A stretch of DNA of 64,000 nt from NCBI GenBank assembly GCA_028284345.1, contig JANQRY010000010.1:1-64000 (forward strand), in the 5' to 3' direction. Shown piece by piece: positions 1-64,000 of this stretch. The translations under genes were made by a program, and so were the position numbers. Below the pieces are notes generated by a model. That model was not told the origin of the DNA. It was given only the letters and a program-made list of their open reading frames with translations, and ran no database searches. The stretch comes from Hyphococcus sp. (GTDB lineage Bacteria > Pseudomonadota > Alphaproteobacteria > Caulobacterales > Parvularculaceae). Position 1 is the stretch's first letter. The number at the start of each line of letters is the position of its first letter.

Positions 1-93
1 TCTGCCGCTCCCTGCAAGCAGGGCGCTCGACTTGCATGTGTTAAGCCTGCCGCCAGCGTTCGTCCTGAGCCAGGATCAAACTCTCAAGTTGAG
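1..93 (-). rRNA. rrs: 16S ribosomal RNA gene, 5' end only
   Basis: Read on the minus strand, positions 84 to 65 are the universal bacterial 16S 5' segment AGAGTTTGATCCTGGCTCAG. It is followed by the conserved GACGAACGCTGGCGGC and CTTAACACATGCAAGTCGA blocks, which run off the left edge of the window. Only about the first 90 nt of the gene are present. The exact mature 5' end (about 92-95) is inferred by analogy with other 16S genes. Confidence 0.97.
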
Positions 94-462
94 TTTGGAA
101 CCTGACCGCAATGCAGGTGGAATAACCTGCAAAATTACTGACATTAGTACGTCACAAAACAAAACCCCGAGTATCCTCGAAAGAATAAACGAAGTTTGGT
201 TTGTAAACTGAAAAACGTCAGTTGCGGTCGATCCTAAAGCTCCGTCTCCGGAGCTAAAGCCAGGACGCCGCCGCCCACGTTTCTCTTCCTCAGATATTCA
301 ATTGTCAAAGAGCCCGGGCCCATCGGCGTCGCCGCTTCAAAACCCAGCCGACTTAACCCCGCGTTAACGACGTTTAGCCGACAAAAAACCGACACTCCCG
401 AGACCGCCCCAAAGGATCAACCGATCCTGCGGCGGCCGTCCCGGCCGCGTCGGTGAGCGGCG
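94..462 (-). promoter_or_regulatory. rrn operon leader with boxA antitermination site
   Basis: This is non-coding sequence between the rrn promoter and 16S, transcribed leftwards. On the minus strand, positions 312-300 read GCTCTTTGACAAT, which closely matches the boxA element bound by NusB/S10 in ribosomal antitermination complexes. A GC-rich hairpin, GCTCCGGAGACGGAGC, lies near 240-255. The leader is about 360 nt if transcription starts near 455. A CtrA-type box lies inside it (353-368). No credible ORF is present. Confidence 0.75.
353..368 (+). promoter_or_regulatory. CtrA-type box inside the rrn leader
   Basis: Sequence TTAACCCCGCGTTAAC is a perfect match to the CtrA consensus TTAA-N7-TTAAC. 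It lies about 90 nt downstream of the predicted rrn transcription start, an unusual place for an activator site. It could act as a roadblock, serve another promoter, or be a chance match. CtrA is encoded in this same window. Function is inference. Confidence 0.4.
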
Positions 463-491
463 GATTTAGCGATCCGATTCCGCCCTGTCAA
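463..491 (-). promoter_or_regulatory. rrn promoter (-35 TTGACA, 17-nt spacer, -10 TAAATC)
   Basis: On the minus strand a consensus -35 hexamer TTGACA (491-486) is followed by exactly 17 nt and then TAAATC (468-463). A T-rich stretch lies immediately upstream (about 492-510) and could serve as an UP-like element. Position and direction fit a housekeeping-sigma promoter driving the 16S gene. The transcription start would be near 455. Confidence 0.75.
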
Positions 492-780
492 CGCAAAAAA
501 AACAACTTTTTCCGGCGCGTTTTCAAAGAGGAGTTCCCGCCGGAATGCGCCCGCCATTGCAGCCGGTCTGCGTCGCGCTAGAAACGCGCCCGCAAAATCC
601 GTCCGAATTGGGCGAAGAACCGTTATTTATAGGGGTATTCGGCGATTTTCAACCGGAGATTCGCGAATAGGGCGAGAAACCGGGCGACAATTCGCGCGGC
701 CTCGGACGATTGTGGAAATCTTGGTTTTTGCCGCCCTTGGCAGCGTTTTATCAAAACAAATCAAGCTAGAATCGTTTCTG
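492..780. other. Intergenic region between the divergent rrn promoter and the patatin-like gene
   Basis: I see no convincing gene, hairpin-plus-T-run or repeat here. A GTG at 712 opens the reading frame of the downstream patatin-like gene, but the 23 extra residues look non-conserved. A short T-rich segment near 495-510 probably belongs to the rrn promoter. Confidence 0.5.
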
Positions 781-1755
781 ATGGACGATATCGGCCAAGA
801 TAACGGCGAATCAGCGCCGACGGACAAGGCCCCCGCCCCTGCGCGCCAGCCCGTTTTGGGCGTCGCCCTTGGCGGCGGGGTCGCTCGCGGCTGGGCCCAT
901 ATTGGCGCGGTTCAGCGCCTCGATGAGCTTGGGATCAAGCCAGATATCGTCGCCGGCACGTCGGTCGGGGCCCTTGTGGGCGGGTTCTGGCTCGCGGGGC
1001 ATTTGCCGGCGCTTGAAGCCTGGGCCCGCAATCTCACCAAGACGCGCATGCTTTCCTATTTCGACGTGGTGCTGAACGGCTCCGGCCTGATGGGCGGCAA
1101 GCGCCTTGAAAAGATCCTCACCAAGACCCTGCCGGCGCAAACCATCGAGGACCTGCCGAAGAAATTCGTCGCTGTGACGGCGGAACTCGCCACCGGCCAC
1201 GAAGTGTGGCTGCGCCGCGGCGATCTCGGCCAGGCGATCCAGGCCGCCTACGCCCTGCCCGGCGTGTTCCCGCCGCGCGCCATTGACGGGCGCTGGCTGA
1301 TCGACGGCGCCCTCGTTAATCCCTTGCCCGTGTCGGCCTGCCGGGCCCTCGGCGCGCGCATGGTCATCGCCGTTGGTCTGCATGCGGACGCTTTCGGCGA
1401 AAGCGTCTCCAAGCGCCGCGAGAAATACGGGCGCATTCCCGATACAAGCGGCGCGGAACTCGAAGAAGCCGCAGGCGGCGGCCTGGCGGAAAAGCTGATG
1501 ATGCGCCGGTTGTTCCACGCCAATGAATCCGCCCCCGGCGTCGGCACGGTGATGATGGCGGCGTTCAACATTCTTATGGACCGGGCGACGCGGGCGCGTC
1601 TCGCCGGCGAACCGCCGGACGTGCAGATCACGCCGCAGACTGGCCATATCGGCCTTCTCGACTTCGACAAGGCCGACGAACTCATTCGCCTCGGACGCGA
1701 GGCGGTGGACTACGCCATGCTGCGCATCGACCGGACCATGGAACTGTTGCTTTGA
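781..1755 (+). CDS. Patatin-like phospholipase / RssA-type serine hydrolase
   Basis: Patatin-family lipid acyl hydrolase, 324 aa from the ATG at 781. Three family hallmarks are visible: the oxyanion-hole loop GGGVARGWAHIG (residues 31-42), the nucleophile elbow GTSVG (59-63, Ser61), and the catalytic aspartate motif DGA (175-177), giving the Ser-Asp dyad. No signal peptide or membrane span is evident, so a cytosolic or membrane-associated enzyme is likely, as for E. coli RssA. The substrate cannot be told from sequence. The frame is open back to a GTG at 712. I prefer 781 because the extra N-terminus resembles nothing in the family, although no strong ribosome-binding site supports either start. 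Stands alone. Confidence 0.85.
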   Translation: MDDIGQDNGESAPTDKAPAPARQPVLGVALGGGVARGWAHIGAVQRLDELGIKPDIVAGTSVGALVGGFWLAGHLPALEAWARNLTKTRMLSYFDVVLNGSGLMGGKRLEKILTKTLPAQTIEDLPKKFVAVTAELATGHEVWLRRGDLGQAIQAAYALPGVFPPRAIDGRWLIDGALVNPLPVSACRALGARMVIAVGLHADAFGESVSKRREKYGRIPDTSGAELEEAAGGGLAEKLMMRRLFHANESAPGVGTVMMAAFNILMDRATRARLAGEPPDVQITPQTGHIGLLDFDKADELIRLGREAVDYAMLRIDRTMELLL

Positions 1756-1882
1756 CAACGGGCGTCTTGTGATCGCGATTCTTGTTTGGATCACTTTCTC
1801 GCAAAAATTTTAGGAAATTTTATATCAAACCGCGGCTCGCGCGCCTGCGTAACCGGGGCATGGTCAACAAAAGGATTTCGAC

Positions 1883-2413
1883 ATGTCCCTGAAGAAAATT
1901 CTCGCCGCCGGCGCAGCGCTGACGATGGTCACGGGCGCCGCCTATGCCGGCAACTACGGAAGCAAAGACAAGGCCGCCTATGGCGACAAGATGGAAAAAG
2001 CCGACATCGTGGACACCGCCGTCGCCGCCGGGTCCTTCAACACCCTCGTCGCCGCGGTGCAGGCCGCCGGCCTTGAAGAAACCTTGCGCGGAGACGGCCC
2101 GTTCACGGTGTTCGCGCCGACCGACGACGCCTTCGCCGCCCTTCCCGCTGGAACCGTCGACACCCTCCTGAAGCCGGAAAACAAGGATCAGCTTGTTGCG
2201 ATCCTCACCTATCACGTTGTCGCGGGCAAAACGAAGTCGAAAGACCTCGCCGGCAAGACCCTCGACGTCGCCACGGTCAACGGCGCCAAAGTCTCCGTCG
2301 ACGGAACGGACGGCGTCAAAGTCGGCGGCGCCAATGTCGTCACGGCGGATATCTGGACGTCGAACGGCGTTATCCACGTTGTCGACGCCGTGCTGCTGCC
2401 GCCGACCCAATAA
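1883..2413 (+). CDS. Secreted fasciclin (FAS1) domain protein
   Basis: Small exported FAS1 protein of 176 aa. An N-terminal signal peptide (residues 1 to about 22, ending GAAYA before GNYG) precedes one fasciclin domain (about 38-174). The domain shows FAS1 motifs: [13 protein letters not shown], the H1-type [22 protein letters not shown] and the terminal [15 protein letters not shown]1 domains mediate adhesion or protein-protein contacts, and one-domain bacterial versions resemble mycobacterial MPB70. Length is typical. An AAAGGA ribosome-binding site lies upstream of the ATG and a strong terminator follows (2444-2472), so it is probably a single-gene transcript. The role in this organism is unknown. 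Confidence 0.9.
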
Positions 2414-2443
2414 TCATTGCCCCCCAAAAGTTGCGTATATCAG

Positions 2444-2472
2444 GGGCCCGCGCTGCAGCGGGCCCTTTTTTT
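2444..2472 (+). terminator. Rho-independent terminator of the fasciclin gene
   Basis: A perfect 8-bp stem, GGGCCCGC (2444-2451) pairing with GCGGGCCC (2458-2465), has a 6-nt loop and is followed by seven Ts (2466-2472). It sits 30 nt after the fasciclin stop codon and before the convergent AlgJ-like gene. Confidence 0.9.
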
Positions 2473-2477
2473 ACGGG

Positions 2478-3614
2478 TCATGTTCCGCCGGTCCGTTCCG
2501 GGGGCGCGAGCGGATGGACCAACATGCGTTCAACCATTTGCAACACGACAAAGTCGGACGGGTATTCATCAAGCACGGCCCGATCAAAGGCGCCGAGCTG
2601 GTGATGCGTAAAGACAATACGGCTGAACGATTCCCGGAGGAACGGAATAAGCGCGTAAGCGTAAGAGTCGCCGATCATTAGCAATGTCGGCTTGTCGTCG
2701 GCGTCGGTTGTCGTGATTTGCGTCGGAAACGCACCGTAGGAAAACGCGTCAACTTCCACCGTCTCAAACGGCGTCGCGTTTTTGATCGCCAGCGACGGCG
2801 CCGTTTCGGCGAAGCGTTCCTGCTGGTTCAGCATGCGGGCGAGATCGCCGGAAAATTCCGTTTCCCGGAAGTGAACGCGCGCCGCGTCGAGGCGATAGAG
2901 GGTTGGCGTCGTCTTTTCCAGAACGTCGATCAACGCCTGATAGCCTTCCCACGCGCCCCGCGCCGTCCAATGAGTGTCCGATTGATAGTAGAGTTTCGCC
3001 GCCCCCTTCCTCTCAATCAGCCGCGCTTTGGCGTCGGCGAAGGGCAGACCGCGCAGACGCGCGCCTTGGATCAACAGATCATGACGGCTCATGCTGCGGC
3101 CGGCGGAGACATAGTCCGGCAGATATTCTCCGTAAACGGATGCTTTCTGCGGCGCCAGCAGGACGGCGAACGCAGCATCGCGCGTCTTTGCAGCCTCGCG
3201 CAGCGCTTCGGCGGCGTCGAGCCAGGCCGCCGCCTCGCCGTCGCGAAACGGCGTTCGGCCCATATGCATGTCGAGGGCGCCGCCATCGGTTAAGAACAGC
3301 CAGCCGTCTTTGCCGATGATGGCCTTCTCTTCGCCGAACCCCAGATCGAGGCGCCTCGTCATCCACTGATTGAACGCAATCAGCCCATCGCGAAAGCCGA
3401 ACCGGTCTTCCAAAAACGCGTCGATGGCGCGCGGCGCGGCGTTGAGGTCTGCGACGCTCGCGGGCGTCCGCGGCCAGGGCGCGGCGGCGCGGTTTTCCAG
3501 CGCGGCGATGGCGTCCGACGGCGCGCGCGCAGCCAGCCCGGCAAGCGCCGGCAGAGCGATGATCACCAGAAAAAGAAACGAAATAATCTTGCTGCGGCGG
3601 AGCGGAAAGGACAT
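2478..3614 (-). CDS. AlgJ/AlgX-like SGNH O-acetyltransferase
   Basis: Putative periplasmic polysaccharide O-acetyltransferase, 378 aa. The N-terminus (about residues 11-30) is a signal anchor. Motifs of the AlgX/AlgJ SGNH-hydrolase fold are visible: IGKDGWLFL near 100, the catalytic SDTHW block near 213 (Asp and His) and GDSYAY near 315 carrying the likely nucleophilic serine. The gene starts 6 nt after the stop of the MBOAT gene, so the two form an operon. In alginate and similar systems, AlgI moves acetyl across the inner membrane and AlgJ/AlgX puts it on the polymer. No alginate biosynthesis genes lie nearby, so the acetylated glycan (exopolysaccharide, capsule or peptidoglycan) is unknown. 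Confidence 0.82.
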   Translation of the reverse strand: MSFPLRRSKIISFLFLVIIALPALAGLAARAPSDAIAALENRAAAPWPRTPASVADLNAAPRAIDAFLEDRFGFRDGLIAFNQWMTRRLDLGFGEEKAIIGKDGWLFLTDGGALDMHMGRTPFRDGEAAAWLDAAEALREAAKTRDAAFAVLLAPQKASVYGEYLPDYVSAGRSMSRHDLLIQGARLRGLPFADAKARLIERKGAAKLYYQSDTHWTARGAWEGYQALIDVLEKTTPTLYRLDAARVHFRETEFSGDLARMLNQQERFAETAPSLAIKNATPFETVEVDAFSYGAFPTQITTTDADDKPTLLMIGDSYAYALIPFLRESFSRIVFTHHQLGAFDRAVLDEYPSDFVVLQMVERMLVHPLAPPERTGGT

Positions 3615-3620
3615 GGGGGA

Positions 3621-5036
3621 TCAGAACCTGAAATAAATAAAGGGATTGTAGGCGCCGCCGGCGATCGACGTTGCGCTAACGAACAACAGCGCAAACAGTC
3701 CGGCCCATGCGGCGTTCATGCTTTGCGCGCGCAAGACCGGCGGCAAGCTGCGGCGCGACCAGTGGAGCGCGCGTTCCGCCAGCGGCGTCGCCAGCACCGC
3801 GCCGAGCAACAGGACGTTGCGCACGCCGTCGGAAACAAACGCCCGGGGGTTAGAAAGCGCGCCCTCGCTCGCGCCAAAGCCGAACATGGCGGCGTAATAG
3901 GCGCCCGCATCGCCAAGCGTATCAGCGCGGAAGAGCACCCAGCCAAGCGTCACCGCAAGCAGCAGATAAAAGTGCCGGAACGGTCTCCATACACGCGTCA
4001 ACAGCGCGGCGAGGCCCATGCGTTCGATCACCAGAAACGCGCCGTGCCAGGCGCCCCAGAAAATAAACGTCCAGGCGGCGCCGTGCCAGAAACCGCATAG
4101 CAGGAAAACAAGCGTCAGATTGGCGTAGGTGCGCCACGGGCCCGCGCGATTGCCGCCCAGCGGGATATAGACATAGTCCCGGAACCATTGCGACAGGGTG
4201 ATATGCCAGCGCCGCCAGAACTCCGTGACCGATTGCGCCGTATAGGGATAATTAAAATTGCGCGGGAAACGGAACCCGAACATCAGGCCGAGACCGAGCG
4301 CCATGTTCGAATAGCCGGCGAAATCGAAAAATATCTGGATCCCATAAACCGCGGCGCCGACCCAGGCGACGGCGAATGACAAGTCGGACGCATCGAGCGC
4401 AAAGATGCGGTCAGCCGGGCCCGCTGCGACATTGGCGATCAGGACTTTCTGCCCGAGCCCGATAATGAAAAGCTGCACGCCCGCGGCGAATTTGCGCGCG
4501 CCATGGCGCCGCGCGATCAACTGATTGGCGATGGTCTTGTAACGGACGATGGGCCCGGCGATGAGTTGCGGGAAAAGCGCAATGTAAAGCGCCGTGGTAA
4601 AAACGGACGGCGCCGGCGCCGCATCGCGCCGGTAAATGTCGATCAGATAGGACATCGCCTGAAAGGTGAAAAAAGAAACGCCGAGGGGCAGGTGCGGTTC
4701 GATCACCCAGGGCGCATCCGGCGCGCCGAGCGCCGCGGCGATGTTCGCGGTCGCAAACCCCAGATATTTGAACGATCCAAGCAGCGCCAGATTCGCCGCG
4801 ACGCCCGCCCCGAGAAACCATCCGCGCCGCCGCCCCGCAGCGGCGGCAATGGCGGTTGCAAAACCATGATTGGCGACGATGGAGGCGAGAATGATCGCCA
4901 CATAGGTCCCCTCGCCCCAGGCGTAGAAGAGGAGGCTCATGACGAGCAGGACGGGGTTCTTCCACGGGCTGACGAAGTAAAGCGCAATCAGCGCCGGCAG
5001 AAAGTAAAAGAGGAAGGGAACCGAGCTAAAGACCAT
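3621..5036 (-). CDS. MBOAT-family O-acyltransferase, AlgI-like
   Basis: Polytopic membrane-bound O-acyltransferase, 471 aa, with about ten hydrophobic segments starting directly at the N-terminus. The MBOAT signature is clear: TEFWRRWHITLSQWF near 270-290, DYVYIPLGGNR just after, and CGFWHGAAWTF near 318, whose WHG histidine is the catalytic residue in the family. AlgI-type proteins pass an acetyl group from a cytoplasmic donor to a periplasmic partner. That partner is encoded immediately downstream by the AlgJ-like gene. The length matches AlgI (about 470-520 aa). Substrate glycan unknown. Confidence 0.87.
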   Translation of the reverse strand: MVFSSVPFLFYFLPALIALYFVSPWKNPVLLVMSLLFYAWGEGTYVAIILASIVANHGFATAIAAAAGRRRGWFLGAGVAANLALLGSFKYLGFATANIAAALGAPDAPWVIEPHLPLGVSFFTFQAMSYLIDIYRRDAAPAPSVFTTALYIALFPQLIAGPIVRYKTIANQLIARRHGARKFAAGVQLFIIGLGQKVLIANVAAGPADRIFALDASDLSFAVAWVGAAVYGIQIFFDFAGYSNMALGLGLMFGFRFPRNFNYPYTAQSVTEFWRRWHITLSQWFRDYVYIPLGGNRAGPWRTYANLTLVFLLCGFWHGAAWTFIFWGAWHGAFLVIERMGLAALLTRVWRPFRHFYLLLAVTLGWVLFRADTLGDAGAYYAAMFGFGASEGALSNPRAFVSDGVRNVLLLGAVLATPLAERALHWSRRSLPPVLRAQSMNAAWAGLFALLFVSATSIAGGAYNPFIYFRF

Positions 5037-5147
5037 GGCGCGGGCCGCGTTGCGGCGGTTGCAAACGCGGCGTCATATTGCGGGACATGGGGGCCCCTTT
5101 CGCCCGATGCGGCGGGCCCTGTCAATTTCGCCGCGCGGGACCGCCCG

Positions 5148-5576
5148 TCAGCTCGCAATATATTCTTTCAGGGCCTCGGCTTCTTTTTCCGCCTGCTCGA
5201 TTTTGCGCTTGACCACGTCGCCGATGGAAACGAGGCCGAGAATTTTGCCTTCATGGGTGACGGGCAGATGGCGCACGCGCTTTTCCGTTATCTGCGCCAT
5301 CAGATCGTCAACGCTGGCATCCGGCGAACAGGTCGCCGGGTCCCGTGTCATGCAATCTTTGACGCGCAAGGAGAGCGCGTCGCCGCCCTTTTCGCCAAGC
5401 CCGCGCACGATATCGCGTTCGGACAGGATTCCGGCGATGCCGTTCTTGCCGTCCCGGACAAGCACCGCGCCGATATTCCGGTCGTTCAGGACCGCCACCG
5501 CGTCGGCGATCGTGTCGTCCTCGCTGACCGCGTAAACCTCGGTCCCCTTCGACTGCAGGATCTGCTCGACCTTCAT
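5148..5576 (-). CDS. Two-CBS-domain protein
   Basis: A 142-aa protein made almost wholly of a tandem CBS pair (about residues 7-60 and 75-130). Recognisable CBS strings include VLNDRNIGAVLVRDG, GILSERDIVRG, MTRDPATCSPDASVDDLMAQ, HLPVTHEGKILGLVSIGDVVK and a charged C-terminal helix. Stand-alone CBS pairs bind adenine nucleotides (AMP, ATP, NAD or SAM) and act as sensors. Which ligand and which partner cannot be told. A very strong Shine-Dalgarno (GGAGGAGG) lies just upstream of the ATG. The neighbours are a rhomboid gene upstream (78-nt gap) and the AlgI-like gene downstream. No catalytic domain is attached. Confidence 0.87.
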   Translation of the reverse strand: MKVEQILQSKGTEVYAVSEDDTIADAVAVLNDRNIGAVLVRDGKNGIAGILSERDIVRGLGEKGGDALSLRVKDCMTRDPATCSPDASVDDLMAQITEKRVRHLPVTHEGKILGLVSIGDVVKRKIEQAEKEAEALKEYIAS

Positions 5577-5654
5577 GGGCCTCCTCCTTCGCGCCTCTTT
5601 TGGCCTTTATATTGATGGGCTGCGGGCCTCGCCGCAAGGGCGCGATTTGCTGCG

Positions 5655-6464
5655 CTAGCGAAAGCCGCGGGCCGCGCGTTCGAAGAACGGATAGGTTAAC
5701 AGGCCGAAAAAATAGCCGCCCATATGCGCTTCCCAGGCGATGCCGCCGCCGCCCGCCATGGGGCTGAGCAACGCCGCCGCGACCGGGTTGTTGGTGAGCA
5801 CCACAAACATCGTCCAACCAATGACGGGCCGGGCCGTCAGCCCGTTGAACCTTGCATCCTCCGGTCCGAACAGGGTCGTGCGATTGAAAGCGAACCGCAC
5901 GAGCCCGCCGAGCAAGCCGAAGACGCCGCCGGAGGCCCCGACCAGAAGCGTGTATTCATCCGCATGCAGCGCAATGAACGCCAGCGCGCCGACGGCGCCG
6001 CACAACAGGTAGAACGTCAAAAACATCGACGCCGCAGCGAAGGCGGCGGACGATTGCAGCGCGCCGTCGGCGTTCATGCGGCGCGCAACCGGGGTGCCGA
6101 AGGCGAGGAGAAAAAGCGTATTCATCAGCAGATGCGCAAGACCGGCGTGAACGAACATATGCGTTACGAGGGGCGCGGCCATGGCGAGGACGCCGCCATT
6201 GGCCTCCGGTCCGCTGGCGAAGGCCGCCGGGACGAGGCCCGCGGCCTCCTGCGTAAGCCGCGCCGTGCGTTCCGGGGCGAAGGCCATAAACGCAAAGGCC
6301 GCGACAATGGCCCCGGCGATAACGAGGACGATCCCCGGCGCATTGACAATCCGGGACTTGTCGACCTCGCCGCCCGGCCTGCGCAGCCGGTAAGACGGAT
6401 TGTGGCCGCCGCCAGACTCTTCGCGGCCAGCCCCTTCGCCGCCAGATTCTCCGTTATCGGACAT
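5655..6464 (-). CDS. Rhomboid-family intramembrane serine protease
   Basis: Integral membrane protein of 269 aa with a soluble, glycine/glutamate-rich N-terminus (about 40 residues) followed by six or seven hydrophobic segments. Rhomboid hallmarks are present: HAGLAHLLMNTLFLLAFG (the HxxxN region), GASGGVFG near 176 with the catalytic serine in GxS, and AHMGGYFFG near 244 with the catalytic histidine. The Ser-His dyad is therefore intact and an active protease is expected. A large loop between the first and second segments is typical. GAGGAG lies 7 nt before the ATG at 6464. Substrate unknown. Confidence 0.85.
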   Translation of the reverse strand: MSDNGESGGEGAGREESGGGHNPSYRLRRPGGEVDKSRIVNAPGIVLVIAGAIVAAFAFMAFAPERTARLTQEAAGLVPAAFASGPEANGGVLAMAAPLVTHMFVHAGLAHLLMNTLFLLAFGTPVARRMNADGALQSSAAFAAASMFLTFYLLCGAVGALAFIALHADEYTLLVGASGGVFGLLGGLVRFAFNRTTLFGPEDARFNGLTARPVIGWTMFVVLTNNPVAAALLSPMAGGGGIAWEAHMGGYFFGLLTYPFFERAARGFR

Positions 6465-6638
6465 CGGCGCTCCTCAATCGTGAACCAACCGTTAAGAGCG
6501 GGCCGGCGCCCATACCCCTCTTTCGCCGCGCATCCGGCGAGAATACGCCAAAGTTAGCAGGCCGATGGTCCCGTCGCAAAGTTTTGTTCACCAAACCCGT
6601 CTAAATTTGGGCCAGCCAGGGATGTAACGGATCAAGAG

Positions 6639-7316
6639 ATGGCCGATCCACGCAAAACAAAAGGCCTTCGCGCGAGCGCGGCCGATATCGACAGACGCAA
6701 GCATTTGCGCGTCGACGCGCCGCTGAAAGCGCGGTTCATGACCGATGCGGGCGAGGAACGGCCCTGTCTTGTGGTCAACGCCTCCGCCGGCGGCGCCCTG
6801 ATGAAAGCGAAAACCCCGCCGCCCTTCGGCGCAAGCGTCGTCGTTTATATTGACGGGGTCGGCCGTTTCGAGGGCCGGGTCATCCGGTCGTCGGGCAACG
6901 TCTTCGCGGTGAACTACGAGAAAAAGCGCCGCAAGAATGCGCGCACCGCCGATGCGCTGACGGAAGTGGTCAATCGCGACAAGCGCGGCCCCGACCGGCG
7001 CGCCGGGCCGCGCATCCGCCACGACTCCCCGGCGAAGGTCTATTTTGACGACGGCCGCGTTGAAGACTGCGCCATTCTCGATATTTCGCTCACCGGCGCG
7101 TCGATCGAGATTTCGCCGCGCCCGCCGCTCGGCGCCCGTCTCATTCTGGGACGCATGAGCGCGAAAGTCGTGCGCCGGCACGAAAAAGGCGTCGGCGTTG
7201 TCTTTACAGGGTCGGCGGAGCGCATGTCGGACGTGATCGACGAAACGACAGGGCCCGTCCCGACCGTGGACGATGGCCTGCAAGTTGCAAAACCCTTCGG
7301 CAGGAAACCGCGTTAA
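6639..7316 (+). CDS. Tandem PilZ-domain protein
   Basis: A 225-aa soluble protein with two PilZ-like domains (about residues 18-100 and 121-200). The first contains DRRKHLRV and later NASAGGALM. The second contains GPRIRHDSPAK and later DISLTGASI. These correspond to the RxxxR and (D/N)xSxxG motifs that bind cyclic di-GMP, although the arginine spacing is not textbook in either domain, so ligand binding is likely but unproven. It has no output domain and no membrane segment, suggesting a c-di-GMP receptor or adaptor. The gene is followed after 24 nt by a GYF_2-domain gene in the same direction, probably co-transcribed. Pathway unknown. Confidence 0.82.
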   Translation: MADPRKTKGLRASAADIDRRKHLRVDAPLKARFMTDAGEERPCLVVNASAGGALMKAKTPPPFGASVVVYIDGVGRFEGRVIRSSGNVFAVNYEKKRRKNARTADALTEVVNRDKRGPDRRAGPRIRHDSPAKVYFDDGRVEDCAILDISLTGASIEISPRPPLGARLILGRMSAKVVRRHEKGVGVVFTGSAERMSDVIDETTGPVPTVDDGLQVAKPFGRKPR

Positions 7317-7340
7317 GCGGGATTTGACAGGACGAAATAC

Positions 7341-7925
7341 ATGCTCGCCGCTGAAAACTGGTGCGTTAAAGTCGAAGAAAAAGTGTACGGCCCGTACACC
7401 ACCGAACAATTGCGCAAATACGCCCATGAGGGCCGCCTCGCCGGCTGGTCGCTGATTGCGCCGGCGGGAAGCCGCGCCTGGCGCGAGGCGAGCCGCGAGA
7501 AATCCCTGGCGACGTTCTTCGGCGCCGAGACCGATATGGCCTCCGCCGCCAATGACCGGACCTTCGGGCGACGCGACCAGGCGGAGGCAAGCCCCGCCCC
7601 CGCCGCGCGCACGCGACAGGCGCCGGCGCTGGCCAATTTTCTCGTCATCTTCGAAAACGGCGAAGGCGCCGCCGGCCGGCTCGAATCGGCCGTGCAGTCT
7701 CTCGGCCGGGCCTTCCGCATCGCCGACAATGTCTGGAGCCTCACCAGCGATCTAACGGCCGTCGGCGTTCGCAACGCGCTGGCGCCCTATCTTGCGCCGA
7801 AAGAACCCATCTTCGTCGTCGACGCGTCGCGCGGGCGCACCTCCTGGCAGAACTACGCGCCGGAAGCGCACGCGAAAATTTCCGCTGCTTATACAGCGAG
7901 TCTCGCCAAGGCCCACGCATCCTGA
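7341..7925 (+). CDS. GYF_2 (DUF4339) domain protein
   Basis: A 194-aa protein whose N-terminal ~55 residues match the GYF_2/DUF4339 pattern: WCVKVEEKVYGPYTTEQLRKYAHEGRL is in the expected order (aromatic start, GPY, QLR, GRL), followed by the W-containing tail SRAWREAS. GYF_2 modules bind proline-rich or terminal peptides. The middle (about 70-98) is low-complexity. The C-terminal ~90 residues (from FLVIFENGEG) are unrecognised but look folded and could bind a small ligand or protein. Likely partner of the upstream PilZ protein. Function unknown. Confidence 0.7.
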   Translation: MLAAENWCVKVEEKVYGPYTTEQLRKYAHEGRLAGWSLIAPAGSRAWREASREKSLATFFGAETDMASAANDRTFGRRDQAEASPAPAARTRQAPALANFLVIFENGEGAAGRLESAVQSLGRAFRIADNVWSLTSDLTAVGVRNALAPYLAPKEPIFVVDASRGRTSWQNYAPEAHAKISAAYTASLAKAHAS

Positions 7926-8181
7926 TCGACGCCGTCAAGCGTTAAGCTTCGCGAATTTTTCGTGACGACTGCCTTTCCCCTATGGGCGCGGGGGCAAATC
8001 ACCTTATGAATGTTCCCGGTTGCTGAATCGCGTAGTGCGTCAGGCGGTGTAATGCCAGTGAGCGGCATAGGGGATGTCCCTTTGACAACCGGCTTGCCTT
8101 GCAAGCCTCGCTTCACCGACGTTGCGCGCCATTCAGCGATCTTCACCTCAGTTGATCCCCTCTCACATTCAGGAGACACGA
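7926..8181 (+). other. Long non-coding leader upstream of phoH
   Basis: 256 bp lie between the GYF_2 gene and phoH. I see no tRNA, known riboswitch core or strong promoter pair. It probably holds the phoH promoter and a long 5' leader. Short repeats (GGCTTGCCTTGCAAGCC near 8090-8106 can fold into a hairpin) are present. The Shine-Dalgarno AGGAG at 8171-8175 fixes the phoH start. Confidence 0.4.
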
Positions 8182-8952
8182 ATGGCGAAACGCTCCGCGC
8201 GTCGCGCGCAACGGCGCATGCATGAGACCGCCCAATTTCCGGACGCCGACAATGTACGCCGTCTTTTCGATGAACCGCAATGGTCGCCGCTGGAAGAGCC
8301 CGCCAAACAGGAAAAATTCAGGGATCACAAATACCGTAAGAACATTCGTGCACAGAATGAATCGCAGCAAAAGCTCCTCGACGCCATAGACGTCGCGCCC
8401 CTGGTGTTCGCCGTCGGCGCCGCCGGCACCGGCAAGACCTTTCTCGCCGTGGCCAAGGCGGTCGAAGCGCTGGAGGCGGGCAAAGTGCGGCGCATCATCC
8501 TGTCGCGCCCCGCGGTCGAGGCCGGCGAAAGCCTCGGCTATCTCCCCGGCGACATGGAGGACAAGCTCTCGCCTTACTTGAGACCCCTCTATGACGCGCT
8601 GATCGACCGGTTGTCCTCGAAACGGCTCAAAGGCCTGATGGCCGAAGGGGTGATCGAGATCGCGCCCATCGCCTATATGCGGGGCCGCACCCTCAACAAC
8701 GCCTATGTGGTCATCGACGAGGCGCAGAACTGCACCTATGGCCAGTTGAAAATGCTGCTCACGCGGCTTGGGTGGAACTCATCCATGGTCGTCACCGGCG
8801 ACCCTGCGCAGAACGACCTGCTGCCCGGCCTTTCCGGCCTCAACGACGTCGCCGAAAAGCTGGACGGGCTCGACAATGTGCAGGTCGTCCGCTTCTCCCG
8901 CGGCGACGTCGTGCGCCACCCGCTGGTGGCCGACATGATCGACCGGCTTTAG
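8182..8952 (+). CDS. phoH: PhoH-like ATPase
   Basis: PhoH-family P-loop ATPase of 256 aa. Walker A GAAGTGKT lies at residues 79-86, the SRPAVEAGESLGYLPGD block follows, and Walker B VVIDEAQN lies near 177. The motif GDPAQNDL near 212 is the conserved sensor. PhoH proteins are related to superfamily-1 helicases and are tied to phosphate starvation, RNA metabolism or ribosome maturation. This one lacks the PIN domain of PhoH2. It is the shorter single-domain form, not preceded by ybeZ/ybeY partners here. The ATG at 8182 is chosen because CAGGAGACACGA sits just upstream. The open frame back to 8122 has no such site. A terminator follows. Confidence 0.9.
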   Translation: MAKRSARRAQRRMHETAQFPDADNVRRLFDEPQWSPLEEPAKQEKFRDHKYRKNIRAQNESQQKLLDAIDVAPLVFAVGAAGTGKTFLAVAKAVEALEAGKVRRIILSRPAVEAGESLGYLPGDMEDKLSPYLRPLYDALIDRLSSKRLKGLMAEGVIEIAPIAYMRGRTLNNAYVVIDEAQNCTYGQLKMLLTRLGWNSSMVVTGDPAQNDLLPGLSGLNDVAEKLDGLDNVQVVRFSRGDVVRHPLVADMIDRL

Positions 8953-8973
8953 GACCCCTATGTTTTAGAATCA

Positions 8974-9001
8974 GGTGCGGATTGAATGGTCCGTACCTTT
9001 T
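8974..9001 (+). terminator. Probable terminator after phoH
   Basis: Stem GGTGCGGA (8974-8981) pairs with TCCGTACC (8990-8997) with one G-U pair, an 8-nt loop and four Ts. It lies 20 nt after the phoH stop and abuts a long inverted repeat that could strengthen it. Confidence 0.55.
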
Positions 9002-9002
9002 A

Positions 9003-9089
9003 TCCGCTCATCCCGGCGCAGGCCGGGATCTCAGGCCGGTGACGCCGCGCTTGCCGCTTTAGATCCCGGCCTGCGCCGGGATGAGCGGA
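9003..9089. repeat. Perfect 29-bp inverted repeat (TCATCCCGGC family)
   Basis: The left arm (9003-9031) and right arm (9061-9089) are exact reverse complements over 29 bases and are separated by a 29-nt centre. Each arm also folds on itself (ATCCCGGC-GCAG-GCCGGGAT). Related copies sit at 48875-48959 and 49973-50050. This has the architecture of a two-REP (REPIN-like) element. No transposase is nearby. Confidence 0.85.
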
Positions 9090-9254
9090 AGTTTTTATGA
9101 CCTGTATCAACCGGCCCGGGCTTCGAAGATTTAAGCTCGCGCGCCTTCGCGCCCCGGCCGCGAAGGCGGCCGAATTTTGGTTTGCGCGCTTCGCGCGCGG
9201 GGCGGTCCATGCTAGGAAATCGCCCGAGCAGGGTTCAGTAACAAGGCAGGCGCC

Positions 9255-10004
9255 ATGGGCAACGGCTACGGGTTCGGCGGCGATCAGGTCAAAGAGGAAT
9301 CGAGCTGGCGCTATCCGATCGGCATTTTCCTGGCGACGCTCGTTCTGTGCGCCATCTTCCTCTATTATTACGTCGGTCCGAGCTATGAAGAGTTCAAAGG
9401 CGACCTGCCCAGCCCGGCCATTACCGAAGAACCGATCAATGTGGAAATCGCCGGCCGGAAATTCGCCCCCGCGGCCAATTACACGGTGTATCCGCGCGCG
9501 CGGCGGGGCGGCGCCCGCGAGGAGATTTCCCTTTACGCCCTGTGGCCGACCATGGACGGCTATACGCCGGCGCACCGGCGCGAATTTGTCGACGACGACC
9601 CGAAAACCCGGCGCATCTACATCACGATCTCAACGCGCAAATCCCCGATTACGGAAGCCGAACGCATCGAGACCCTCTACATGCCGAACGTCATCGATCG
9701 GCGCGGCGTCAGAACCCCCTATCAGTTGACGAAATACGCCTTTACCGAACGGCGCTCCGACGTGCCGACCAACGGATACGCCGACACCGAACTGCTGGTT
9801 GGCGCGGACGCCGCCGAGAACGTCGTGGCGCTGTTCTGTTTTCAGGAACGCGACGACATCCCGAGCCCCGAATGCTGGCGCAGTTTCGAATACGCCAACG
9901 GCGTCGAGGTGAGCTATCGCTTCAAGCGGCCCTATCTGCCGGAATGGCGCGCCATTGACGCGGAAGTGCGCGCCTATGTGGAGCGCATCGACCGCACAGG
10001 GTAG
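9255..10004 (+). CDS. Hypothetical single-span membrane protein
   Basis: A 249-aa protein not recognised. One hydrophobic segment (about residues 20-42, YPIGIFLATLVLCAIFLYYYV) near the N-terminus is followed by a hydrophilic domain of about 200 residues, suggesting an inner-membrane anchor with a periplasmic body. The body contains four Tyr/Trp-rich stretches and two cysteines (CFQERDDIPSPEC, about 11 residues apart) that could form a disulfide. AGGCAGG upstream of the ATG is a plausible ribosome-binding site. It converges with the 472-aa membrane protein gene (7-nt gap). GC and codon use match the neighbours. Function unknown. Confidence 0.75.
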   Translation: MGNGYGFGGDQVKEESSWRYPIGIFLATLVLCAIFLYYYVGPSYEEFKGDLPSPAITEEPINVEIAGRKFAPAANYTVYPRARRGGAREEISLYALWPTMDGYTPAHRREFVDDDPKTRRIYITISTRKSPITEAERIETLYMPNVIDRRGVRTPYQLTKYAFTERRSDVPTNGYADTELLVGADAAENVVALFCFQERDDIPSPECWRSFEYANGVEVSYRFKRPYLPEWRAIDAEVRAYVERIDRTG

Positions 10005-10011
10005 CGGCCGA

Positions 10012-11430
10012 TCAGACCCGAAGCCGCGCCGACATGGCGGTCATCGCCGGCGGCGCAAGGATAAGGCCGATCAGCGCAACCGTCAGAAAATAGATGATGG
10101 TCGAAAGCGCCCCGGGCCATTGCAGCGCATACATCGCAGCGAACAACGACGCCGCGCCGGCGCCGACGATGAAGAGGTAGCGCCGCAAGCCGTCGCTCAG
10201 GGCGTTCTCGACAATATCGCGCGCATTGCGCCAGGTTTCGCCGGCGTCGCGCCAACTGACCGTCAGCGCGCCGAGCGCCACCGCGCCAAGGGTCAGCGCC
10301 GCGAACCGATCCTCGGTCGCGGGTCCTGCAACGCCGACAAGCGCAAGCACATAGTCGGCGAGAATGGCGCTCGCCGTCAGAACCGTTGCGATCAGCGTGC
10401 TCGTCCGTGCAGAAACGAATGCAAGCGAGGCTGCAACGCACAGGAGCAGAATAAACACGGCAAACCGGATCGGCGCGGCGACGCCCACTTCAAAGGCGGC
10501 GATGACGACAAAGATCCCGGCGATGGCGATGGCGGCGAGCGCCGTCGTCGCCGGCAGGGCGAGACGCAGCGGCCGCCAGCGGGCGGTAAACCACTGCCGC
10601 CGGCGGTTTTCGTCAAGCGCCGCGCGCTCATTGATATCGCTCAAAACGAGACCGCCGACGACGGCGACGAGCCCCGTCCCGACCGCCGCGGCCGAAGCTG
10701 TAAATCCCGCCCAGACGATGCGCCAATCGACCGAACCGGCGTTGATCGTGAAGGAATGCACGGCGAAGAAAACAACGAGCGCCATCAGCGCAAAGGCCGA
10801 CGAGGCGACGGCGCTGTGGCCGGCGGCGGCGGCGGCGCGTCTTCTGTTCTGGCCCTCGGCGAAGAAGTTCGAGAAATCAGCCGCCACATTAACGCCGGTC
10901 CCAATGCCAATGGTCAGCGCCAGCGCGACGGCGACGGCGCCGGTGGCGCCGCCGAGCACCCCTTCAAGCGCCAGATAGCCCGCCGCGCCGGCGACGCCGA
11001 GCACCGCGCCAAAGGAGGCCAGGACACCGAGGCGCGTGACGTTGCGCGCCAGCGGCGCCAGAGCAATGAGAAAGGCGAAATAAGCGCATGCCGCCATCAC
11101 CAGCGCGCGCGGCGGCGACGGCGCGTCAAACGGCGCGCGGATCATGCCGGCGTCGAGCGCTGTAAGACCGATGGCGATCGCGAAGACCAGCGCCGCAAAT
11201 CCGCCGAGGGCGAGGCCGCCGCGCGGCGCAGCGGCGGCGATGGCCATAGGCGCAATGAGCAAGGCGGCGGCCGTCAGCGCCAGAACCGCGATCGTCTCCC
11301 CGGCGCCGCCGCCCGCCTGACGCGCGCCGACAATGGCGAGCGCCGCAAGGCCCGGAGCGAGAACGCCGATAGAAAGATAAGGTCGCTCTGCGACAAAGGC
11401 GCCGACGAGGCCTACGGGCGCCTCACGCAA
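10012..11430 (-). CDS. Polytopic membrane protein, possibly MMPL/RND-like transmembrane core
   Basis: A 472-aa, very hydrophobic protein with about twelve predicted spans in two halves separated by a basic loop (DENRRRQWFTARWRP). The string GIGTGVNVAADFSNFFAEGQNRRRA plus the helix that follows resembles TM4 and its amphipathic extension in MMPL/RND exporters (usual form GIGxDYxxxLxxRxxEE, then A-rich helix). The large periplasmic domains of RND pumps are absent. So this could be a degenerate or minimal RND-type translocator, but the key charged residues of proton-driven pumps are not clear. It starts 12 nt after the DUF3126 gene stop and is probably co-transcribed with it. Substrate unknown. 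Confidence 0.6.
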   Translation of the reverse strand: MREAPVGLVGAFVAERPYLSIGVLAPGLAALAIVGARQAGGGAGETIAVLALTAAALLIAPMAIAAAAPRGGLALGGFAALVFAIAIGLTALDAGMIRAPFDAPSPPRALVMAACAYFAFLIALAPLARNVTRLGVLASFGAVLGVAGAAGYLALEGVLGGATGAVAVALALTIGIGTGVNVAADFSNFFAEGQNRRRAAAAAGHSAVASSAFALMALVVFFAVHSFTINAGSVDWRIVWAGFTASAAAVGTGLVAVVGGLVLSDINERAALDENRRRQWFTARWRPLRLALPATTALAAIAIAGIFVVIAAFEVGVAAPIRFAVFILLLCVAASLAFVSARTSTLIATVLTASAILADYVLALVGVAGPATEDRFAALTLGAVALGALTVSWRDAGETWRNARDIVENALSDGLRRYLFIVGAGAASLFAAMYALQWPGALSTIIYFLTVALIGLILAPPAMTAMSARLRV

Positions 11431-11442
11431 GGAGACGGCTCC

Positions 11443-11667
11443 TTACGCGTCCGGCTGTTCTGGAAGGTCGATCTCCAGAATCGCCATGTTGAAATCATAG
11501 GAAACGTCGCCCTCTTCATCGTCCTTGAAGATGACGGCGATGAACTCGTCGCCCAGATAGACTTCCGCGGAATCGTCCTTGTTCGGGCGCGCGCGCACCT
11601 CAAGGTTCGGCACGCTGAATTTGCCGCGCAGATAGCTTTGAATACGGGCGATTTCCGATGCGTTCAT
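11443..11667 (-). CDS. DUF3126 family small protein
   Basis: A 74-aa acidic protein matching the alphaproteobacterial DUF3126 pattern: IARIQSYLRGKF near the start, then RPNKDDSAEVYLGDEFIAVIFKDDEEGDVSYDFNMAILEIDL. The family is small, soluble and of unknown function, and is widespread in Alphaproteobacteria as a stand-alone gene. It is the first gene of a probable two-gene unit with the 472-aa membrane protein. Start chosen at the ATG at 11667. The full family length is present. Confidence 0.8.
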   Translation of the reverse strand: MNASEIARIQSYLRGKFSVPNLEVRARPNKDDSAEVYLGDEFIAVIFKDDEEGDVSYDFNMAILEIDLPEQPDA

Positions 11668-11748
11668 AGGGCGCGGTGTCCTTGCTGTTATGGTGTATTA
11701 ACGATATCCGGCGCCGGCGCCAAGCTGGCGACATGTAGGAGCGATCTC

Positions 11749-12237
11749 ATGCGAATCATCATCTGCGCGGCGTTGCTGGCCGCGACGGCCTGCGGCGAGC
11801 GGGGCCAGGAGGCGAATGCCGACGCCAGCGCCGAAGCATGCCCGCCCGGCGTTTCCGTCCTCGACGCGTGGACGAAGCCGGCCCGCGCCGGCCAGCCGGT
11901 GAGCGCCGCCTATATGACCCTCTGCAATGGCGGCGATAGCGCCGACGCGCTGGTTGGCGTTGCAGGCGTCGGCGATCCCGCCGCATCGTCCATTGAAATC
12001 CATCTGTCGGAAATGTCGGACGGCGTCATGTCCATGAAACAGGTCGACCGCATCGCCCTGCCCTCGGGCGCTGAAACCGCGTTCGAACCGGGCGGCGCCC
12101 ATGTCATGCTGATCGGCATTGAGCGGGAGATCGCCGCCGGCGCCGAACCGACGTTCAAGCTGACCTTCGAAAACGCCGACCCCATTCACTGGGCGTTTGA
12201 AGTCCGCGACGACGAGGACGGACACAGCGGTCACTGA
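11749..12237 (+). CDS. PCuAC-type copper chaperone lipoprotein
   Basis: A 162-aa exported protein. Residues 1-15 (MRIIICAALLAATAC) form a lipoprotein-like signal with Cys15 as the likely lipidated residue. The rest is a PCuAC domain. The expected copper-ligand pattern is visible as H (EIHLSEM), M, M in DGVMSMKQV, then GGAHVMLIGI; in family terms this is H(M)x10Mx21HxM. Periplasmic PCuAC proteins deliver Cu(I) to the CuA centre of cytochrome oxidase, often with Sco1, which is not in this window. A His-rich tail (GHSGH) may also bind copper. TAGGAG precedes the ATG at 11749. The much longer frame upstream of it is an artefact antisense to the membrane gene. Confidence 0.85.
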   Translation: MRIIICAALLAATACGERGQEANADASAEACPPGVSVLDAWTKPARAGQPVSAAYMTLCNGGDSADALVGVAGVGDPAASSIEIHLSEMSDGVMSMKQVDRIALPSGAETAFEPGGAHVMLIGIEREIAAGAEPTFKLTFENADPIHWAFEVRDDEDGHSGH

Positions 12238-12248
12238 CCCCCGGCTCC

Positions 12249-13403
12249 CTACTCCATTCGGTTTCTGTCTCTGAAGGTCACGATCTGTAATTTATCCTCC
12301 GCCACGTGATCGCGAATCGTTCGGTCGAGATTGATCATGGAGAACCGGCTCCATTCATTGGACTGCACTACGTTGAACATGGTCGAGGTCGCGCGCGCCG
12401 TAACGGCGCCGGCGATCAGGACATAAACGCCCATGGCCGCGGCGACGACGCTTAAGGCCGTGCGATCCGCACCGCCGGTCATCAGCGCAACCAGCGCCGC
12501 AGCGCCGGCGCCCACAATCACGACCATGCCGCCCGCCCAGTAGAGCGCCGTATTGCGCCGGATCTGATAGAACTTGTTGCGCAGCATGGATTCGCAAAGA
12601 AAGAGCCGCATGGCGAACCAGTGATAAGCGAGCGTCCAGGCGCCCGCTTCATCCATCAGTTCTTCTCGTTCAGGGATGCGTTTGTCGCGCTCCACATTGA
12701 GCGCCCGGCGTTTCGCTACCTGAAAATTGTTGTTGATGCGGGCGAATTTCGACGTGACGTAATTGTCGAGATTGAGGAGATTGCGCTGCTGCACCACCTT
12801 GTAGGGCCAGCTGTAAACAAGGAAAGCCAGCAACGCCGCCAACCCCGAGGCCGCGCCATAGAGAAGCCATGGCTCAACGGCGGCGCCCAGATAACGCTGC
12901 GCGACGACGGTCCCGCCAATCGCAAGCGCGCCGATGAGCGGCGTCCAGAACAGCATCAGCCCGCGCGTGTTGTCGTTCAGCGTGCGGCGGAACAGATTGG
13001 CGACATTGATAAAGCGCTGATCAATGGACTCTTCTGAATAGCCGAGCGCCTTGTAGAGAAAGTCCTTCTCGATTTCCTCGTAGAAAAAGTCGCCGCGCGG
13101 GAACAATGGAAATTCAAAATCATAAAAGCGCTCCGCCTGCGCCGCATATTCATGCGCCTGTTCCAGCGTCAGCTCTGATGCGGATTTTTCCGTAAGGCGC
13201 GGCCGCGGCAATTGCCGGAACATGGCGGCCTCAACGCCGCGGGGCGGTTCTTCGCGATACTCCTCCTCGAGGATTGCGCCGGGCCCGAGACGGGCGGCGG
13301 CCCCCGCCGCCGTTCGACCGGCGGTCCGAGCCGGCCGCCGAAATGGTTTAAGAAAGACCCGGAAAGGCCAGGTCAGGATTTGCAGTATTTTTTTCGATAT
13401 CAT
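12249..13403 (-). CDS. Hypothetical four-span membrane protein
   Basis: A 384-aa protein not assigned to a family. It has a basic N-terminus rich in Arg and Ala, a charged region with many Tyr/Phe (residues 75-135), then two pairs of membrane spans (about 148-168 and 178-198; about 285-307 and 315-335). A conserved-looking cytosolic loop lies between the pairs (LDNYVTSKFARINNNFQVAKRR...). The final residues are hydrophilic. The arrangement of two hairpins around a long basic/acidic loop suggests a scaffold or channel-like protein, but this is only topology. Convergent with the PCuAC gene (11-nt gap). Divergent from the ABC-F gene. Confidence 0.7.
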   Translation of the reverse strand: MISKKILQILTWPFRVFLKPFRRPARTAGRTAAGAAARLGPGAILEEEYREEPPRGVEAAMFRQLPRPRLTEKSASELTLEQAHEYAAQAERFYDFEFPLFPRGDFFYEEIEKDFLYKALGYSEESIDQRFINVANLFRRTLNDNTRGLMLFWTPLIGALAIGGTVVAQRYLGAAVEPWLLYGAASGLAALLAFLVYSWPYKVVQQRNLLNLDNYVTSKFARINNNFQVAKRRALNVERDKRIPEREELMDEAGAWTLAYHWFAMRLFLCESMLRNKFYQIRRNTALYWAGGMVVIVGAGAAALVALMTGGADRTALSVVAAAMGVYVLIAGAVTARATSTMFNVVQSNEWSRFSMINLDRTIRDHVAEDKLQIVTFRDRNRME

Positions 13404-13580
13404 CCGCCCTCCATCTATTTGCTTGATAAATGGTGACGCGGCGGCGGCCGATCAATATTTGCCCGCGCATATTGCATTGCGAATTTTGTGACAGAACCGT
13501 GACATTCGCGCTTGCAAAAGAAAACGTTGAACCGCAGAAAGCATCGTTCAGCATTCCGGATTTTCCCGCGCCGATAACGC

Positions 13581-15458
13581 ATGTTGCACGTCAACGATCT
13601 CTCCTTCGCGATTGAAGGACGCCCCCTGTTCGACCAGGCGACGGCGGCGATTTCGGACGGCTGGAAAGTCGGTTTTGTCGGGCGCAACGGCTCCGGCAAG
13701 TCGACGCTCCTTAAACTCATTCTCGGCGAATCCCACGCGGTCGACGATGAAATCTCGATTCGCAAGGGCGCGCGCATCGGCTCTGTGGCGCAGGAGGCGC
13801 CGGCGAGCGATAAGAGCCTCATCGCAACGGTGCTCGAACAGGATCGCGAGCGCGCGAGTCTCATCGCCGAAAGCGAAACAGCGAGCGACCCCCATCGCAT
13901 CGCGGAGATCCAGACCCGGCTTGCGGATATCGAGGCGCACTCGGCCGAAGCGCGCGCCGCGAGCATCCTCGCCGGGCTCGGCCTTTCGGCGGAAAACCAG
14001 CGCCGTGCGTGCGCCGAGTTTTCCGGCGGCTGGCGCATGCGCGTGGCGCTCGCCGGCGTTCTCTTTTCCGCGCCCGATCTTCTGCTGCTCGACGAGCCCA
14101 CGAACTATCTCGACCTTGAGGGCGCGGTCTGGCTCGAAACCTATCTGAAGCGCTACCCTCACACGGCGCTGATCATCAGTCACGACCGGGACCTTTTGAA
14201 CAACGCCGTCACCCACATCATGGCGCTTGAGAACGGCAAGCTGTCGGTTCACCCCGGCAACTACGATTCTTACGAGCGAAAGCGCGCCGAGGCGCGCGCG
14301 CAAGCGGCAAGTTTCGCCGCCCGGCAGGAAGCGCGCCGGCGCCATATGCAATCCTTTGTGGATCGCTTCCGCGCCAAGGCGTCAAAGGCGAAACAGGCGC
14401 AGAGCCGCATCAAGGCGCTGGAAAAAATGCAGGCCGTCGCGGTTCCGATTTCCGAGCGCACGACGCCGTTTCGCTTTCCCAATCCGAAACCCATGGCGCC
14501 GCCCATTGTCCGCGTCGTCGACGCGGCGCTCGGTTATGAAGAGGACAAGCCGGTCCTGCGCGGCGTCAATCTGCGGCTCGATCAGGACGACCGCATCGCC
14601 ATTCTCGGGCCCAATGGCGAAGGCAAATCAACGCTCGTTAAATCCATCGCCGGACGCATCGGCGCTCTCGGCGGCAATATCTACAAGCACAAGAAACTGA
14701 AGATCGCCTATTTCGCCCAGCACCAGATCGACGAGTTAAAGCCCGGAAACTCCGCCCATGATCATGTGCGTGAAATCCTGCCCGATGCGACGGAAGCGGA
14801 AACGAGGAGCGCCTGCGCCGGGCTCGGCTTCGGGCCCGACAAGGCGGACACGGCGGTTGAGAAACTCTCCGGCGGCGAGAAGGCGCGGCTGCTGCTCGGA
14901 CTCATCACCTATCATGGCGCGCATCTGCTTATCCTCGACGAACCGACGAACCATCTCGACATCCAGTCGCGCGAGGCGTTGTCCGAAGCGCTCAACGATT
15001 TCGCCGGCGCCGTCCTCCTCATCACCCATGACGCCCACCTCGCCGCCTCGATCGCGGACCGGTTGTGGCTCGTCAACAACGGCAAGGCGGAACGGTACGA
15101 AGGGGATCTCGATGACTACCGGGCGCTTGTCATCGCCGCCAACAAAACGGCGCCCGCGGGCGAAAAATCCGCCGGGCCGAACGAACGCGAACGCGCGCGC
15201 AAATCCGCCGCCGAACATCGCGCGTCAATCAGCCCATTGAAAAAAGCGGCGGAAGCGGCCGAAACAAAGGTCGACACGCTGAACGCAACGCTGACGCGCC
15301 TCGACGCCGCGCTGGCCGAGCCCGGGCTTTATGAAAACGACGTCAAACGCGCGACCAAACTGCAAAAGGAACGCGCGGCGCTGATCGATGCGATCGCGGC
15401 GGCGGAAGAAGACTGGCTCGCGGCGCTCGACGCGTATGAGGCCGCGAAAGCGGACTGA
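13581..15458 (+). CDS. ABC-F family ATPase (Uup/YheS type)
   Basis: A soluble tandem-ATPase of 625 aa. The first nucleotide-binding domain has Walker A GRNGSGKST near 34-42, signature FSGGWRMRVALA near 150 and Walker B LLLLDEPTNYLDL near 168. The second has GPNGEGKST near 343, LSGGEKARLLL near 431 and LLILDEPTNHLDI near 452. A linker of about 80 residues rich in Arg/Lys/Gln separates them, and a C-terminal coiled coil (about 540-625) follows. This is the ABC-F plan: these proteins bind the ribosomal E site and rescue stalled or antibiotic-bound ribosomes. No membrane spans. The C-terminal coiled coil favours a Uup-like assignment. No clear Shine-Dalgarno precedes the ATG. Confidence 0.9.
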   Translation: MLHVNDLSFAIEGRPLFDQATAAISDGWKVGFVGRNGSGKSTLLKLILGESHAVDDEISIRKGARIGSVAQEAPASDKSLIATVLEQDRERASLIAESETASDPHRIAEIQTRLADIEAHSAEARAASILAGLGLSAENQRRACAEFSGGWRMRVALAGVLFSAPDLLLLDEPTNYLDLEGAVWLETYLKRYPHTALIISHDRDLLNNAVTHIMALENGKLSVHPGNYDSYERKRAEARAQAASFAARQEARRRHMQSFVDRFRAKASKAKQAQSRIKALEKMQAVAVPISERTTPFRFPNPKPMAPPIVRVVDAALGYEEDKPVLRGVNLRLDQDDRIAILGPNGEGKSTLVKSIAGRIGALGGNIYKHKKLKIAYFAQHQIDELKPGNSAHDHVREILPDATEAETRSACAGLGFGPDKADTAVEKLSGGEKARLLLGLITYHGAHLLILDEPTNHLDIQSREALSEALNDFAGAVLLITHDAHLAASIADRLWLVNNGKAERYEGDLDDYRALVIAANKTAPAGEKSAGPNERERARKSAAEHRASISPLKKAAEAAETKVDTLNATLTRLDAALAEPGLYENDVKRATKLQKERAALIDAIAAAEEDWLAALDAYEAAKAD

Positions 15459-15467
15459 GAAGCGCCG

Positions 15468-16856
15468 TCAAATATGCAACGCGTGACCCAGCGTCCTGAG
15501 CGCGGCTTCCTGGAACGCCTCTCCTTGGGTCGGGTGGGCGTGGATCGTGCCGGCGATATCTTCAAGGCGCGCGCCCATTTCGATGGCGAGACCGAAGGCG
15601 GCCGACAATTCCGCAACGCCGCCGCCGCAGGCCTGTATGCCGAGCACGATATGATCGTCTTTGCGGGCGACGATGCGAATGAAACCCTCCTCCGCTTCCA
15701 TGGTCATGGCGCGGCCATTGGCGGCGAACGGAAACATCTGTGTCACGATCTCTTCGCCGGCGCCGGTCGCCTCCTCCGGCGACAGGCCCGCGGACACAAC
15801 CTCCGGATCCGTAAAACAGATGGCCGGGATCACGCGCTTGTCCCAGGCGCGGTTTTCGCCGGCAATGATTTCCGCGACCATCTCCCCTTGCGCCATGGCG
15901 CGATGGGCGAGCATGGGCTCGCCCGTGACGTCGCCGATGGCGTAAACGCCGCTCATGGAGGTCCGGCACTGGTCGTCGATCTTGATAAACTTGCCGTCCA
16001 TATCGAGGACGAGGTTTTCGCGGCCCCAGCCCTCGGTGACCGGCTTGCGTCCCACCGTTACGAAGATCTTGTCGGCGGGAACGGTTTGCGCCTTGCCGTC
16101 GGCGTCTTCAATATCAAGACCCTTGGATGACTTGCCCTTGGCCTTGGCGCCGAGCATCACGTCGATGCCCAGCGCTTTCATTTTTTTTGCGACCGGCTTT
16201 GTCAGATCGGAGTCGTAGAGCGGCAATATGCGATCGAGCGCTTCGACCACGGTCACCTTGGCGCCAAGTTTTGCAAAAGCGATCCCCATCTCCAGGCCGA
16301 TATAGCCGGCGCCGACCACGGCGAGGTTTTTTGGAACCTCGGCAAGGTCCAGTGCTTCGGTCGAGGAAATGACGTCGCCGCCAAACGGCAGGAACGGCAG
16401 TTCAACCGGCGCCGAGCCCGTGGCGATGATGATGTTCCTCGCGCGCACGGTCTCCACGCCGTCTTCGGTTTCGACGTCCACCGTCTTGCCGTCAACGAAC
16501 GTGGCCCAGCCCTTGATGGCGCGCACCTTGTTTTTCTTCAAAAGCCCGCCGACGCCGCCGGTGAGTCGTTTAACGATGCCGTCTTTCCATTTGACGGTAT
16601 CGCCAAGGTTGATCTCAGGTTTTTTTACGGCAACGCCAATGGCCGAACCGTTGGCGAAATGCATCGCCTTTTCGAACTCGTCCGCAACATGGATCAGCGC
16701 CTTCGACGGAATACACCCGACATTAAGGCACGTCCCCCCATGGGCCGCCGCCTCGACAATCACGGTGTCGAACCCCAGTTGTCCGGCGCGGATCGCGGCA
16801 ACGTAACCGCCGGGCCCCGCGCCGATGACAAGGGTGTTGCATTCAATGATGGGCAT
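15468..16856 (-). CDS. lpdV: Dihydrolipoamide dehydrogenase (E3) of the branched-chain 2-oxoacid dehydrogenase complex
   Basis: FAD-dependent oxidoreductase of 462 aa that reoxidises the dihydrolipoyl arm of E2 and makes NADH. Visible: N-terminal FAD Rossmann motif GAGPGGYVA, redox-active disulfide GGTCLNVGCIPSK near 37-49, second Rossmann motif VVGAGYIGLEMG near 175 for NAD, and the C-terminal HAHPTQGE with the catalytic His-Glu pair. It is the last gene of the bkd operon, separated from E2 by a 157-nt gap filled with hairpin repeats. Start taken at the ATG at 16856 (GAAAGAAG upstream). The frame extends nine codons further without reason. Because of its neighbours it is called lpdV-like, but it may also serve pyruvate dehydrogenase. 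Confidence 0.92.
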   Translation of the reverse strand: MPIIECNTLVIGAGPGGYVAAIRAGQLGFDTVIVEAAAHGGTCLNVGCIPSKALIHVADEFEKAMHFANGSAIGVAVKKPEINLGDTVKWKDGIVKRLTGGVGGLLKKNKVRAIKGWATFVDGKTVDVETEDGVETVRARNIIIATGSAPVELPFLPFGGDVISSTEALDLAEVPKNLAVVGAGYIGLEMGIAFAKLGAKVTVVEALDRILPLYDSDLTKPVAKKMKALGIDVMLGAKAKGKSSKGLDIEDADGKAQTVPADKIFVTVGRKPVTEGWGRENLVLDMDGKFIKIDDQCRTSMSGVYAIGDVTGEPMLAHRAMAQGEMVAEIIAGENRAWDKRVIPAICFTDPEVVSAGLSPEEATGAGEEIVTQMFPFAANGRAMTMEAEEGFIRIVARKDDHIVLGIQACGGGVAELSAAFGLAIEMGARLEDIAGTIHAHPTQGEAFQEAALRTLGHALHI

Positions 16857-16887
16857 GCTGGCTTCTTTCAATTCTCTCGTCACTTTT

Positions 16888-17001
16888 CCCTCTCCCCTTT
16901 GGGGAGAGGGCTAGGGTGAGGGGATAGGATATTGAGTAATGCACCGCTACGTCCCCCTCACCCGAAATCAAAGATTTCGACCTCTCCCCGTCGGGGAGAG
17001 G
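16888..17001. repeat. Paired hairpin repeats (CCTCTCCCC family) inside the bkd operon
   Basis: Two self-complementary modules, CCCTCTCCCCTTTGGGGAGAGGG (16888-16910) and CCTCTCCCCGTCGGGGAGAGG (16981-17001), flank further inverted pieces (GGGTGAGGGG at 16914-16923 and CCCCTCACCC at 16953-16962). The whole can fold into one large structure. It fills the gap between the E2 and E3 genes and could stabilise or attenuate the polycistronic mRNA. Confidence 0.8.
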
Positions 17002-17013
17002 TAAATCGAGTTC

Positions 17014-18336
17014 TTAGTCGTCAACAAAAATCAACGCCGGCGTCTCAAGCAGCGCCTTGATCTTCTGCACGAAGACCGCCGCGTCCCAGCCGTCGATGAC
17101 GCGGTGGTCGAAGCTCGATGAGAGGTTCATGACCTTGCGGGGGCGGAATTCCTGCCCGTCCCAGCGCGGCAGCACCTGCATCTTGTTGACGCCGATAATG
17201 GCGACTTCCGGGTGGTTGATCACCGGCGTCGTGACAATGCCGCCCATGGCGCCCAGCGACGTAATCGTAATCGTCGAGCCCGATAGTTCATCACGGGACG
17301 CCTTGCCGTTTTTGGCCGCTTCCGACAGGCGGGCGACTTCGCCGGCGCAATCCCAGATGTCGCGCGCTTCGGCGTGGCGGACCACCGGCACCATCAGCCC
17401 GCCCGGCGTCTGCGCGGCGACGCCGATATGAACGCCGCCATGCTGATGCACGACGCCGGCCTCATCGTCGAAGACAGAATTGAGATGCGGCTGCTCCGCG
17501 ATCGCTTTCACCATGGCCCGCATCAGAAACGGCAGGACGGTGAGTTTCGGCCGGCCCTCTTTACGCGTGTCGTTCAGTTCCTTGCGCAGATCTTCCAGCG
17601 CCGTCACGTCAATCTCGTCCACATAGGTGATGGGCACGACGCGCTCATGGGCGGCGCGCATCTGTTCGGCGATCTTGCGCCGAAGCCCTACGACCTTGAC
17701 CTCGGTGACGCTCGTATTGCGCGCATATTGCGCGCCGCGCGAGGCAACGCCATTGCCGCCGGTTTCAAAATAGGCGTCGAGATCTTCGTGGCTGATGCGG
17801 CCGGCCGGCCCCGTGCCATGCACGCGGCGCAGATCAACGCCGGCCTCTCGAGCGCGCTTGCGCACCGCGGGCGAGGCCAGCGGTTTCTCGCCCTCCGCTC
17901 TTGGCGCACCCTGGGGCGCTGCTCCCTGAGGCGCTGGTTGGGGCGCTTCTTGGGGCGCGCCTGCGGGGCTTGCGACGGCGTGTCCGTTGGCGGCACCGTT
18001 GGTTTTCGGTTTTTCGGTTTTCGGCGGCGCCGGCGCTTCGGCTTTCTTCGGTTGCGCCTCCGCCAGCGCCGCGCCGGGCTTTACATTGCCGGGTCCGTCG
18101 ACTTCCAGCCTGATCAGCGGCGAGCCGACAGCGAGAACGTCGCCGATGGCGCCGCCCTGCCACATCACCTTGCCTTCCACCGGCGACGGGATCTCCACCG
18201 TCGCCTTGTCGGTCATAACCGAGGCCAGCACTTCGTCTTCGCGAACATTGGCGCCGATCTCAACCAGCCATTCGACGAGTTCGGCTTCGGCAACGCCCTC
18301 GCCCACATCGGGCATCTTGATGACATGCTCACCCAT
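17014..18336 (-). CDS. bkdB: Branched-chain 2-oxoacid dehydrogenase E2 (dihydrolipoamide acyltransferase)
   Basis: Core acyltransferase of the complex, 440 aa. One N-terminal lipoyl domain (residues 4-78; lipoylated lysine in MTDKATVEI, K44), an Ala/Pro-rich flexible linker with repeated QAPQ-type runs, a peripheral subunit-binding domain (SPAVRKRAREAGVDLRRVHGTGPAGRI, about 155-190), and the catalytic domain ending in SSSFDHRVIDGWDA near 405-415 (active-site His and Asp). The start is the ATG at 18336, which overlaps the E1beta stop as TGATG. The longer frame is not used. E1-type and gene order mark the complex as branched-chain rather than pyruvate. Confidence 0.93.
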   Translation of the reverse strand: MGEHVIKMPDVGEGVAEAELVEWLVEIGANVREDEVLASVMTDKATVEIPSPVEGKVMWQGGAIGDVLAVGSPLIRLEVDGPGNVKPGAALAEAQPKKAEAPAPPKTEKPKTNGAANGHAVASPAGAPQEAPQPAPQGAAPQGAPRAEGEKPLASPAVRKRAREAGVDLRRVHGTGPAGRISHEDLDAYFETGGNGVASRGAQYARNTSVTEVKVVGLRRKIAEQMRAAHERVVPITYVDEIDVTALEDLRKELNDTRKEGRPKLTVLPFLMRAMVKAIAEQPHLNSVFDDEAGVVHQHGGVHIGVAAQTPGGLMVPVVRHAEARDIWDCAGEVARLSEAAKNGKASRDELSGSTITITSLGAMGGIVTTPVINHPEVAIIGVNKMQVLPRWDGQEFRPRKVMNLSSSFDHRVIDGWDAAVFVQKIKALLETPALIFVDD

Positions 18337-19351
18337 CAGGCGTTCTCCATCACTTTTTTGAGCGCTGCGCCAACGCGCGCCGGTCCCGGAAAATAGTCCC
18401 ATTCATGGGCGTGGGGGTATGGCGTGTCGTAGCCGGTGACGCGAATGACCGGCGCTTCGAGATGGTAGAAACACCCCTCCATCACGACGGCCATCAGTTC
18501 CGCGCCGAAGCCGCAGGTTTTTGTCGCTTCATGGACGATGACGCAGCGGCCGGTCTTGCGCACGGACGCCTCAATGGCTTCAAGATCGAGCGGCAGGATC
18601 GTCCGCAGGTCAATGATTTCCGCATCGACGCCGGTCTCATCCGCCGCCGCCTCGGCCACATAGACCATGGTGCCGTAGGCGAGCACCGTGACGTCCTCCC
18701 CTTCGCGGCGCACCGCCGCCTTGCCCAGCGGCACCGTATAATGACCGTCCGGCACCTCGCCGGCCTCGTGTTTCGACCACGGCGTCACCGGCCGGTCGTG
18801 ATGACCGTCAAATGGCCCGTTATAAAGCCGCTTCGGCTCCATAAACATCACCGGATCGTCATCCTCAATGGAAGCGATGAGAAGTCCCTTGGCGTCATAG
18901 GGGTTCGACGGGATCACCGTCTTGATGCCGGCGACATGAGCGAACAACGCCTCAACGCTCTGGCTGTGGGTCTGGCCGCCGAAAATGCCCCCGCCCGTCG
19001 GCATCCGCACCACCATGGGCACGGTAAAGTCATTGTTGGAGCGATAGCGGATGCGCGCGGCTTCCTGGGTGATCTGGTCGTAGCCGGGATACATATAGTC
19101 CGCAAACTGAATTTCGACGCAGGGGCGCAAGCCATAGGCCGCCATGCCGATGGCGGACCCGATGATGCCGCTCTCATTGATGGGCGAGTCGAAACAGCGA
19201 TGCTTGCCGTATTTTTTTTGCAGGCCTTCCGTGCAGCGGAAGACGCCGCCGAAGAAGCCAACATCCTCGCCATAGACGACGACATTCTCGTCCCGGCCCA
19301 TGGAAACGTCCATGGCGTTGCGGACGGCCTGGATCATGGTCATGCGCGCCA

Positions 19352-19352
<1 letters not shown>
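18336..19352 (-). CDS. bkdA2: Branched-chain 2-oxoacid dehydrogenase E1 beta subunit
   Basis: Beta subunit of the thiamine-diphosphate-dependent E1, 338 aa. Family signatures are visible: RNAMDVSMGRDENVVVYGEDVGFFGGVFRCTEGL near the N-terminus, FDSPINESGIIGSAIGMA, and MPTGGGIFGGQTHSQSVEALFAH typical of the branched-chain type. It pairs with the alpha subunit encoded just upstream; the two genes overlap by one base (TGATG at 19350-19354), implying translational coupling and equal expression. Together they decarboxylate 2-oxoacids from leucine, isoleucine and valine and load the lipoyl arm of E2. Confidence 0.94.
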
Positions 19353-20629
<1,277 letters not shown>

Positions 20630-20840
20630 TTATGGGAACGCCTTGTTTTTGCGGAAACTTCCCGGCGTTTTTCCGCGCTTGCGGCGCTTCATGTAGTCCC
20701 CCCGACGGGGCCCGCGCAATGGCCCAAAACGAGACTCGGGGAAAAAGACCGGACGGCGATTGTCACGGGTCGACGGAGAACGAATGTTCCAAAGCACGCT
20801 CCTCAATTAGCAGATGATTCATGCGCGTTTAGGGACAAAA

Positions 20841-23039
<2,199 letters not shown>

Positions 23040-23047
23040 TTACCCGG

Positions 23048-23149
23048 TGTCATCGCCGGATTTATTGCGGCAATCCAGTCTTGATTCTCAATCGACAATG
23101 TGGATTGCCCTGCTTGATTGAGGACGCAATCGAGGCCCGGCAATGACGA
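23048..23149. repeat. Imperfect inverted repeat (TCATTGCCGG family)
   Basis: Arms TGTCATCGCCGGATTTATTGCGGCAATCCA (23048-23077, shown in part by its ends) and the complementary segment ending CCCGGCAATGACGA (to 23149) form a long imperfect hairpin between recN and ligA. A cleaner copy lies at 53508-53585 next to rnpB. Confidence 0.7.
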
Positions 23150-23162
23150 ATCCATTGCGGCA

Positions 23163-24899
23163 TTACCCCGCCTTCGCCAGTTTCCGGCGCGACGGCTTCG
23201 CAGGCGCGCCGATGAGGCGGCGGGCCGCGGCCCTTGCCTCGTCGGTGATCTCGGCGCCCGACAGCATGCGGGCGATTTCTTCGATGCGCGCCTCAGCGCC
23301 CAGCTCCTCGACGGTGGTTTTTGTTTTTTTCGCCGTTTGCGTCTTGTCGATGCGCCAGTGCGCGCTCGCACGCGCGGCGACCTGGGGGCTGTGGGTGACG
23401 ACCAGCACCTGCGCGTCTTTGGCGAGGCGCGCGAGCCTTTCGCCCACCGCGTCAGCAACGGCGCCGCCGACCCCGGCGTCGACTTCGTCAAAGATAATGA
23501 CCGTGCGGTTTTCCTTCGCCGCGAGCGCCGCCTTCATGGCGAGGACGAAGCGCGACAGCTCGCCGCCGGACGCAATCGTGCGCAAGGGCCCCGCTGGCGC
23601 GCCCGGATTGGTCGCCACCATGAACTCCACCGCGTCATAGCCGTCCGGACCCGGATTTTCGACATCGGTTTCGAGGCGCGTTTCAAAGCGCGCCTTGCCG
23701 AGTTTCAAGGGCGCGAGTTCCGTCGCCACGGCCTTGTCGAGTTTCTTCACCGCCGCCGCGCGGGCCTTCGACAGCGCTTTGGCGGCTTTATCGTATGCAG
23801 CGGCGGCGGCCGTTTGCGCCTTTTCGAGATCGCTGAACGCCGCCTCTCCCAGCGCCACGTCGCTTAACGCTTTTCGCGTCTTTTCAAGGAACCCATGCAA
23901 ATCGTCGGGGCTGATCCCGTGTTTTCGGGCCTCGCCGCGCAGGGCGAAGAGCCGCTCTTCGGTTTTTTCAAGCTCTTCCGGGTCGGCGCCGAACTCCGCT
24001 ATGGCGCGCTCAATAGCGGCGCGCGCTTCGCCCGCCTCGCTCAGCGCCCCGTCAAGGCGTGCGGCCGCCTCGCGCAACAGCTCGGCGCCTTCAGGCAAGC
24101 GCTCGCCGGCGCGCTCAATATTACGCAGCGCCACCGACAGCTTGGTCTCGACGCCGCCCTCGTCGATGGCGGCGGCCGCGGCGCTGAGATCGGCGCTGAT
24201 CTTTTCCGCGGCCATCAGCGCCGTCCTGCGGGCGGCGAGCGCCGCTTCTTCATCCGCCTGCGGATCGAGCTCTTCAAGCCGCTCCAGCACGTGACGAAGA
24301 TAATCCGCCTCGCGCGCAACGGCGTCCCGTTCGCGCCGGCGTTCATCAAGGTCCCGTTCAATGGCGCGCCATTGATCCCAAAGCGTCCGGACCTCGCGGG
24401 CCTTTTTTTCAAGCCCGGCGAATTCGTCGAGGAGAAGGCGGTGGCCGGCGCTCTCAAGAAAGCCGCGGCCGTCATGTTGCCCGTGAATTTCAAGAAGGTT
24501 TTCGCCAATCATGCGCAGCAAGGCGATCGAGACAGGTTGATCGTTGACGAAGCCGCGCGAACGCCCATCGGCGCCGGTGACGCGGCGCAGGATGATCTCG
24601 TCATCGTCGGCGGGCAGCGCATTCTCCTCCAGCAGCGACCAGACGGCGTGACCCGCATCCGGTTCGAATGTGGCTGCGACCACGCCCTGCTTGGCGCCGG
24701 CGCGCACGGCGCCGCGCTCCGACCGGCCGCCGACGGCAAGGCCCAGCGCGTCTAGGAGGATCGACTTGCCGGCGCCGGTTTCGCCGGTCAGCGCCGTCAG
24801 CCCCCCGCCCATGCCGAGATCGGCGCGGTCGATAAGGACAAAGTCCTGAATGTGAAGGGCTGTCAGCATCTGCGCCGGCGGATTGTCTTCCGGCGTCAT
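23163..24899 (-). CDS. recN: DNA repair protein RecN
   Basis: SMC-like ATPase of recombinational double-strand-break repair, 578 aa. Walker A GETGAGKS lies at 39-46, the ABC-type signature region SGGELSRFVLAMKAALA near 440, and Walker B TVIIFDEVDAGVGG near 464. Between them are long Ala/Glu/Leu-rich coiled-coil arms, as expected. Start taken at the ATG at 24899. An internal ATG ten codons later (MLTALHIQDFVLIDR) is where most RecN proteins begin and is equally possible. No GAAC-N7-GAAC type LexA box was seen immediately upstream, so any SOS control may act from further up. Follows bamD by 42 nt. Confidence 0.95.
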   Translation of the reverse strand: MTPEDNPPAQMLTALHIQDFVLIDRADLGMGGGLTALTGETGAGKSILLDALGLAVGGRSERGAVRAGAKQGVVAATFEPDAGHAVWSLLEENALPADDDEIILRRVTGADGRSRGFVNDQPVSIALLRMIGENLLEIHGQHDGRGFLESAGHRLLLDEFAGLEKKAREVRTLWDQWRAIERDLDERRRERDAVAREADYLRHVLERLEELDPQADEEAALAARRTALMAAEKISADLSAAAAAIDEGGVETKLSVALRNIERAGERLPEGAELLREAAARLDGALSEAGEARAAIERAIAEFGADPEELEKTEERLFALRGEARKHGISPDDLHGFLEKTRKALSDVALGEAAFSDLEKAQTAAAAAYDKAAKALSKARAAAVKKLDKAVATELAPLKLGKARFETRLETDVENPGPDGYDAVEFMVATNPGAPAGPLRTIASGGELSRFVLAMKAALAAKENRTVIIFDEVDAGVGGAVADAVGERLARLAKDAQVLVVTHSPQVAARASAHWRIDKTQTAKKTKTTVEELGAEARIEEIARMLSGAEITDEARAAARRLIGAPAKPSRRKLAKAG

Positions 24900-24941
24900 T
24901 CCTATCGCAATTCGCAGCGGGCTGAAAAGCCGGGCGCGATC

Positions 24942-25913
24942 TCAGAGTTCCGCCGGGCCGCCGAGATCTTCGGCGAGGTCGTCGGCGTCCGTCGACAGGG
25001 CGTCGAGTTCCGCGGCGGTCGGCGGCGGGGCCTCCTGCAGGGAAGCCGGGTTCAGCTTGCGCAGGGTTTCGTTGGGATCTTCATCTTCCACCGCCCGGTT
25101 CGACGCCGCCCGGAGGCGCGACGGCGTCGTGCCGTCGGCGAGGATCAGCCCGCGTTTTTCGAACAGGCGGTAGGAGTCCTGATACCAGCGCGTGCCGGGA
25201 TAATTGTGGCCGAGCACCGCCGCCGTCGTGCGCGCTTCATCCAGAATGCCAAGTTCGAGATAGGCTTCGGTCATGCGATGCAGCGCCTCGGGCACATGGT
25301 TCGTGGTCTGATATTTGGTGATCACCGTCTTGAAGCGGTTGATCGCCGCAATGTGTTTATTGTCTCTCAGATAGTACCGGCCGATATACATTTCCTTGCC
25401 GGCCAGGTGATCATAGGTGAGATCAAGCTTCAGGCGCGCATCGCGCGCATATTCCGATTCCGGAAACCGCCGAATGACGTCGGTCAACGCCGAAACGGCG
25501 TTGTTGGTATATTCCTGATCGCGGCCCACGTCGCGAATGCGTTCGTAGTGACATATGGCTTTCAGGTAGTAGGCGTAGGCGGCGTCTTTGTTGCCGGGAT
25601 GAAGCGCGATAAATCCGTCAAGGGCCGTCAGCGCCTCATCATAATCATTACCCTGATAATAGGCGAACGCCTTCATCAGCATGGAGCGGCGCGCCCAGGC
25701 TGAATAAGGGTGTTGCCGCTCGACTTCCTCGAAGAAAAGGATCGCCCGCTCGTACCGCCTGCGCTCAAGCTCGCGTTTCCCGTCCGCATAGAGCGTTTCG
25801 ACGGGGCGCTCCACATAGGCGAATTTTTCTTTGTCCGACGAACCGCAGGCGGCGAGGCCGACCGCTGAACACATCACCAGGAGAGGAAGCCATGAACGGA
25901 AGCTGAATGTCAC
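24942..25913 (-). CDS. bamD: Outer membrane assembly lipoprotein BamD (ComL)
   Basis: TPR lipoprotein of the BAM complex that inserts beta-barrel proteins into the outer membrane, 323 aa. The signal peptide ends in lipobox VGLAAC with Cys23 as the lipidated residue. Mature sequence shows the BamD hallmarks YADGKRELERRRYERAILFFEEVERQHPYSAWARRSMLMKAFAYYQGNDYDEALTALDGFIALHPGNKDAAYAYY in successive short TPR units, up to about residue 260. An acidic, low-complexity tail of about 60 residues follows and is longer than in E. coli. The start is GTG. It lies downstream of lpxC, a typical alphaproteobacterial arrangement. Confidence 0.94.
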   Translation of the reverse strand: MTFSFRSWLPLLVMCSAVGLAACGSSDKEKFAYVERPVETLYADGKRELERRRYERAILFFEEVERQHPYSAWARRSMLMKAFAYYQGNDYDEALTALDGFIALHPGNKDAAYAYYLKAICHYERIRDVGRDQEYTNNAVSALTDVIRRFPESEYARDARLKLDLTYDHLAGKEMYIGRYYLRDNKHIAAINRFKTVITKYQTTNHVPEALHRMTEAYLELGILDEARTTAAVLGHNYPGTRWYQDSYRLFEKRGLILADGTTPSRLRAASNRAVEDEDPNETLRKLNPASLQEAPPPTAAELDALSTDADDLAEDLGGPAEL

Positions 25914-25987
25914 AGAACGCCCTTACGCTTGAAATCGCCGCCCGCCCGACTGGGAAACCTGCTTTTTAGTCGGGGCCGCCCGGCCCG

Positions 25988-26890
25988 TCAAACGGCGGCG
26001 GCCTGTCGCGACGGATGAAGCTGGCGATAGAGCGCCAGCGCAGCGCGGCAGTTCAGATCGTGGCCCGGCTTGATGGCGTGGACCGCGCCGCGAATGGGGG
26101 CGCCGAGGAGATAGAGGTCGCCGAGAAGATCCAGCGCCTTGTGCAGCACAAATTCGTGGGAATCGCGCAGGCCCGCCCCGTTGAGGAGACGCGGCCCGTC
26201 GACAACCAGGGAGTTTTCCAAAGATCCGCCGCGAATGAGGCCGGCGCGGCGCAGGGCATCGACTTCATACAACCGGCAAAAGGTGCGCGCGCTGGCGATG
26301 CGCGCGATGTCTTCGGCATCGCTGAGCGCGATGGAAAGCGACTGCCGGCCGATCAGGCAGTCCTCGAAGTCAATTTCGACCTTCAGCGAAAAGTGCTCGG
26401 CCGGCTCGATCAGGATCGCGCGCTCACCATCGACGATATGAACGGGCTCGACAATCTCGACCGACGACCGCTGCGACGACTGCGGCCGCAGTCCCGCCGT
26501 TTCGAAGCCTTCGAGAAAGGGCGCCGCGCTGCCGTCGAGAATGGGGATTTCCGGCCCGGCGACCTCGATGAAGGCGTTATCGATCTGAGAAATCGCGAGG
26601 GCTGCGAGGAGATGTTCAACAGTAGCGACGGAGGCGCCGAATGCATTGCCCAGCGTCGTGCCGTGATCGCTGCGCACGACGTTTTCGGGGCTCGCGGCAA
26701 TGGTCGAGCGGAACCGGTCGCTATCTCCCTCGCTGCGGACAAACAGGATGCCGGCGTCCGCTGGCGCCGGGTTCACAACCGCCCGGCACGGCTCTCCGGA
26801 ATGAAGGCCTACGCCTTCGAAAACGGCTGGCTGGCGCAATGACGACTGTCGCGCCCGGTGAAGATGATCGACACGCACGTTTGCGGACAC
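25988..26890 (-). CDS. lpxC: UDP-3-O-acyl-N-acetylglucosamine deacetylase
   Basis: Zinc amidase of the committed step of lipid A synthesis, 300 aa, cytosolic. Family motifs: FEGVGLHSGEP near the start, VEHLLAALA near 92 (first zinc histidine), LDGSAAPFLEG, and HEFVLHKALDLLGDLYLLG near 245-262 (second histidine and zinc aspartate). LpxC starts are often hard to fix: the frame begins at a GTG (26890), with a G-rich stretch upstream, and a second GTG four codons later is possible. Located directly after ftsZ, as in most proteobacteria, but a strong terminator separates the two, so lpxC probably uses its own promoter. Confidence 0.95.
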   Translation of the reverse strand: MSANVRVDHLHRARQSSLRQPAVFEGVGLHSGEPCRAVVNPAPADAGILFVRSEGDSDRFRSTIAASPENVVRSDHGTTLGNAFGASVATVEHLLAALAISQIDNAFIEVAGPEIPILDGSAAPFLEGFETAGLRPQSSQRSSVEIVEPVHIVDGERAILIEPAEHFSLKVEIDFEDCLIGRQSLSIALSDAEDIARIASARTFCRLYEVDALRRAGLIRGGSLENSLVVDGPRLLNGAGLRDSHEFVLHKALDLLGDLYLLGAPIRGAVHAIKPGHDLNCRAALALYRQLHPSRQAAAV

Positions 26891-26999
26891 CGTTTATCGA
26901 ACCCCCCGACGCGACCCTGTCGCTATTTCTACGCTCTTTTTTTGCGGCGCCGTATAACGGCCGCAGTCAACCTTTATGACTTTATGTTACATATCGCCC

Positions 27000-27031
27000 A
27001 AAAAGGAAACGCCGCGCGACGGCGCGGCGTT
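27000..27031 (-). terminator. Rho-independent terminator after ftsZ
   Basis: Read on the minus strand, a perfect 10-bp stem AACGCCGCGC / GCGCGGCGTT (27031-27022 with 27017-27008) with a four-base loop is followed by TCCTTTTT (to 27000). It lies 43 nt after the ftsZ stop and closes the dcw transcript before lpxC. Confidence 0.85.
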
Positions 27032-27074
27032 GCCAAACTCGGTTACGGATTTGTTACGACGGGAAAAATCCCGA

Positions 27075-28694
27075 TTAGCCGGTCTTTTTCTTGCGCAAAA
27101 AGGACGGAATTTCGAGATCGGCGTCTTCCTGATCGTCAAACAGGTCGCCCCGGACCCGCGAGGCCGGCTTTGACGCCTCCGGCGCCCTCGGGGACGGCGC
27201 CCCCATAGCCGGTGAATCGGGCGCCGGCGCTCTCGGCGCGGGCGTTTCCTGGCGATCGTCGCGGGGGCCGCCGCCAATGGACTTGAAGATATCGACCGCC
27301 GCCTCAAGGGAGTTCTTGCCAAGGTTCTGCGCCCCGCGGAACGGGTTGAGCGCCGGTTTGACGTCTTCGGCGCGGCGCACTGGCGCAAGCGTCGGTTGGG
27401 ACTGACCGCTGTCGGCCTCCTGATGCGACCGATAGGGCGGCTTCGCTGCGGCGACGTCTCCGGCGGCGCCTTCGGTGAGCATCCGCCGGATACGTTCGTG
27501 AACGTCGCCCACGGGATTGACCGCCGGATCCGCGGCAGCGTCGGCGCTGTTCTGCGCCGCCGGCGCAGGCGTCGCCGGTACGGCGGCGGGCGCGGCCGGC
27601 GCGGTCTCGCCGGAAGCGGTCTCGGCCGCCCCGTCAGCATCCGCCGGGGCGTTGACGACGAGCGGCTGACGCCAGGGCTTCGCCGTAGCGCCGGTGTTGA
27701 TGCGCACGGTCGGCCGGTTTTCGTCTTCTTCAATGTCAATACCGGTGGCGACGACGGAGACGCGCACCTTGCCCTCAAGATCCTGATTGAAGGTCGAGCC
27801 GACAATAATGTTCGCATCCGGATCAACCTCGGCGCGAATGCGATTGGCCGCTTCGTCGACTTCAAAAAGCGTCATGTCCATGGAGCCGGTGATGTTGATG
27901 AGAACGCCCCGGGCGCCCTTCATGGAAACCTCGTCAAGCAGCGGATTGGAAATCGCCGCTTCCGCCGCCTCGATGGCGCGTTTGTCGCCTTCGGCCTCGC
28001 CCGTGCCCATCATCGCCTTGCCCATCTCGCTCATCACCGTCCGGACGTCGGCGAAGTCGAGATTGATAAGGCCCGGCATGACCATCAGATCGGTGATGCC
28101 GCGCACGCCCGAATGCAAAACCTGATCGGCCATGGCGAAGGCTTCATGGAAGGTCGTGCGTTCATTGGCGATGGAAAAGAGGTTTTGGTTGGGAATGATC
28201 AGCAGCGTGTCGACGTGCTTTTGCAATTCCTCGATGCCCGCCGTTGCGATCCTCATGCGCCGGGCGCCCTCGAAATGGAACGGCTTGGTGACGACGCCGA
28301 CCGTCAGGATTTCCCGCTCCTTCGCCGCCTTGGCGATCACCGGACCGGCGCCGGTGCCGGTGCCGCCGCCCATGCCGGCGGTGACAAACAGCATATGGGC
28401 GTTGCCCACATGCTCCATGATCTCGTCAATAGACTCTTCCGCCGCCGCGCGCCCGATATCCGGCACCGAACCAGCGCCGAGCCCTTGCGTCGTTTTCACG
28501 CCGAGCTGAATCTTTTTGTCGGCCTTGGACAGCCCGACCGCCTGCGCGTCCGTATTGGCGACGACGAATTCGACGCCTTCGAGCTGGCTCTCGATCATAT
28601 TATTGACCGCGTTGCCGCCGGCGCCGCCGACGCCGATGACGCTGATGCGCGGTTTCAGTTCAGTCAGTTCGGGCACGCTTAAATTTAACGGCAT
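27075..28694 (-). CDS. ftsZ: Cell division protein FtsZ
   Basis: Tubulin-like GTPase that builds the division ring, 539 aa. The nucleotide-binding motifs are [14 protein letters not shown] near the start and the tubulin signature GGGTGTG near 106-112. The GTPase body ends near 320. A long, Pro/Ala-rich, disordered linker of about 190 residues follows, then the conserved C-terminal peptide [12 protein letters not shown] that docks onto FtsA and other partners. Long linkers are usual in Alphaproteobacteria such as Caulobacter. Upstream lies a region with overlapping CtrA boxes and a GANTC site, suggesting cell-cycle-timed transcription separate from the rest of dcw. A terminator follows. Confidence 0.98.
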
Positions 28695-28745
28695 GAGATG
28701 CTCCGGTTGGCATGGGGCGAGTGAGGGTCAGGCAAAGAGCCATGG

Positions 28746-28766
28746 TTAACTGCGAATTAAAGATTC
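28746..28766 (-). promoter_or_regulatory. CtrA box and GANTC site in the ftsZ promoter region
   Basis: On the minus strand TTAATTCGCAGTTAAC (28760-28745) is a perfect TTAA-N7-TTAAC CtrA box. It is 51 nt upstream of the ftsZ ATG and is abutted by GATTC (28762-28766), a CcrM-type GANTC site. CtrA directly controls ftsZ in Caulobacter. The site here is seen in sequence and its function is inferred. Confidence 0.7.
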
Positions 28767-28788
28767 GTTCAGAACCCTTTCCAAATCG

Positions 28789-28814
28789 TTAACGGGTCAT
28801 TAACGGCGGATTAA
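28789..28814 (-). promoter_or_regulatory. Overlapping CtrA boxes (three TTAA half-sites spaced by 7 nt)
   Basis: Half-sites TTAA at 28789-28792, 28800-28803 and 28811-28814 are each separated by exactly 7 nt, giving two overlapping TTAA-N7-TTAA boxes. The last half-site includes the ftsA stop codon. With the box at 28746 this makes three consensus CtrA sites within 70 bp ahead of ftsZ. Confidence 0.65.
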
Positions 28815-30145
28815 AATTTCGCACGAAGCCAGCGCCGCGCGCCGCCGAACATTGCCGGTTTCGTCAACGCATGAGGTGATTGGCGATCGCCGCCAAGAAA
28901 AAACTTGCCTGCGGGCGGTTTCGCGGCGGCGTTCATGATCAGTCCGGCGCAGACGGAAAATCCGGGCGCGGCGCCGGCCTCCGGCGCGCCAATGATCGAC
29001 AGCGGCCGGCCGATGCGCGTTTTCATGGCGAGGGTCTTTTCCGCGATTTCCCGAGCGCCCAGGAGCAGGCTCCCGCCGCCGGTGATCACCGCGCGCCTGA
29101 GATGCGTGCGCGTGCGGCTGTCGCCGGGCAGCTTCGCCGCGACCAGTTCGAAGATTTCTTCCATACGCGGAATAATCACTTCGCAGAGATCGGCGCGGCT
29201 CGCCCGGCTCGGATCGGCGCCGTCGCCGAGGCGCGGGAAATCGACAAACCGGTGTTCGTCGCCGGGCCCGATCAGCGCCGCGCCGTGCAAGGTCTTGATG
29301 CGCTCCGCATCGGCCAGCGGCGCGCCGAAGATCTGCGCAATGTCTTTTGTAATATGGCCGCCGCCAACGCCGACGCCGCCGCAATCGACCAGCGCGCCGT
29401 CGTCATAGACCGCGTACCCCGTTGAGGCGGCGCCGATATCAATGAGGACGACGCCAAGTTCTTTTTCGTCTTCGATGAGACAGCTTTCGGCCGCCGCGAC
29501 CGGCGCCGGGACGATCTCAATCGCCTTTAGCCCGCATCGCTCCACCATCGCCGACAGATTGTCGATGACGCTTTCGCGCACAGAAAGCCCCAGCAATTCG
29601 GCGCAAAGCAATGCGCCGGGCCGGCCCACGGGATCGTCGTAAATCGCTTCGCTGTCGATGCGGAAAGCGATCGGGCTCGCCGACAGGGCGGCGCAATCGG
29701 GCGCGGCCGCGAGCCCCGCCCCTTCTCTTACAGCGTCGTCGATATCTTCCTGGGTGACGACGCCGTCGGCGATTTCAAGATCGACGCCGATGCGGCGGGC
29801 CCTGACTAGCCGCCCGGGGGCGGCGACATGGGCGCCGTTGATTTCAACGCCGGCCATGCGTTCGGCAGCCTCGACAGCGCGGCGCAATGACGCTTCCAGC
29901 GTATCGACGGAACGTCCCGTGGCCGCGCGCGGCGGCAAACCGCAACAGCCGACGCCGATGACCTCGGCGCCGAAACTCGCATCGCTATCGGGCGTCAGCG
30001 CAGCGATAAAACACGCAACCTTGGAACCGCCGAGATCGATCGCGGCGATGACGCGGTTGTCGCGCTTACGGCGCAGCAGCCGCACGTTCGACGCATCGGA
30101 ATAGGTCGCAGCGCGCCGTTTCATGCGCGGCGTCTCCTTCTTCAA
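28811..30145 (-). CDS. ftsA: Cell division protein FtsA
   Basis: Actin-like ATPase that tethers FtsZ to the membrane, 444 aa. Actin-fold motifs are visible: AAIDLGGSKVACFIAAL near 32 (phosphate 1), DIGAASTGYAVYD near 225 (phosphate 2) and VITGGGSLLLGAREIAE near 355 (adenosine motif). The extreme C-terminus PAMFGGARRWLRAKF is an amphipathic basic helix, the known membrane-targeting element. The N-terminus has about 28 extra residues rich in Arg and Lys before the fold. It is separated from ftsQ by 39 nt and from ftsZ by 116 nt that hold CtrA boxes. Confidence 0.96.
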   Translation of the reverse strand: MKKETPRMKRRAATYSDASNVRLLRRKRDNRVIAAIDLGGSKVACFIAALTPDSDASFGAEVIGVGCCGLPPRAATGRSVDTLEASLRRAVEAAERMAGVEINGAHVAAPGRLVRARRIGVDLEIADGVVTQEDIDDAVREGAGLAAAPDCAALSASPIAFRIDSEAIYDDPVGRPGALLCAELLGLSVRESVIDNLSAMVERCGLKAIEIVPAPVAAAESCLIEDEKELGVVLIDIGAASTGYAVYDDGALVDCGGVGVGGGHITKDIAQIFGAPLADAERIKTLHGAALIGPGDEHRFVDFPRLGDGADPSRASRADLCEVIIPRMEEIFELVAAKLPGDSRTRTHLRRAVITGGGSLLLGAREIAEKTLAMKTRIGRPLSIIGAPEAGAAPGFSVCAGLIMNAAAKPPAGKFFLGGDRQSPHALTKPAMFGGARRWLRAKF

Positions 30146-30184
30146 GCAAAGTCTTCGGCGTCCGGTTCCCGGGCCGCCGGGCGC

Positions 30185-31045
30185 TTATTGAATCCGTTTT
30201 TCGGCGGCGCCGGCGTCGCCGCCTTCCAGTTCGCGATAAACAAGTCGAGACGGATCGCGAAGATCGACATATTCGAGGGGCCGGTCAAGCAGTCCGTATG
30301 CGGTCTGTAGCCGGGCCAGCGTCTTTACCGCGCCGTCAACGTCGTCTTCAGGAAACTTGATATCGGCGCCGGATTTCAGCCGCAGGTTCCAGCGCCGCTC
30401 GCCGACCCGGACGAGCGCCGCCGCCTCGCCCCAGAGTTCCGGTTCGCGGCGCAACGCTTTCAAAACGTCGGAGACGCTTTCCGGCGCGCCAGCGCCGACA
30501 ATCAGCGGCAGGTTGGAGTATTCGTAGACGTCGACTTCGGTAATAACGGCGCCTGCCTGATCGATCAGATGCAGCGCGCCGGAAAGTTGCCAGACCGCCG
30601 CCGGTTCGCGCTCGCGCACGGAAACGTGCACGGTGTTCGGCCACAGGCGCGTCACCGCCGCCGACCGCACCCAACCGAGATTTTCAACCCTCGCCCGCGC
30701 CGCATGAATGTCGAAATGAGCGATCGAGGCGCCGACGACCGGGCCGATGGCGCCCAGGATGTCCGCGTCGGTCGCCTTGTCGTAGCCGATGGCGGTGACC
30801 CGGCGAATATCGAGCCCCGACGCGACAGTTGCGTTCCGCATAACGGCGCCGGCGCGTTCGCCCGCCAGCCCCACATAGCCGCCGGAGACCAACGCCGCGG
30901 CGCCGAGGGCGAGAACGACGGTGACGCCGGCGATCATGGCCACGGCGTAGCGCGAGGCCGCATCTCCGATTCGCGTAAAGATTGTCTCCGAACGTGTTGA
31001 TCTTGTTCGACGTTTCGCCGCGCGCTTGCGTTTTACCTTTGGCAT
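30185..31045 (-). CDS. ftsQ: Cell division protein FtsQ
   Basis: Bitopic divisome protein, 286 aa. A very basic cytoplasmic tail ([16 protein letters not shown]) is followed by one membrane span (about 32-55), a POTRA domain (about 75-145, containing [34 protein letters not shown]) and the FtsQ beta domain. It links early and late divisome proteins (FtsA/FtsW/FtsI with FtsB/FtsL). Start set at the ATG at 31045, with GGAGGA upstream, so it overlaps the ddl stop by 13 nt. The longer open frame upstream is the shadow of ddl. Confidence 0.93.
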
Positions 31046-31959
31046 GATGCGTCCTCCACAATCCAGGCGCAGAGTTCCGGAAACGAGACGCCGAGATGGG
31101 CCGCCTGTTCCGGCGCCAGCGATGTCGATGTGAGGCCCGGCTGGGTGTTGATCTCCAAGCAATAGACCTGCTCGCCGTCGGCGTCCGGATCATAGCGAAA
31201 GTCGGCGCGCGAAAGCCCGCGACAGCCAAGCGCGCGATGGGCGCGCAAGGCGAGATCGAGGCACTGGTCGGTGACCGACGGCGGGATCTCCGCCGGCAAG
31301 ACATGGGTCGACCCGCCGGCGGCGTATTTCGCCTCATAGTCGTAAAAGGCGAGCGACGTCGTGATCTCCGTCACGCAAAGCGCCCGCTCGCCCATGACCG
31401 CGACGGTCAGTTCCCGGCCGGGAATGAATTTTTCGACCAGCACGTCATCGCCCAGCGCCCATTCCGCGCTGGTCAGCTCCGCCGGCGGGCGATTGTCGCC
31501 GTCGCGGATGATAAAGACGCCGACGGACGAGCCTTGAGCATTCGGTTTGATCACATAGGGCGCCGGCATAACGGCGCCGCCCGCCGCCTCGGCCCGGGAA
31601 ACGATCTTGCCCGGGGGCGAAGGGATATTCGCGTCCTCAAACACGGCCTTGGCGCGCTGTTTGTCCATGGCGAGGGCCGACGCCATGACGCCGGAATGGG
31701 TATACGGAAGCTCAAGCAGTTCGAGCAGCCCTTGCACGCAGCCATCCTCGCCCCATTGTCCGTGCAGCGCATTGAAGACAGCGTCGGGTTTTGCGTCTTT
31801 CAGTTGCTGCGCAAGATCAGGGGTCGCGTCGATTTCGACAGCATCGTAACCGACCTCGTTCAAAGCCCCAGCCGCCGCCGCGCCGGAGTTCAACGAGACT
31901 TCCCGCTCCGGCGACCAGCCGCCTTTCAAGACCGCAATCCGTCGATACTTTTTTGTCAC
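31033..31959 (-). CDS. ddl: D-alanine--D-alanine ligase
   Basis: ATP-grasp ligase that makes the D-Ala-D-Ala terminus of peptidoglycan stems, 308 aa. Motifs: [17 protein letters not shown] at the N-terminus, [54 protein letters not shown], and [10 protein letters not shown]...[21 protein letters not shown] at the end (metal and substrate ligands). DdlB type by location in dcw. The ATG overlaps the murB stop (ATGA, 31956-31959) and its 3' end overlaps ftsQ by 13 nt. Confidence 0.96.
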
Positions 31960-32879
31960 GCGACGGGCTCTCCGATACGCCTGATTTCCCAGCGCAACTC
32001 CACGCCTGTCTTCGTTAAGACATCGTTGCGTAAAGACTCTATTAACTGTTCGAGATCGGCCGCCGTCGCCTTGCCGCGGTTGATCATGAAGTTGCAGTGC
32101 TGCTCGGAAACCTGCGCATCGCCGACGACGCGGCCGCGCCCGCCGATTTCGTCGATCAACTGCCAGGATTTGCGTCCGTCGGATGTTTCGGGGTCCGGAT
32201 TGGCGAAGGTGGACCCGCCCGTGCGTTCCCGGATCGGCTGCGAAGCCTCGCGGGACGTCATGATTTCGCGCATCTTTTCCTCGATCGCTGTCGGATCGCC
32301 TGAACGGCCTTCAAAGACGGCGCGGGTGAAAATAATCCCGTCCGCGGCGTCCGCATGCCGATACGAGAACCCCATGTCGTCGTTCGCGAAGACGCGCCGT
32401 TCGCCGGCGCGGGTATAGCCGACGGCTTCGACCAGCACGTCCTTCGTCTCACCGCCATAGGCGCCGGCGTTCATGGCCAGCGCCCCGCCGATGGTTCCGG
32501 GCACGCCGCGATAGAATTCGAGGCCCGCAACGCCCGCCCGCGCCGCCGCTTTCGCAAGCTGCGCATCAAGCGCCGCAGCGCCGGCGGCGACGCGCGTTCC
32601 GTCAATCTCAATTTTTGCGAAAGGCGCGCCGAGGCGAATGACAACGCCGCGCACGCCGCCGTCGCGCACAAGCAGGTTTGAGCCGACGCCGACCGGATAG
32701 ACGGGAATGTCGTTGCTCGTGTTTTTCAGAAAAGCGCCAAGGTCGTCTTCATCCGCAGGCTGAAACAACACATCCGCCGGCCCGCCGACGCGAAACCAGG
32801 TGAGCGCAGAAAGGTCCGCGTTTTCGATGTACTTGCCGCGAACGGCGGGGAGGTCTTTTGCGTTTACTCTCTCAACCAT
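31956..32879 (-). CDS. murB: UDP-N-acetylenolpyruvoylglucosamine reductase MurB
   Basis: FAD/NADPH oxidoreductase that reduces UDP-GlcNAc-enolpyruvate to UDP-MurNAc, 307 aa. FAD-binding PCMH fold motifs: [61 protein letters not shown]. The catalytic serine lies in [23 protein letters not shown], and the C-terminal acid in [12 protein letters not shown]. The length fits the short (type II) MurB. It begins 10 nt after the murC stop and overlaps ddl by 4 nt. Confidence 0.96.
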
Positions 32880-32889
32880 TTCCGAAGCA

Positions 32890-34338
32890 TCACTTCACAG
32901 ACTTCGCCAGCTTATCCGCCAGCGCGTTCGCGTGTTTCGTGATGTCGCCGGCGCCGAGGCAGATGACATAATCGCCCGGTTCGGCAATCGACGCGATTTC
33001 CCGCGGCAAGTCGTTCAAGGACTTGAGCGCGCGGGCGTCCTTGTGCCCGTGGGCTTTCAGCCCTTCGACCAGCGCCTGTTGGTCGGCGCCGTCGATCGGC
33101 GCCTCGCCTGCGGCGAAGACGTCGGTGACAAAGGCTGCGTCCGCTTCGTTAAGGCAGCCGCAAAACTCGTCAAAGAGATCGCGCACGCGCGTGTAACGGT
33201 GGGGCTGCACGACGGCGATGACCTTGCCCTTGGCGATATTGCGCGCAGCGCGCAGGACTGCGGCGATTTCCACCGGATGGTGGCCGTAATCGTCGATGAT
33301 CGTGACGCCCTTCCACGCGCCCGCCTTCGTAAAGCGCCGTTTGACCCCTTCGAATTTTTGAAAGCCCGCCTTGATCTGGTCGTCGCTGGCGCCGAGGCGC
33401 TTGGCGACAATCGCCGCCGGCAGGGAGTTCAAGACATTATGCGCGCCGGGCATGGGCAGGCTGACGCCTTTGAGGCGGCTTATTTCCTTGCCGCGTTCGC
33501 GGAACACAATATCGTAGTGAGACGCGTCTTCATCAAAGCGCATATTTTCCGCGCGCACGTCCGCCTGCGGGTTGGCGCCATAGGTGATGAGCCGGCGGTC
33601 GGTGACGCGCCCGACCAGCGCCTGCACTTCCGGATGATCGAGACAGACGACGCCGAAGCCGTAAAACGGCGTGTTCTCGATGAAGGTGTCAAAGGCGTCG
33701 CGCAGGTTTTCAAACCCCGCCCAGTGATCCAAGTGTTCCGGGTCGATATTGGTGACGACCGCAATGGTCGTCGGCAGGCGAATGAAGGTTCCGTCGGATT
33801 CATCGGCCTCGACGACCATCCAGTCGCCCTCGCCGAGTCGCGCATTGGTTCCATAGGCGTTGATGACGCCGCCATTGATGACGGTGGGATCGAGATGGGC
33901 CTCGTCCAGGAGCGCCGCGACCATGGTTGTCGTCGTCGTCTTGCCGTGGGTGCCGGCGATGGAGACGGTCCATTTGAGCCGCATCAGTTCGGCGAGCATG
34001 TCGGCGCGGCGCACCACCGGAATGTGTCGCGCGCGCGCCGCGGCCACTTCCGGATTGTCGCGGCGAATGGCGGTGGAGATAATCACCGCCTCGGCGCCTT
34101 TTACGTTGTCGGGCGAGTGGCCGATTGTCACCGGGATGCCCTTGTCGCGCAGGCGCTGCACGTTCGGGCCTTCGGCGACGTCGCTCCCACGCACTTCATA
34201 ACCGAGATTGTGCATCACTTCGGCGATGCCCGACATGCCGATGCCGCCGATGCCGACGAAATGAATGGCGCCGACGCCGAAGGGCAAACGGACCTTGATC
34301 TCCGGCGGATCGATTTTCGAATATTGGTCTTTACTCAT
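32890..34338 (-). CDS. murC: UDP-N-acetylmuramate--L-alanine ligase MurC
   Basis: First Mur ligase, adding L-Ala to UDP-MurNAc, 482 aa. N-terminal Rossmann motif [17 protein letters not shown], central P-loop [20 protein letters not shown] near 120, ATP-binding [11 protein letters not shown], and the C-terminal [12 protein letters not shown] typical of MurC. All three Mur-ligase domains are complete. The gap to murG is 14 nt. An upstream in-frame extension is not used. Confidence 0.96.
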
Positions 34339-34352
34339 ACGAATTTCAGACT

Positions 34353-35459
34353 TTACGCCGCCATGCGGCGCTCCAGCATCTTCTCAACAAGGTCGGCGAG
34401 CGACGACGCCGCATTCGCCCTGACCCGCCCCCGCGCCTTGTCCGCCATGACGTCGAGCCGCTCGGGGTTGGCGAACAACGTCGCCAGCGCCGTTTCCAGC
34501 GCATCGGCGTTAAACCGGCTTTCGGGCAGGAGCAAGGCGCCGCCCGCCTCAGAAAGGACACGGGCATTGGCGCTCTGGTGATCGTCCATGGCGACGCCGA
34601 GCGGCACGAGGATCGACGGACGGCCAATGGTCGAAAGTTCCGTCACCGTCGAGGCGCCCGAGCGCGCAATGACGAGGTTCGCCGCGGCCATGCGCGCCGG
34701 CAGATCCTTGAAGAACGGCGCGACTTCCGCCGCGACCCCGGCGCGCGCATAGCCCATCTGCACTTTTTCGACATCGCCCTCGCGCGCCTGATGGACAACC
34801 CAGAGTTTGGCGCGAACGTCTTCGGGCAATCGCGCCACGGCCTCGACCGGCGCGGCTGAAAAGATCGACGCCCCCTGGCTGCCGCCGAAGACAAGGAGCC
34901 GCAACGAATCCGACGGCATAGCCGCGGCGGCGAGACCGGCGACCGCGTCGCGCACCGGATTGCCGACCTCAACGGTGCGGGCGCCCGCCGGACATTTTTC
35001 CAGCGCCGGAAAGCCGTGGGCGGTAAACGCCGCGCCCCTGACCAGCATTCGGTTGGCGCGGCCGAGAACGGCGTTTTGTTCGTGTACGCCATAAGGAATT
35101 TTCGCCATGGCCGCGGCCTTCATGGCCGGCAGCGACGGATAGCCGCCGAAACCGACGGCGGCGACGGGCCCGCGCGCCTTGAACTCGCGGCGCGCCGTCA
35201 TCAATCCCCGCGCAATGGAAATGGCGGCCGCAGCCTTGGCCACCGGACCGCCGATTGACGGCGTCGCGGCGGAGATTTCAAACCGGCCGTCGGCGGGGAA
35301 CGTCTCTGCGTAACGGGCGCCGCGCTTGTCTGTCACAAGCAAAATGGGCCAGCCGCGGCGACGCAGTTCCTGGGCCAGCGCTTCTGCGGGAAACATGTGT
35401 CCGCCCGTGCCGCCGGCGGCGAGAACAATGGGGCCGCCTTTATCGGGCGCGCCGCTCAC
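34353..35459 (-). CDS. murG: UDP-GlcNAc transferase MurG (lipid II synthase)
   Basis: Membrane-associated GT-B glycosyltransferase that converts lipid I to lipid II, 368 aa. Motifs: [19 protein letters not shown] (residues 14-32, donor/acceptor G loops), [15 protein letters not shown] near 107, [14 protein letters not shown] near 128, [11 protein letters not shown] near 188, and [23 protein letters not shown] near 270. Start assigned to the GTG at 35459, which overlaps the ftsW stop as GTGA. A frame open to 36071 exists, but that part is antisense noise against ftsW. A GTG start with stop overlap implies coupling to ftsW, its functional neighbour. Confidence 0.95.
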
Positions 35460-36592
35460 GGCATCAGCTCTTTGCGCCGGCGCGCAAATCGATGGGTCCG
35501 CGTCAGGGCGATGAGAAGACCGACGGCAACGCCGGTGGCGAGGAGAGACGAGCCGCCATAGGAAATGAAGGGCAGCGTCATCCCCTTGGCGGGCAAAGCG
35601 CGCAGATTGACGCCGATATTGATGATCGCCTGAAACCCGATCATGGCCGCAAGGCCCGATACGGCGATCTGCGAGAAGACGCTTTTCTGGCGCCCGGCGA
35701 CGACAAGCGCGCGCACGACAAAGGTTGCAAAGAGCGCGATGATGACGAGGCCCAGCACAAGACCGAAATCCTCCGTCGCCGCGGCGAAAATAAAGTCCGT
35801 ATGGGCGTCGGGCAGATAGCCCTTGACCGCGGCCGCATCGCCGCGGCCAATGACGCCGCCATTGGCGATGGTCTCCAGCGCGCGGTCGACCTGATAGGTC
35901 TCGGCCGTTTCCGGATTGAGGAAACCGTCGATCCGCCGCGCAACGTGATCGGAAACCATATAGGCGCCGCCCAGCGCAAACATGCCGAACCCGCCAAGGG
36001 TCGCGATCCATGTCCAGCTCCAGCCGGCGATGAAGAACATCAGCGCCCAGACGCCGGTCACCAAAATCCACTGCCCAACATCGGGCTGCATCAACAAGAG
36101 CGCCGAGAACGTCAAATAGAGTCCAAGAGAAATAAGACCGCCGGGAAAGGCGCGGTCGCGCGCGCCCTCCGCCATCATCCAGGCCGCGGCAATCACAAAG
36201 CCAGGCTTTGCAAATTCCGACGGCTGCAAGGTCATGACGCCGAGATCGAGCCAGCGTTTCGCGCCGTTCACTTCGCCGGCGAAAAGCAGCGTGAACAGCA
36301 AAAGGACGACGGCGCCGGCAAAGAGCAAAACGCCGGCGCGGCGCGCTTGCAGCGGCGTGAGAAAGGAAACGCCGATCATCAGGAGAATGGCGGGGCCGAG
36401 GAACATGGCCTGGCGCAAGGGGAAGTGGAAATCATTGGCGATGCGCAGACGGTCCGCGGCTGCGGGGCCCGCGGCGGTCAACGCCGCGACGCCGATAATC
36501 ATGATCGGCGCGAGCACAGCGAGCATGGGCCGGTCGACCGACCACCACCATCGCCCGAACAGCGACTCATCGGTGCGCGCGATCATTCTCAT
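35456..36592 (-). CDS. ftsW: Cell division protein FtsW, SEDS peptidoglycan glycosyltransferase
   Basis: Polytopic SEDS polymerase that makes septal glycan strands with FtsI, 378 aa with about ten membrane spans. Family strings include GAKRWLDLGVMTLQPSEFAKPGFVIAAAWMMAE (near 105-140) and the C-terminal QAIINIGVNLRALPAKGMTLPFISYGGSSLLATGVAVGLLIAL. The catalytic aspartate expected in the large loop after TM7 falls in the region around PDAHTDFIFAAATEDFG. The start codon overlaps the murD stop (ATGA at 36589-36592). Confidence 0.95.
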   Translation of the reverse strand: MRMIARTDESLFGRWWWSVDRPMLAVLAPIMIIGVAALTAAGPAAADRLRIANDFHFPLRQAMFLGPAILLMIGVSFLTPLQARRAGVLLFAGAVVLLLFTLLFAGEVNGAKRWLDLGVMTLQPSEFAKPGFVIAAAWMMAEGARDRAFPGGLISLGLYLTFSALLLMQPDVGQWILVTGVWALMFFIAGWSWTWIATLGGFGMFALGGAYMVSDHVARRIDGFLNPETAETYQVDRALETIANGGVIGRGDAAAVKGYLPDAHTDFIFAAATEDFGLVLGLVIIALFATFVVRALVVAGRQKSVFSQIAVSGLAAMIGFQAIINIGVNLRALPAKGMTLPFISYGGSSLLATGVAVGLLIALTRTHRFARRRKELMP

Positions 36593-38001
36593 GCGGCCGC
36601 CCCGTTTTCCGCCTGCAAGTCGCCGACCAGCGTCCGGAACTGATCGCCGCGATCTTCAAAATTCCTGAACTGGTCGTAAGAGGCGGCGGCGGGCGACAAG
36701 AGGACGACCGGCGCCGGAGCGTCGCTCGCGGCGGCGTCCTTATAGGCTGCCGCGACCGCTTTTTTCAGCGCGGCGCATTTTTTCGTCCGGGTCTTGCCTT
36801 TTAACTGTTCGGTGAAGAGATCCGCCGCCTCGCCGATGAGATAGGCTTTGCGCACCGCGCCGAGTTTGCCGTCCAGCGCGTCGAGGCCGCCCTCCTTCGC
36901 TTTGCCGCCGGCGATCCAGTAGACATCGTCGAATGCGGCGAGCGCTCTTGCGGCGGCGTCGGCGTTGGTCGCTTTGGAATCGTTGACGAACAGCACCTTG
37001 CCCATGCGCGTGATCTCTTCCATGCGGTGCGCAAGGCTTGAAAACGACATCGCCGCCTTCATGGCGATGGCCGGCGCGGCGCCGAAATGCAGCGCCGCCG
37101 CCAGCGCCGCCGCGGCGTTCTGATGATTGTGGGCGCCGCGAAGGGCGCGCGCATTGGCGAGATCGCCGGCTTTGGTCGTCTTGCCGTCGAAGTTGAAATA
37201 GACGGCGCCGTTCAGCGCATAGACGCCGCGCCCAAGGGTCGCCGAGGCGGAAACCGGCGCGATCTGCGCGCGCCCCGCCGCGGTCAATTCCGTACAAAGA
37301 CGTTCGCCCCAACTGTCGTCAACGCCGACAATGGCGAGGTCTTCAGCAGTCTGGTTGCGGAAGATGCGCGACTTGGCGGCGAAATACCCTTCCATCGATC
37401 CATGGCGTTCGATGTGATCCGGCGAGAGGTTCAAAAACACCGCCGCGTTGGCGCGCAGGGAATGGGTAAGGTCCAACTGGAAAGAAGAAAGCTCCAGCAC
37501 ATAGATCCCATGCCGGTCAGGCGGCGGCAACGACATGATCGCCTCACCGATATTGCCCCCCACATGGGCCTCCTCGCCGGCCTCGCGCAGCATGTGACCG
37601 ATAAGCGCCGTTGTCGTCGATTTGCCGTTGGAGCCGGTGACCGCGGCGATGCGCGGGCGCTCGCGCTCGGGCAATGCGTTGACGGCGCGGGCGAAGAGTT
37701 CCGCATCGCCGATGACCGGGACCTTTTCGAGACGCGCCTTCTTCACAATCGGATGCGGTTTCGGATGAGTCAGCGGCACGCCGGGACTGACGACCAGGGC
37801 GGAAAGCTCTTTCCACGGCCAGTCTTTTGGATGCTCGGCGCGGTATTCCGTGTTCTTGGTTTTCTCGCGCGCTTCCAGCTTTTCGTCGAAACTGTAAACG
37901 CTGGCGCCGGACGCGACGAGCGCTTCGCAGGTCGCAATGCCGCTGACGCCGAGGCCGAAGACGCCGACGGATTTGCTCTTCATGTCGGGAACGATAATCA
38001 T
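36589..38001 (-). CDS. murD: UDP-N-acetylmuramoylalanine--D-glutamate ligase MurD
   Basis: Second Mur ligase, adding D-Glu, 470 aa. N-terminal VFGLGVSGIATCEALVASGASV (UDP-binding), P-loop AVTGSNGKSTTTALIGHML near 120, YVLELSSFQLD near 170, and NDSKATNADAAARALAAF near 320. Starts 7 nt after the mraY stop. A second ATG six codons in (MKSKSVGVFG) is an alternative start. Complete three-domain length. Confidence 0.95.
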   Translation of the reverse strand: MIIVPDMKSKSVGVFGLGVSGIATCEALVASGASVYSFDEKLEAREKTKNTEYRAEHPKDWPWKELSALVVSPGVPLTHPKPHPIVKKARLEKVPVIGDAELFARAVNALPERERPRIAAVTGSNGKSTTTALIGHMLREAGEEAHVGGNIGEAIMSLPPPDRHGIYVLELSSFQLDLTHSLRANAAVFLNLSPDHIERHGSMEGYFAAKSRIFRNQTAEDLAIVGVDDSWGERLCTELTAAGRAQIAPVSASATLGRGVYALNGAVYFNFDGKTTKAGDLANARALRGAHNHQNAAAALAAALHFGAAPAIAMKAAMSFSSLAHRMEEITRMGKVLFVNDSKATNADAAARALAAFDDVYWIAGGKAKEGGLDALDGKLGAVRKAYLIGEAADLFTEQLKGKTRTKKCAALKKAVAAAYKDAAASDAPAPVVLLSPAAASYDQFRNFEDRGDQFRTLVGDLQAENGAAA

Positions 38002-38008
38002 CCGGTCG

Positions 38009-39142
38009 TCACCGCAGCTTCAGTGTTGCAAGGCCGATCAGCGCCAGCACGACGGCGATGATCCAGAAACGAATAACGATGGTCGATTCTTTCCAGCCCA
38101 TATGTTCGAAATGATGGTGGATCGGCGCCATGCGAAAAACGCGCTTGCCGGTGAGCTTGAAGGACGCGATCTGGATCATCACTGACAGACCTTCAAGCAC
38201 GAAAAGACCGCCGACAATGGCGAGGACGATTTCGTGCTTTGACGCAACGGCGATGGCGCCGATGGAGCCGCCCAGCGCCAGCGAGCCCGTGTCGCCCATG
38301 AAGATCGCCGCCGGCGGCGCGTTGAACCACAAAAAGCCAAGCCCCGCGCCCATAATGGCACCGCAGATAATTGCCAGCTCGCCGACCCCCGGCACATAAG
38401 GAACGCCGAGATACTCCGCATAAATGATGTTGCCCACGAGATAGGCGATCAGCGCATAGGTGCCCGCCGCGATCATCACCGGCACGGTGGCGAGGCCGTC
38501 AAGACCGTCGGTAAGGTTCACGGTGTTCGAGGCGCCGACAATGACGAACGCCGCAAAGGGAATGATGGCGAGCCCGAGCGGCACCCCGGGCGCGTTGAAC
38601 CACTCCTCAAAAAGACGGACAGGAAAGAACGGGACGCTCACCGATGTTGCAATGTTCGTCGGCGCGTCCGGCGCCGCGGCGAGCGCCGTCATGCAGAAAT
38701 AGCCGGCCAAGAGAGCGACCGCGAACTGCACCGCCAGTTTCAGACTGCCGACGACGCCGTCGGCCTGTTGCTTCGTGACCTTGAGATAGTCGTCAATGAA
38801 ACCGAGCACGCCGAAGGCGAGCGTCACGCCCATGACGATCCACACATAGATATTGTCGAGCCGCGCCCACAGAAACGTCGCGACGGTCATGGACAAGAGG
38901 ATGAGCACGCCGCCCATGGTGGGCGTGCCCGCCTTTTCGATGATGTGGCCTTGCGGTCCGTCGTCGCGGATCGGCTGGCCGCGGCCCTGCTTGCGGCGCA
39001 TCCACCGGATCAGCGACGGCCCCAGCAGAAACGAAATGATAAGCGCGGTCATCACCGCCCCGCCGGTGCGGAAAGTCAAATAGCGGAACACATTGAACAG
39101 TTGAAACTGATCCGCATAAGGAGTGAGTAAGTGATACAGCAT
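38009..39142 (-). CDS. mraY: Phospho-N-acetylmuramoyl-pentapeptide transferase MraY
   Basis: Integral membrane enzyme that makes lipid I from UDP-MurNAc-pentapeptide and undecaprenyl phosphate, 377 aa with ten spans. Active-site signatures: [11 protein letters not shown] near 80, [12 protein letters not shown] near 125 (metal-binding Asp pair), [13 protein letters not shown] near 205, and [23 protein letters not shown] near 335. Somewhat longer than E. coli MraY (360 aa), with an extended loop after the fourth span. Preceded by murF at 8 nt. Confidence 0.97.
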
Positions 39143-39150
39143 AGTGTTTC

Positions 39151-40605
39151 TTATGACGCTCGTTTTCTGTCGGCGGCGCGGGCGCTGAGCGCCTTGGCCA
39201 CCGCACTGACCTTGGAGGCGTTCGATCCCTTGATCATGACGACGTCGCCTGATTTGACAGCGTCTTCAACCGGTCCGACCAGCCCAACCGCCGAGCCCGC
39301 ATAGAGCGCCCGCATCGCCTCGGGCAGCGCATCCCAGAGATGGCGCATCAGCTCCCCCGCAGCATAGACGCGATCGACTTTCGCTTCGATAAGCGCCTCG
39401 GCCAGCGAGGCGTGGAGGGCCGGCGCATCGGGGCCAAGCTCCAGCATTTCGCCAAGGACGGCAATGCGCCGCCCGCCGGCGCCGGGCGCGGCCGCGCCGA
39501 GAAGCCCGATCGACGCCGCCATGGAGGACGGGTTGGCGTTGTAGCTTTCATCGATCAGAACGGCCTCGCCGCCATCGACCTCGATAACGGTTCGCTGGCC
39601 GCGGCCCTCCGCCGGCTCAAGACCGGCGAGCGCCGCGATACCGCGGTCGAGATCGGCGCCAACCGCATCGGCCGCAGCGAGCGCAGCGAGCATGTTCAGC
39701 GCCTGATGCTTGCCCGGAATGCCCACGTCAAAGCCGCGCTCTTCGCCCTTGATCGAGGTACGCAGCCGCGCGCCGGCGCCTGCGGGCTTATAGTCGAGCA
39801 ACCGGAAATCGGCGCCGGCCTTTTCACCGAAGGTCACGAAGGCGGCGGCGCCCGCTTCCTCGGCGCGTTTTTTCAGGAGCGGGAAATATTCATTGTCCAG
39901 CGGCAGAACGGCGACGCCGCCGGGTGCAAGTCCGAGAAAGATCTCCGCCTTCGCCTCGGCGATCCCTTCGATGGACTCGAAAAATTCAAGATGCGCCGCG
40001 CCGACCGTGGTGACAATGGCCGCATGGGGGCGAACGAGTTTCGTCAGCGGCGTGATCTCGCCGCCATGGTTCATGCCGATTTCAAAGACGCCATAGTCGG
40101 CGTGCATGGGCAGCCGCGCCAGCGTCAGCGGCACGCCCCAGTGATTGTTGAAACTTCTGTCGGCGGCGTGCACCGAACCGCCGGCGCCCAAGACGGCGCG
40201 CAGGATTTCCTTGGTCGATGTTTTGCCGGCGCTGCCGGTGACGCCGATGCGCTTGCCGAAATTTCGGAGCCGCGCAGCAGCGGCGAGATCGCGCAAGCCC
40301 TGCAGCGTGTCGTCGACCACGAGCAGCGGCGCGCCGTCGGGCGCCGTTTCCGGCGCGCGCGCGACCAGCGCCGCCGCAGCGCCGGCGTCAAACGCGTTTT
40401 TCAAAAATTCATGACCGTCCCGGGCGTCGCGCAGGGCGACGAAAATATCGCCGGGCTTCAGGCTGCGCGTATCAATCGAAATGCCCGCCGCCGACCATTC
40501 CTCCGCCGGCCAGTCTTCGGCGTCGCCGCCGCGCGAACACAAAGCGCCGCCGGTCGCAGCGGCGGCTTCATAGGCAGTCCAGAGATGTCCATCGCCCATC
40601 GTCAA
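39151..40605 (-). CDS. murF: UDP-MurNAc-tripeptide--D-Ala-D-Ala ligase MurF
   Basis: Adds D-Ala-D-Ala to the cytoplasmic muropeptide, 484 aa. N-terminal [27 protein letters not shown]-loop [18 protein letters not shown] near 128 (GSAGKTS where GSNGKTT is commoner), [25 protein letters not shown], and [11 protein letters not shown] near 355. It overlaps murE by 4 nt (ATGA at 40602-40605). Nothing suggests loss of function; the P-loop Asn-to-Ala change is worth noting. Confidence 0.95.
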
Positions 40606-42047
40606 CTCCCGAATTTTCTGCCCTGTTTCAGCGCGTCGACGGCGGCTATCGCCACCGCAACGTCGTCAAACGGCAGAACCTCATCCCCAACCTGTTGCCC
40701 CGTTTCATGCCCCTTGCCCAAGATCAACAAGACGTCGCCATCCTGTAACAGCGATACGCCGCGTTCGATCGCCTGGGCGCGATCGCCAATTTCAACTGCG
40801 TCCGGACATCCGGCGAGCACCGCCTTTCGAATGTCCGCCGGATCCTCCGAGCGCGGATTATCATCGGTAACGATGACAATGTCGGCGCCATCCGCCGCCG
40901 CCTTGCCCATGAGCGAACGCTTGGCGCGATCGCGGTCGCCGCCCGCGCCGATGACGGCGATAATGCGTCCTTGCGCATGGGGCCGGATCGCGCTGAGCGC
41001 GCTTGCAACGGCGTCCGGCGTATGGGCGTAGTCCACATAAACGCCGGCGCCCTCCATCGTCGCCGCAAGCTGCATGCGCCCCGGCACGCCGGACAGTTCT
41101 GCGAGCAACGGCGTTACCGTTGACGACGCCTCGCCGGCGGCGATGACGACGCCGGCGGCGAGCAACGCGTTCTCGGCCTGAAACGCGCCGATCAGTGGCA
41201 GGTGAATGTGATATTCCTCGCCAAAGGCGGCGATGAAGCAATCGGTTCCCGCCGGCGTCGCGTCCGTTTTCAGAAGACAGATGGCGTCGCCTTCCGCGCC
41301 CGTTGTCAGCACTTTTGCGCCGCGCGCCTTGGCAATATCGATAATCTCAGCCGCGCCCTCGCCGTTGACATTGACGACAGCGACGCCGTCGCCGGGCAGC
41401 AACTCGTCAAAGAGGCGCGCCTTGGCCGCAAAATAGTCCGCAAAGGTCGGGTGATAGTCGAGATGATCCTGGGTGATGTTGGTGAACGCCGCAATCTGGA
41501 ACCGCACGGCGTCGGCGCGCGCCTGGGCGATCGCGTGGCTGGAAACTTCCATGGCGAGGCGGTCGACTCCGGCGCTCGCCATGGCGTCGAGGGTTTCATG
41601 AAGGGCCACGGGTTCCGGCGTGGTCAGCGTCGCGGGCCGTTCAAATCCGGACGCGCGCGCCCCGAGCGTGCCGATGGAGCCGGCCTTGCGCCCGAGCTTT
41701 TCCCAGAGTTGCGCGGCAAAATGCGCCGTCGAAGTCTTGCCGTTGGTGCCAGTAATCCCGGCGATGATCTCCGGCTGGCGCGGATAGAACCGCGCCGCCA
41801 TGGACGCAAGCCGCGCGCGCGGATTGTCGTCGGCGACAAGCGGCAGCTTCGTCTTAGCGCCCGGCCGCGCCAGCACCGCCGCGGCGCCTTTTTTCTCCGC
41901 CTGCGGAATGAATTGGGCCCCGTCGGCTTTTTCGCCGGGCAAGGCGGCGAACAGAAAGCCTGAACCGACCGCGCGGCTGTCCGCCGTCAGCCCGGTAATT
42001 TCCGGATCCGCCGCGAATGTCTCGCCAGCCAGCGCCGACAGTCTCAT
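40602..42047 (-). CDS. murE: UDP-MurNAc-L-Ala-D-Glu:meso-diaminopimelate ligase MurE
   Basis: Third Mur ligase, 481 aa. Motifs: LTADSRAVGSGFLFAALPG, P-loop GITGTNGKTSTAHFAAQLW near 100, MEVSSHAIAQAR, and DNPRSEDP near 390. DNPR is the signature that selects meso-diaminopimelate over lysine, so the peptidoglycan is the usual Gram-negative type. The start ATG overlaps the ftsI TAA stop (TAATG at 42045-42049). The murF ATG in turn overlaps this gene's stop. Confidence 0.96.
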   Translation of the reverse strand: MRLSALAGETFAADPEITGLTADSRAVGSGFLFAALPGEKADGAQFIPQAEKKGAAAVLARPGAKTKLPLVADDNPRARLASMAARFYPRQPEIIAGITGTNGKTSTAHFAAQLWEKLGRKAGSIGTLGARASGFERPATLTTPEPVALHETLDAMASAGVDRLAMEVSSHAIAQARADAVRFQIAAFTNITQDHLDYHPTFADYFAAKARLFDELLPGDGVAVVNVNGEGAAEIIDIAKARGAKVLTTGAEGDAICLLKTDATPAGTDCFIAAFGEEYHIHLPLIGAFQAENALLAAGVVIAAGEASSTVTPLLAELSGVPGRMQLAATMEGAGVYVDYAHTPDAVASALSAIRPHAQGRIIAVIGAGGDRDRAKRSLMGKAAADGADIVIVTDDNPRSEDPADIRKAVLAGCPDAVEIGDRAQAIERGVSLLQDGDVLLILGKGHETGQQVGDEVLPFDDVAVAIAAVDALKQGRKFGS

Positions 42048-43804
42048 TACAACTGTTCCTCAAGATCGGCCCGCGCCTCGCGCACGCCTTCCATCTCGCC
42101 GGACACAAACGCCGCCAGGGCCTCTTCCTCCGTCACCGGCGACAGGCCCAACAAGGGCGCCGCGCGCGTCAGGACGGATGCGAAGGTCGGCGCCGCGTTC
42201 CAGCCCGCCGTGGCGTAACCATAGGTGCCCTCCGCAGGCTTCGGTTCGTCATAGGAGATCAGCACCGCATAGCGCGGAGCGAAGCCCGGAACGGCGCCGA
42301 CGAAACTCGAAATGCGCGTATTGCGACTATATCCGCCCGCCGTCGGCTTGTCGGCGGTCGCCGTCTTGCCGATGGGAAAGTAGCCCGGCGCCTCCGCATA
42401 AGACGCCGTGCCGTCGGATATGACCCGGCGCAGGATGCGCCGCATCACCGCGCTTGTGCGCGGTGAGAAAACCTGCGTCGACTTCTGCGGCGCGCCTTCG
42501 GCAAACACCGGCGCGCGCCAGACCCCGCCATTGACCACGGCGGCGTAGGCGGCAAGCAAATGCAAGGGCGTCACGGAAATGCCATGGCCATAGGAAACGG
42601 TCGCCGCTTCCACCGGGCCCCATTTGCGCGGCAGTTCCGGCGCGCGTTTTTCCGCCAGCGTGATGGGCAGCGCATCGAACATGCCGAGCTTTTCGAGATA
42701 TTTCTTCTGCGTCTCGACGCCCATTTCCTCGGCGATCTGCACGATCCCGATATTCGAAGAATGCTGCACTACTTCCGACAAACTCAACACGCGGTTCTCG
42801 CCGTGAAAATCCGAAATGCGCCGGTCCGCCACTTTATAGGTTCCCCGCGCGTCATAGGTCGATGTTTCTTTCGCAATTCCGGCGTCGAGCGCGGCGGCCG
42901 CCGTGAACGCCTTGAACGCCGAGCCCAGCTCATAGCGATCATAGACGGCGCGATTACGGCGGAAATCGGCCTCTGCGGCGCCCGGCGCGTTGGGGTCGAA
43001 ATCGGGCAGGCTGGCGAGCGCGATGACGGCGCCGGTTTCAACGTCGATGATCCCGCCCCAGGCGGCCTTCGCGTCAAAGCGGGCGATGCCGGCGGCGAGT
43101 TCTTCTTCGAGAATTTGCTGGACGCGAATGTCAATCGTCGCACGCACCGGGCCGTCAGTCTGCGGCGCGATGAGACCGTCGCTGACGACTTTTTCCAGCC
43201 CCATGACGCCGCCCCGGCCGGCCTCTTCATGGCCGATCACATGGGCGGCAAGATCCGCCTGCGGATAAAAACGCCGGGTGCGCGAAGCGAACCGAACGCC
43301 CGGCAGGCCGAGATCGAACACCGCCTGACGCTCCGCCGGCGACAGATCGGCGCTCACTTCCACATATTGTCCGGCGGCGAGCCGGTGCGTGAGCGCCAGC
43401 GCGTCGATATTGGGGAGCACGCGCGCGAGCGCCGCCGCCGTCTCGCCGGCGTCCCAGACATCGCGGCCCCAGACCTCAAGCGCAATCATCGGCAGGTCGG
43501 CGGCGAGCATCGACCCGTTGCGGTCGACAATTTCAGGCCGCGGCGCGTCGGCGCGCTGGGCCGAGGCCAGACGCGCCGGCGCATCGATCCCGCCGAAGGC
43601 GATAAACCCCATGCGCAGAGCGAGCGCGGAAAAGATGGAAACGAAAACGACGGCGCACATCGCGATGCGCGCCCGCGCCCGGGCCGCCTTGCGCGCGCGA
43701 ACGCTCGACGCGCGCACGTGAACGGTCTGGGTCCGCGTTTCTTCAGGCGCAGTTTCGGCGATCAGATACGCGGTCGGCCTGTTGCGTTGTTTTTTCTTTC
43801 GCAC
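42047..43804 (-). CDS. ftsI: Septal peptidoglycan transpeptidase FtsI (PBP3)
   Basis: Class B penicillin-binding protein of septation, 585 aa. A basic cytoplasmic N-terminus, one membrane span (about 47-70), a pedestal domain and the transpeptidase domain. The first two catalytic motifs are standard: SAFK near 291 (acyl-enzyme serine) and SSN near 349. The third reads KTA (IGKTATADK, near 475) where KTG or KSG is expected; the codon on the minus strand is GCG. The gene overlaps murE by one base and follows ftsL by 34 nt. Probably active, since Ala is small, but the change sits in the beta-lactam and substrate groove. Confidence 0.95.
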   Translation of the reverse strand: MRKKKQRNRPTAYLIAETAPEETRTQTVHVRASSVRARKAARARARIAMCAVVFVSIFSALALRMGFIAFGGIDAPARLASAQRADAPRPEIVDRNGSMLAADLPMIALEVWGRDVWDAGETAAALARVLPNIDALALTHRLAAGQYVEVSADLSPAERQAVFDLGLPGVRFASRTRRFYPQADLAAHVIGHEEAGRGGVMGLEKVVSDGLIAPQTDGPVRATIDIRVQQILEEELAAGIARFDAKAAWGGIIDVETGAVIALASLPDFDPNAPGAAEADFRRNRAVYDRYELGSAFKAFTAAAALDAGIAKETSTYDARGTYKVADRRISDFHGENRVLSLSEVVQHSSNIGIVQIAEEMGVETQKKYLEKLGMFDALPITLAEKRAPELPRKWGPVEAATVSYGHGISVTPLHLLAAYAAVVNGGVWRAPVFAEGAPQKSTQVFSPRTSAVMRRILRRVISDGTASYAEAPGYFPIGKTATADKPTAGGYSRNTRISSFVGAVPGFAPRYAVLISYDEPKPAEGTYGYATAGWNAAPTFASVLTRAAPLLGLSPVTEEEALAAFVSGEMEGVREARADLEEQL

Positions 43805-43838
43805 GTTCTATTCCCGAGCCGCCGCTCTCATTCGGTTG

Positions 43839-44213
43839 TTATTCGTCCGCCAGTTGCACCATGGCGATGGCGTTTTCGATGACATCGCCGTGAGGCGCGA
43901 GATCATGAGGCACAGCCGGCGCCGCCTCGTCGCCGATCATGGCGCTTTTAAATTGTTGCGCCGTCAGCAACGTTTCCGGCGCAGGCGGGCGCAAATCCGT
44001 TGTCGCGCGGGCAACCTTGGCGAGCCGTTCCGGACTTTCGAGATAAGCGATCTCAGCCCGCAACATCTGCACGCGCCGCGCCTCTTCCGCATATTCAGCG
44101 TCGAGCTGCTGCAGCGCTTCCTGCGCGGCGCTGACGGATTCCTCCGCGCTGTAACGACCGGCCACCGCCGCAAGGAAAAGCGCACACAGAAAGATCGACG
44201 TCAAACGGAACAT
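43839..44213 (-). CDS. ftsL: FtsL-like divisome protein
   Basis: Small bitopic protein of 124 aa. A hydrophobic N-terminal span (about residues 3-19) is followed by a predicted coiled coil (EESVSAAQEALQQLDAEYAEEARRVQMLRAEIAYLESPERLAKVA), the pattern of FtsL, which joins FtsB and FtsQ. The motif YLESPERLAKVARA near the end of the coil is characteristic of alphaproteobacterial FtsL. Position between rsmH and ftsI supports the call. It overlaps the rsmH 3' end by 13 nt. The C-terminal 50 residues are Pro/Ala-rich. Confidence 0.88.
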   Translation of the reverse strand: MFRLTSIFLCALFLAAVAGRYSAEESVSAAQEALQQLDAEYAEEARRVQMLRAEIAYLESPERLAKVARATTDLRPPAPETLLTAQQFKSAMIGDEAAPAVPHDLAPHGDVIENAIAMVQLADE

Positions 44214-45220
44214 GATGCTGTGACTCCTTCAAGGTCGGGCAAATCGGCATGGCGGGGCAGTCCGGGGTCGTCCTCGCCGGCGTAAGCAGGCCCGGCGAGG
44301 CGTTCGCCGGCGCGCAGCTTCGCGGACCGGGCGCGCGGGTTTCGGGCGGCCTCTTCAGAGGACGCCGCCATCGCTTTCGACGACAGCAAGCGAAACGTCG
44401 CCGGCGCGTGCGCCTGTTCGGGCCTGTGCCGGGTTGCGCGGGGGCGGTTTTTCGCGCGCGCGGCGAAGAAGCGTTTGACGATTCGGTCTTCGAGCGAGTG
44501 AAACGTCACGACCACGAGGCGCCCGGCCGGTTTCAGCAAACACTCAGCAGCGCGCAAGGCGGCGACAAGCTGGCCAAGTTCGTCATTGACGAAAATGCGC
44601 AGCGCCTGAAAGACGCGCGTCGCCGGGTGAATCTTTGACGGCCCCCGGAGCGGGTTCGCCTGTTCGACGATGGCGGCGAGCGCGCCGGTCGTTTCAATGG
44701 GTTTCGCCTCGCGCGCGGCGACGATGGCGCGGGCGATGCGGGCCGCTTTCTTTTCCTCGCCATAGGCTTTGAAAACGGCGGCAAGCTGACGCGCGTCAGC
44801 GCCGGCGACGACATCCGCCGCATCGGGCTTTTCTCCGTCCATGCGCATGGAAAGCGGCCCGTCATGACGGAACGAGAAACCACGGTCCGCCTCATCAAGC
44901 TGCATGGACGAAACGCCGAGATCGAAGACAACGCCGTCAACGTCTTCGACGCCGCGCGCGCCCAGCGCCTCTTCCATTTCCGCAAACGGGCGATTGATCA
45001 AAACCAGACGCCCGTCATAGTCGCCCGCCCAGTCATTGGCGGCGGCGATGGCGCGCGGGTCCCGATCAAAGGCGTATACGGAGCAATTGGCGGCGTTCAA
45101 TATGGCTTTCGCATAACCGCCGGCGCCGAAGGTCGCATCCACATAGACGCCGCCGTCCTTAACGCCGAGCGCTTTGATCGCTTCGGGCGCCATGACGGGG
45201 ATATGCACCGCCGCGATCAT
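44201..45220 (-). CDS. rsmH: 16S rRNA m4C1402 methyltransferase RsmH (MraW)
   Basis: SAM-dependent methyltransferase acting on C1402 of 16S rRNA, 339 aa. Family strings: HIPVMAPEAIKALGVKDGGVYVDATFGAGGYAKAIL (SAM motif I), VVFDLGVSSMQLDEADRGFSFRHDGPLSMRMD, and LVVVTFHSLEDRIVKRFF near 245. The C-terminal tail is Arg/Ala-rich. The ATG overlaps the mraZ stop (ATGA at 45217-45220). Second gene of dcw in the standard order. Confidence 0.97.
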   Translation of the reverse strand: MIAAVHIPVMAPEAIKALGVKDGGVYVDATFGAGGYAKAILNAANCSVYAFDRDPRAIAAANDWAGDYDGRLVLINRPFAEMEEALGARGVEDVDGVVFDLGVSSMQLDEADRGFSFRHDGPLSMRMDGEKPDAADVVAGADARQLAAVFKAYGEEKKAARIARAIVAAREAKPIETTGALAAIVEQANPLRGPSKIHPATRVFQALRIFVNDELGQLVAALRAAECLLKPAGRLVVVTFHSLEDRIVKRFFAARAKNRPRATRHRPEQAHAPATFRLLSSKAMAASSEEAARNPRARSAKLRAGERLAGPAYAGEDDPGLPRHADLPDLEGVTASCSV

Positions 45221-45690
45221 GAGGCGTCGTCCGGCGGGTTCGGCAGATCTTTGCGCGCCGCCGCGGTTTCAGAATCATCGCCGATGGATGCATCGAGCGC
45301 TTCCGGGTTCCAGATCTGGAAAAAATCCATCTGTCCGGAAAACGCCGCCTCGCCGTTGAGATTGGCGTGCTCGCGCAATTCCTGCGGCAGCACAAAGCGG
45401 CCTTCGGAATCCATCGACAGGGAAATGGTTTTGCCGGCGATGCGCTTTTGCAGCAGTTTGCGTTCGTCGGAAAAGCGCGGCAGCGCCATGATGGAGCGCG
45501 TCACGCTTTCGATATAGGCGGGCCCGCCCGCTTCGAGGCAGGGTTCATCCGGAGACGGAATAACATAGATGGTCGTCGATTTTTCGAAATCGAGGACGCG
45601 GCGGAACCGGGCCGGCGTCGCCAGCCGGCCTTTCGCGTCAATCTTGTTCGTGAACGACCCCAAAAAGAGGGTCTCGGCGTCCCGCCGCAT
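45217..45690 (-). CDS. mraZ: Transcriptional regulator MraZ
   Basis: DNA-binding repressor of the dcw operon, 157 aa. Two SpoVT/AbrB-type repeats: LGSFTNKIDAKGRLATPARFR (about residues 10-30) and ISLSMDSEGRFVLPQELREHA (about 90-110), each with the conserved DxxGR core. MraZ forms oligomeric rings and binds tandem TGGGA-type boxes. Such boxes are present 78-102 nt upstream of this gene (45768-45792), consistent with autoregulation. First gene of the cluster. Confidence 0.95.
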   Translation of the reverse strand: MRRDAETLFLGSFTNKIDAKGRLATPARFRRVLDFEKSTTIYVIPSPDEPCLEAGGPAYIESVTRSIMALPRFSDERKLLQKRIAGKTISLSMDSEGRFVLPQELREHANLNGEAAFSGQMDFFQIWNPEALDASIGDDSETAAARKDLPNPPDDAS

Positions 45691-45767
45691 GCGCCTCGTC
45701 TCCGCCCGTCCGCGCGCCCCGAATTGGGCTGCGCCGTCCCTTGCACCGGAAATTTTCCAGTAACGGT

Positions 45768-45792
45768 CGGGATATCATGGGATTTACTGGGA
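45768..45792 (-). promoter_or_regulatory. MraZ operator (three GGGA boxes at 10-bp spacing)
   Basis: On the plus strand CGGGA (45768-45772), TGGGA (45778-45782) and TGGGA (45788-45792) are spaced by exactly 5 nt, giving a 10-bp period. This matches the known MraZ recognition pattern of TGGGN direct repeats separated by 5 nt. It lies upstream of mraZ. The boxes read toward the plus strand, opposite to mraZ transcription. Confidence 0.8.
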
Positions 45793-45851
45793 CGCAAAGG
45801 AATTTACGCCCCACAAGGCCAGAAATTGCGCTGACTTCAGCGTCCATTCCG

Positions 45852-45866
45852 GAACAGAAACGGAAC
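45852..45866. promoter_or_regulatory. Candidate LexA (SOS) box upstream of mraZ
   Basis: GAACAGAAACGGAAC is GAAC-N7-GAAC; on the minus strand it reads GTTC-N7-GTTC, the alphaproteobacterial LexA recognition pattern. It lies between the CtrA box and the MraZ operator. Eight fixed bases make a chance match possible anywhere in 64 kb, but one falling inside this 226-bp regulatory gap is less expected. Confidence 0.45.
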
Positions 45867-45872
45867 ACCGGC

Positions 45873-45877
45873 GAATC
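45873..45877. promoter_or_regulatory. GANTC methylation site upstream of mraZ
   Basis: GAATC is a CcrM-type GANTC site, here in the mraZ upstream region. In Caulobacter such sites couple promoter activity to replication through methylation and GcrA. A single site is weak evidence on its own, but its neighbours are other regulatory motifs. Confidence 0.45.
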
Positions 45878-45905
45878 ATCCACAGGCGACGTCGGCGAAT
45901 GAGCG

Positions 45906-45921
45906 TTAAAAGTGCGTTAAC
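45906..45921 (+). promoter_or_regulatory. CtrA box upstream of mraZ/dcw
   Basis: TTAAAAGTGCGTTAAC is a perfect TTAA-N7-TTAAC match. It lies about 215-230 nt upstream of the mraZ ATG and overlaps the fliJ stop codon (TAA on the minus strand, 45917-45919). It could control the dcw promoter. Confidence 0.65.
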
Positions 45922-46381
45922 GGGCGATCGTTTTTTGCGCCCCGGCCCTGTCGGCAAGGGCTCTTTTCGCAGCAGCATGGGGCGCGGCGCCATCCGCCTC
46001 GAGACGGGCCTCGCGGCGCCGACGCGCCGCCAGCGCGTCCCGCGCATTGATGTCGGCGAGGCGTTCGAGTTTTGCGATCTCGGCAAGCGCTGCGGTGAGT
46101 TTTTCCCGCGCCGCCTCTCCTGCGCCGTCAAGGGCGTTCAGGGTTTTGTTGAGGTTGAAGCGGCGCTCGCGCATGGCCTCGGCGAAGGCGGCAAACGCCG
46201 CGGCGTCCGTCGCGCCCGCTTCCTCGCGCGCCACCGCAGCCGTGATGTTTTCAATTTCAGCTTCCGTCGACGCCCTAGCGCGGTCGACATCGGCGAGATC
46301 GAGGCGCACGGTTTCGGCCTCGGCCCTGGCAATTTTCAGGAGCTTTCCAATACTGTCGGCGCCGCGAAACCGTCCGGTCAT
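45917..46381 (-). CDS. fliJ: FliJ-like flagellar export chaperone
   Basis: Coiled-coil protein of 154 aa. The sequence is almost entirely Ala/Glu/Arg/Leu heptads without glycine or proline breaks, as in FliJ, which escorts export substrates and stimulates the FliI ATPase. Sequence identity to FliJ is weak, so the call rests on coiled coil, length and location. Start assigned to the ATG at 46381, which overlaps the fliI stop (ATGA, 46378-46381), a classic fliI-fliJ junction. Its stop codon lies in a CtrA box. Confidence 0.78.
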   Translation of the reverse strand: MTGRFRGADSIGKLLKIARAEAETVRLDLADVDRARASTEAEIENITAAVAREEAGATDAAAFAAFAEAMRERRFNLNKTLNALDGAGEAAREKLTAALAEIAKLERLADINARDALAARRRREARLEADGAAPHAAAKRALADRAGAQKTIAR

Positions 46382-47721
46382 TGGGGCTCGCCTTTCTCCA
46401 GGATCTCCGCCAGCCTGACAAACGCGTCGTCGGCGGAAACGCACTCCTCAATGTTCTGCGACAAAAATTCTTCCAGTTCGTCATGAATGGCAATCGCGCG
46501 ATCAAGGGTCGGGTCGCCGCCGGCGCGATAGGCGCCGATGCGCACCATCTCGCGCATGTCTTCATAAGAAGACGCCAGCATTTTGACATCGCGCACCAGC
46601 GCGGCGCGCTCATCGCTCAGCGCCCCCGGCATCGACCGCGACACGGACCGCAGGATGTCAACGGCCGGCAGGCGCCCGCGCTCGGCGATGCGCCGGTCAA
46701 GCACGATGTGTCCGTCGAGGGTTGCGCGCGCCGCGTCGGCGATGGGTTCGTCGTGATCGTCGCCTTCGACAAGCACGGAAAAGACGGCGCTGACGGCGCC
46801 GGCCTCGCCATTGTCGGCGCCGGGACCGGCGCGCTCGATCAGCGACGGCAACAGCGAAAACACCGACGGCGTATAGCCCTTGGCCGTGGGCGGTTCGCCG
46901 GCGGCAAGACCGATTTCGCGCTGCGCCTGGGCGACGCGCGTGAGCGAGTCCATGAGGCACAGAACGTCGGCGCCCTCGTCGCGGAAATGCTCCGCCAGGG
47001 TCATGGCGAGATAGGCCGCCTCCCGCCGCACCATCGCCGGCTCGTCCGACGTGGCGACGACGACAACAGAACGGGCGAGCCCGTCCGCGCCCAGATGATC
47101 TTCCAGGAACTCGCGCACCTCCCGGCCCCGTTCGCCGATGAGCGCAATGATCGAAACGTCACTCGCCGTATGGCGCGCAATCATGCCGAGGAGCGCCGAC
47201 TTGCCAACGCCGGCGCCGGAGAAAATCCCGAGCCGCTGGCCAATGCGCGCGGGTGTAAAGACGTCGAGCGCCTTCACGCCGAAGTCGATGGGACCGCCCT
47301 GGCGCGCCCGCTGCTGCGCCGGCGGCGGCCCGGACTTAAGCGAACGCAACCGCGGCCCGCTCGGCAACGGGCCCTTGCCGTCCGCCGGACGGCCAAACCC
47401 ATCGACCACCCGGCCGAGCCAGGCGGCCGACGGCGCGATATGCGCGCCGCCGTTCAAAAACGCCGCGGGCGCGCCGCGGGCGACCCCGGTCAGGGAACCG
47501 AAGGGCAACGCCAACGCGAAGCCTTCCTCGGCGCCGACAATTTCCGCGCGCAGGGGACCGGCCTTCGTTTCGATAGCGACGCGATCGCCAATGGTCAGCG
47601 CAGCGAGACGGTCGTCGATCTCAACGCCAAGCGCGGAGACGCGGCGCACCGCGCCGAAAATAGAAACGGGATCGAAACGGCGCGACGTTTCCATCACTCT
47701 GTTTTGAGACATCGCCGCCAT
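46378..47721 (-). CDS. fliI: Flagellum-specific ATP synthase FliI
   Basis: F1-beta-like ATPase of the flagellar type III export apparatus, 447 aa. Walker A SGAGVGKSALLGM near 165-175, Walker B VLCLMDSLTRVAQAQREIGLAAGEPPTAKGY near 245-275, and the FliI motif LDRRIAERGRLPAVDILRSVSRSMP near 340. Family length is complete. Three ATGs (47721, 47712, 47694) could serve as start; the longest frame is given. Divergent from ctrA across a 329-bp gap, and followed by fliJ. No other flagellar genes are in the window, so they must be elsewhere. Confidence 0.95.
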   Translation of the reverse strand: MAAMSQNRVMETSRRFDPVSIFGAVRRVSALGVEIDDRLAALTIGDRVAIETKAGPLRAEIVGAEEGFALALPFGSLTGVARGAPAAFLNGGAHIAPSAAWLGRVVDGFGRPADGKGPLPSGPRLRSLKSGPPPAQQRARQGGPIDFGVKALDVFTPARIGQRLGIFSGAGVGKSALLGMIARHTASDVSIIALIGERGREVREFLEDHLGADGLARSVVVVATSDEPAMVRREAAYLAMTLAEHFRDEGADVLCLMDSLTRVAQAQREIGLAAGEPPTAKGYTPSVFSLLPSLIERAGPGADNGEAGAVSAVFSVLVEGDDHDEPIADAARATLDGHIVLDRRIAERGRLPAVDILRSVSRSMPGALSDERAALVRDVKMLASSYEDMREMVRIGAYRAGGDPTLDRAIAIHDELEEFLSQNIEECVSADDAFVRLAEILEKGEPQ

Positions 47722-48050
47722 TTTCGCTTAACGCCCGGCCTTCAATTATGAGAATTTCAGCCCGCAGCATTAACCCGGCCTTGCTTAAGCGCGCGTAAAG
47801 AAGGCCCGCGGAAAAATTTTTGAAAAATTTGCATTGCTTAATGACAAGCGCCGCAAATCAACTGTTTATGGCGTTTTATCAGTAAGAGAGATTGTCGCCG
47901 GATTAAAAAACCCGGGCGTTGGGAAGAATGCCAACGACGGCATTAACCAATGTGAAAGCATATCGTCGTTAGCATCGGCGCTGCAAAAATAAAGAAGCGC
48001 GGTTTTCATCGGTTAAGGGGATGCCCCGCGCGCCTGACAGGAGACCGACC
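47722..48050. other. Divergent fliI/ctrA regulatory region
   Basis: A 329-bp AT-richer gap. It contains several isolated TTAA half-sites (for example 47728, 47770, 47785, 47838, 47903, 47943, 48013) but I found no pair at the 7-nt spacing required for a full CtrA box, and no GANTC. A run AAAAATTTTTGAAAAATTT (47812-47830) is an AT-rich dyad. CAGGAGACC just before 48051 is the ctrA ribosome-binding site. Promoters for both genes should lie here. Confidence 0.5.
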
Positions 48051-48752
48051 ATGCGGGTTTTGCTCATCGAGGACGACGGCGCCACCGCCCAGAGCATTGA
48101 GCTGATGCTGAAGTCAGACGGCTTCAATGTGTACACGACCGATCTCGGCGAAGAAGGCGTCGATCTCGGCAAGGTTTATGATTACGACATCATTCTGCTC
48201 GATCTGAACCTGCCGGACATGACCGGGTTCGACGTTCTGAAATCCTTACGCGTGTCGAAAGTGAACACGCCTATCCTGATCCTTACCGGCCAGGGCGACA
48301 TCGAAACGAAAGTGCGCGGCCTCGGCTTCGGCGCCGACGATTATATGACGAAGCCGTTCCACAAGGACGAACTCGTTGCGCGCATCCACGCCATCGTGCG
48401 CCGCTCGAAAGGTCATTCGCAGTCGGTCATCACGACGGGCAAGCTCGTCGTCAATCTCGACGCCAAGACCGTCGAAGTCGCCGGCCAGCGCGTCCACCTC
48501 ACCGGCAAAGAATACCAGATGCTGGAGCTTCTCTCGTTGCGCAAAGGCACGACGCTGACGAAAGAGATGTTCCTCAACCATCTTTATGGCGGCATGGACG
48601 AGCCGGAACTCAAAATCATCGACGTCTTTATCTGCAAACTGCGCAAGAAACTGGCCTCCGCTACCGAAGGCGAACACTATATCGAAACCGTCTGGGGCCG
48701 CGGCTATGTCCTGCGCGACCCGCAGGAAGAAAAAGCAGCCGACGTCGCCTGA
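48051..48752 (+). CDS. ctrA: Cell-cycle master response regulator CtrA
   Basis: OmpR-type response regulator of 233 aa. Its sequence follows Caulobacter CtrA closely: receiver domain with phospho-acceptor Asp51 ([11 protein letters not shown]), acidic pocket EDD at 7-9 and Lys near 103 (TKPFHKDE), then a winged-helix domain with [32 protein letters not shown], the CtrA-specific recognition region. CtrA binds TTAA-N7-TTAA and controls division, motility and DNA methylation genes. The C-terminus ends in DVA, similar to the alanine-ending tail used for ClpXP proteolysis in Caulobacter (AA). Start at 48051 from the CAGGAGACC site; an earlier in-frame start at 48021 lacks one. A terminator follows. 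Confidence 0.97.
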
Positions 48753-48786
48753 TCCCTCTCTTTCACTGCACCTGCACCGCAATCGA

Positions 48787-48816
48787 AAAACCCCGCCAGC
48801 TTGGCGGGGTTTTTTG
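48787..48816 (+). terminator. Rho-independent terminator after ctrA
   Basis: Stem AACCCCGCCA / TGGCGGGGTT (48789-48798 with 48802-48811) with a 3-nt loop is followed by Ts to 48816. It lies 37 nt after the ctrA stop. The A-run preceding the stem (48786-48790) makes it potentially bidirectional. Confidence 0.9.
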
Positions 48817-48874
48817 TTGGGTGGCTTACATGGCGTTTGGAGTCGGTTGCGCACTGCACACAGCGAATTGTCAT

Positions 48875-48959
48875 CCGCTCATCCCGGCGAAGGCCGGGAA
48901 CTAAGGCAGCAAACGCAACGCTAGCGGCTTGAGATTCCGGCTTTCGCCGGAATGAGCGG
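48875..48959. repeat. Inverted repeat, TCATCCCGGC family
   Basis: Arms CCGCTCATCCCGGCGAAGGCCGGGA and TCCGGCTTTCGCCGGAATGAGCGG are imperfect complements around a centre of about 30 nt, and each arm folds alone. Related to 9003-9089 and 49973-50050. Confidence 0.75.
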
Positions 48960-48972
48960 CAGTAAGAGTTGT

Positions 48973-49431
48973 CTAATCCACAATCGACTCTAGCTCAGGT
49001 ACAAAAAGCAAGAACGCAATCAAAATTACCAATCCAAGAAAGTACAAAATCGGCCGCCAAAGATATTTACGCCGGTCGGCACGAGATCGTTGCCACCACG
49101 TAGGCGTGGGTACAGTTTGCAGCCACTCGTCAAAGCGGGCGCTTTCGTAATCCGTTTTCCTAAAATCGTTCGTAATTTTGTCGGCAGGCTTGGTAACACC
49201 ATTCCGATCTCTATACGGACTATGATATAGATCTCCTACTATATCGATAGATACATGTAAGCCTGTGCCTGGGTTTTCGAAATTAAGACTACCATCATCG
49301 TCGGTCGGATGTTCATCAGGAATAAATCCGCGCTGTAGCAATTTGTGGATCCGCCGATGTAATTCTTTATGCTGAGAACGCAGGAAATTTATGTGCTCTT
49401 CGTAATCCGTTTCCAGCTCATTATCACTCAT
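48973..49431 (-). CDS. Orphan C-terminally anchored membrane protein, AT-rich
   Basis: A 152-aa protein not recognised. The first ~120 residues are hydrophilic and charged (TDYEEHINFLRSQHKELHRRIHKLLQRG; HPTDDDGSLNFENPG), and one hydrophobic segment (about 127-148, YFLGLVILIAFLLFV) ends the protein, suggesting a tail-anchored topology with a cytosolic head. Base composition is visibly poorer in G+C than both neighbours and contains codons rare in this window (ATA, AAA, TTA-type), and the gene lies beside palindromic repeats. This pattern suggests acquisition by transfer. Function unknown. Followed by a small secreted protein gene with more normal composition (13-nt gap). Confidence 0.7.
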   Translation of the reverse strand: MSDNELETDYEEHINFLRSQHKELHRRIHKLLQRGFIPDEHPTDDDGSLNFENPGTGLHVSIDIVGDLYHSPYRDRNGVTKPADKITNDFRKTDYESARFDEWLQTVPTPTWWQRSRADRRKYLWRPILYFLGLVILIAFLLFVPELESIVD

Positions 49432-49444
49432 TTCTTCAAACTCG

Positions 49445-49885
49445 CTACGAAACCAAATCCGCCGCGGCGCAGTCCGGCTTTGTTCCTTTCACGTGGGCGC
49501 GGATCCACCATTCGCCGGTTGCGAGTCCGAACACCTCGCCGTTCTCGCCGACCTGATAGCTGTAATAACAGCCGGCTTCATGGGTGACGATGAAACATCC
49601 TGAATTGAGCGGCGTATCGGGATATTGAAAACAGATGCGGCCATTGGCGACCTGCCAGTAGCCGGTCAGCGCCACGGCGCCGGCGCGGTATTTCAGCGTT
49701 CCGTCGGCGCTGTAGGATTCTTCGAAATACTTGCCGCCATACTCTTCCACATGACGGCGGTAGAAACTGAGATGCGTCTTGCCGGCGTACGCTGCGACGA
49801 GCCCGGCGTCGTCAAGCCGGCGGGGCGCCGCGTGCGCGGCCTGCAACACCGACAAAATGATCGCGACGAGAATAAACCGGCCCAC
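49445..49885 (-). CDS. Hypothetical secreted protein
   Basis: A 146-aa protein with a signal peptide (about residues 1-19, ending AAHAAP). The body has two conserved-looking features: GKTHLSFYRRHVEEYGGKYFEESYSADGTLKY and GYWQVANGRICFQYPDTPLNSGCFIV. The GYW...ICFQY pattern is reminiscent of periplasmic lipocalin-like DUF995 proteins of Rhizobiales, but I do not rely on this. Four cysteines could form disulfides. The upstream gene runs in the other direction (Ada-like gene, separated by a repeat). Function unknown. Confidence 0.65.
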   Translation of the reverse strand: MGRFILVAIILSVLQAAHAAPRRLDDAGLVAAYAGKTHLSFYRRHVEEYGGKYFEESYSADGTLKYRAGAVALTGYWQVANGRICFQYPDTPLNSGCFIVTHEAGCYYSYQVGENGEVFGLATGEWWIRAHVKGTKPDCAAADLVS

Positions 49886-49972
49886 GAGTTGCTCCGCAAC
49901 TATCCAAGACCATCATTGCGCCGTTGGCGTCGCATCGCAACGGGACTCAATAGTCAGAAACCTCTTATCCGA

Positions 49973-50050
49973 TTTCCCCGGCGAAAGCCGGGGGCCAGGA
50001 ACAGCGGTTGCGAGAACAGCCTTGTGGATCCCGGCTTTCGCCGGGAACGA
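49973..50050. repeat. Inverted repeat, TCATCCCGGC family (degenerate copy)
   Basis: Arms TTCCCCGGCGAAAGCCGGGGGCC (49973-49995) and GGATCCCGGCTTTCGCCGGGAA (50026-50047) form a long hairpin, and each arm forms its own. Lies 22 nt from the end of the Ada-like gene. Confidence 0.7.
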
Positions 50051-50072
50051 CGGAACTTGGTTATGTACTCAA

Positions 50073-50957
50073 TCAAGCAGCCGCGCTCGCGCGCTCCATC
50101 GCCAGGATGGCTTTCTTGCGCGCCGCGCCCCAGCGGTAGTTGTGAATGACGCCGGAGGAGAGAATGACCCGGTGGCAGGGGATGAGAAGCGAGACCATAT
50201 TGGCGCCGACGGCAGCTCCGACCGCGCGGCTCGCTTTCGGCGCGGATATGGTTTTGGCGATGTCGCCATAGGTGACGAGCCCGCCATAGGGAACTTTGAG
50301 GAGCGCCTCCCAGACCTTGAGCTGGAAGTTCGTACCCTGAACATGAAGGCCGAGCGGCTTGTCGAGGGGCCGGTTGGTGGCAAAAGCGAAGGCGCGGACG
50401 CCAAGCGGCGCAATGAAGGCGTCGTCCCGTTCAAACGCGGCGGCCGGCCAGTCGCCCTTCATCTCCTTCACTTGCGCTGCTTCGTCGCCTGGATGAGCGA
50501 AGCTTAACCAGCAAATCCCCTTTTCCGTCGCGCCGATCAGCGCGGCGCCGAAGGGCCCGTCTGCGACACCGTAGCGAATGGTCAGCCCCTCGCCTTTCTT
50601 CCGGTACTGGCCGGGGGTCATCGCTTCGGAAACGAGAAACAGGTCATGCAGCCGGGACGGACCGGAAAGCCCCGCGGCGAACGACGCATCGAGCACGCTG
50701 TCGCCAAGGGTCATCGCTTTCTTGGCCTCGCCGGCTGCGAGATATTGCAGGAACCGTTTCGGCGACACGCCGGCGCCGGCTTTGAAGACGCGCTGAAAAT
50801 GCGCCGATGACAGCCCCGCGACGGCGGCGGTTTCTTCAAGCGACGGCGCGTCTTCGAAATGTTCCACGAGAAAATCAAGCGCCCGCGCCACCGGCTTGTA
50901 GTCGTCGAGGCGCGCTGGCGGCGCAGCAAGTTTATCTTCTGTTAAGGCTTTCAGCAT
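50073..50957 (-). CDS. AraC-type regulator fused to O6-methylguanine-DNA methyltransferase (Ada-like)
   Basis: A 294-aa protein. The N-terminal part (about 18-115) is an AraC/XylS helix-turn-helix domain (SLEETAAVAGLSSAHFQRVFKAGAGVSPKRFLQYL). The C-terminal part (about 125-290) is a methylated-DNA--cysteine methyltransferase with the suicide cysteine in IPCHRVILSSG near 258 and the preceding YGDIAKTISAPKASRAVGAAVGANMVSLL. The zinc-binding AdaA domain that carries the phosphotriester-responsive cysteine in E. coli Ada is absent, so it may repair O6-alkylguanine but cannot sense methylphosphotriesters the usual way. Stands alone behind a repeat. Confidence 0.9.
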   Translation of the reverse strand: MLKALTEDKLAAPPARLDDYKPVARALDFLVEHFEDAPSLEETAAVAGLSSAHFQRVFKAGAGVSPKRFLQYLAAGEAKKAMTLGDSVLDASFAAGLSGPSRLHDLFLVSEAMTPGQYRKKGEGLTIRYGVADGPFGAALIGATEKGICWLSFAHPGDEAAQVKEMKGDWPAAAFERDDAFIAPLGVRAFAFATNRPLDKPLGLHVQGTNFQLKVWEALLKVPYGGLVTYGDIAKTISAPKASRAVGAAVGANMVSLLIPCHRVILSSGVIHNYRWGAARKKAILAMERASAAA

Positions 50958-51021
50958 GGCGTCAATTTAGGCGCATTTCTTACGCAAACCACCCGTTTTT
51001 TGCGATCAATCGCACCTCCAT

Positions 51022-51037
51022 TTTACCGCGCATTAAC
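51022..51037. promoter_or_regulatory. Near-consensus CtrA box upstream of a small membrane-protein gene
   Basis: TTTACCGCGCATTAAC matches TTAA-N7-TTAAC at 7 of 8 defining bases (TTTA in the first half-site). It is about 53 nt upstream of the ATG at 51090. Weak evidence. Confidence 0.25.
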
Positions 51038-51089
51038 CCTGATCGGGCGTTAATACGGGCGGTGAAATGCAACGCATTGGAGCGTTAAG

Positions 51090-51446
51090 ATGGAAGACCT
51101 TGAATATATCGTCGGCATCGGCTTTTCCGGCGCGGACCTGCCCCGGGCGATCATTCTGGCGTTCATTTTTGCAATGTTCGCACGCAAGGACACCAATGTC
51201 TGGGCGTATGGGCTATTCGCCCTCCTGATCGACCGCACGGTCTGGCCGATCGCAGCCATGGGCGCGTCGGGCGCGGACATCCAGTCGATCTACGCGTCAA
51301 TCGGCGGTCTCTTCCAGACGTTCATGGACGATCTCGGCTTTTACTTCGTGCGCTATATGGGCCTTGTGATCATGATCCTCGGCTTCAATTGGATCCGCAC
51401 CAGCGTCCACAAAATGGCGCCGGGCAAAAAGGCCGCGCACGCCTAA
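51090..51446 (+). CDS. Hypothetical small inner membrane protein
   Basis: A 118-aa protein with three or four hydrophobic segments: about 18-33 (PRAIILAFIFAMFA), 37-60 (NVWAYGLFALLIDRTVWPIAAMG) and 82-105 (FYFVRYMGLVIMILGFNWI). It ends in a basic hydrophilic tail (HKMAPGKKAAHA). No family recognised. TTGGAGCGTTAAG before the ATG is a plausible ribosome-binding site. Its stop codon overlaps the end of the convergent ketosynthase gene (CTAA at 51443-51446). A near-match to a CtrA box lies upstream. Function unknown. Confidence 0.7.
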   Translation: MEDLEYIVGIGFSGADLPRAIILAFIFAMFARKDTNVWAYGLFALLIDRTVWPIAAMGASGADIQSIYASIGGLFQTFMDDLGFYFVRYMGLVIMILGFNWIRTSVHKMAPGKKAAHA

Positions 51447-52651
51447 GCCTTTTCAAACACCGCGGCGGCGTTCATGCCGCCGAAGGCGAAGGAATTTGAC
51501 ACCGCAACATCAATGCGCCGTTCGACAGCCTCGTTCGGCGCATAGTTGAGATCGCAGTCGGGATCGGGCTCGTCGAGATTGATGGTCGGCGGGACGACGC
51601 CCGTCTCCAACGCCGTGATGGCGGCAATCGCCTCGATGCCGCCGGCGGCGCCCAGCAAATGTCCGTGCATGGATTTTGTCGACGAGACGATCAGATCGTC
51701 GGCGCCGGCGCCGAAGGTCTCGCGAATAGCCTTTGTTTCCGTCGGGTCGTTGAGGAACGTGCCCGTGCCGTGGGCGTTTATATAAACCGCAGACGGATCG
51801 TTGATCTCAACCGTTTGCAGCGCCGCTTGCATGCACGCCGCGGCGCCCTCCATCGACGGGTTGATCATATCCTTGCCGTCGGCGTTCATGCCGAAACCGG
51901 AAAGCCGCGCCAATATGGACGCGCCGCGCACTTTCGCATGGCCTTCTTCTTCCAGCACGAGAACGCCGGCGCCCTCGCCGATGGAGAGGCCATTGCGGTT
52001 TTTCGAAAACGGCCGGCAGGTCTCGTCGGCGAGAATGCGCATGGCGTTCCAGGCTTCAAGCGCGCCATAGGTCAACACCGCCTCAGAGGCGCCGGCGAGC
52101 CCGACATCCGCCGAGCCGCCGCGGATGATGTCGGCGCAGACGCCGATCGAATGAGTGGCCGAGGCGCAGGCGCTGGCGATGGCGAAGGACGGCCCGCGCA
52201 GGCCGTGCCGGATCGACACATGGCTCGCCGGGGCGTTCGGGATAACGCGCAGGATCGTCAGCGGATGCGGCCGGCGCTCCTTTTTCAGCATGTCGTAATA
52301 GGTGCGGTCGAAAGAGCCCTGCCCGCCAATGCCGGACCCGATGATGCAGGCCGTGCGCGCGCCGGTTTCGTCGTCGACCTCAAGACCGGCATGGGCGATC
52401 GCTTCGTCCGCCGCCAGCACCGCCATTTGCGACACGCGGTCGGCGCGTTTGAGCGCGGGACCAAGGGCGTCGATGCGGTCGTCGATGTCCCGGACCTGCG
52501 CCCCCGGCAGGGTGATTGACAACTCCTCAATGGAAAAGGCGTCAGTCTCAATGCCGCATTTGCCATTCGCCAAGCCGTCGCGGAACGACGCGGCGGCGGC
52601 GCCGATGGGCGAGACAACGCCGTAGCCTGTTACGACAACATTGCGCGTCAT
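51443..52651 (-). CDS. Beta-ketoacyl-ACP synthase (KAS II-like)
   Basis: Condensing enzyme of 402 aa, thiolase fold. Catalytic triad in family context: Cys near 162 in SACASATHSIG, His near 294 in NAHGTGT, and His near 328 in MHGHLLGAAGGIEA. FabF-type length. It extends an acyl chain on an acyl carrier protein. The ACP gene lies 7 nt upstream, so the pair forms a small operon separate from the main fab genes. Such ACP/KAS pairs can serve special lipids, lipid A acyl chains or secondary metabolites. No other biosynthetic gene is adjacent, so the product is unknown. Confidence 0.88.
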   Translation of the reverse strand: MTRNVVVTGYGVVSPIGAAAASFRDGLANGKCGIETDAFSIEELSITLPGAQVRDIDDRIDALGPALKRADRVSQMAVLAADEAIAHAGLEVDDETGARTACIIGSGIGGQGSFDRTYYDMLKKERRPHPLTILRVIPNAPASHVSIRHGLRGPSFAIASACASATHSIGVCADIIRGGSADVGLAGASEAVLTYGALEAWNAMRILADETCRPFSKNRNGLSIGEGAGVLVLEEEGHAKVRGASILARLSGFGMNADGKDMINPSMEGAAACMQAALQTVEINDPSAVYINAHGTGTFLNDPTETKAIRETFGAGADDLIVSSTKSMHGHLLGAAGGIEAIAAITALETGVVPPTINLDEPDPDCDLNYAPNEAVERRIDVAVSNSFAFGGMNAAAVFEKA

Positions 52652-52658
52652 GGCCGCC

Positions 52659-52910
52659 TTATTTGTTGATCAGGTTTTGCAGCGCGTCGACGAGATCGCC
52701 CACCGTGGACATATCGCCGAAGGGATTTTCATTGGCGTTGAACGGCACCTCGACATTGAGCTTTTCCTCAACCTCGTAAATGATTTCGACGATGGAGAAG
52801 CTGTCGATGCCGAGATCGGCGATCTGCGTTTCGCGGGTCAGCGGGGCGGTGAGGCCGACAGCATGTTCCTGAATGATGTCCAGAAGAGGTTTTTCGATAT
52901 CGTCGGCCAT
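52659..52910 (-). CDS. Acyl carrier protein (non-canonical)
   Basis: An 83-aa acidic carrier protein. The phosphopantetheine attachment site reads LGIDSFSIVEIIYEVEEKLNVEVPF with Ser37 in DSF, where the housekeeping AcpP has DSLD. This marks it as a specialised ACP. Start is the ATG at 52910 with GGAGCG upstream; a longer frame starts at 52940. It precedes a ketosynthase gene by 7 nt. I considered AcpXL (very-long-chain fatty acids of lipid A) and sphingolipid AcpR, but the sequence does not fit AcpXL and no sphingolipid gene is nearby. Confidence 0.85.
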   Translation of the reverse strand: MADDIEKPLLDIIQEHAVGLTAPLTRETQIADLGIDSFSIVEIIYEVEEKLNVEVPFNANENPFGDMSTVGDLVDALQNLINK

Positions 52911-53002
52911 GAAGCGCTCCGGATGGCTTTTTTGCGTCATATCGGAAGGCGGCCGCGCTGGCTAGCCGGCGGATCAGGCCGGCGTGCGGCCCCGCCTCCG
53001 AA

Positions 53003-53488
53003 TCAGTCGCGAAAATTCTTGTATTGCAGGGGCTGGTCAAGCTTCAGCCCCTTGACGAAAGCGATCACCGCCTGGAGGTCGTCGCGCTTCTTGCCGGTGA
53101 CGCGCAGTTCCGTTCCCTGGATCGCAACCTGAACCTTAAATTTCTCGCCCTTGATCTTTTTCACGATGTCCTTGGCGAGGTCCTTGCCGATGCCTTCTTT
53201 CAACAGCACCTGCTGGCGCACGGACTGGCCCGCCGCCGGTTCTTCTTTCTGATAGTCGAGGGAGCCGGGCTCAATGCCGCGTTTTTGCATGTGCCCCTGC
53301 AGGAGTTCATGCATCTGGCGCAGCTTCATGTCGTCGTCGGCGAAGATGGTGATGACGCCGTCGGCCATTTCCACTTTCGACTGCGATCCCTTGAAATCAT
53401 AGCGCGTGCCGATTTCGCGGGTGACATTGGCGACGGCGTTTTCGGCCTCAGCGGCGTCAATTTCTGAAACGATGTCGAATGAGGGCAT
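53003..53488 (-). CDS. yajQ: YajQ family nucleotide-binding protein
   Basis: A 161-aa protein of the YajQ/DUF520 family. Motifs: MPSFDIVSEIDAAEAENAVANVTREIGTRYDFKGS at the N-terminus, and GKDLAKDIVKKIKGEKFKVQVAIQGTELRVTGKKRDDLQAVIAFVK. Members bind cyclic di-GMP or RNA in other bacteria. The start is the ATG at 53488; the frame upstream of it runs through a repeat (MDCRDKPGNDKDR) and is not gene-like. A PilZ-domain protein and this gene in the same window hint at c-di-GMP signalling. Confidence 0.92.
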   Translation of the reverse strand: MPSFDIVSEIDAAEAENAVANVTREIGTRYDFKGSQSKVEMADGVITIFADDDMKLRQMHELLQGHMQKRGIEPGSLDYQKEEPAAGQSVRQQVLLKEGIGKDLAKDIVKKIKGEKFKVQVAIQGTELRVTGKKRDDLQAVIAFVKGLKLDQPLQYKNFRD

Positions 53489-53507
53489 GGGCTTTATTCT
53501 ATCTTTG

Positions 53508-53585
53508 TCATTGCCGGGTTTATCCCGGCAATCCAAGCATCATCTCTAACCACAATCCGGATTGCCGGAACAAGTCCGGCAATGA
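53508..53585. repeat. Inverted repeat (TCATTGCCGG family)
   Basis: Left arm TCATTGCCGGGTTTATCCCGGCAATCC (53508-53534, by its ends) and right arm (53559-53585) differ at a few positions and pair along about 27 bp. Each arm also folds into its own hairpin. It sits between yajQ and rnpB. Related to 23048-23149. Confidence 0.8.
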
Positions 53586-53600
53586 CGACTGCGGAAAAAA

Positions 53601-53996
53601 GGCCAGACGGTCTGTAAGCCGGGTTCTGTACCCCTTGCGGGGCGACGACCATTCCTCTGGGCGCGCCATTGCTGACGCGCTCAAGCAACCAACCCGGACG
53701 GCGTCAGCGTGAAAACGCGCCTGTCCTCATTGCCGAAACAATGGCGACGCGCCGTCCCTATTCGGTCTTGCTCCCGGCGGGGCTTGCCCTGCCCGTCCCG
53801 TTGCCGGGCCGGCGGTGCGCTCTTACCGCACCTTTTCACCCTTACCCGGCTTCGCCGGGCGGTTTGTTTTCTGTGGCGCTTTCCCTCGGATTACTCCGGC
53901 CGGGCGTTACCCGGCGCCGTGTTTCCATGGAGCCCGGACTTTCCTCCCGCCTTCGCCCTATGGGCTCCGGCAGGCGGCCGTCCGACCGTCTGGCGG
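53601..53996 (-). ncRNA. rnpB: RNase P RNA
   Basis: The minus strand reads as bacterial type A RNase P RNA. P1 helix is closed by GCCAGACGGTC (about 53994-53984) at the 5' end and GACCGTCTGGC (53612-53602) at the 3' end. The universal CR-I block GAGGAAAGTCCGGGC is at 53946-53932, and the 3' conserved AACCCGGCTTACAGACC is near 53629-53613. Downstream, Ts follow (53600-53595). Length about 396 nt, as expected. The RNA is the catalytic subunit that matures tRNA 5' ends. Ends are estimated from the P1 helix. Confidence 0.96.
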
Positions 53997-54039
53997 CTTT
54001 GATGTGGCGGTCCAGAGCCGAGGCGTCAAGCCGGGCCGG

Positions 54040-54861
54040 CTAGAACAGGCGATAGCTGAAGAAAAGGCCGACAGCGGCCTGATTGCGGGACCCACGCAAC
54101 TGGACAAGCGGCGCGTCGCCGGCGTCGCCCGTCAGGCGATCGTAGCCGGCGATGAACACCGCGCTCATCTTGTTGTCGCGGCTCAGGGGCAGGATGAACG
54201 TCGCGCCGGCCCCGAACGAGTGGACGCCGCCATCGGCGTCGAAAACCGGCAGGCCCGACGCCAGCGACTGCGCCGGCGTGACGCCGAAATAGGCGTCATT
54301 GTAACTGTCGTCGACGATCTTCAGGCGCGGACCAAAGGAATAGATGATCGGCGGGCCGAAGGCGAAAATGCGTCCGCCATATCGTAACCCCGCATCGGCA
54401 ACGAACCCGTCATGACCGTTGACGGCCTGACGCGCCTCGACCGATGCGGTGAGCGGGCCGATGTCGAATTCCGCAAAGCCGCCGAGCTCGATGGTCGTTG
54501 AAACGTCGCCGATGCCGATGAGATCGGTCGTGCGGTCGCCGGCGATGGCGAAGGGCTGGCTTCCGTCGGCGTCGCGGGAAAACTTGATCCGCGCAATCGG
54601 GCCGGCGCGCAGACGCTCGCCGTTGACCACATTGTAGCCAACGCCGTCCTGCACCGACGCAAAGAACCGGTCGCCATAGGCGATCTGGATGTTCGGCAAC
54701 AGCGACAGGCGATAGTCGTCGTCGCCCTCATAGGTCGGGGAGACAAGCGCGCCGGCGCCGACGGAAAGGCTCCACCCGTCCGGGGCGTCGGGCCGCTGAG
54801 CGGCGGCCTGCGCCGACAGGACGCCGATCATGGCGGCAATTGAAAGGCAAACTTTTTTCAT
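54040..54861 (-). CDS. MipA/OmpV family outer membrane protein
   Basis: A 273-aa outer-membrane beta-barrel protein. Signal peptide (about residues 1-22, ending SAQAAAQ) and alternating-residue strands typical of MipA/OmpV: WSLSVGAGALVSPTYEGDDDYRLSLLPNIQIAYGDRFFASVQDGVGYN near the start and a C-terminal ending LFFSYRLF with an aromatic final residue, the BAM-recognition form. Some MipA proteins scaffold murein synthesis, others are porin-like. The ATG at 54861 is taken as start; a GTG at 54870 is possible. It stands alone between rnpB and the AmiD gene. Confidence 0.88.
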   Translation of the reverse strand: MKKVCLSIAAMIGVLSAQAAAQRPDAPDGWSLSVGAGALVSPTYEGDDDYRLSLLPNIQIAYGDRFFASVQDGVGYNVVNGERLRAGPIARIKFSRDADGSQPFAIAGDRTTDLIGIGDVSTTIELGGFAEFDIGPLTASVEARQAVNGHDGFVADAGLRYGGRIFAFGPPIIYSFGPRLKIVDDSYNDAYFGVTPAQSLASGLPVFDADGGVHSFGAGATFILPLSRDNKMSAVFIAGYDRLTGDAGDAPLVQLRGSRNQAAVGLFFSYRLF

Positions 54862-54914
54862 GAGGCTCACGCAGTAACTGTTTTACTCAGTACTGCGCGG
54901 GCGCCCTGTTTGGA

Positions 54915-55592
54915 TCAGTTGGACAACGCCGCCAGCGCCGCTTTCGTTCGCCGGTCAAACCCCTGTCCCAGCGAGGCAGGGCAGAAACGGCGCTGAAAGG
55001 CGAGAAGGCCGGCCGCATGATCACCCGCCGGCGCGTCATAGCCGATCGCCTGAAGCATCTTCAGCGCCGCGTCATAGGAGACGGCGTCTCCCTCCGACCC
55101 GTCGCCGTCATAGGGCGCAACCGCCAGCCCCTCCGCAGCAAGGCGTTGCCACGGAAACTTCTCGCCGGGGTCTTCCTTGCGGCGCGGCGCCACATCGGCG
55201 TGGCCGAGGACCATCGCCGGCGCCACATCATACCGTGTACGGATGTCTTTGATCAGCGCGACGACGGCGTCGATCTGCGCCGCCGGGAAATCGCGATAGC
55301 CGAATTCATGCCCCGGATTGACGATCTCAACGCCGACCGAGCGCGCATTGATGTCCGTCTCGCCTTTCCACGCGGCAACGCCGGCGTGCCATGCGCGTTT
55401 TTCTTCCGCGACAAGGCGAAAGATGTCGCCGTTCTCTTCAACCATATAGTGCGCGCTGACCTTGGCCTCAGCATCGCGCATCCGCGCCAGCGCCTCGGCG
55501 CCGGTTTTCATGCCGGTGTAGTGCAGAACGATCATATCGACGCCGCGGCCTCGCTCGTCGAAATTCGGCGATGGCGCATCGGTCATCTTCAC
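54915..55592 (-). CDS. N-acetylmuramoyl-L-alanine amidase, AmpD/AmiD type
   Basis: Zinc amidase that cleaves the MurNAc-L-Ala bond, 225 aa. Amidase_2 motifs: MIVLHYTGM (first zinc His24), YMVEENGDIFRLVAEEKRAWHAG, ARSVGVEIVNPGH, and GHADVAPRRKEDPGEKFPWQRL with the second zinc His and Asp. A C-terminal peptidoglycan-binding domain (about 160-225, FQRRFCPASLGQGFDRRTKAAL) makes it AmiD-like. No signal peptide was seen, so cytosolic recycling is possible. The ATG overlaps the EamA gene stop (ATGA at 55589-55592). Confidence 0.88.
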   Translation of the reverse strand: MKMTDAPSPNFDERGRGVDMIVLHYTGMKTGAEALARMRDAEAKVSAHYMVEENGDIFRLVAEEKRAWHAGVAAWKGETDINARSVGVEIVNPGHEFGYRDFPAAQIDAVVALIKDIRTRYDVAPAMVLGHADVAPRRKEDPGEKFPWQRLAAEGLAVAPYDGDGSEGDAVSYDAALKMLQAIGYDAPAGDHAAGLLAFQRRFCPASLGQGFDRRTKAALAALSN

Positions 55593-56500
55593 GGCAGCGC
55601 TCCCGGTTCATGCATGGGCGCTTTTATGTCCTGTTTGCGGCTGTTGCGCAAAAGCACGAAGCCGACGCCGGCCAGCACCATCGCCGCGCCGGCGATCATG
55701 CGCGGCCCGAAGGGATCGCCCAAGAGGACAACGCCGAAAAACACCGCGATCAGCGTCGTCAGGAGAATGCTCGGACTGACGACGGAGACCGGCAGCCGCT
55801 GCAGCAGCCAGTAATAGGCGGTGTGTGCGATGATTGACCCGCCAATGGCGGAGTAAAGAACCGCGGCGATGATGAGCGGTTTGTCGCTGGCGGCAAGCGC
55901 CGCGCCGTGACCGCTTTCGAGCGAAAAGGTGAGCGCCCACAAGCCGGACGCGCCGATCAGGGAGAACCAGGCCAGCAACTCGTGCGGTTTGAAGGCCGTC
56001 GCCTTTTTGACCAGCACCGCGCCGGCGGCCTCGACAAGCGCGCCGGAAGCAACGAGAGCAACGCCCAACGGAATGTTCGTATCTGGCCCGCCGCTGTCAC
56101 TCTTGCCGAGGGCGATGATGGCGACGCCGAAAAAGGCGAACGCGATCCCGATAATCCGCCTTATGCCGATCCGGTCCTTGAGAAATATCACCGACAGGAT
56201 TGTCGCAAACGGCACATACAGCTCCATGGCGATCGCCGCGGAGGAAGCGGTCGCATATTTGATGCCGGAAAACATGAACGCATAGTTGAAGGCGCCGAGA
56301 CACAGGCCGCCTAAAAAAATCAGCCGCATCTCCCGCGCGCGCCATCTCAGAAACGGGGCCATGATCGCAGCGACCAGCGTCATGCGAAGCGCCGCGTAAA
56401 AGATCGGCGGCAGCTCGCTGACCCCAAACTTCATGACGACAAAGTGGAAGCCCCAGATCGAACACATGGCGAGGAGCACGGCAAGTTCGCGCGCGCTCAA
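55589..56500 (-). CDS. EamA/DMT family transporter
   Basis: A 303-aa membrane protein with about ten spans in two EamA repeats (about residues 5-140 and 155-290). Typical strings: SIWGFHFVVMKFG at the first helix, FNYAFMFSGIKYATASSAAIAMELYVPFATILSVIFLKDRI in the first repeat and SVVSPSILLTTLIAVFFGVVLLGDPFGPRMIAGAAMVLAGVGFVLL in the second. DMT-family exporters move metabolites; the substrate is unknown. The start is a TTG (56500) with GGAG six nucleotides before it. It overlaps AmiD, so the two are co-translated. Confidence 0.85.
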   Translation of the reverse strand: MSARELAVLLAMCSIWGFHFVVMKFGVSELPPIFYAALRMTLVAAIMAPFLRWRAREMRLIFLGGLCLGAFNYAFMFSGIKYATASSAAIAMELYVPFATILSVIFLKDRIGIRRIIGIAFAFFGVAIIALGKSDSGGPDTNIPLGVALVASGALVEAAGAVLVKKATAFKPHELLAWFSLIGASGLWALTFSLESGHGAALAASDKPLIIAAVLYSAIGGSIIAHTAYYWLLQRLPVSVVSPSILLTTLIAVFFGVVLLGDPFGPRMIAGAAMVLAGVGFVLLRNSRKQDIKAPMHEPGALP

Positions 56501-56619
56501 GTCAGGCTCCAGGAGACAGCATCATGCATAGCCCGCCCTACGCTGAAATGGCGGCGCTCTTCAAACGAAATAACGTGAGGGGCGAAATTACGTAAAGGGC
56601 GGGGATTCGCCGCCGCTGC

Positions 56620-56856
56620 TCAGGCCCGCGCCCGGCGCCAGGTGGAATGGGGCTTGTTGCCGGCGACGAGCCCGATGACGGCGGCCAGCGCCAAAACGAG
56701 GGGCGTCGCCAGGGCGATGGCGGCCACCGCCGCCGCGGAAAGAAGGATGACGCCCCAGAACGCGGCGGCGTCGCTAAGGCGCGCCACAATTCCCGATGAA
56801 ACGGTCCCCGATGATGGGGCCGTGACAAGCTCTGTTCGCTGGCTGTTCTTATGCAC
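56620..56856 (-). CDS. Small hypothetical membrane protein
   Basis: A 78-aa frame from a GTG at 56856. Two hydrophobic segments (about 31-48, AAFWGVILLSAAAVAAIALA, and 50-66, PLVLALAAVIGLVAGN) are followed by a basic C-terminal tail (KPHSTWRRARA). It lies between djlA and the EamA gene in the same direction, where a small gene would fit, but neither sequence conservation nor a strong ribosome-binding site can be shown. A second frame in the same place (56538-56864) looks arginine-rich and random. Confidence 0.5.
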   Translation of the reverse strand: MHKNSQRTELVTAPSSGTVSSGIVARLSDAAAFWGVILLSAAAVAAIALATPLVLALAAVIGLVAGNKPHSTWRRARA

Positions 56857-56959
56857 CGTCGCACACCACTCCCGCGCCTTTAAAACCCCGGCGCGTTATC
56901 TTGTATCAAAGCAAACGCCGGGCCGTTCGTCCAGCATATCGCTCAGCGGATTGGCGAAA

Positions 56960-57658
56960 CTATGCCGGTTTCGCCTCAATTTCGGTTAAGATTCGCTCGT
57001 AAGCTGTATTGATCGCAGCCATTCGACCTTCGGCGATTCGCACCAGATCCGCCGGCACCCCGCGGGCGATCAGCGCGTCCGGGTGATGATCGCGCACGAG
57101 CGAGCGATAGGCGCGCTTGATTTCCGCCTGCTCCGCGCTGTGGTTCAGTCCCAGAATAAGCCACGGGTCGTCATCGCCGAGGCCGAGATGGGCGGCCTTT
57201 AACCGGCGCCAGGCGTCGGCGGGCGTTGCGAAGATTTTCGCGGCGTTTTCAAGGAGTTCAAGCTCGCGCGGATGCGCGACGCCGTCGGCGGCGGCGACGT
57301 AGAAAAGGCAATCCAGCACATCCTCCAGCACCGCCGGCGCATCGTCGAAAATGCGCGCCACCTTGCGCAGATATTCGTCAAAGCCGGCGACATCCTGCTG
57401 CGCCAGATGGAAGATCATCCGAACCTTTTCGGCTTCGGCGTCCGGGAACTGAAAGAAATCCCGGAACGCGGCGATTTCGTCATCGGTAACGACGCCGTCG
57501 GCCTTCGCCATCTTGGCGGAGAGTGCGATCAGGGCGATCGAAAACGCCGCTTCGTTGCGCCGCTGTTTTTGCACCGCCAGGCTTTCAAGCACGGCGCCGA
57601 GGGTGCGCTTGCGCGCGCCCTCTAGAATGGTCCCGATCCTGTCCCAGAAGCTCATCAT
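56960..57658 (-). CDS. djlA: DjlA-like co-chaperone (TerB plus J domain)
   Basis: A 232-aa protein. The first two thirds (about 30-145) form a TerB-like helical domain (FSIALIALSAKMAKADGVVTDDEIAAFRDFFQFP; two metal-binding-like DG motifs). The C-terminal J domain (about 165-228, DPWLILGLNHSAEQAEIKRAYRSLVRDHHPDALIARG) has the HPD tripeptide near 194 that stimulates DnaK ATPase. E. coli DjlA has an N-terminal membrane anchor. Here it is replaced by a short amphipathic stretch, so it may be soluble. EamA and AmiD-type genes follow, an arrangement frequent in Alphaproteobacteria. Confidence 0.88.
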   Translation of the reverse strand: MMSFWDRIGTILEGARKRTLGAVLESLAVQKQRRNEAAFSIALIALSAKMAKADGVVTDDEIAAFRDFFQFPDAEAEKVRMIFHLAQQDVAGFDEYLRKVARIFDDAPAVLEDVLDCLFYVAAADGVAHPRELELLENAAKIFATPADAWRRLKAAHLGLGDDDPWLILGLNHSAEQAEIKRAYRSLVRDHHPDALIARGVPADLVRIAEGRMAAINTAYERILTEIEAKPA

Positions 57659-57902
57659 GCGGGTGTACCGCTCGACCGACGCGAATAAAAGATTGGCGCG
57701 CCACGGGCGCGCATTCCGGCGATGGTCTTGTGGAAAATTATTATCAAAAAAAGTTATCCATCATTTGTGCACGGTTAGGTCTAACCGAGCGCACGCAATG
57801 CGCAACGTAAGGTATTGAACTATTTGCAAAACTGAAATTTTACCGACACAATTTTTTCACACGGAAAGTCTCACTGCCGAAACATTTACGCCGGGGCGCG
57901 CG
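57659..57902. other. AT-rich intergenic region with a short palindrome
   Basis: About 244 nt between djlA and the small plus-strand frame. An AT-rich stretch (57733-57760, AAAATTATTATCAAAAAAAG) and the palindrome CGGTTAG-GT-CTAACCG (57772-57787) are seen. TTATCCATC (57755-57763) is a poor match to a DnaA box, and no cluster of such boxes exists, so I do not call an origin. It likely contains djlA's promoter. Confidence 0.4.
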
Positions 57903-58004
57903 ATGGGGTTTGACTTGGAGGAACTGGGGGTTCTCGTCAGCGGTCTCCTTTGCGGCGCGGCGTTTATGGGGCTGGGCCTGCTCGTCCTCAACATTTTTCT
58001 CTAG
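57903..58004 (+). CDS. Possible 33-aa single-span membrane microprotein
   Basis: A short frame encoding a 33-residue protein with one hydrophobic helix from about residue 8 to 33 ([20 protein letters not shown]...). Its stop codon TAG lies at 58002-58004 and overlaps the metH stop at 58001-58003, since both strands read TAG within CTAG. No Shine-Dalgarno stands out, so this may be a chance frame. The pattern charged-start plus one helix is typical of membrane microproteins. Confidence 0.3.
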
Positions 58005-60655
58005 GACGGTTCGTAATTGAGGATGGGCGCCAGCCATCGCTCCGTTTCCGCCTGGCCCATGCCTTTCCGTTTCGCATAATCCTCGACCTGGTCCACGTCG
58101 ATTTTGCCGACGCCGAAATAGAGCGATTGCGGGTGAGAGAAGTAAAGCCCGCTGACCGACGCGCCGGGCGACATGGCGAAGCTTTCCGTCAGACTGATCC
58201 CGGCGTTTTTTTCCGCATTCAGCAAACGGAACAGCGTTTCTTTTTCCGTATGGTCCGGCTGCGCCGGATAGCCCGCCGCGGGACGGATGCCCTGATAGGC
58301 TTCCTTGATCAGCTCTTCCACCGACAGCTTTTCGTCCGGCGCATAGCCCCAAAGCTCGCGGCGGACTTTTTCATGCAGATATTCGGCGAACGCTTCGGCG
58401 AAACGATCGGCAAGGGCCTTTGAAAGGATGGAGGAATAATTGTCGTTGCGCCGATCGAAACTGTCGGCGAAGGCGTCCTCTCCGATCCCGGCGGTGACGG
58501 CGAAGGCGCCGATGTAATCGGCGAGGCCCGTTTCTTCCGGCACCACGAAATCGGAGAGGCAATAATTGGCGCCGTCATCGCGTTTCTTGATCTGCTGACG
58601 CAGGCCGTGAAAGGTCGCAATTTTTTCGTTCCGGTTTTCATCGGAAAACAGCACCACATCATCGCCGCGGGCGTTCGCCGGCCAGAACCCGACAACGCCG
58701 TTGGCGCGGATCGGCCGCTCGTCGATAATGCGCGCCAGCATTTTCTGCGCATCGTCGAAAAGCGCCCGCGCCGGCTCGCCGACAATCGGATCGTCGAGGA
58801 TCTGCGGATAGCGCCCGGCGAGCTCCCAGGTCTGAAAGAATGGCGTCCAGTCGATATAGCGCGCGAGGGTTTCAAGATCGACATCCTCATAGACGCGGAA
58901 CCCCGTGAATGAAGGCTTCGGCGGGGCGTAGTTTGACCAGTCGGGCTTAAACGCGTTTGCGCGCGCCTCGGCAATCGCGATGCGCGGCGCCTTCGCGCCG
59001 CCCGCCCCGTAGCTGGCGCGCACTTTTGTCTGGTCCTCGGCGACTTTCACAAGGTAATCGCCGCGTCGCTCGGCCGAAACGAGTTCGCCGGCGACGCCCA
59101 CGGCGCGGCTGGCGTCTGTTACGTAGACGACGCCATGGTCGTAGTTCGGCGCGATCTTCACCGCCGTGTGGGCGCGGCTCGTCGTCGCGCCGCCGATCAG
59201 CAACGGAATGTCAAACCCTTCCCGGGTCATCTCCGCCGCTAGGTGGCGCATCTCATCAAGGCTCGGCGTGATCAGGCCGGAGACCCCGATGATATCCACA
59301 TTGTTCTTGCGCGCTTCTTCCAGGATTGTCGCCGACGGGACCATGACGCCGAGGTCGATGACCTGATAGTTGTTACACTGAAGAACGACGCCGACGATGT
59401 TCTTGCCAATATCGTGAACATCGCCCTTGACCGTCGCCATCAGGATGACGCCGTTGGGTTTGCCCTGGTCGAGCCCCTGCTCTTCCTTTTCCTTCTCCAT
59501 GAATGGCGTCAGATGCGCGACCGCCTGTTTCATGACCCGGGCCGATTTGACGACCTGGGGCAGAAACATCTTGCCGGACCCGAAGAGGTCGCCGACGGTG
59601 TTCATGCCGTCCATCAGCGGCCCCTCGATGACGTAGAGCGGACGGCCGAGCTTAAGGCGCGCCTCTTCCGTGTCCTCGATGATGTATTCGGTCACGCCTT
59701 TGACGAGAGCGTGGCGCAGGCGTTCCTCAACGTCGCCTTCACGCCATGACAGATCCTGCGCCGTCGTCTTGCCGGCTTCGCCGCGATATTTTTCCGCGAC
59801 CTCCAGCAAGCGCTCCGTCGCATCCTCGCGCCGGTTGAGGATGACGTCCTCGACCGGCTCGCGAAGGTCCGGTTCAATCTCATCATAGATGGCGAGCTGA
59901 CCGGCGTTGACGATGCCCATATCCATGCCGGCCCTGATGGCGTGATAGAGAAAGACCGAGTGCATCGCCTCGCGCACCGGCTCGTTGCCGCGAAAGGAAA
60001 AGGAAATGTTGGACACGCCGCCCGACACTTTCGCGTGCGGCAGGCTCTCCTTGATGCGCTGCGTCGCTTCGATGAAGTCGACAGCGTAGTTGTTGTGTTC
60101 TTCGATCCCGGTCGCCACGGCGAAAATATTCGGATCGAAGATGATGTCTTCCGGCAGAAATCCGGCGTCCGTCAGCAGGCGATAGGACCGCTCGCAGATC
60201 TCGAACTTGCGGTCGGCCGTGTCCGCCTGCCCTTCTTCGTCGAACGCCATGACGACGCTCGCCGCGCCGTAGCGCATGATTTTTTTGGCCTGCTCAAGAA
60301 ACGGCGCTTCGCCTTCTTTCAGGGAGATGGAATTGACGATGGCCTTGCCCTGCACGTTTTTAAGGCCCGCCTCGATCACCTCCCATTTTGAGGAATCGAT
60401 CATGATCGGCACGCGGGAGATGTCGGGCTCGGATGCAATCAGGCGCAGGAATGTCGTCATGGCCTCGACGCCGTCGAGCATCCCCTCGTCCATATTGACG
60501 TCGACAATCTGCGCGCCATTTTCCACCTGCTGGCGCGCAACCGCAAGCGCGGCCTCATAGTCGCCGTTCTTGATCAACTTGCGGAATTTTGCGGACCCGG
60601 TCACATTAGTCCGCTCACCGATATTGATGAATGTCGCGCGCGATTGAGTATTCAC
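58001..60655 (-). CDS. metH: Methionine synthase MetH, without homocysteine-binding domain
   Basis: Cobalamin-dependent methionine synthase, C-terminal two thirds only (884 aa; the full-length enzyme is about 1,200). It begins directly with the methyltetrahydrofolate (pterin) domain ([19 protein letters not shown]..., residues 1-260), followed by the helical cap (about 290-380), the B12-binding domain with [18 protein letters not shown] near 410 (His ligand) and the AdoMet activation domain (about 550-884). The N-terminal homocysteine S-methyltransferase domain is missing and no gene for it is in this window. In many Alphaproteobacteria the domain is a separate gene upstream. Here that place holds an oxidase-like gene. 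The stop overlaps a small plus-strand frame. Confidence 0.95.
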
Positions 60656-60666
60656 GAAACCTGTTC

Positions 60667-61224
60667 CTATTTGCGCGGCGCGCCGGCGAGTCCCGGAAGA
60701 CCGTCGATCGACTCAGCGTTTGCGGCGTGTCGTCTTGCCCGCCACTCTTCGAGCGGCTTGTTGTCGGCCCAGCGCCGAAGCTGATCGCGCTCGCCCTTGA
60801 ATTCGTAAAACGGCACGCCCCAGCCGCAACTGTCGGCGACACGGGTAATGTCGATGCGAATGACGGCGCGGGCGCGGTCAAAGGCCGGAAAGGCCGCGAG
60901 CGCCGCTTCAAATTCCGGATGATCAAAGTCGATCGCCGTTCCCCGGCCGTAAATCCGCAGGATATTCGCCGCGCCTTCAAAGGCGCAGAACATCAGCGTG
61001 ATGCGGCCGTTTTCCTGAATATGGGCCTGCGTCTCGATGCCGGAACCGCCGAGATCAACCCATTCGACGCACCGGTCATTGACGATGCGAAGGCTGTCAT
61101 AACCCTTGGGCGACACGTTGACGTGACCGTCGCCAGCGGCGGGCGCGGTAGCGACGAAAAACATTTTCTGCGCGCCGATAAAGGCGACATGTTTGTCTTC
61201 GAGCCGGTCGTAAATCTTTCCCAT
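60667..61224 (-). CDS. Pyridoxamine 5'-phosphate oxidase family (flavin-binding) protein
   Basis: A 185-aa soluble protein of the split-barrel FMN-binding fold. It shows [38 protein letters not shown] near the start and [38 protein letters not shown], as in the PNPOx-like family. Such enzymes use flavin, F420 or heme for different substrates. Which one cannot be read here. It lies between metF and metH in a methionine-cycle operon. metH is a plausible functional neighbour (for example, in keeping cobalamin or flavin cofactors reduced), but this is conjecture. The ATG is at 61224. Confidence 0.82.
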
Positions 61225-61269
61225 GATACGTTCCTTGACGGTCAGTCGGCAGAACCGGCGAGGCGCGCG

Positions 61270-62145
61270 TCAGGCCGCGCTCGCGGCGGAGGACGGTTTC
61301 GGACGCACGCCCAGCATATGGCAGAGCGCATAGGCGAGCTTGTCCCGGTTCAGCGTATAAAAATGAAAATGCTCAACGCCTTCTTCGGCCAGTTCAAGAC
61401 ATTGCTGCGCGGCGACGGTCGCTGAAATCAGCTCGCGCGTTTCCGGATCGGCGTCGAGATTCTGAAACAGCTTTACAATGCGGCCGGGCAGCGTTGCGCC
61501 GCAGACGTCGGCCATTTTGCGAAGCCCGGCGAAATTCGTCACCGGCATCAGGCCGGGAACGATCGGGATCGTCACGCCGGCTTTGCGCACGGCTTCGAGA
61601 TATCGCAGATAAACCGTATTGTCGTAAAAGAACTGGGTGATGGCCCGCGTGGCGCCGGCGTCGATCTTTCGCTTCAAATGATCGATGTCCGCCGCGAGCG
61701 TCGGCGAGTCGGGGTGTTTTTCCGGATAGCAGCCGACGGTGATTTCAAACGGCGCGATCTTGCGCGCGCCGGCGGCGAGTTCGGCGGCGTTCGCATAGCC
61801 GCCCGGATGCGGCACGTAAGGATCGCCCGGCCCGCCCGGCGGATCGCCGCGCAGCGCCACAATGTGTTTGACGCCCGCCGCCCAGTATTCGTGGAGCACG
61901 GCGTCGACTTCCTCGCGCGTCGCCGCAACGCAGGTCAGATGCGCCGCAACCGGCAGCGACGTCTCGCTGATGATACGCGCCACCGTTTCATGGGTGCGCG
62001 CCCGGGTCGAGCCGCCGGCGCCGTAGGTGACGGAGACGAAATCAGGCCCGAGCGGCGCCAGTTTCTCAACCGTCGACCACAGGGTTTTCTGCATCTTGTC
62101 CGTCTTCGGCGGAAAAAATTCAAACGATACGTGTAGGGCTGACAT
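61270..62145 (-). CDS. metF: 5,10-methylenetetrahydrofolate reductase MetF
   Basis: FAD enzyme that makes 5-methyl-THF, the methyl donor for MetH, 291 aa, a beta/alpha barrel. Motifs: SFEFFPPKTDKMQKTLW near the N-terminus, FVSVTYGAGGSTRARTHETV, AHLTCVAATREEVDAVL, and HIVALRGDPPGGPGDPYVPHPGGYANA. The full length is present. The second gene of the operon, 13 nt after the ArsR-methyltransferase gene and 45 nt before the oxidase-like gene. Same operon as metH, so C1 supply and methionine synthesis are co-regulated. Confidence 0.96.
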   Translation of the reverse strand: MSALHVSFEFFPPKTDKMQKTLWSTVEKLAPLGPDFVSVTYGAGGSTRARTHETVARIISETSLPVAAHLTCVAATREEVDAVLHEYWAAGVKHIVALRGDPPGGPGDPYVPHPGGYANAAELAAGARKIAPFEITVGCYPEKHPDSPTLAADIDHLKRKIDAGATRAITQFFYDNTVYLRYLEAVRKAGVTIPIVPGLMPVTNFAGLRKMADVCGATLPGRIVKLFQNLDADPETRELISATVAAQQCLELAEEGVEHFHFYTLNRDKLAYALCHMLGVRPKPSSAASAA

Positions 62146-62158
62146 GTCGGGTTCCTCG

Positions 62159-63172
62159 TCAGGCCGCGCTGCGCGCGCGTAATCGCTTCACGCCGGCGGG
62201 GGCGGCGCAGCGCCAGATTTTTACGGTCAGTTTCTGCTTGTCGCCCTTTTTCATCGTTGCGCTGGAAGGCGACAGCGTTTCGGTCCGCTCAAGTTTCAGA
62301 TTGGCCGCGGCGCACCAGTTCCGCACTTCCTCGTCGGCGAAACCCAACCGGCGATGGGCGTGCTCCTCGCGCAGAAACTCCAGATCATGGGGCGCGAAAT
62401 CCGAGATGATGAGCCGCCCGCCGGGCTTGAGAATGCGCGCCGCTTCGACGACCGCCGCGTCCGGCTCCGCAAGGTAGCGCAGCACATGATGCACACAGAC
62501 AATATCGGCGGACTCGTTTTCCGCCGGCAAGGAAAACAGATCGCCATGGCGCGCCTGGGCGTTCGAAACGCCGGCGGCTTCAAGATTGGCGCGCGCGATC
62601 GCCAGCATCTCGTGAGAGACGTCGTATCCGACCCCTTGCGCGAAACGGTCGGCGAAAATTTCGAGCATCCGCCCCGTGCCGGTGCCGAGATCGACGAAAA
62701 CGTCGAACGGTCCCTCGCCGGCGATCTCGACCATGCGGGATTCAATATCGGAATCGGGCAGGTGCAGCGCGCGCACGCGATTCCATTCCGCCGCATTGTC
62801 CTGAAAATATTGCGCGGCGAGATCGGCGCGGGCCTGGCGGCTCTGGGCGAAGCGCTCCGCGTCGCGCGCGACGATGCGGTCGGTCCCGGCGCCGACGGCG
62901 CCCACCGCCTCAATCAGCGCCGCATGGGCCGGGTTCGCGGTCGCCGCGCCGGAAATGCGATAGAACATCCATGCGCCCTCGCGGTGGCGCTCAATAAGAC
63001 CGGCGTCCGCGAGAATTTTGAGGTGACGGCTGACCCGCGGCTGGCTCTGGCCCAGAATCTGGGTGAGTTCGCTCACCGTCAGCTCGCCCCGGGCGAGCAA
63101 CGCCATGATGCGCAAGCGCGTTTCCTCGCCAATGGCGCGGAACACGCTGAGAGCAGCGTCGAGGGTCGACAT
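62159..63172 (-). CDS. ArsR-type regulator fused to a SAM-dependent methyltransferase
   Basis: A 337-aa protein. Residues 1-90 form a winged helix of the ArsR/SmtB type (GELTVSELTQILGQSQPRVSRHLKILADAGLI). Residues 130-330 form a class I methyltransferase (VFVDLGTGTGRMLEIFADRF, SAM motif I; DIVCVHHVLRYL; GGRLIISDFAPHD). No arsenic-binding cysteines are seen in the ArsR part. Fused ArsR-methyltransferase regulators of the methionine and S-adenosylhomocysteine cycle are known in Proteobacteria (SahR-type), with SAH or SAM as likely ligand. Located first in a metF/metH operon and preceded by a 20-bp perfect palindrome, it probably regulates that operon. Confidence 0.9.
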   Translation of the reverse strand: MSTLDAALSVFRAIGEETRLRIMALLARGELTVSELTQILGQSQPRVSRHLKILADAGLIERHREGAWMFYRISGAATANPAHAALIEAVGAVGAGTDRIVARDAERFAQSRQARADLAAQYFQDNAAEWNRVRALHLPDSDIESRMVEIAGEGPFDVFVDLGTGTGRMLEIFADRFAQGVGYDVSHEMLAIARANLEAAGVSNAQARHGDLFSLPAENESADIVCVHHVLRYLAEPDAAVVEAARILKPGGRLIISDFAPHDLEFLREEHAHRRLGFADEEVRNWCAAANLKLERTETLSPSSATMKKGDKQKLTVKIWRCAAPAGVKRLRARSAA

Positions 63173-63204
63173 GGGGCGTCAGCCTCATTTTGCAGCTCGG
63201 GGAG

Positions 63205-63224
63205 ATATAAAGATATCTTTATAT
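63205..63224. promoter_or_regulatory. Perfect 20-bp palindromic operator
   Basis: ATATAAAGATATCTTTATAT is its own reverse complement. It lies 33-52 nt upstream of the ArsR-methyltransferase ATG, in a GC-rich region where such an AT-rich palindrome stands out. Most likely the binding site of the ArsR-type regulator, controlling its own operon. It also contains a TATAAA-like box. Confidence 0.75.
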
Positions 63225-63382
63225 GATAGCAAGCGCCGGCGGGGCGGGCCGTCCGCCGCTGAAATCGGCGCCGAAAGGGTTGCCAAAATAGTGGATTGTG
63301 AAGGCCCCGCCGGCACCTATATCCTGACCTTGATTCGCCCCGATTGCGGGCGAGGCTGGCGACGCAAGGGAGATCGAGGCGG

Positions 63383-64000
63383 GTGCGCTACGGGCTGATG
63401 AGATTTGGAGCGATTGCGGCGTTGTCGGCCGCGCTGACGGCGACCGGCGCGCGGGCGCAGCTTTCCGACATTGAAGACACCGAGGCGATTGTCGCCGACG
63501 CAGAAGCGGTGAGCGCCGAAGAAGGCGCGGCGGTCGATCCGTGGGAAGGCTTCAATCGCAAGATGTTCGGCGTCAACAACGTCATTGACGGCGTGGCGCT
63601 GGTTCCCGCCGCGCAGCTTTACCGCGCCGTGACATTCAAAAAACAACGCAAGGGCATCCGCAACTTTCTCGACAATCTGCGCACGCCGCTCATTCTCGTC
63701 AACGATCTCCTGCAGGGGGAATTTGGACGCGCCGGCAATACGGCGAGCCGGTTTGTCATCAATACGACCGTCGGCTTTGGCGGCATGGGCGATCCTGCGC
63801 AGCGCATCGGCATTCCTCAGCACTCTGAGGATTTCGGTCAGACACTCGCGGTATGGGGCGTTGATTCCGGGCCCTATCTGTTCCTGCCGGTATTCGGGCC
63901 GAGCACCCTTCGCGACGGCTTCGGCGCCGGGGTCGGCGTCGCCATGGACCCGGCAATCTGGATCCGCACCGACGCCGCGTCGCTGTTCCGGTATTCGAAA
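63383..64000 (+). CDS. mlaA: MlaA/VacJ family outer-membrane lipid transport protein, partial
   Basis: The first 206 residues of MlaA, cut by the window end and read in frame with no stop. It begins at GTG 63383 (GGGAG and GAGG upstream). Hallmarks: DPWEGFNRKMFGVNNVIDG, FLDNLRTPLILVNDLLQGEF, ASRFVINTTVGFGGMGDPAQRIGIP and DFGQTLAVWGVDSGPYLFLPVFGPST. MlaA sits in the outer membrane and takes up mislocalised phospholipids. The N-terminus ends in GARAQ (cleavage about 25/26) and no lipobox cysteine was found, so it may not be a lipoprotein as in E. coli. Divergent from the met operon. Confidence 0.92.
   Translation, partial: MRYGLMRFGAIAALSAALTATGARAQLSDIEDTEAIVADAEAVSAEEGAAVDPWEGFNRKMFGVNNVIDGVALVPAAQLYRAVTFKKQRKGIRNFLDNLRTPLILVNDLLQGEFGRAGNTASRFVINTTVGFGGMGDPAQRIGIPQHSEDFGQTLAVWGVDSGPYLFLPVFGPSTLRDGFGAGVGVAMDPAIWIRTDAASLFRYSK

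Follow-up and report, generated by a model that had tools for sequence, protein, structure and literature searches.

Gene order at the head of the dcw cluster

The gap between fliJ and mraZ in the 64,000-nucleotide stretch of DNA analyzed here (the window) raises the question of which regulators operate where the dcw cluster begins. The first-pass annotation had read this gap as a cell-cycle control region under CtrA. The genes around it are arranged as it described, with fliI, a fliJ-like gene, mraZ, and rsmH following each other on the minus strand. The first dcw gene, mraZ (45217..45690, with its ATG at 45690), is identified by PF02381 (54.2 bits), with the NCBIfam MraZ models scoring below their own cut-offs, and is followed by rsmH (44201-45220; Pfam/NCBIfam check). 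Upstream lie the fliJ-like gene (45917..46378), which matches TIGR02473 with 24.8 bits, below the cut-off of 50.45, and fliI (46378..47721), which matches TIGR01026 with 482 bits, over the cut-off. Beyond fliJ and fliI, the same genome encodes ctrA (48051..48752, plus strand), divergent from fliI and identified by the equivalog model NF045991 (424 bits, cut-off 350); the open reading frame starts from 48021 and the match from its residue 11. Elsewhere in the window, ftsZ, ftsA, and ddl were assigned by Pfam/NCBIfam. The genome also encodes GcrA (PF07750, 174 bits, a model that also matched one archaeal control). No RNA leader was detected by Rfam at 45200-48200 up to an E value of 1.

The gene order ctrA-fliI-fliJ-mraZ spans positions 45217-48752 of the window. 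Among 20 loci (L209-L228), 13 have ctrA upstream of the dcw cluster, and six others are incomplete; in L228, there is no ctrA match within ∼1 kb beyond fliI. Five loci (L214, L215, L224, L225, and L226) have ctrA and mraZ in divergent orientation without a fliI or fliJ match between them, so that ctrA and mraZ may use one common regulatory gap there.

Sets of upstream regions

MraZ searches matched 26 of the 30 nearest genomes, 58 of 62 in the family, and 221 of 249 sampled from the order. No MraZ match was found in 28 of these 249 genomes; the 20 of them among the matches listed all belong to one family, f4 (e.g. G024, G048, and G079), and all 20 have rsmH. In what follows, the own genus refers to Marinicaulis-type Parvularculaceae, and the other four families of the order are named f2-f5. 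For the mraZ upstream regions, we selected from the matches listed, mostly taking one to several per genus. Of 144 genomes taken up, seven were dropped because the MraZ start could not be placed (G210, G039, G085, G090, G120, G181, and G167) and two because the region was too short (G010 and G263), leaving 135 regions, two of which (G183 and G188) have a length below 260 bp. The same-genus set consists of 23 usable regions, two more being too short. A second set, rich in Hyphomicrobiales, comprised 60 loci, five of which were not usable, leaving 55. For the 20 mraZ-less genomes with rsmH, we analyzed the region upstream of rsmH in 19, having left out L404 (G163), where the contig starts.

CtrA box and GANTC upstream of mraZ

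On the minus strand, 216-230 bp upstream of the mraZ ATG, there is a CtrA-type box TTAA-N7-TTAA(C) at 45906..45921. It is an exact match (TTAAAAGTGCGTTAA at 45906-45920, with a C at 45921) and the only one in the fliJ-mraZ gap, and the fliJ stop codon (45917-45919) falls inside it. A motif scan identified a GANTC, the CcrM-type methylation site, at 45873..45877 on the same strand (GAATC; GATTC on the coding strand). Both motifs had been pointed out in the first-pass annotation, as had CtrA boxes at the ftsZ end of the cluster. There, three exact boxes are found between ftsA and ftsZ (28746..28814), and both cluster ends are thus box-bearing.

The window contains five exact CtrA boxes, compared with 0.12 in dinucleotide shuffles. 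In the own genome (3.41 Mb) there is no excess, with 35 exact boxes against 38 for the reversed-pattern control, and at this rate ∼0.0024 exact boxes are expected per 231 bp. A further exact box, TTAACCCCGCGTTAA, is located at window positions 353-367. The window has 91 GANTC sites where 322 are expected, a depletion also known from genomes with a CcrM-type methylase. Because ∼0.33 GANTC are expected per 231 bp at the observed rate, the presence of one in the gap is unremarkable by count, and its conserved register alone is notable.

A comparison with relatives, the check that had been proposed for this reading, showed that both motifs are kept in place within the genus. Among the 23 same-genus regions, the CtrA box is exact in 12, has at most one mismatch in 21, and is missing from two (G002 and G014). 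It starts 53-55 bp upstream of a GTTC-N7-GTTC element in 19 of the 23 regions, and a GANTC is found 9-11 bp upstream of the same element in 18. In 22 same-genus sequences, column identity is 0.82 and 0.89 for the two CtrA half-sites, as opposed to 0.55 for the N7 spacer and 0.54 for other columns, and it is 0.86 for the GANTC. Outside the genus, exact CtrA boxes 100-300 bp upstream were found in 3 of 31 regions from other genera of the family and in 3 of 81 regions from the other four families. When one mismatch is tolerated, these numbers are 10/31 for the other family genera, and 18/21, 5/23, 1/7, and 7/30 for f2, f3, f4, and f5, respectively. All 13 regions of the f2 genus g8 (e.g. L003 and L141) have a conserved TTAA-N7-TAAA, one mismatch from the CtrA box, at a distance of 223-228 bp upstream from the MraZ start motif.

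The idea that the CtrA box is a by-product of the fliJ stop codon was discarded, since a one-mismatch box is kept in G003 and G009, whose mraZ loci (L225 and L226) have no fliI or fliJ match within 3 kb upstream. A candidate DnaA box, TCATCCACA at 45876-45884, one mismatch from TTATNCACA, was also rejected because the window has 13 such words against 11.4 expected.

The CtrA box is ∼110-150 bp upstream of the likely -35/-10 of mraZ (see below), and any action on transcription would therefore have to take place from afar or at a second, distal promoter. Near the GANTC, GATGAT can be read by eye as a -10-like word, and a promoter scan there gave no consensus promoter. The two features looked for in a CcrM/GcrA-type promoter, a GANTC in the promoter and GcrA in the genome, are both present. 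That CtrA binds its box upstream of mraZ appears probable, and predicted CtrA control of mraZ is well supported at the level of sequence by the conserved position of the motifs. The reading of the cluster head as a site of CtrA control holds for the position-conserved CtrA-type box and GANTC within the genus, but it is not the whole story, since there are at least four conserved elements. It missed two of them, a LexA-type box, which is the strongest, and MraZ-type repeats. Its further suggestion, a single regulator that would time the entire 18-kb cluster, is a hypothesis.

A conserved GTTC-N7-GTTC box

The most conserved block in the gap is tGTTCCGTTTCTGTTCCGGAAt (45845..45867, minus strand), with an identity of 0.93 in 22 same-genus sequences. 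Its conservation and its score with a LexA matrix mark it as a predicted LexA/SOS-type operator, with the core GTTC-N7-GTTC at 45852-45866. The word GTTCCRTTTCYGTTCC is found once per genome, always upstream of mraZ, in 16 of 17 same-genus genomes, the exception (G030) showing one mismatch, and in none of the 232 other genomes of the order. In G002 and G014, the GTTC box is kept and the CtrA box is gone.

The same motif precedes SOS genes. An exact GTTC-N7-GTTC, in either orientation, is present in 28 of 29 lexA upstream regions of relatives; in the exception, G011, the match begins inside the gene, and G002, with a partial match, was left out. The recA upstream regions mostly have a one-mismatch form. 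We built a LexA matrix from the lexA and recA boxes, with the own lexA box in and the mraZ box out. According to this matrix, the mraZ site ranks 8 of 92 exact sites in the own genome, within the range of SOS-type genes. Ranks 1-4 are a PA0069-type radical SAM gene, lexA, a site near an imuB-like gene, and an mmcB-like gene, ranks 5-7 are a PHP-domain gene (DNA polymerase III alpha type), an imuB-like polymerase, and YifB/ComM, rank 9 is inside a reading frame, and rank 10 is uvrB. In 16 genomes of f3, the tighter pattern GTTCNNNGTATGTTC has 19 matches, 15 of which are at mraZ. The other four are upstream of a Y-family polymerase gene, a repair-type radical SAM gene, and two DNA polymerase III alpha genes (roughly 280-410 bp upstream in the latter two).

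The bare GTTC-N7-GTTC word shows no enrichment in the own genome (92 against 87 for the reversed word), and the case for a LexA box therefore rests on position and conservation. The LexA consensus from which the identity is deduced is short, and position 10 of the own mraZ box (C) is uncommon among lexA boxes. We favor LexA as the likely binder of the GTTC box; that CtrA and LexA would both change mraZ transcription is less certain than their binding.

Orientation and spacing of the GTTC box

In 68 of the 135 regions, spread over four families, an exact GTTC box was found at a distance of 130-260 bp upstream from the MraZ start motif. All 68 are in the sense orientation, none is antisense, and the reversed-word control gave 0/135. 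The box is present in 22/23 regions of the genus, 18/23 of f3, 20/30 of f5, 6/31 of other family genera, 2/21 of f2, and 0/7 of f4. The 67 regions in which it was not found are thus distributed as 1/23, 5/23, 10/30, 25/31, 19/21, and 7/7, respectively. It was not found in any of the 55 usable mraZ regions of the second set, mostly Hyphomicrobiales loci. Upstream of rsmH in mraZ-less f4 genomes, no sense LexA box was found (0/19) and there was one antisense pair, in L401. Because f4 genomes with mraZ are equally without a LexA box (0/7), this result cannot separate a link of LexA to mraZ from a link to dcw.

Spacing was determined in 56 of the 68 box-bearing genomes, i.e. those with a clear promoter element. 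The distances from the GTTC box to TCCCATGnTATCCC cluster at 63, 74, 84, 95, 105-107, and 115 bp, and the spacing thus changes mostly in steps of about one helical turn. At a period of 10.5 bp, the 31 genus-distance values give a vector length R of 0.72, and the 20 collapsed values one of 0.71. Neighboring periods of 10 and 11 give scores of 0.61-0.68 too, off-comb spacings exist (83, 86-88, 93, and 113), and the kinship of the genomes inflates the statistic, so that nominal p values for phasing are not to be taken at face value. The distance also shifts within genera, by 10 bp in g1 and g3, 12 bp in g25, and 9 bp in g16, with the core promoter unchanged. The possibility that the helical steps reflect the gain of one MraZ repeat was rejected, as the core promoter is fixed while the GTTC distance varies. 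Overall, the box lies roughly 75-130 bp upstream of the inferred transcription start.

Core promoter and MraZ-type repeats

Closest to the gene is a predicted core promoter with MraZ-type boxes (45769..45799, minus strand). It comprises a -35-like CTTTGCG (45793-45799), three TCCC repeats with a 10-bp period (45769-45792), seen both in the sequence and in alignments, and a -10-like TATCCC (45769-45774). The putative transcription start is near 45763. These promoter hexamers were named from the alignment and not from a sigma-70 scan; a scan for sigma-70 promoters and terminators in 45600-46050 found none. The identity of the promoter block is 0.88 in the 22 same-genus sequences. In the f5 genera g21 and g25, a conserved TTAAC lies directly downstream of the MraZ/-10 element.

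The TCCC repeats are probably MraZ's own boxes. In E. coli, MraZ autoregulates the dcw promoter, and its TGGG word is on the opposite strand relative to the repeats of this locus. Of the 135 regions, 106 contain a loose repeat word; these come from all five families but include only 13 of 23 regions of the own genus, where a pattern for two adjacent MraZ repeats finds none in 10 of 23. The f4 genomes with mraZ have the repeat in 7/7 regions by the loose word and in 3/7 by the strict word, and it was found upstream of rsmH in none of the 19 mraZ-less f4 genomes scanned.

A candidate composite promoter

Within the genus, the alignments show four conserved elements in a fixed order, i.e. the predicted CtrA box, GANTC, the GTTC-N7-GTTC box, and the putative core promoter with its 10-bp MraZ-type repeats. 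The reading that we prefer, although with some reserve, is that the fliJ-mraZ gap is a composite dcw promoter region integrating CtrA/CcrM, SOS, and MraZ signals. In this model, MraZ would repress its own promoter by covering the -35/-10, and LexA, bound to the GTTC box on one face of the helix, would alter transcription from the core promoter. Timing by the cell cycle would come from CtrA with CcrM/GcrA, and its place would probably be a second promoter 150-190 bp upstream of the gene. The head of the operon would then receive input both from DNA damage, through LexA cleavage, and from the CtrA cycle.

As to the direction of the LexA effect, a role as upstream activator or helper fits somewhat better than a blocking repressor because of the fixed orientation and helical phasing of the box. 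LexA is reportedly an activator of recA in Rhodobacter. If it were an activator or helper here, SOS would lower dcw expression. A more far-reaching version, which we put forward only tentatively, is that in this alphaproteobacterial order LexA might be a one-face upstream activator or co-regulator of the dcw promoter, and damage might lower the output of the whole operon directly with no dedicated inhibitor like SidA. In Marinicaulis-type genomes, a single promoter near ctrA would combine this with CtrA/CcrM timing.

It is possible, if doubtful, that LexA is a plain repressor at this site. Damage would then derepress a distal promoter, and MraZ would build up and shut the proximal promoter, delaying division. 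Such a scheme agrees with two published observations, i.e. division in E. coli is described as being under negative control by MraZ (PMC8959179) and B. subtilis LexA bound in vitro a site before an mraZ homologue (PMC3998124). Repression is also LexA's normal mode, and the start of a CtrA-driven promoter would lie just upstream of the GTTC box. In g3 and g25, conserved bases flank the box on its upstream side and could be this distal promoter; however, no clear promoter was seen beside the box in the other f3 and f5 alignments. Moreover, a simple road-block would not need phasing to the proximal promoter, which is where the activator/helper reading does better.

Direct repeats with an 11-bp period, in fixed orientation and phase, are typical of OmpR-type activators, and the GTTC box has all of these features. 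We nevertheless consider it unlikely that the box is bound, as an activator site, by an OmpR-type response regulator or another factor recognizing 11-bp direct repeats and not by LexA, as the same GTTC consensus occurs in front of lexA and repair genes of these genomes. Response regulators are known at this operon, since NtrX activates mraZ-mraY in R. sphaeroides and CenR was reported at mraZ without its motif (PMC7240162, PMC9275681). The motifs published for NtrX (GCA-N9-TGC), CenR (TGA-N8-TGA), and Caulobacter ChvI (TTGC-N3-GCAA) are, however, unlike the GTTC box and do not fit it by eye, and these three were rejected as its binders.

Least probable is that mraZ is mainly regulated by CtrA, together with CcrM/GcrA, and that the other conserved elements are ordinary promoter parts: the register of the CtrA box and GANTC within the genus, the one-mismatch box ∼225 bp upstream in 13/13 g8 regions, ctrA upstream of mraZ in 13/20 loci, the three boxes at the ftsZ end, and a CtrA motif predicted upstream of mraZ in S. 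meliloti (PMC3616915) all speak for CtrA, but the GTTC box is more conserved (0.93 versus 0.82-0.89), spans families mostly without an exact CtrA box, and with its single orientation, LexA consensus, and helical phasing is not a generic part.

Under the preferred composite reading, one promoter may join self-regulation, DNA damage, and the timing of the cell cycle. The CtrA reading has support as a component of this larger composite promoter, and the LexA-type box is the part that deserves the attention of specialists. Its fixed orientation and helical spacing amount to a testable prediction on how LexA would work there.

Comparison with known systems

In Caulobacter, small inhibitors account for the arrest of division after DNA damage, namely the SOS-induced SidA (PMC12700426) and the SOS-independent DidA (PMC4211646). 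With a conserved LexA-type site before the operon that comprises most division and cell-wall genes, damage would have a direct route to these genes.

For CtrA, there are precedents both at mraZ and elsewhere in dcw clusters. Sinorhizobium meliloti has a predicted CtrA motif in front of mraZ (PMC3616915, PMC4414408). The likeness lies in the CtrA-type box before mraZ, whereas S. meliloti belongs to another order, its site is a prediction, and the parts of these reports available to us mention no LexA box. CtrA controls ftsZ/ftsQA in Caulobacter and ftsAKQZ in Hyphomonas (PMC7200025). The TTAA-N7-TTAAC motif on dcw genes is shared, but the sites described there are at the far end of the cluster and not at the mraZ head. 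Loss of CckA in Caulobacter raises mraZ and ftsL (PMC12421884), which, if direct, suggests repression.

The MraZ site of Burkholderia cenocepacia consists of four 7-nt repeats with 3-nt spacers, downstream of the -10 (PMC7761207). As in E. coli and B. cenocepacia, there are repeats with a 10-bp period at the mraZ promoter here; unlike those described downstream of the -10, they cover the inferred -35/-10.

CtrA at mraZ has already been predicted elsewhere, and the phased LexA-type box is the new part, within a literature scope that does not prove novelty. Among the matches listed, titles and the opening lines of abstracts showed no report linking LexA to mraZ in alphaproteobacteria. A text search for mraZ did not bring up two Caulobacter SOS papers, in which genes are given as locus tags. 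In R. sphaeroides, NtrX at mraZ-mraY (PMC7240162) is likewise an example of direct regulation at the dcw head, with a different regulator and a different motif. The SOS regulator has also been proposed for mraZ in a study of gut metagenomes, in which B. subtilis LexA bound in vitro to a site found upstream of a homologue of mraZ (PMC3998124). In contrast to the present box, the motif there is presumably of Gram-positive type, and the available part of that report describes no conservation across an alphaproteobacterial order. Finally, GTTC-N7-GTTC is the published alphaproteobacterial LexA/SOS operator, including that of Caulobacter (PMC12700426, PMC7987155). The consensus at mraZ is the same as in these reports and at lexA in the genomes studied here, whereas the target is the dcw operon, approached in one orientation and mostly in helical phase.
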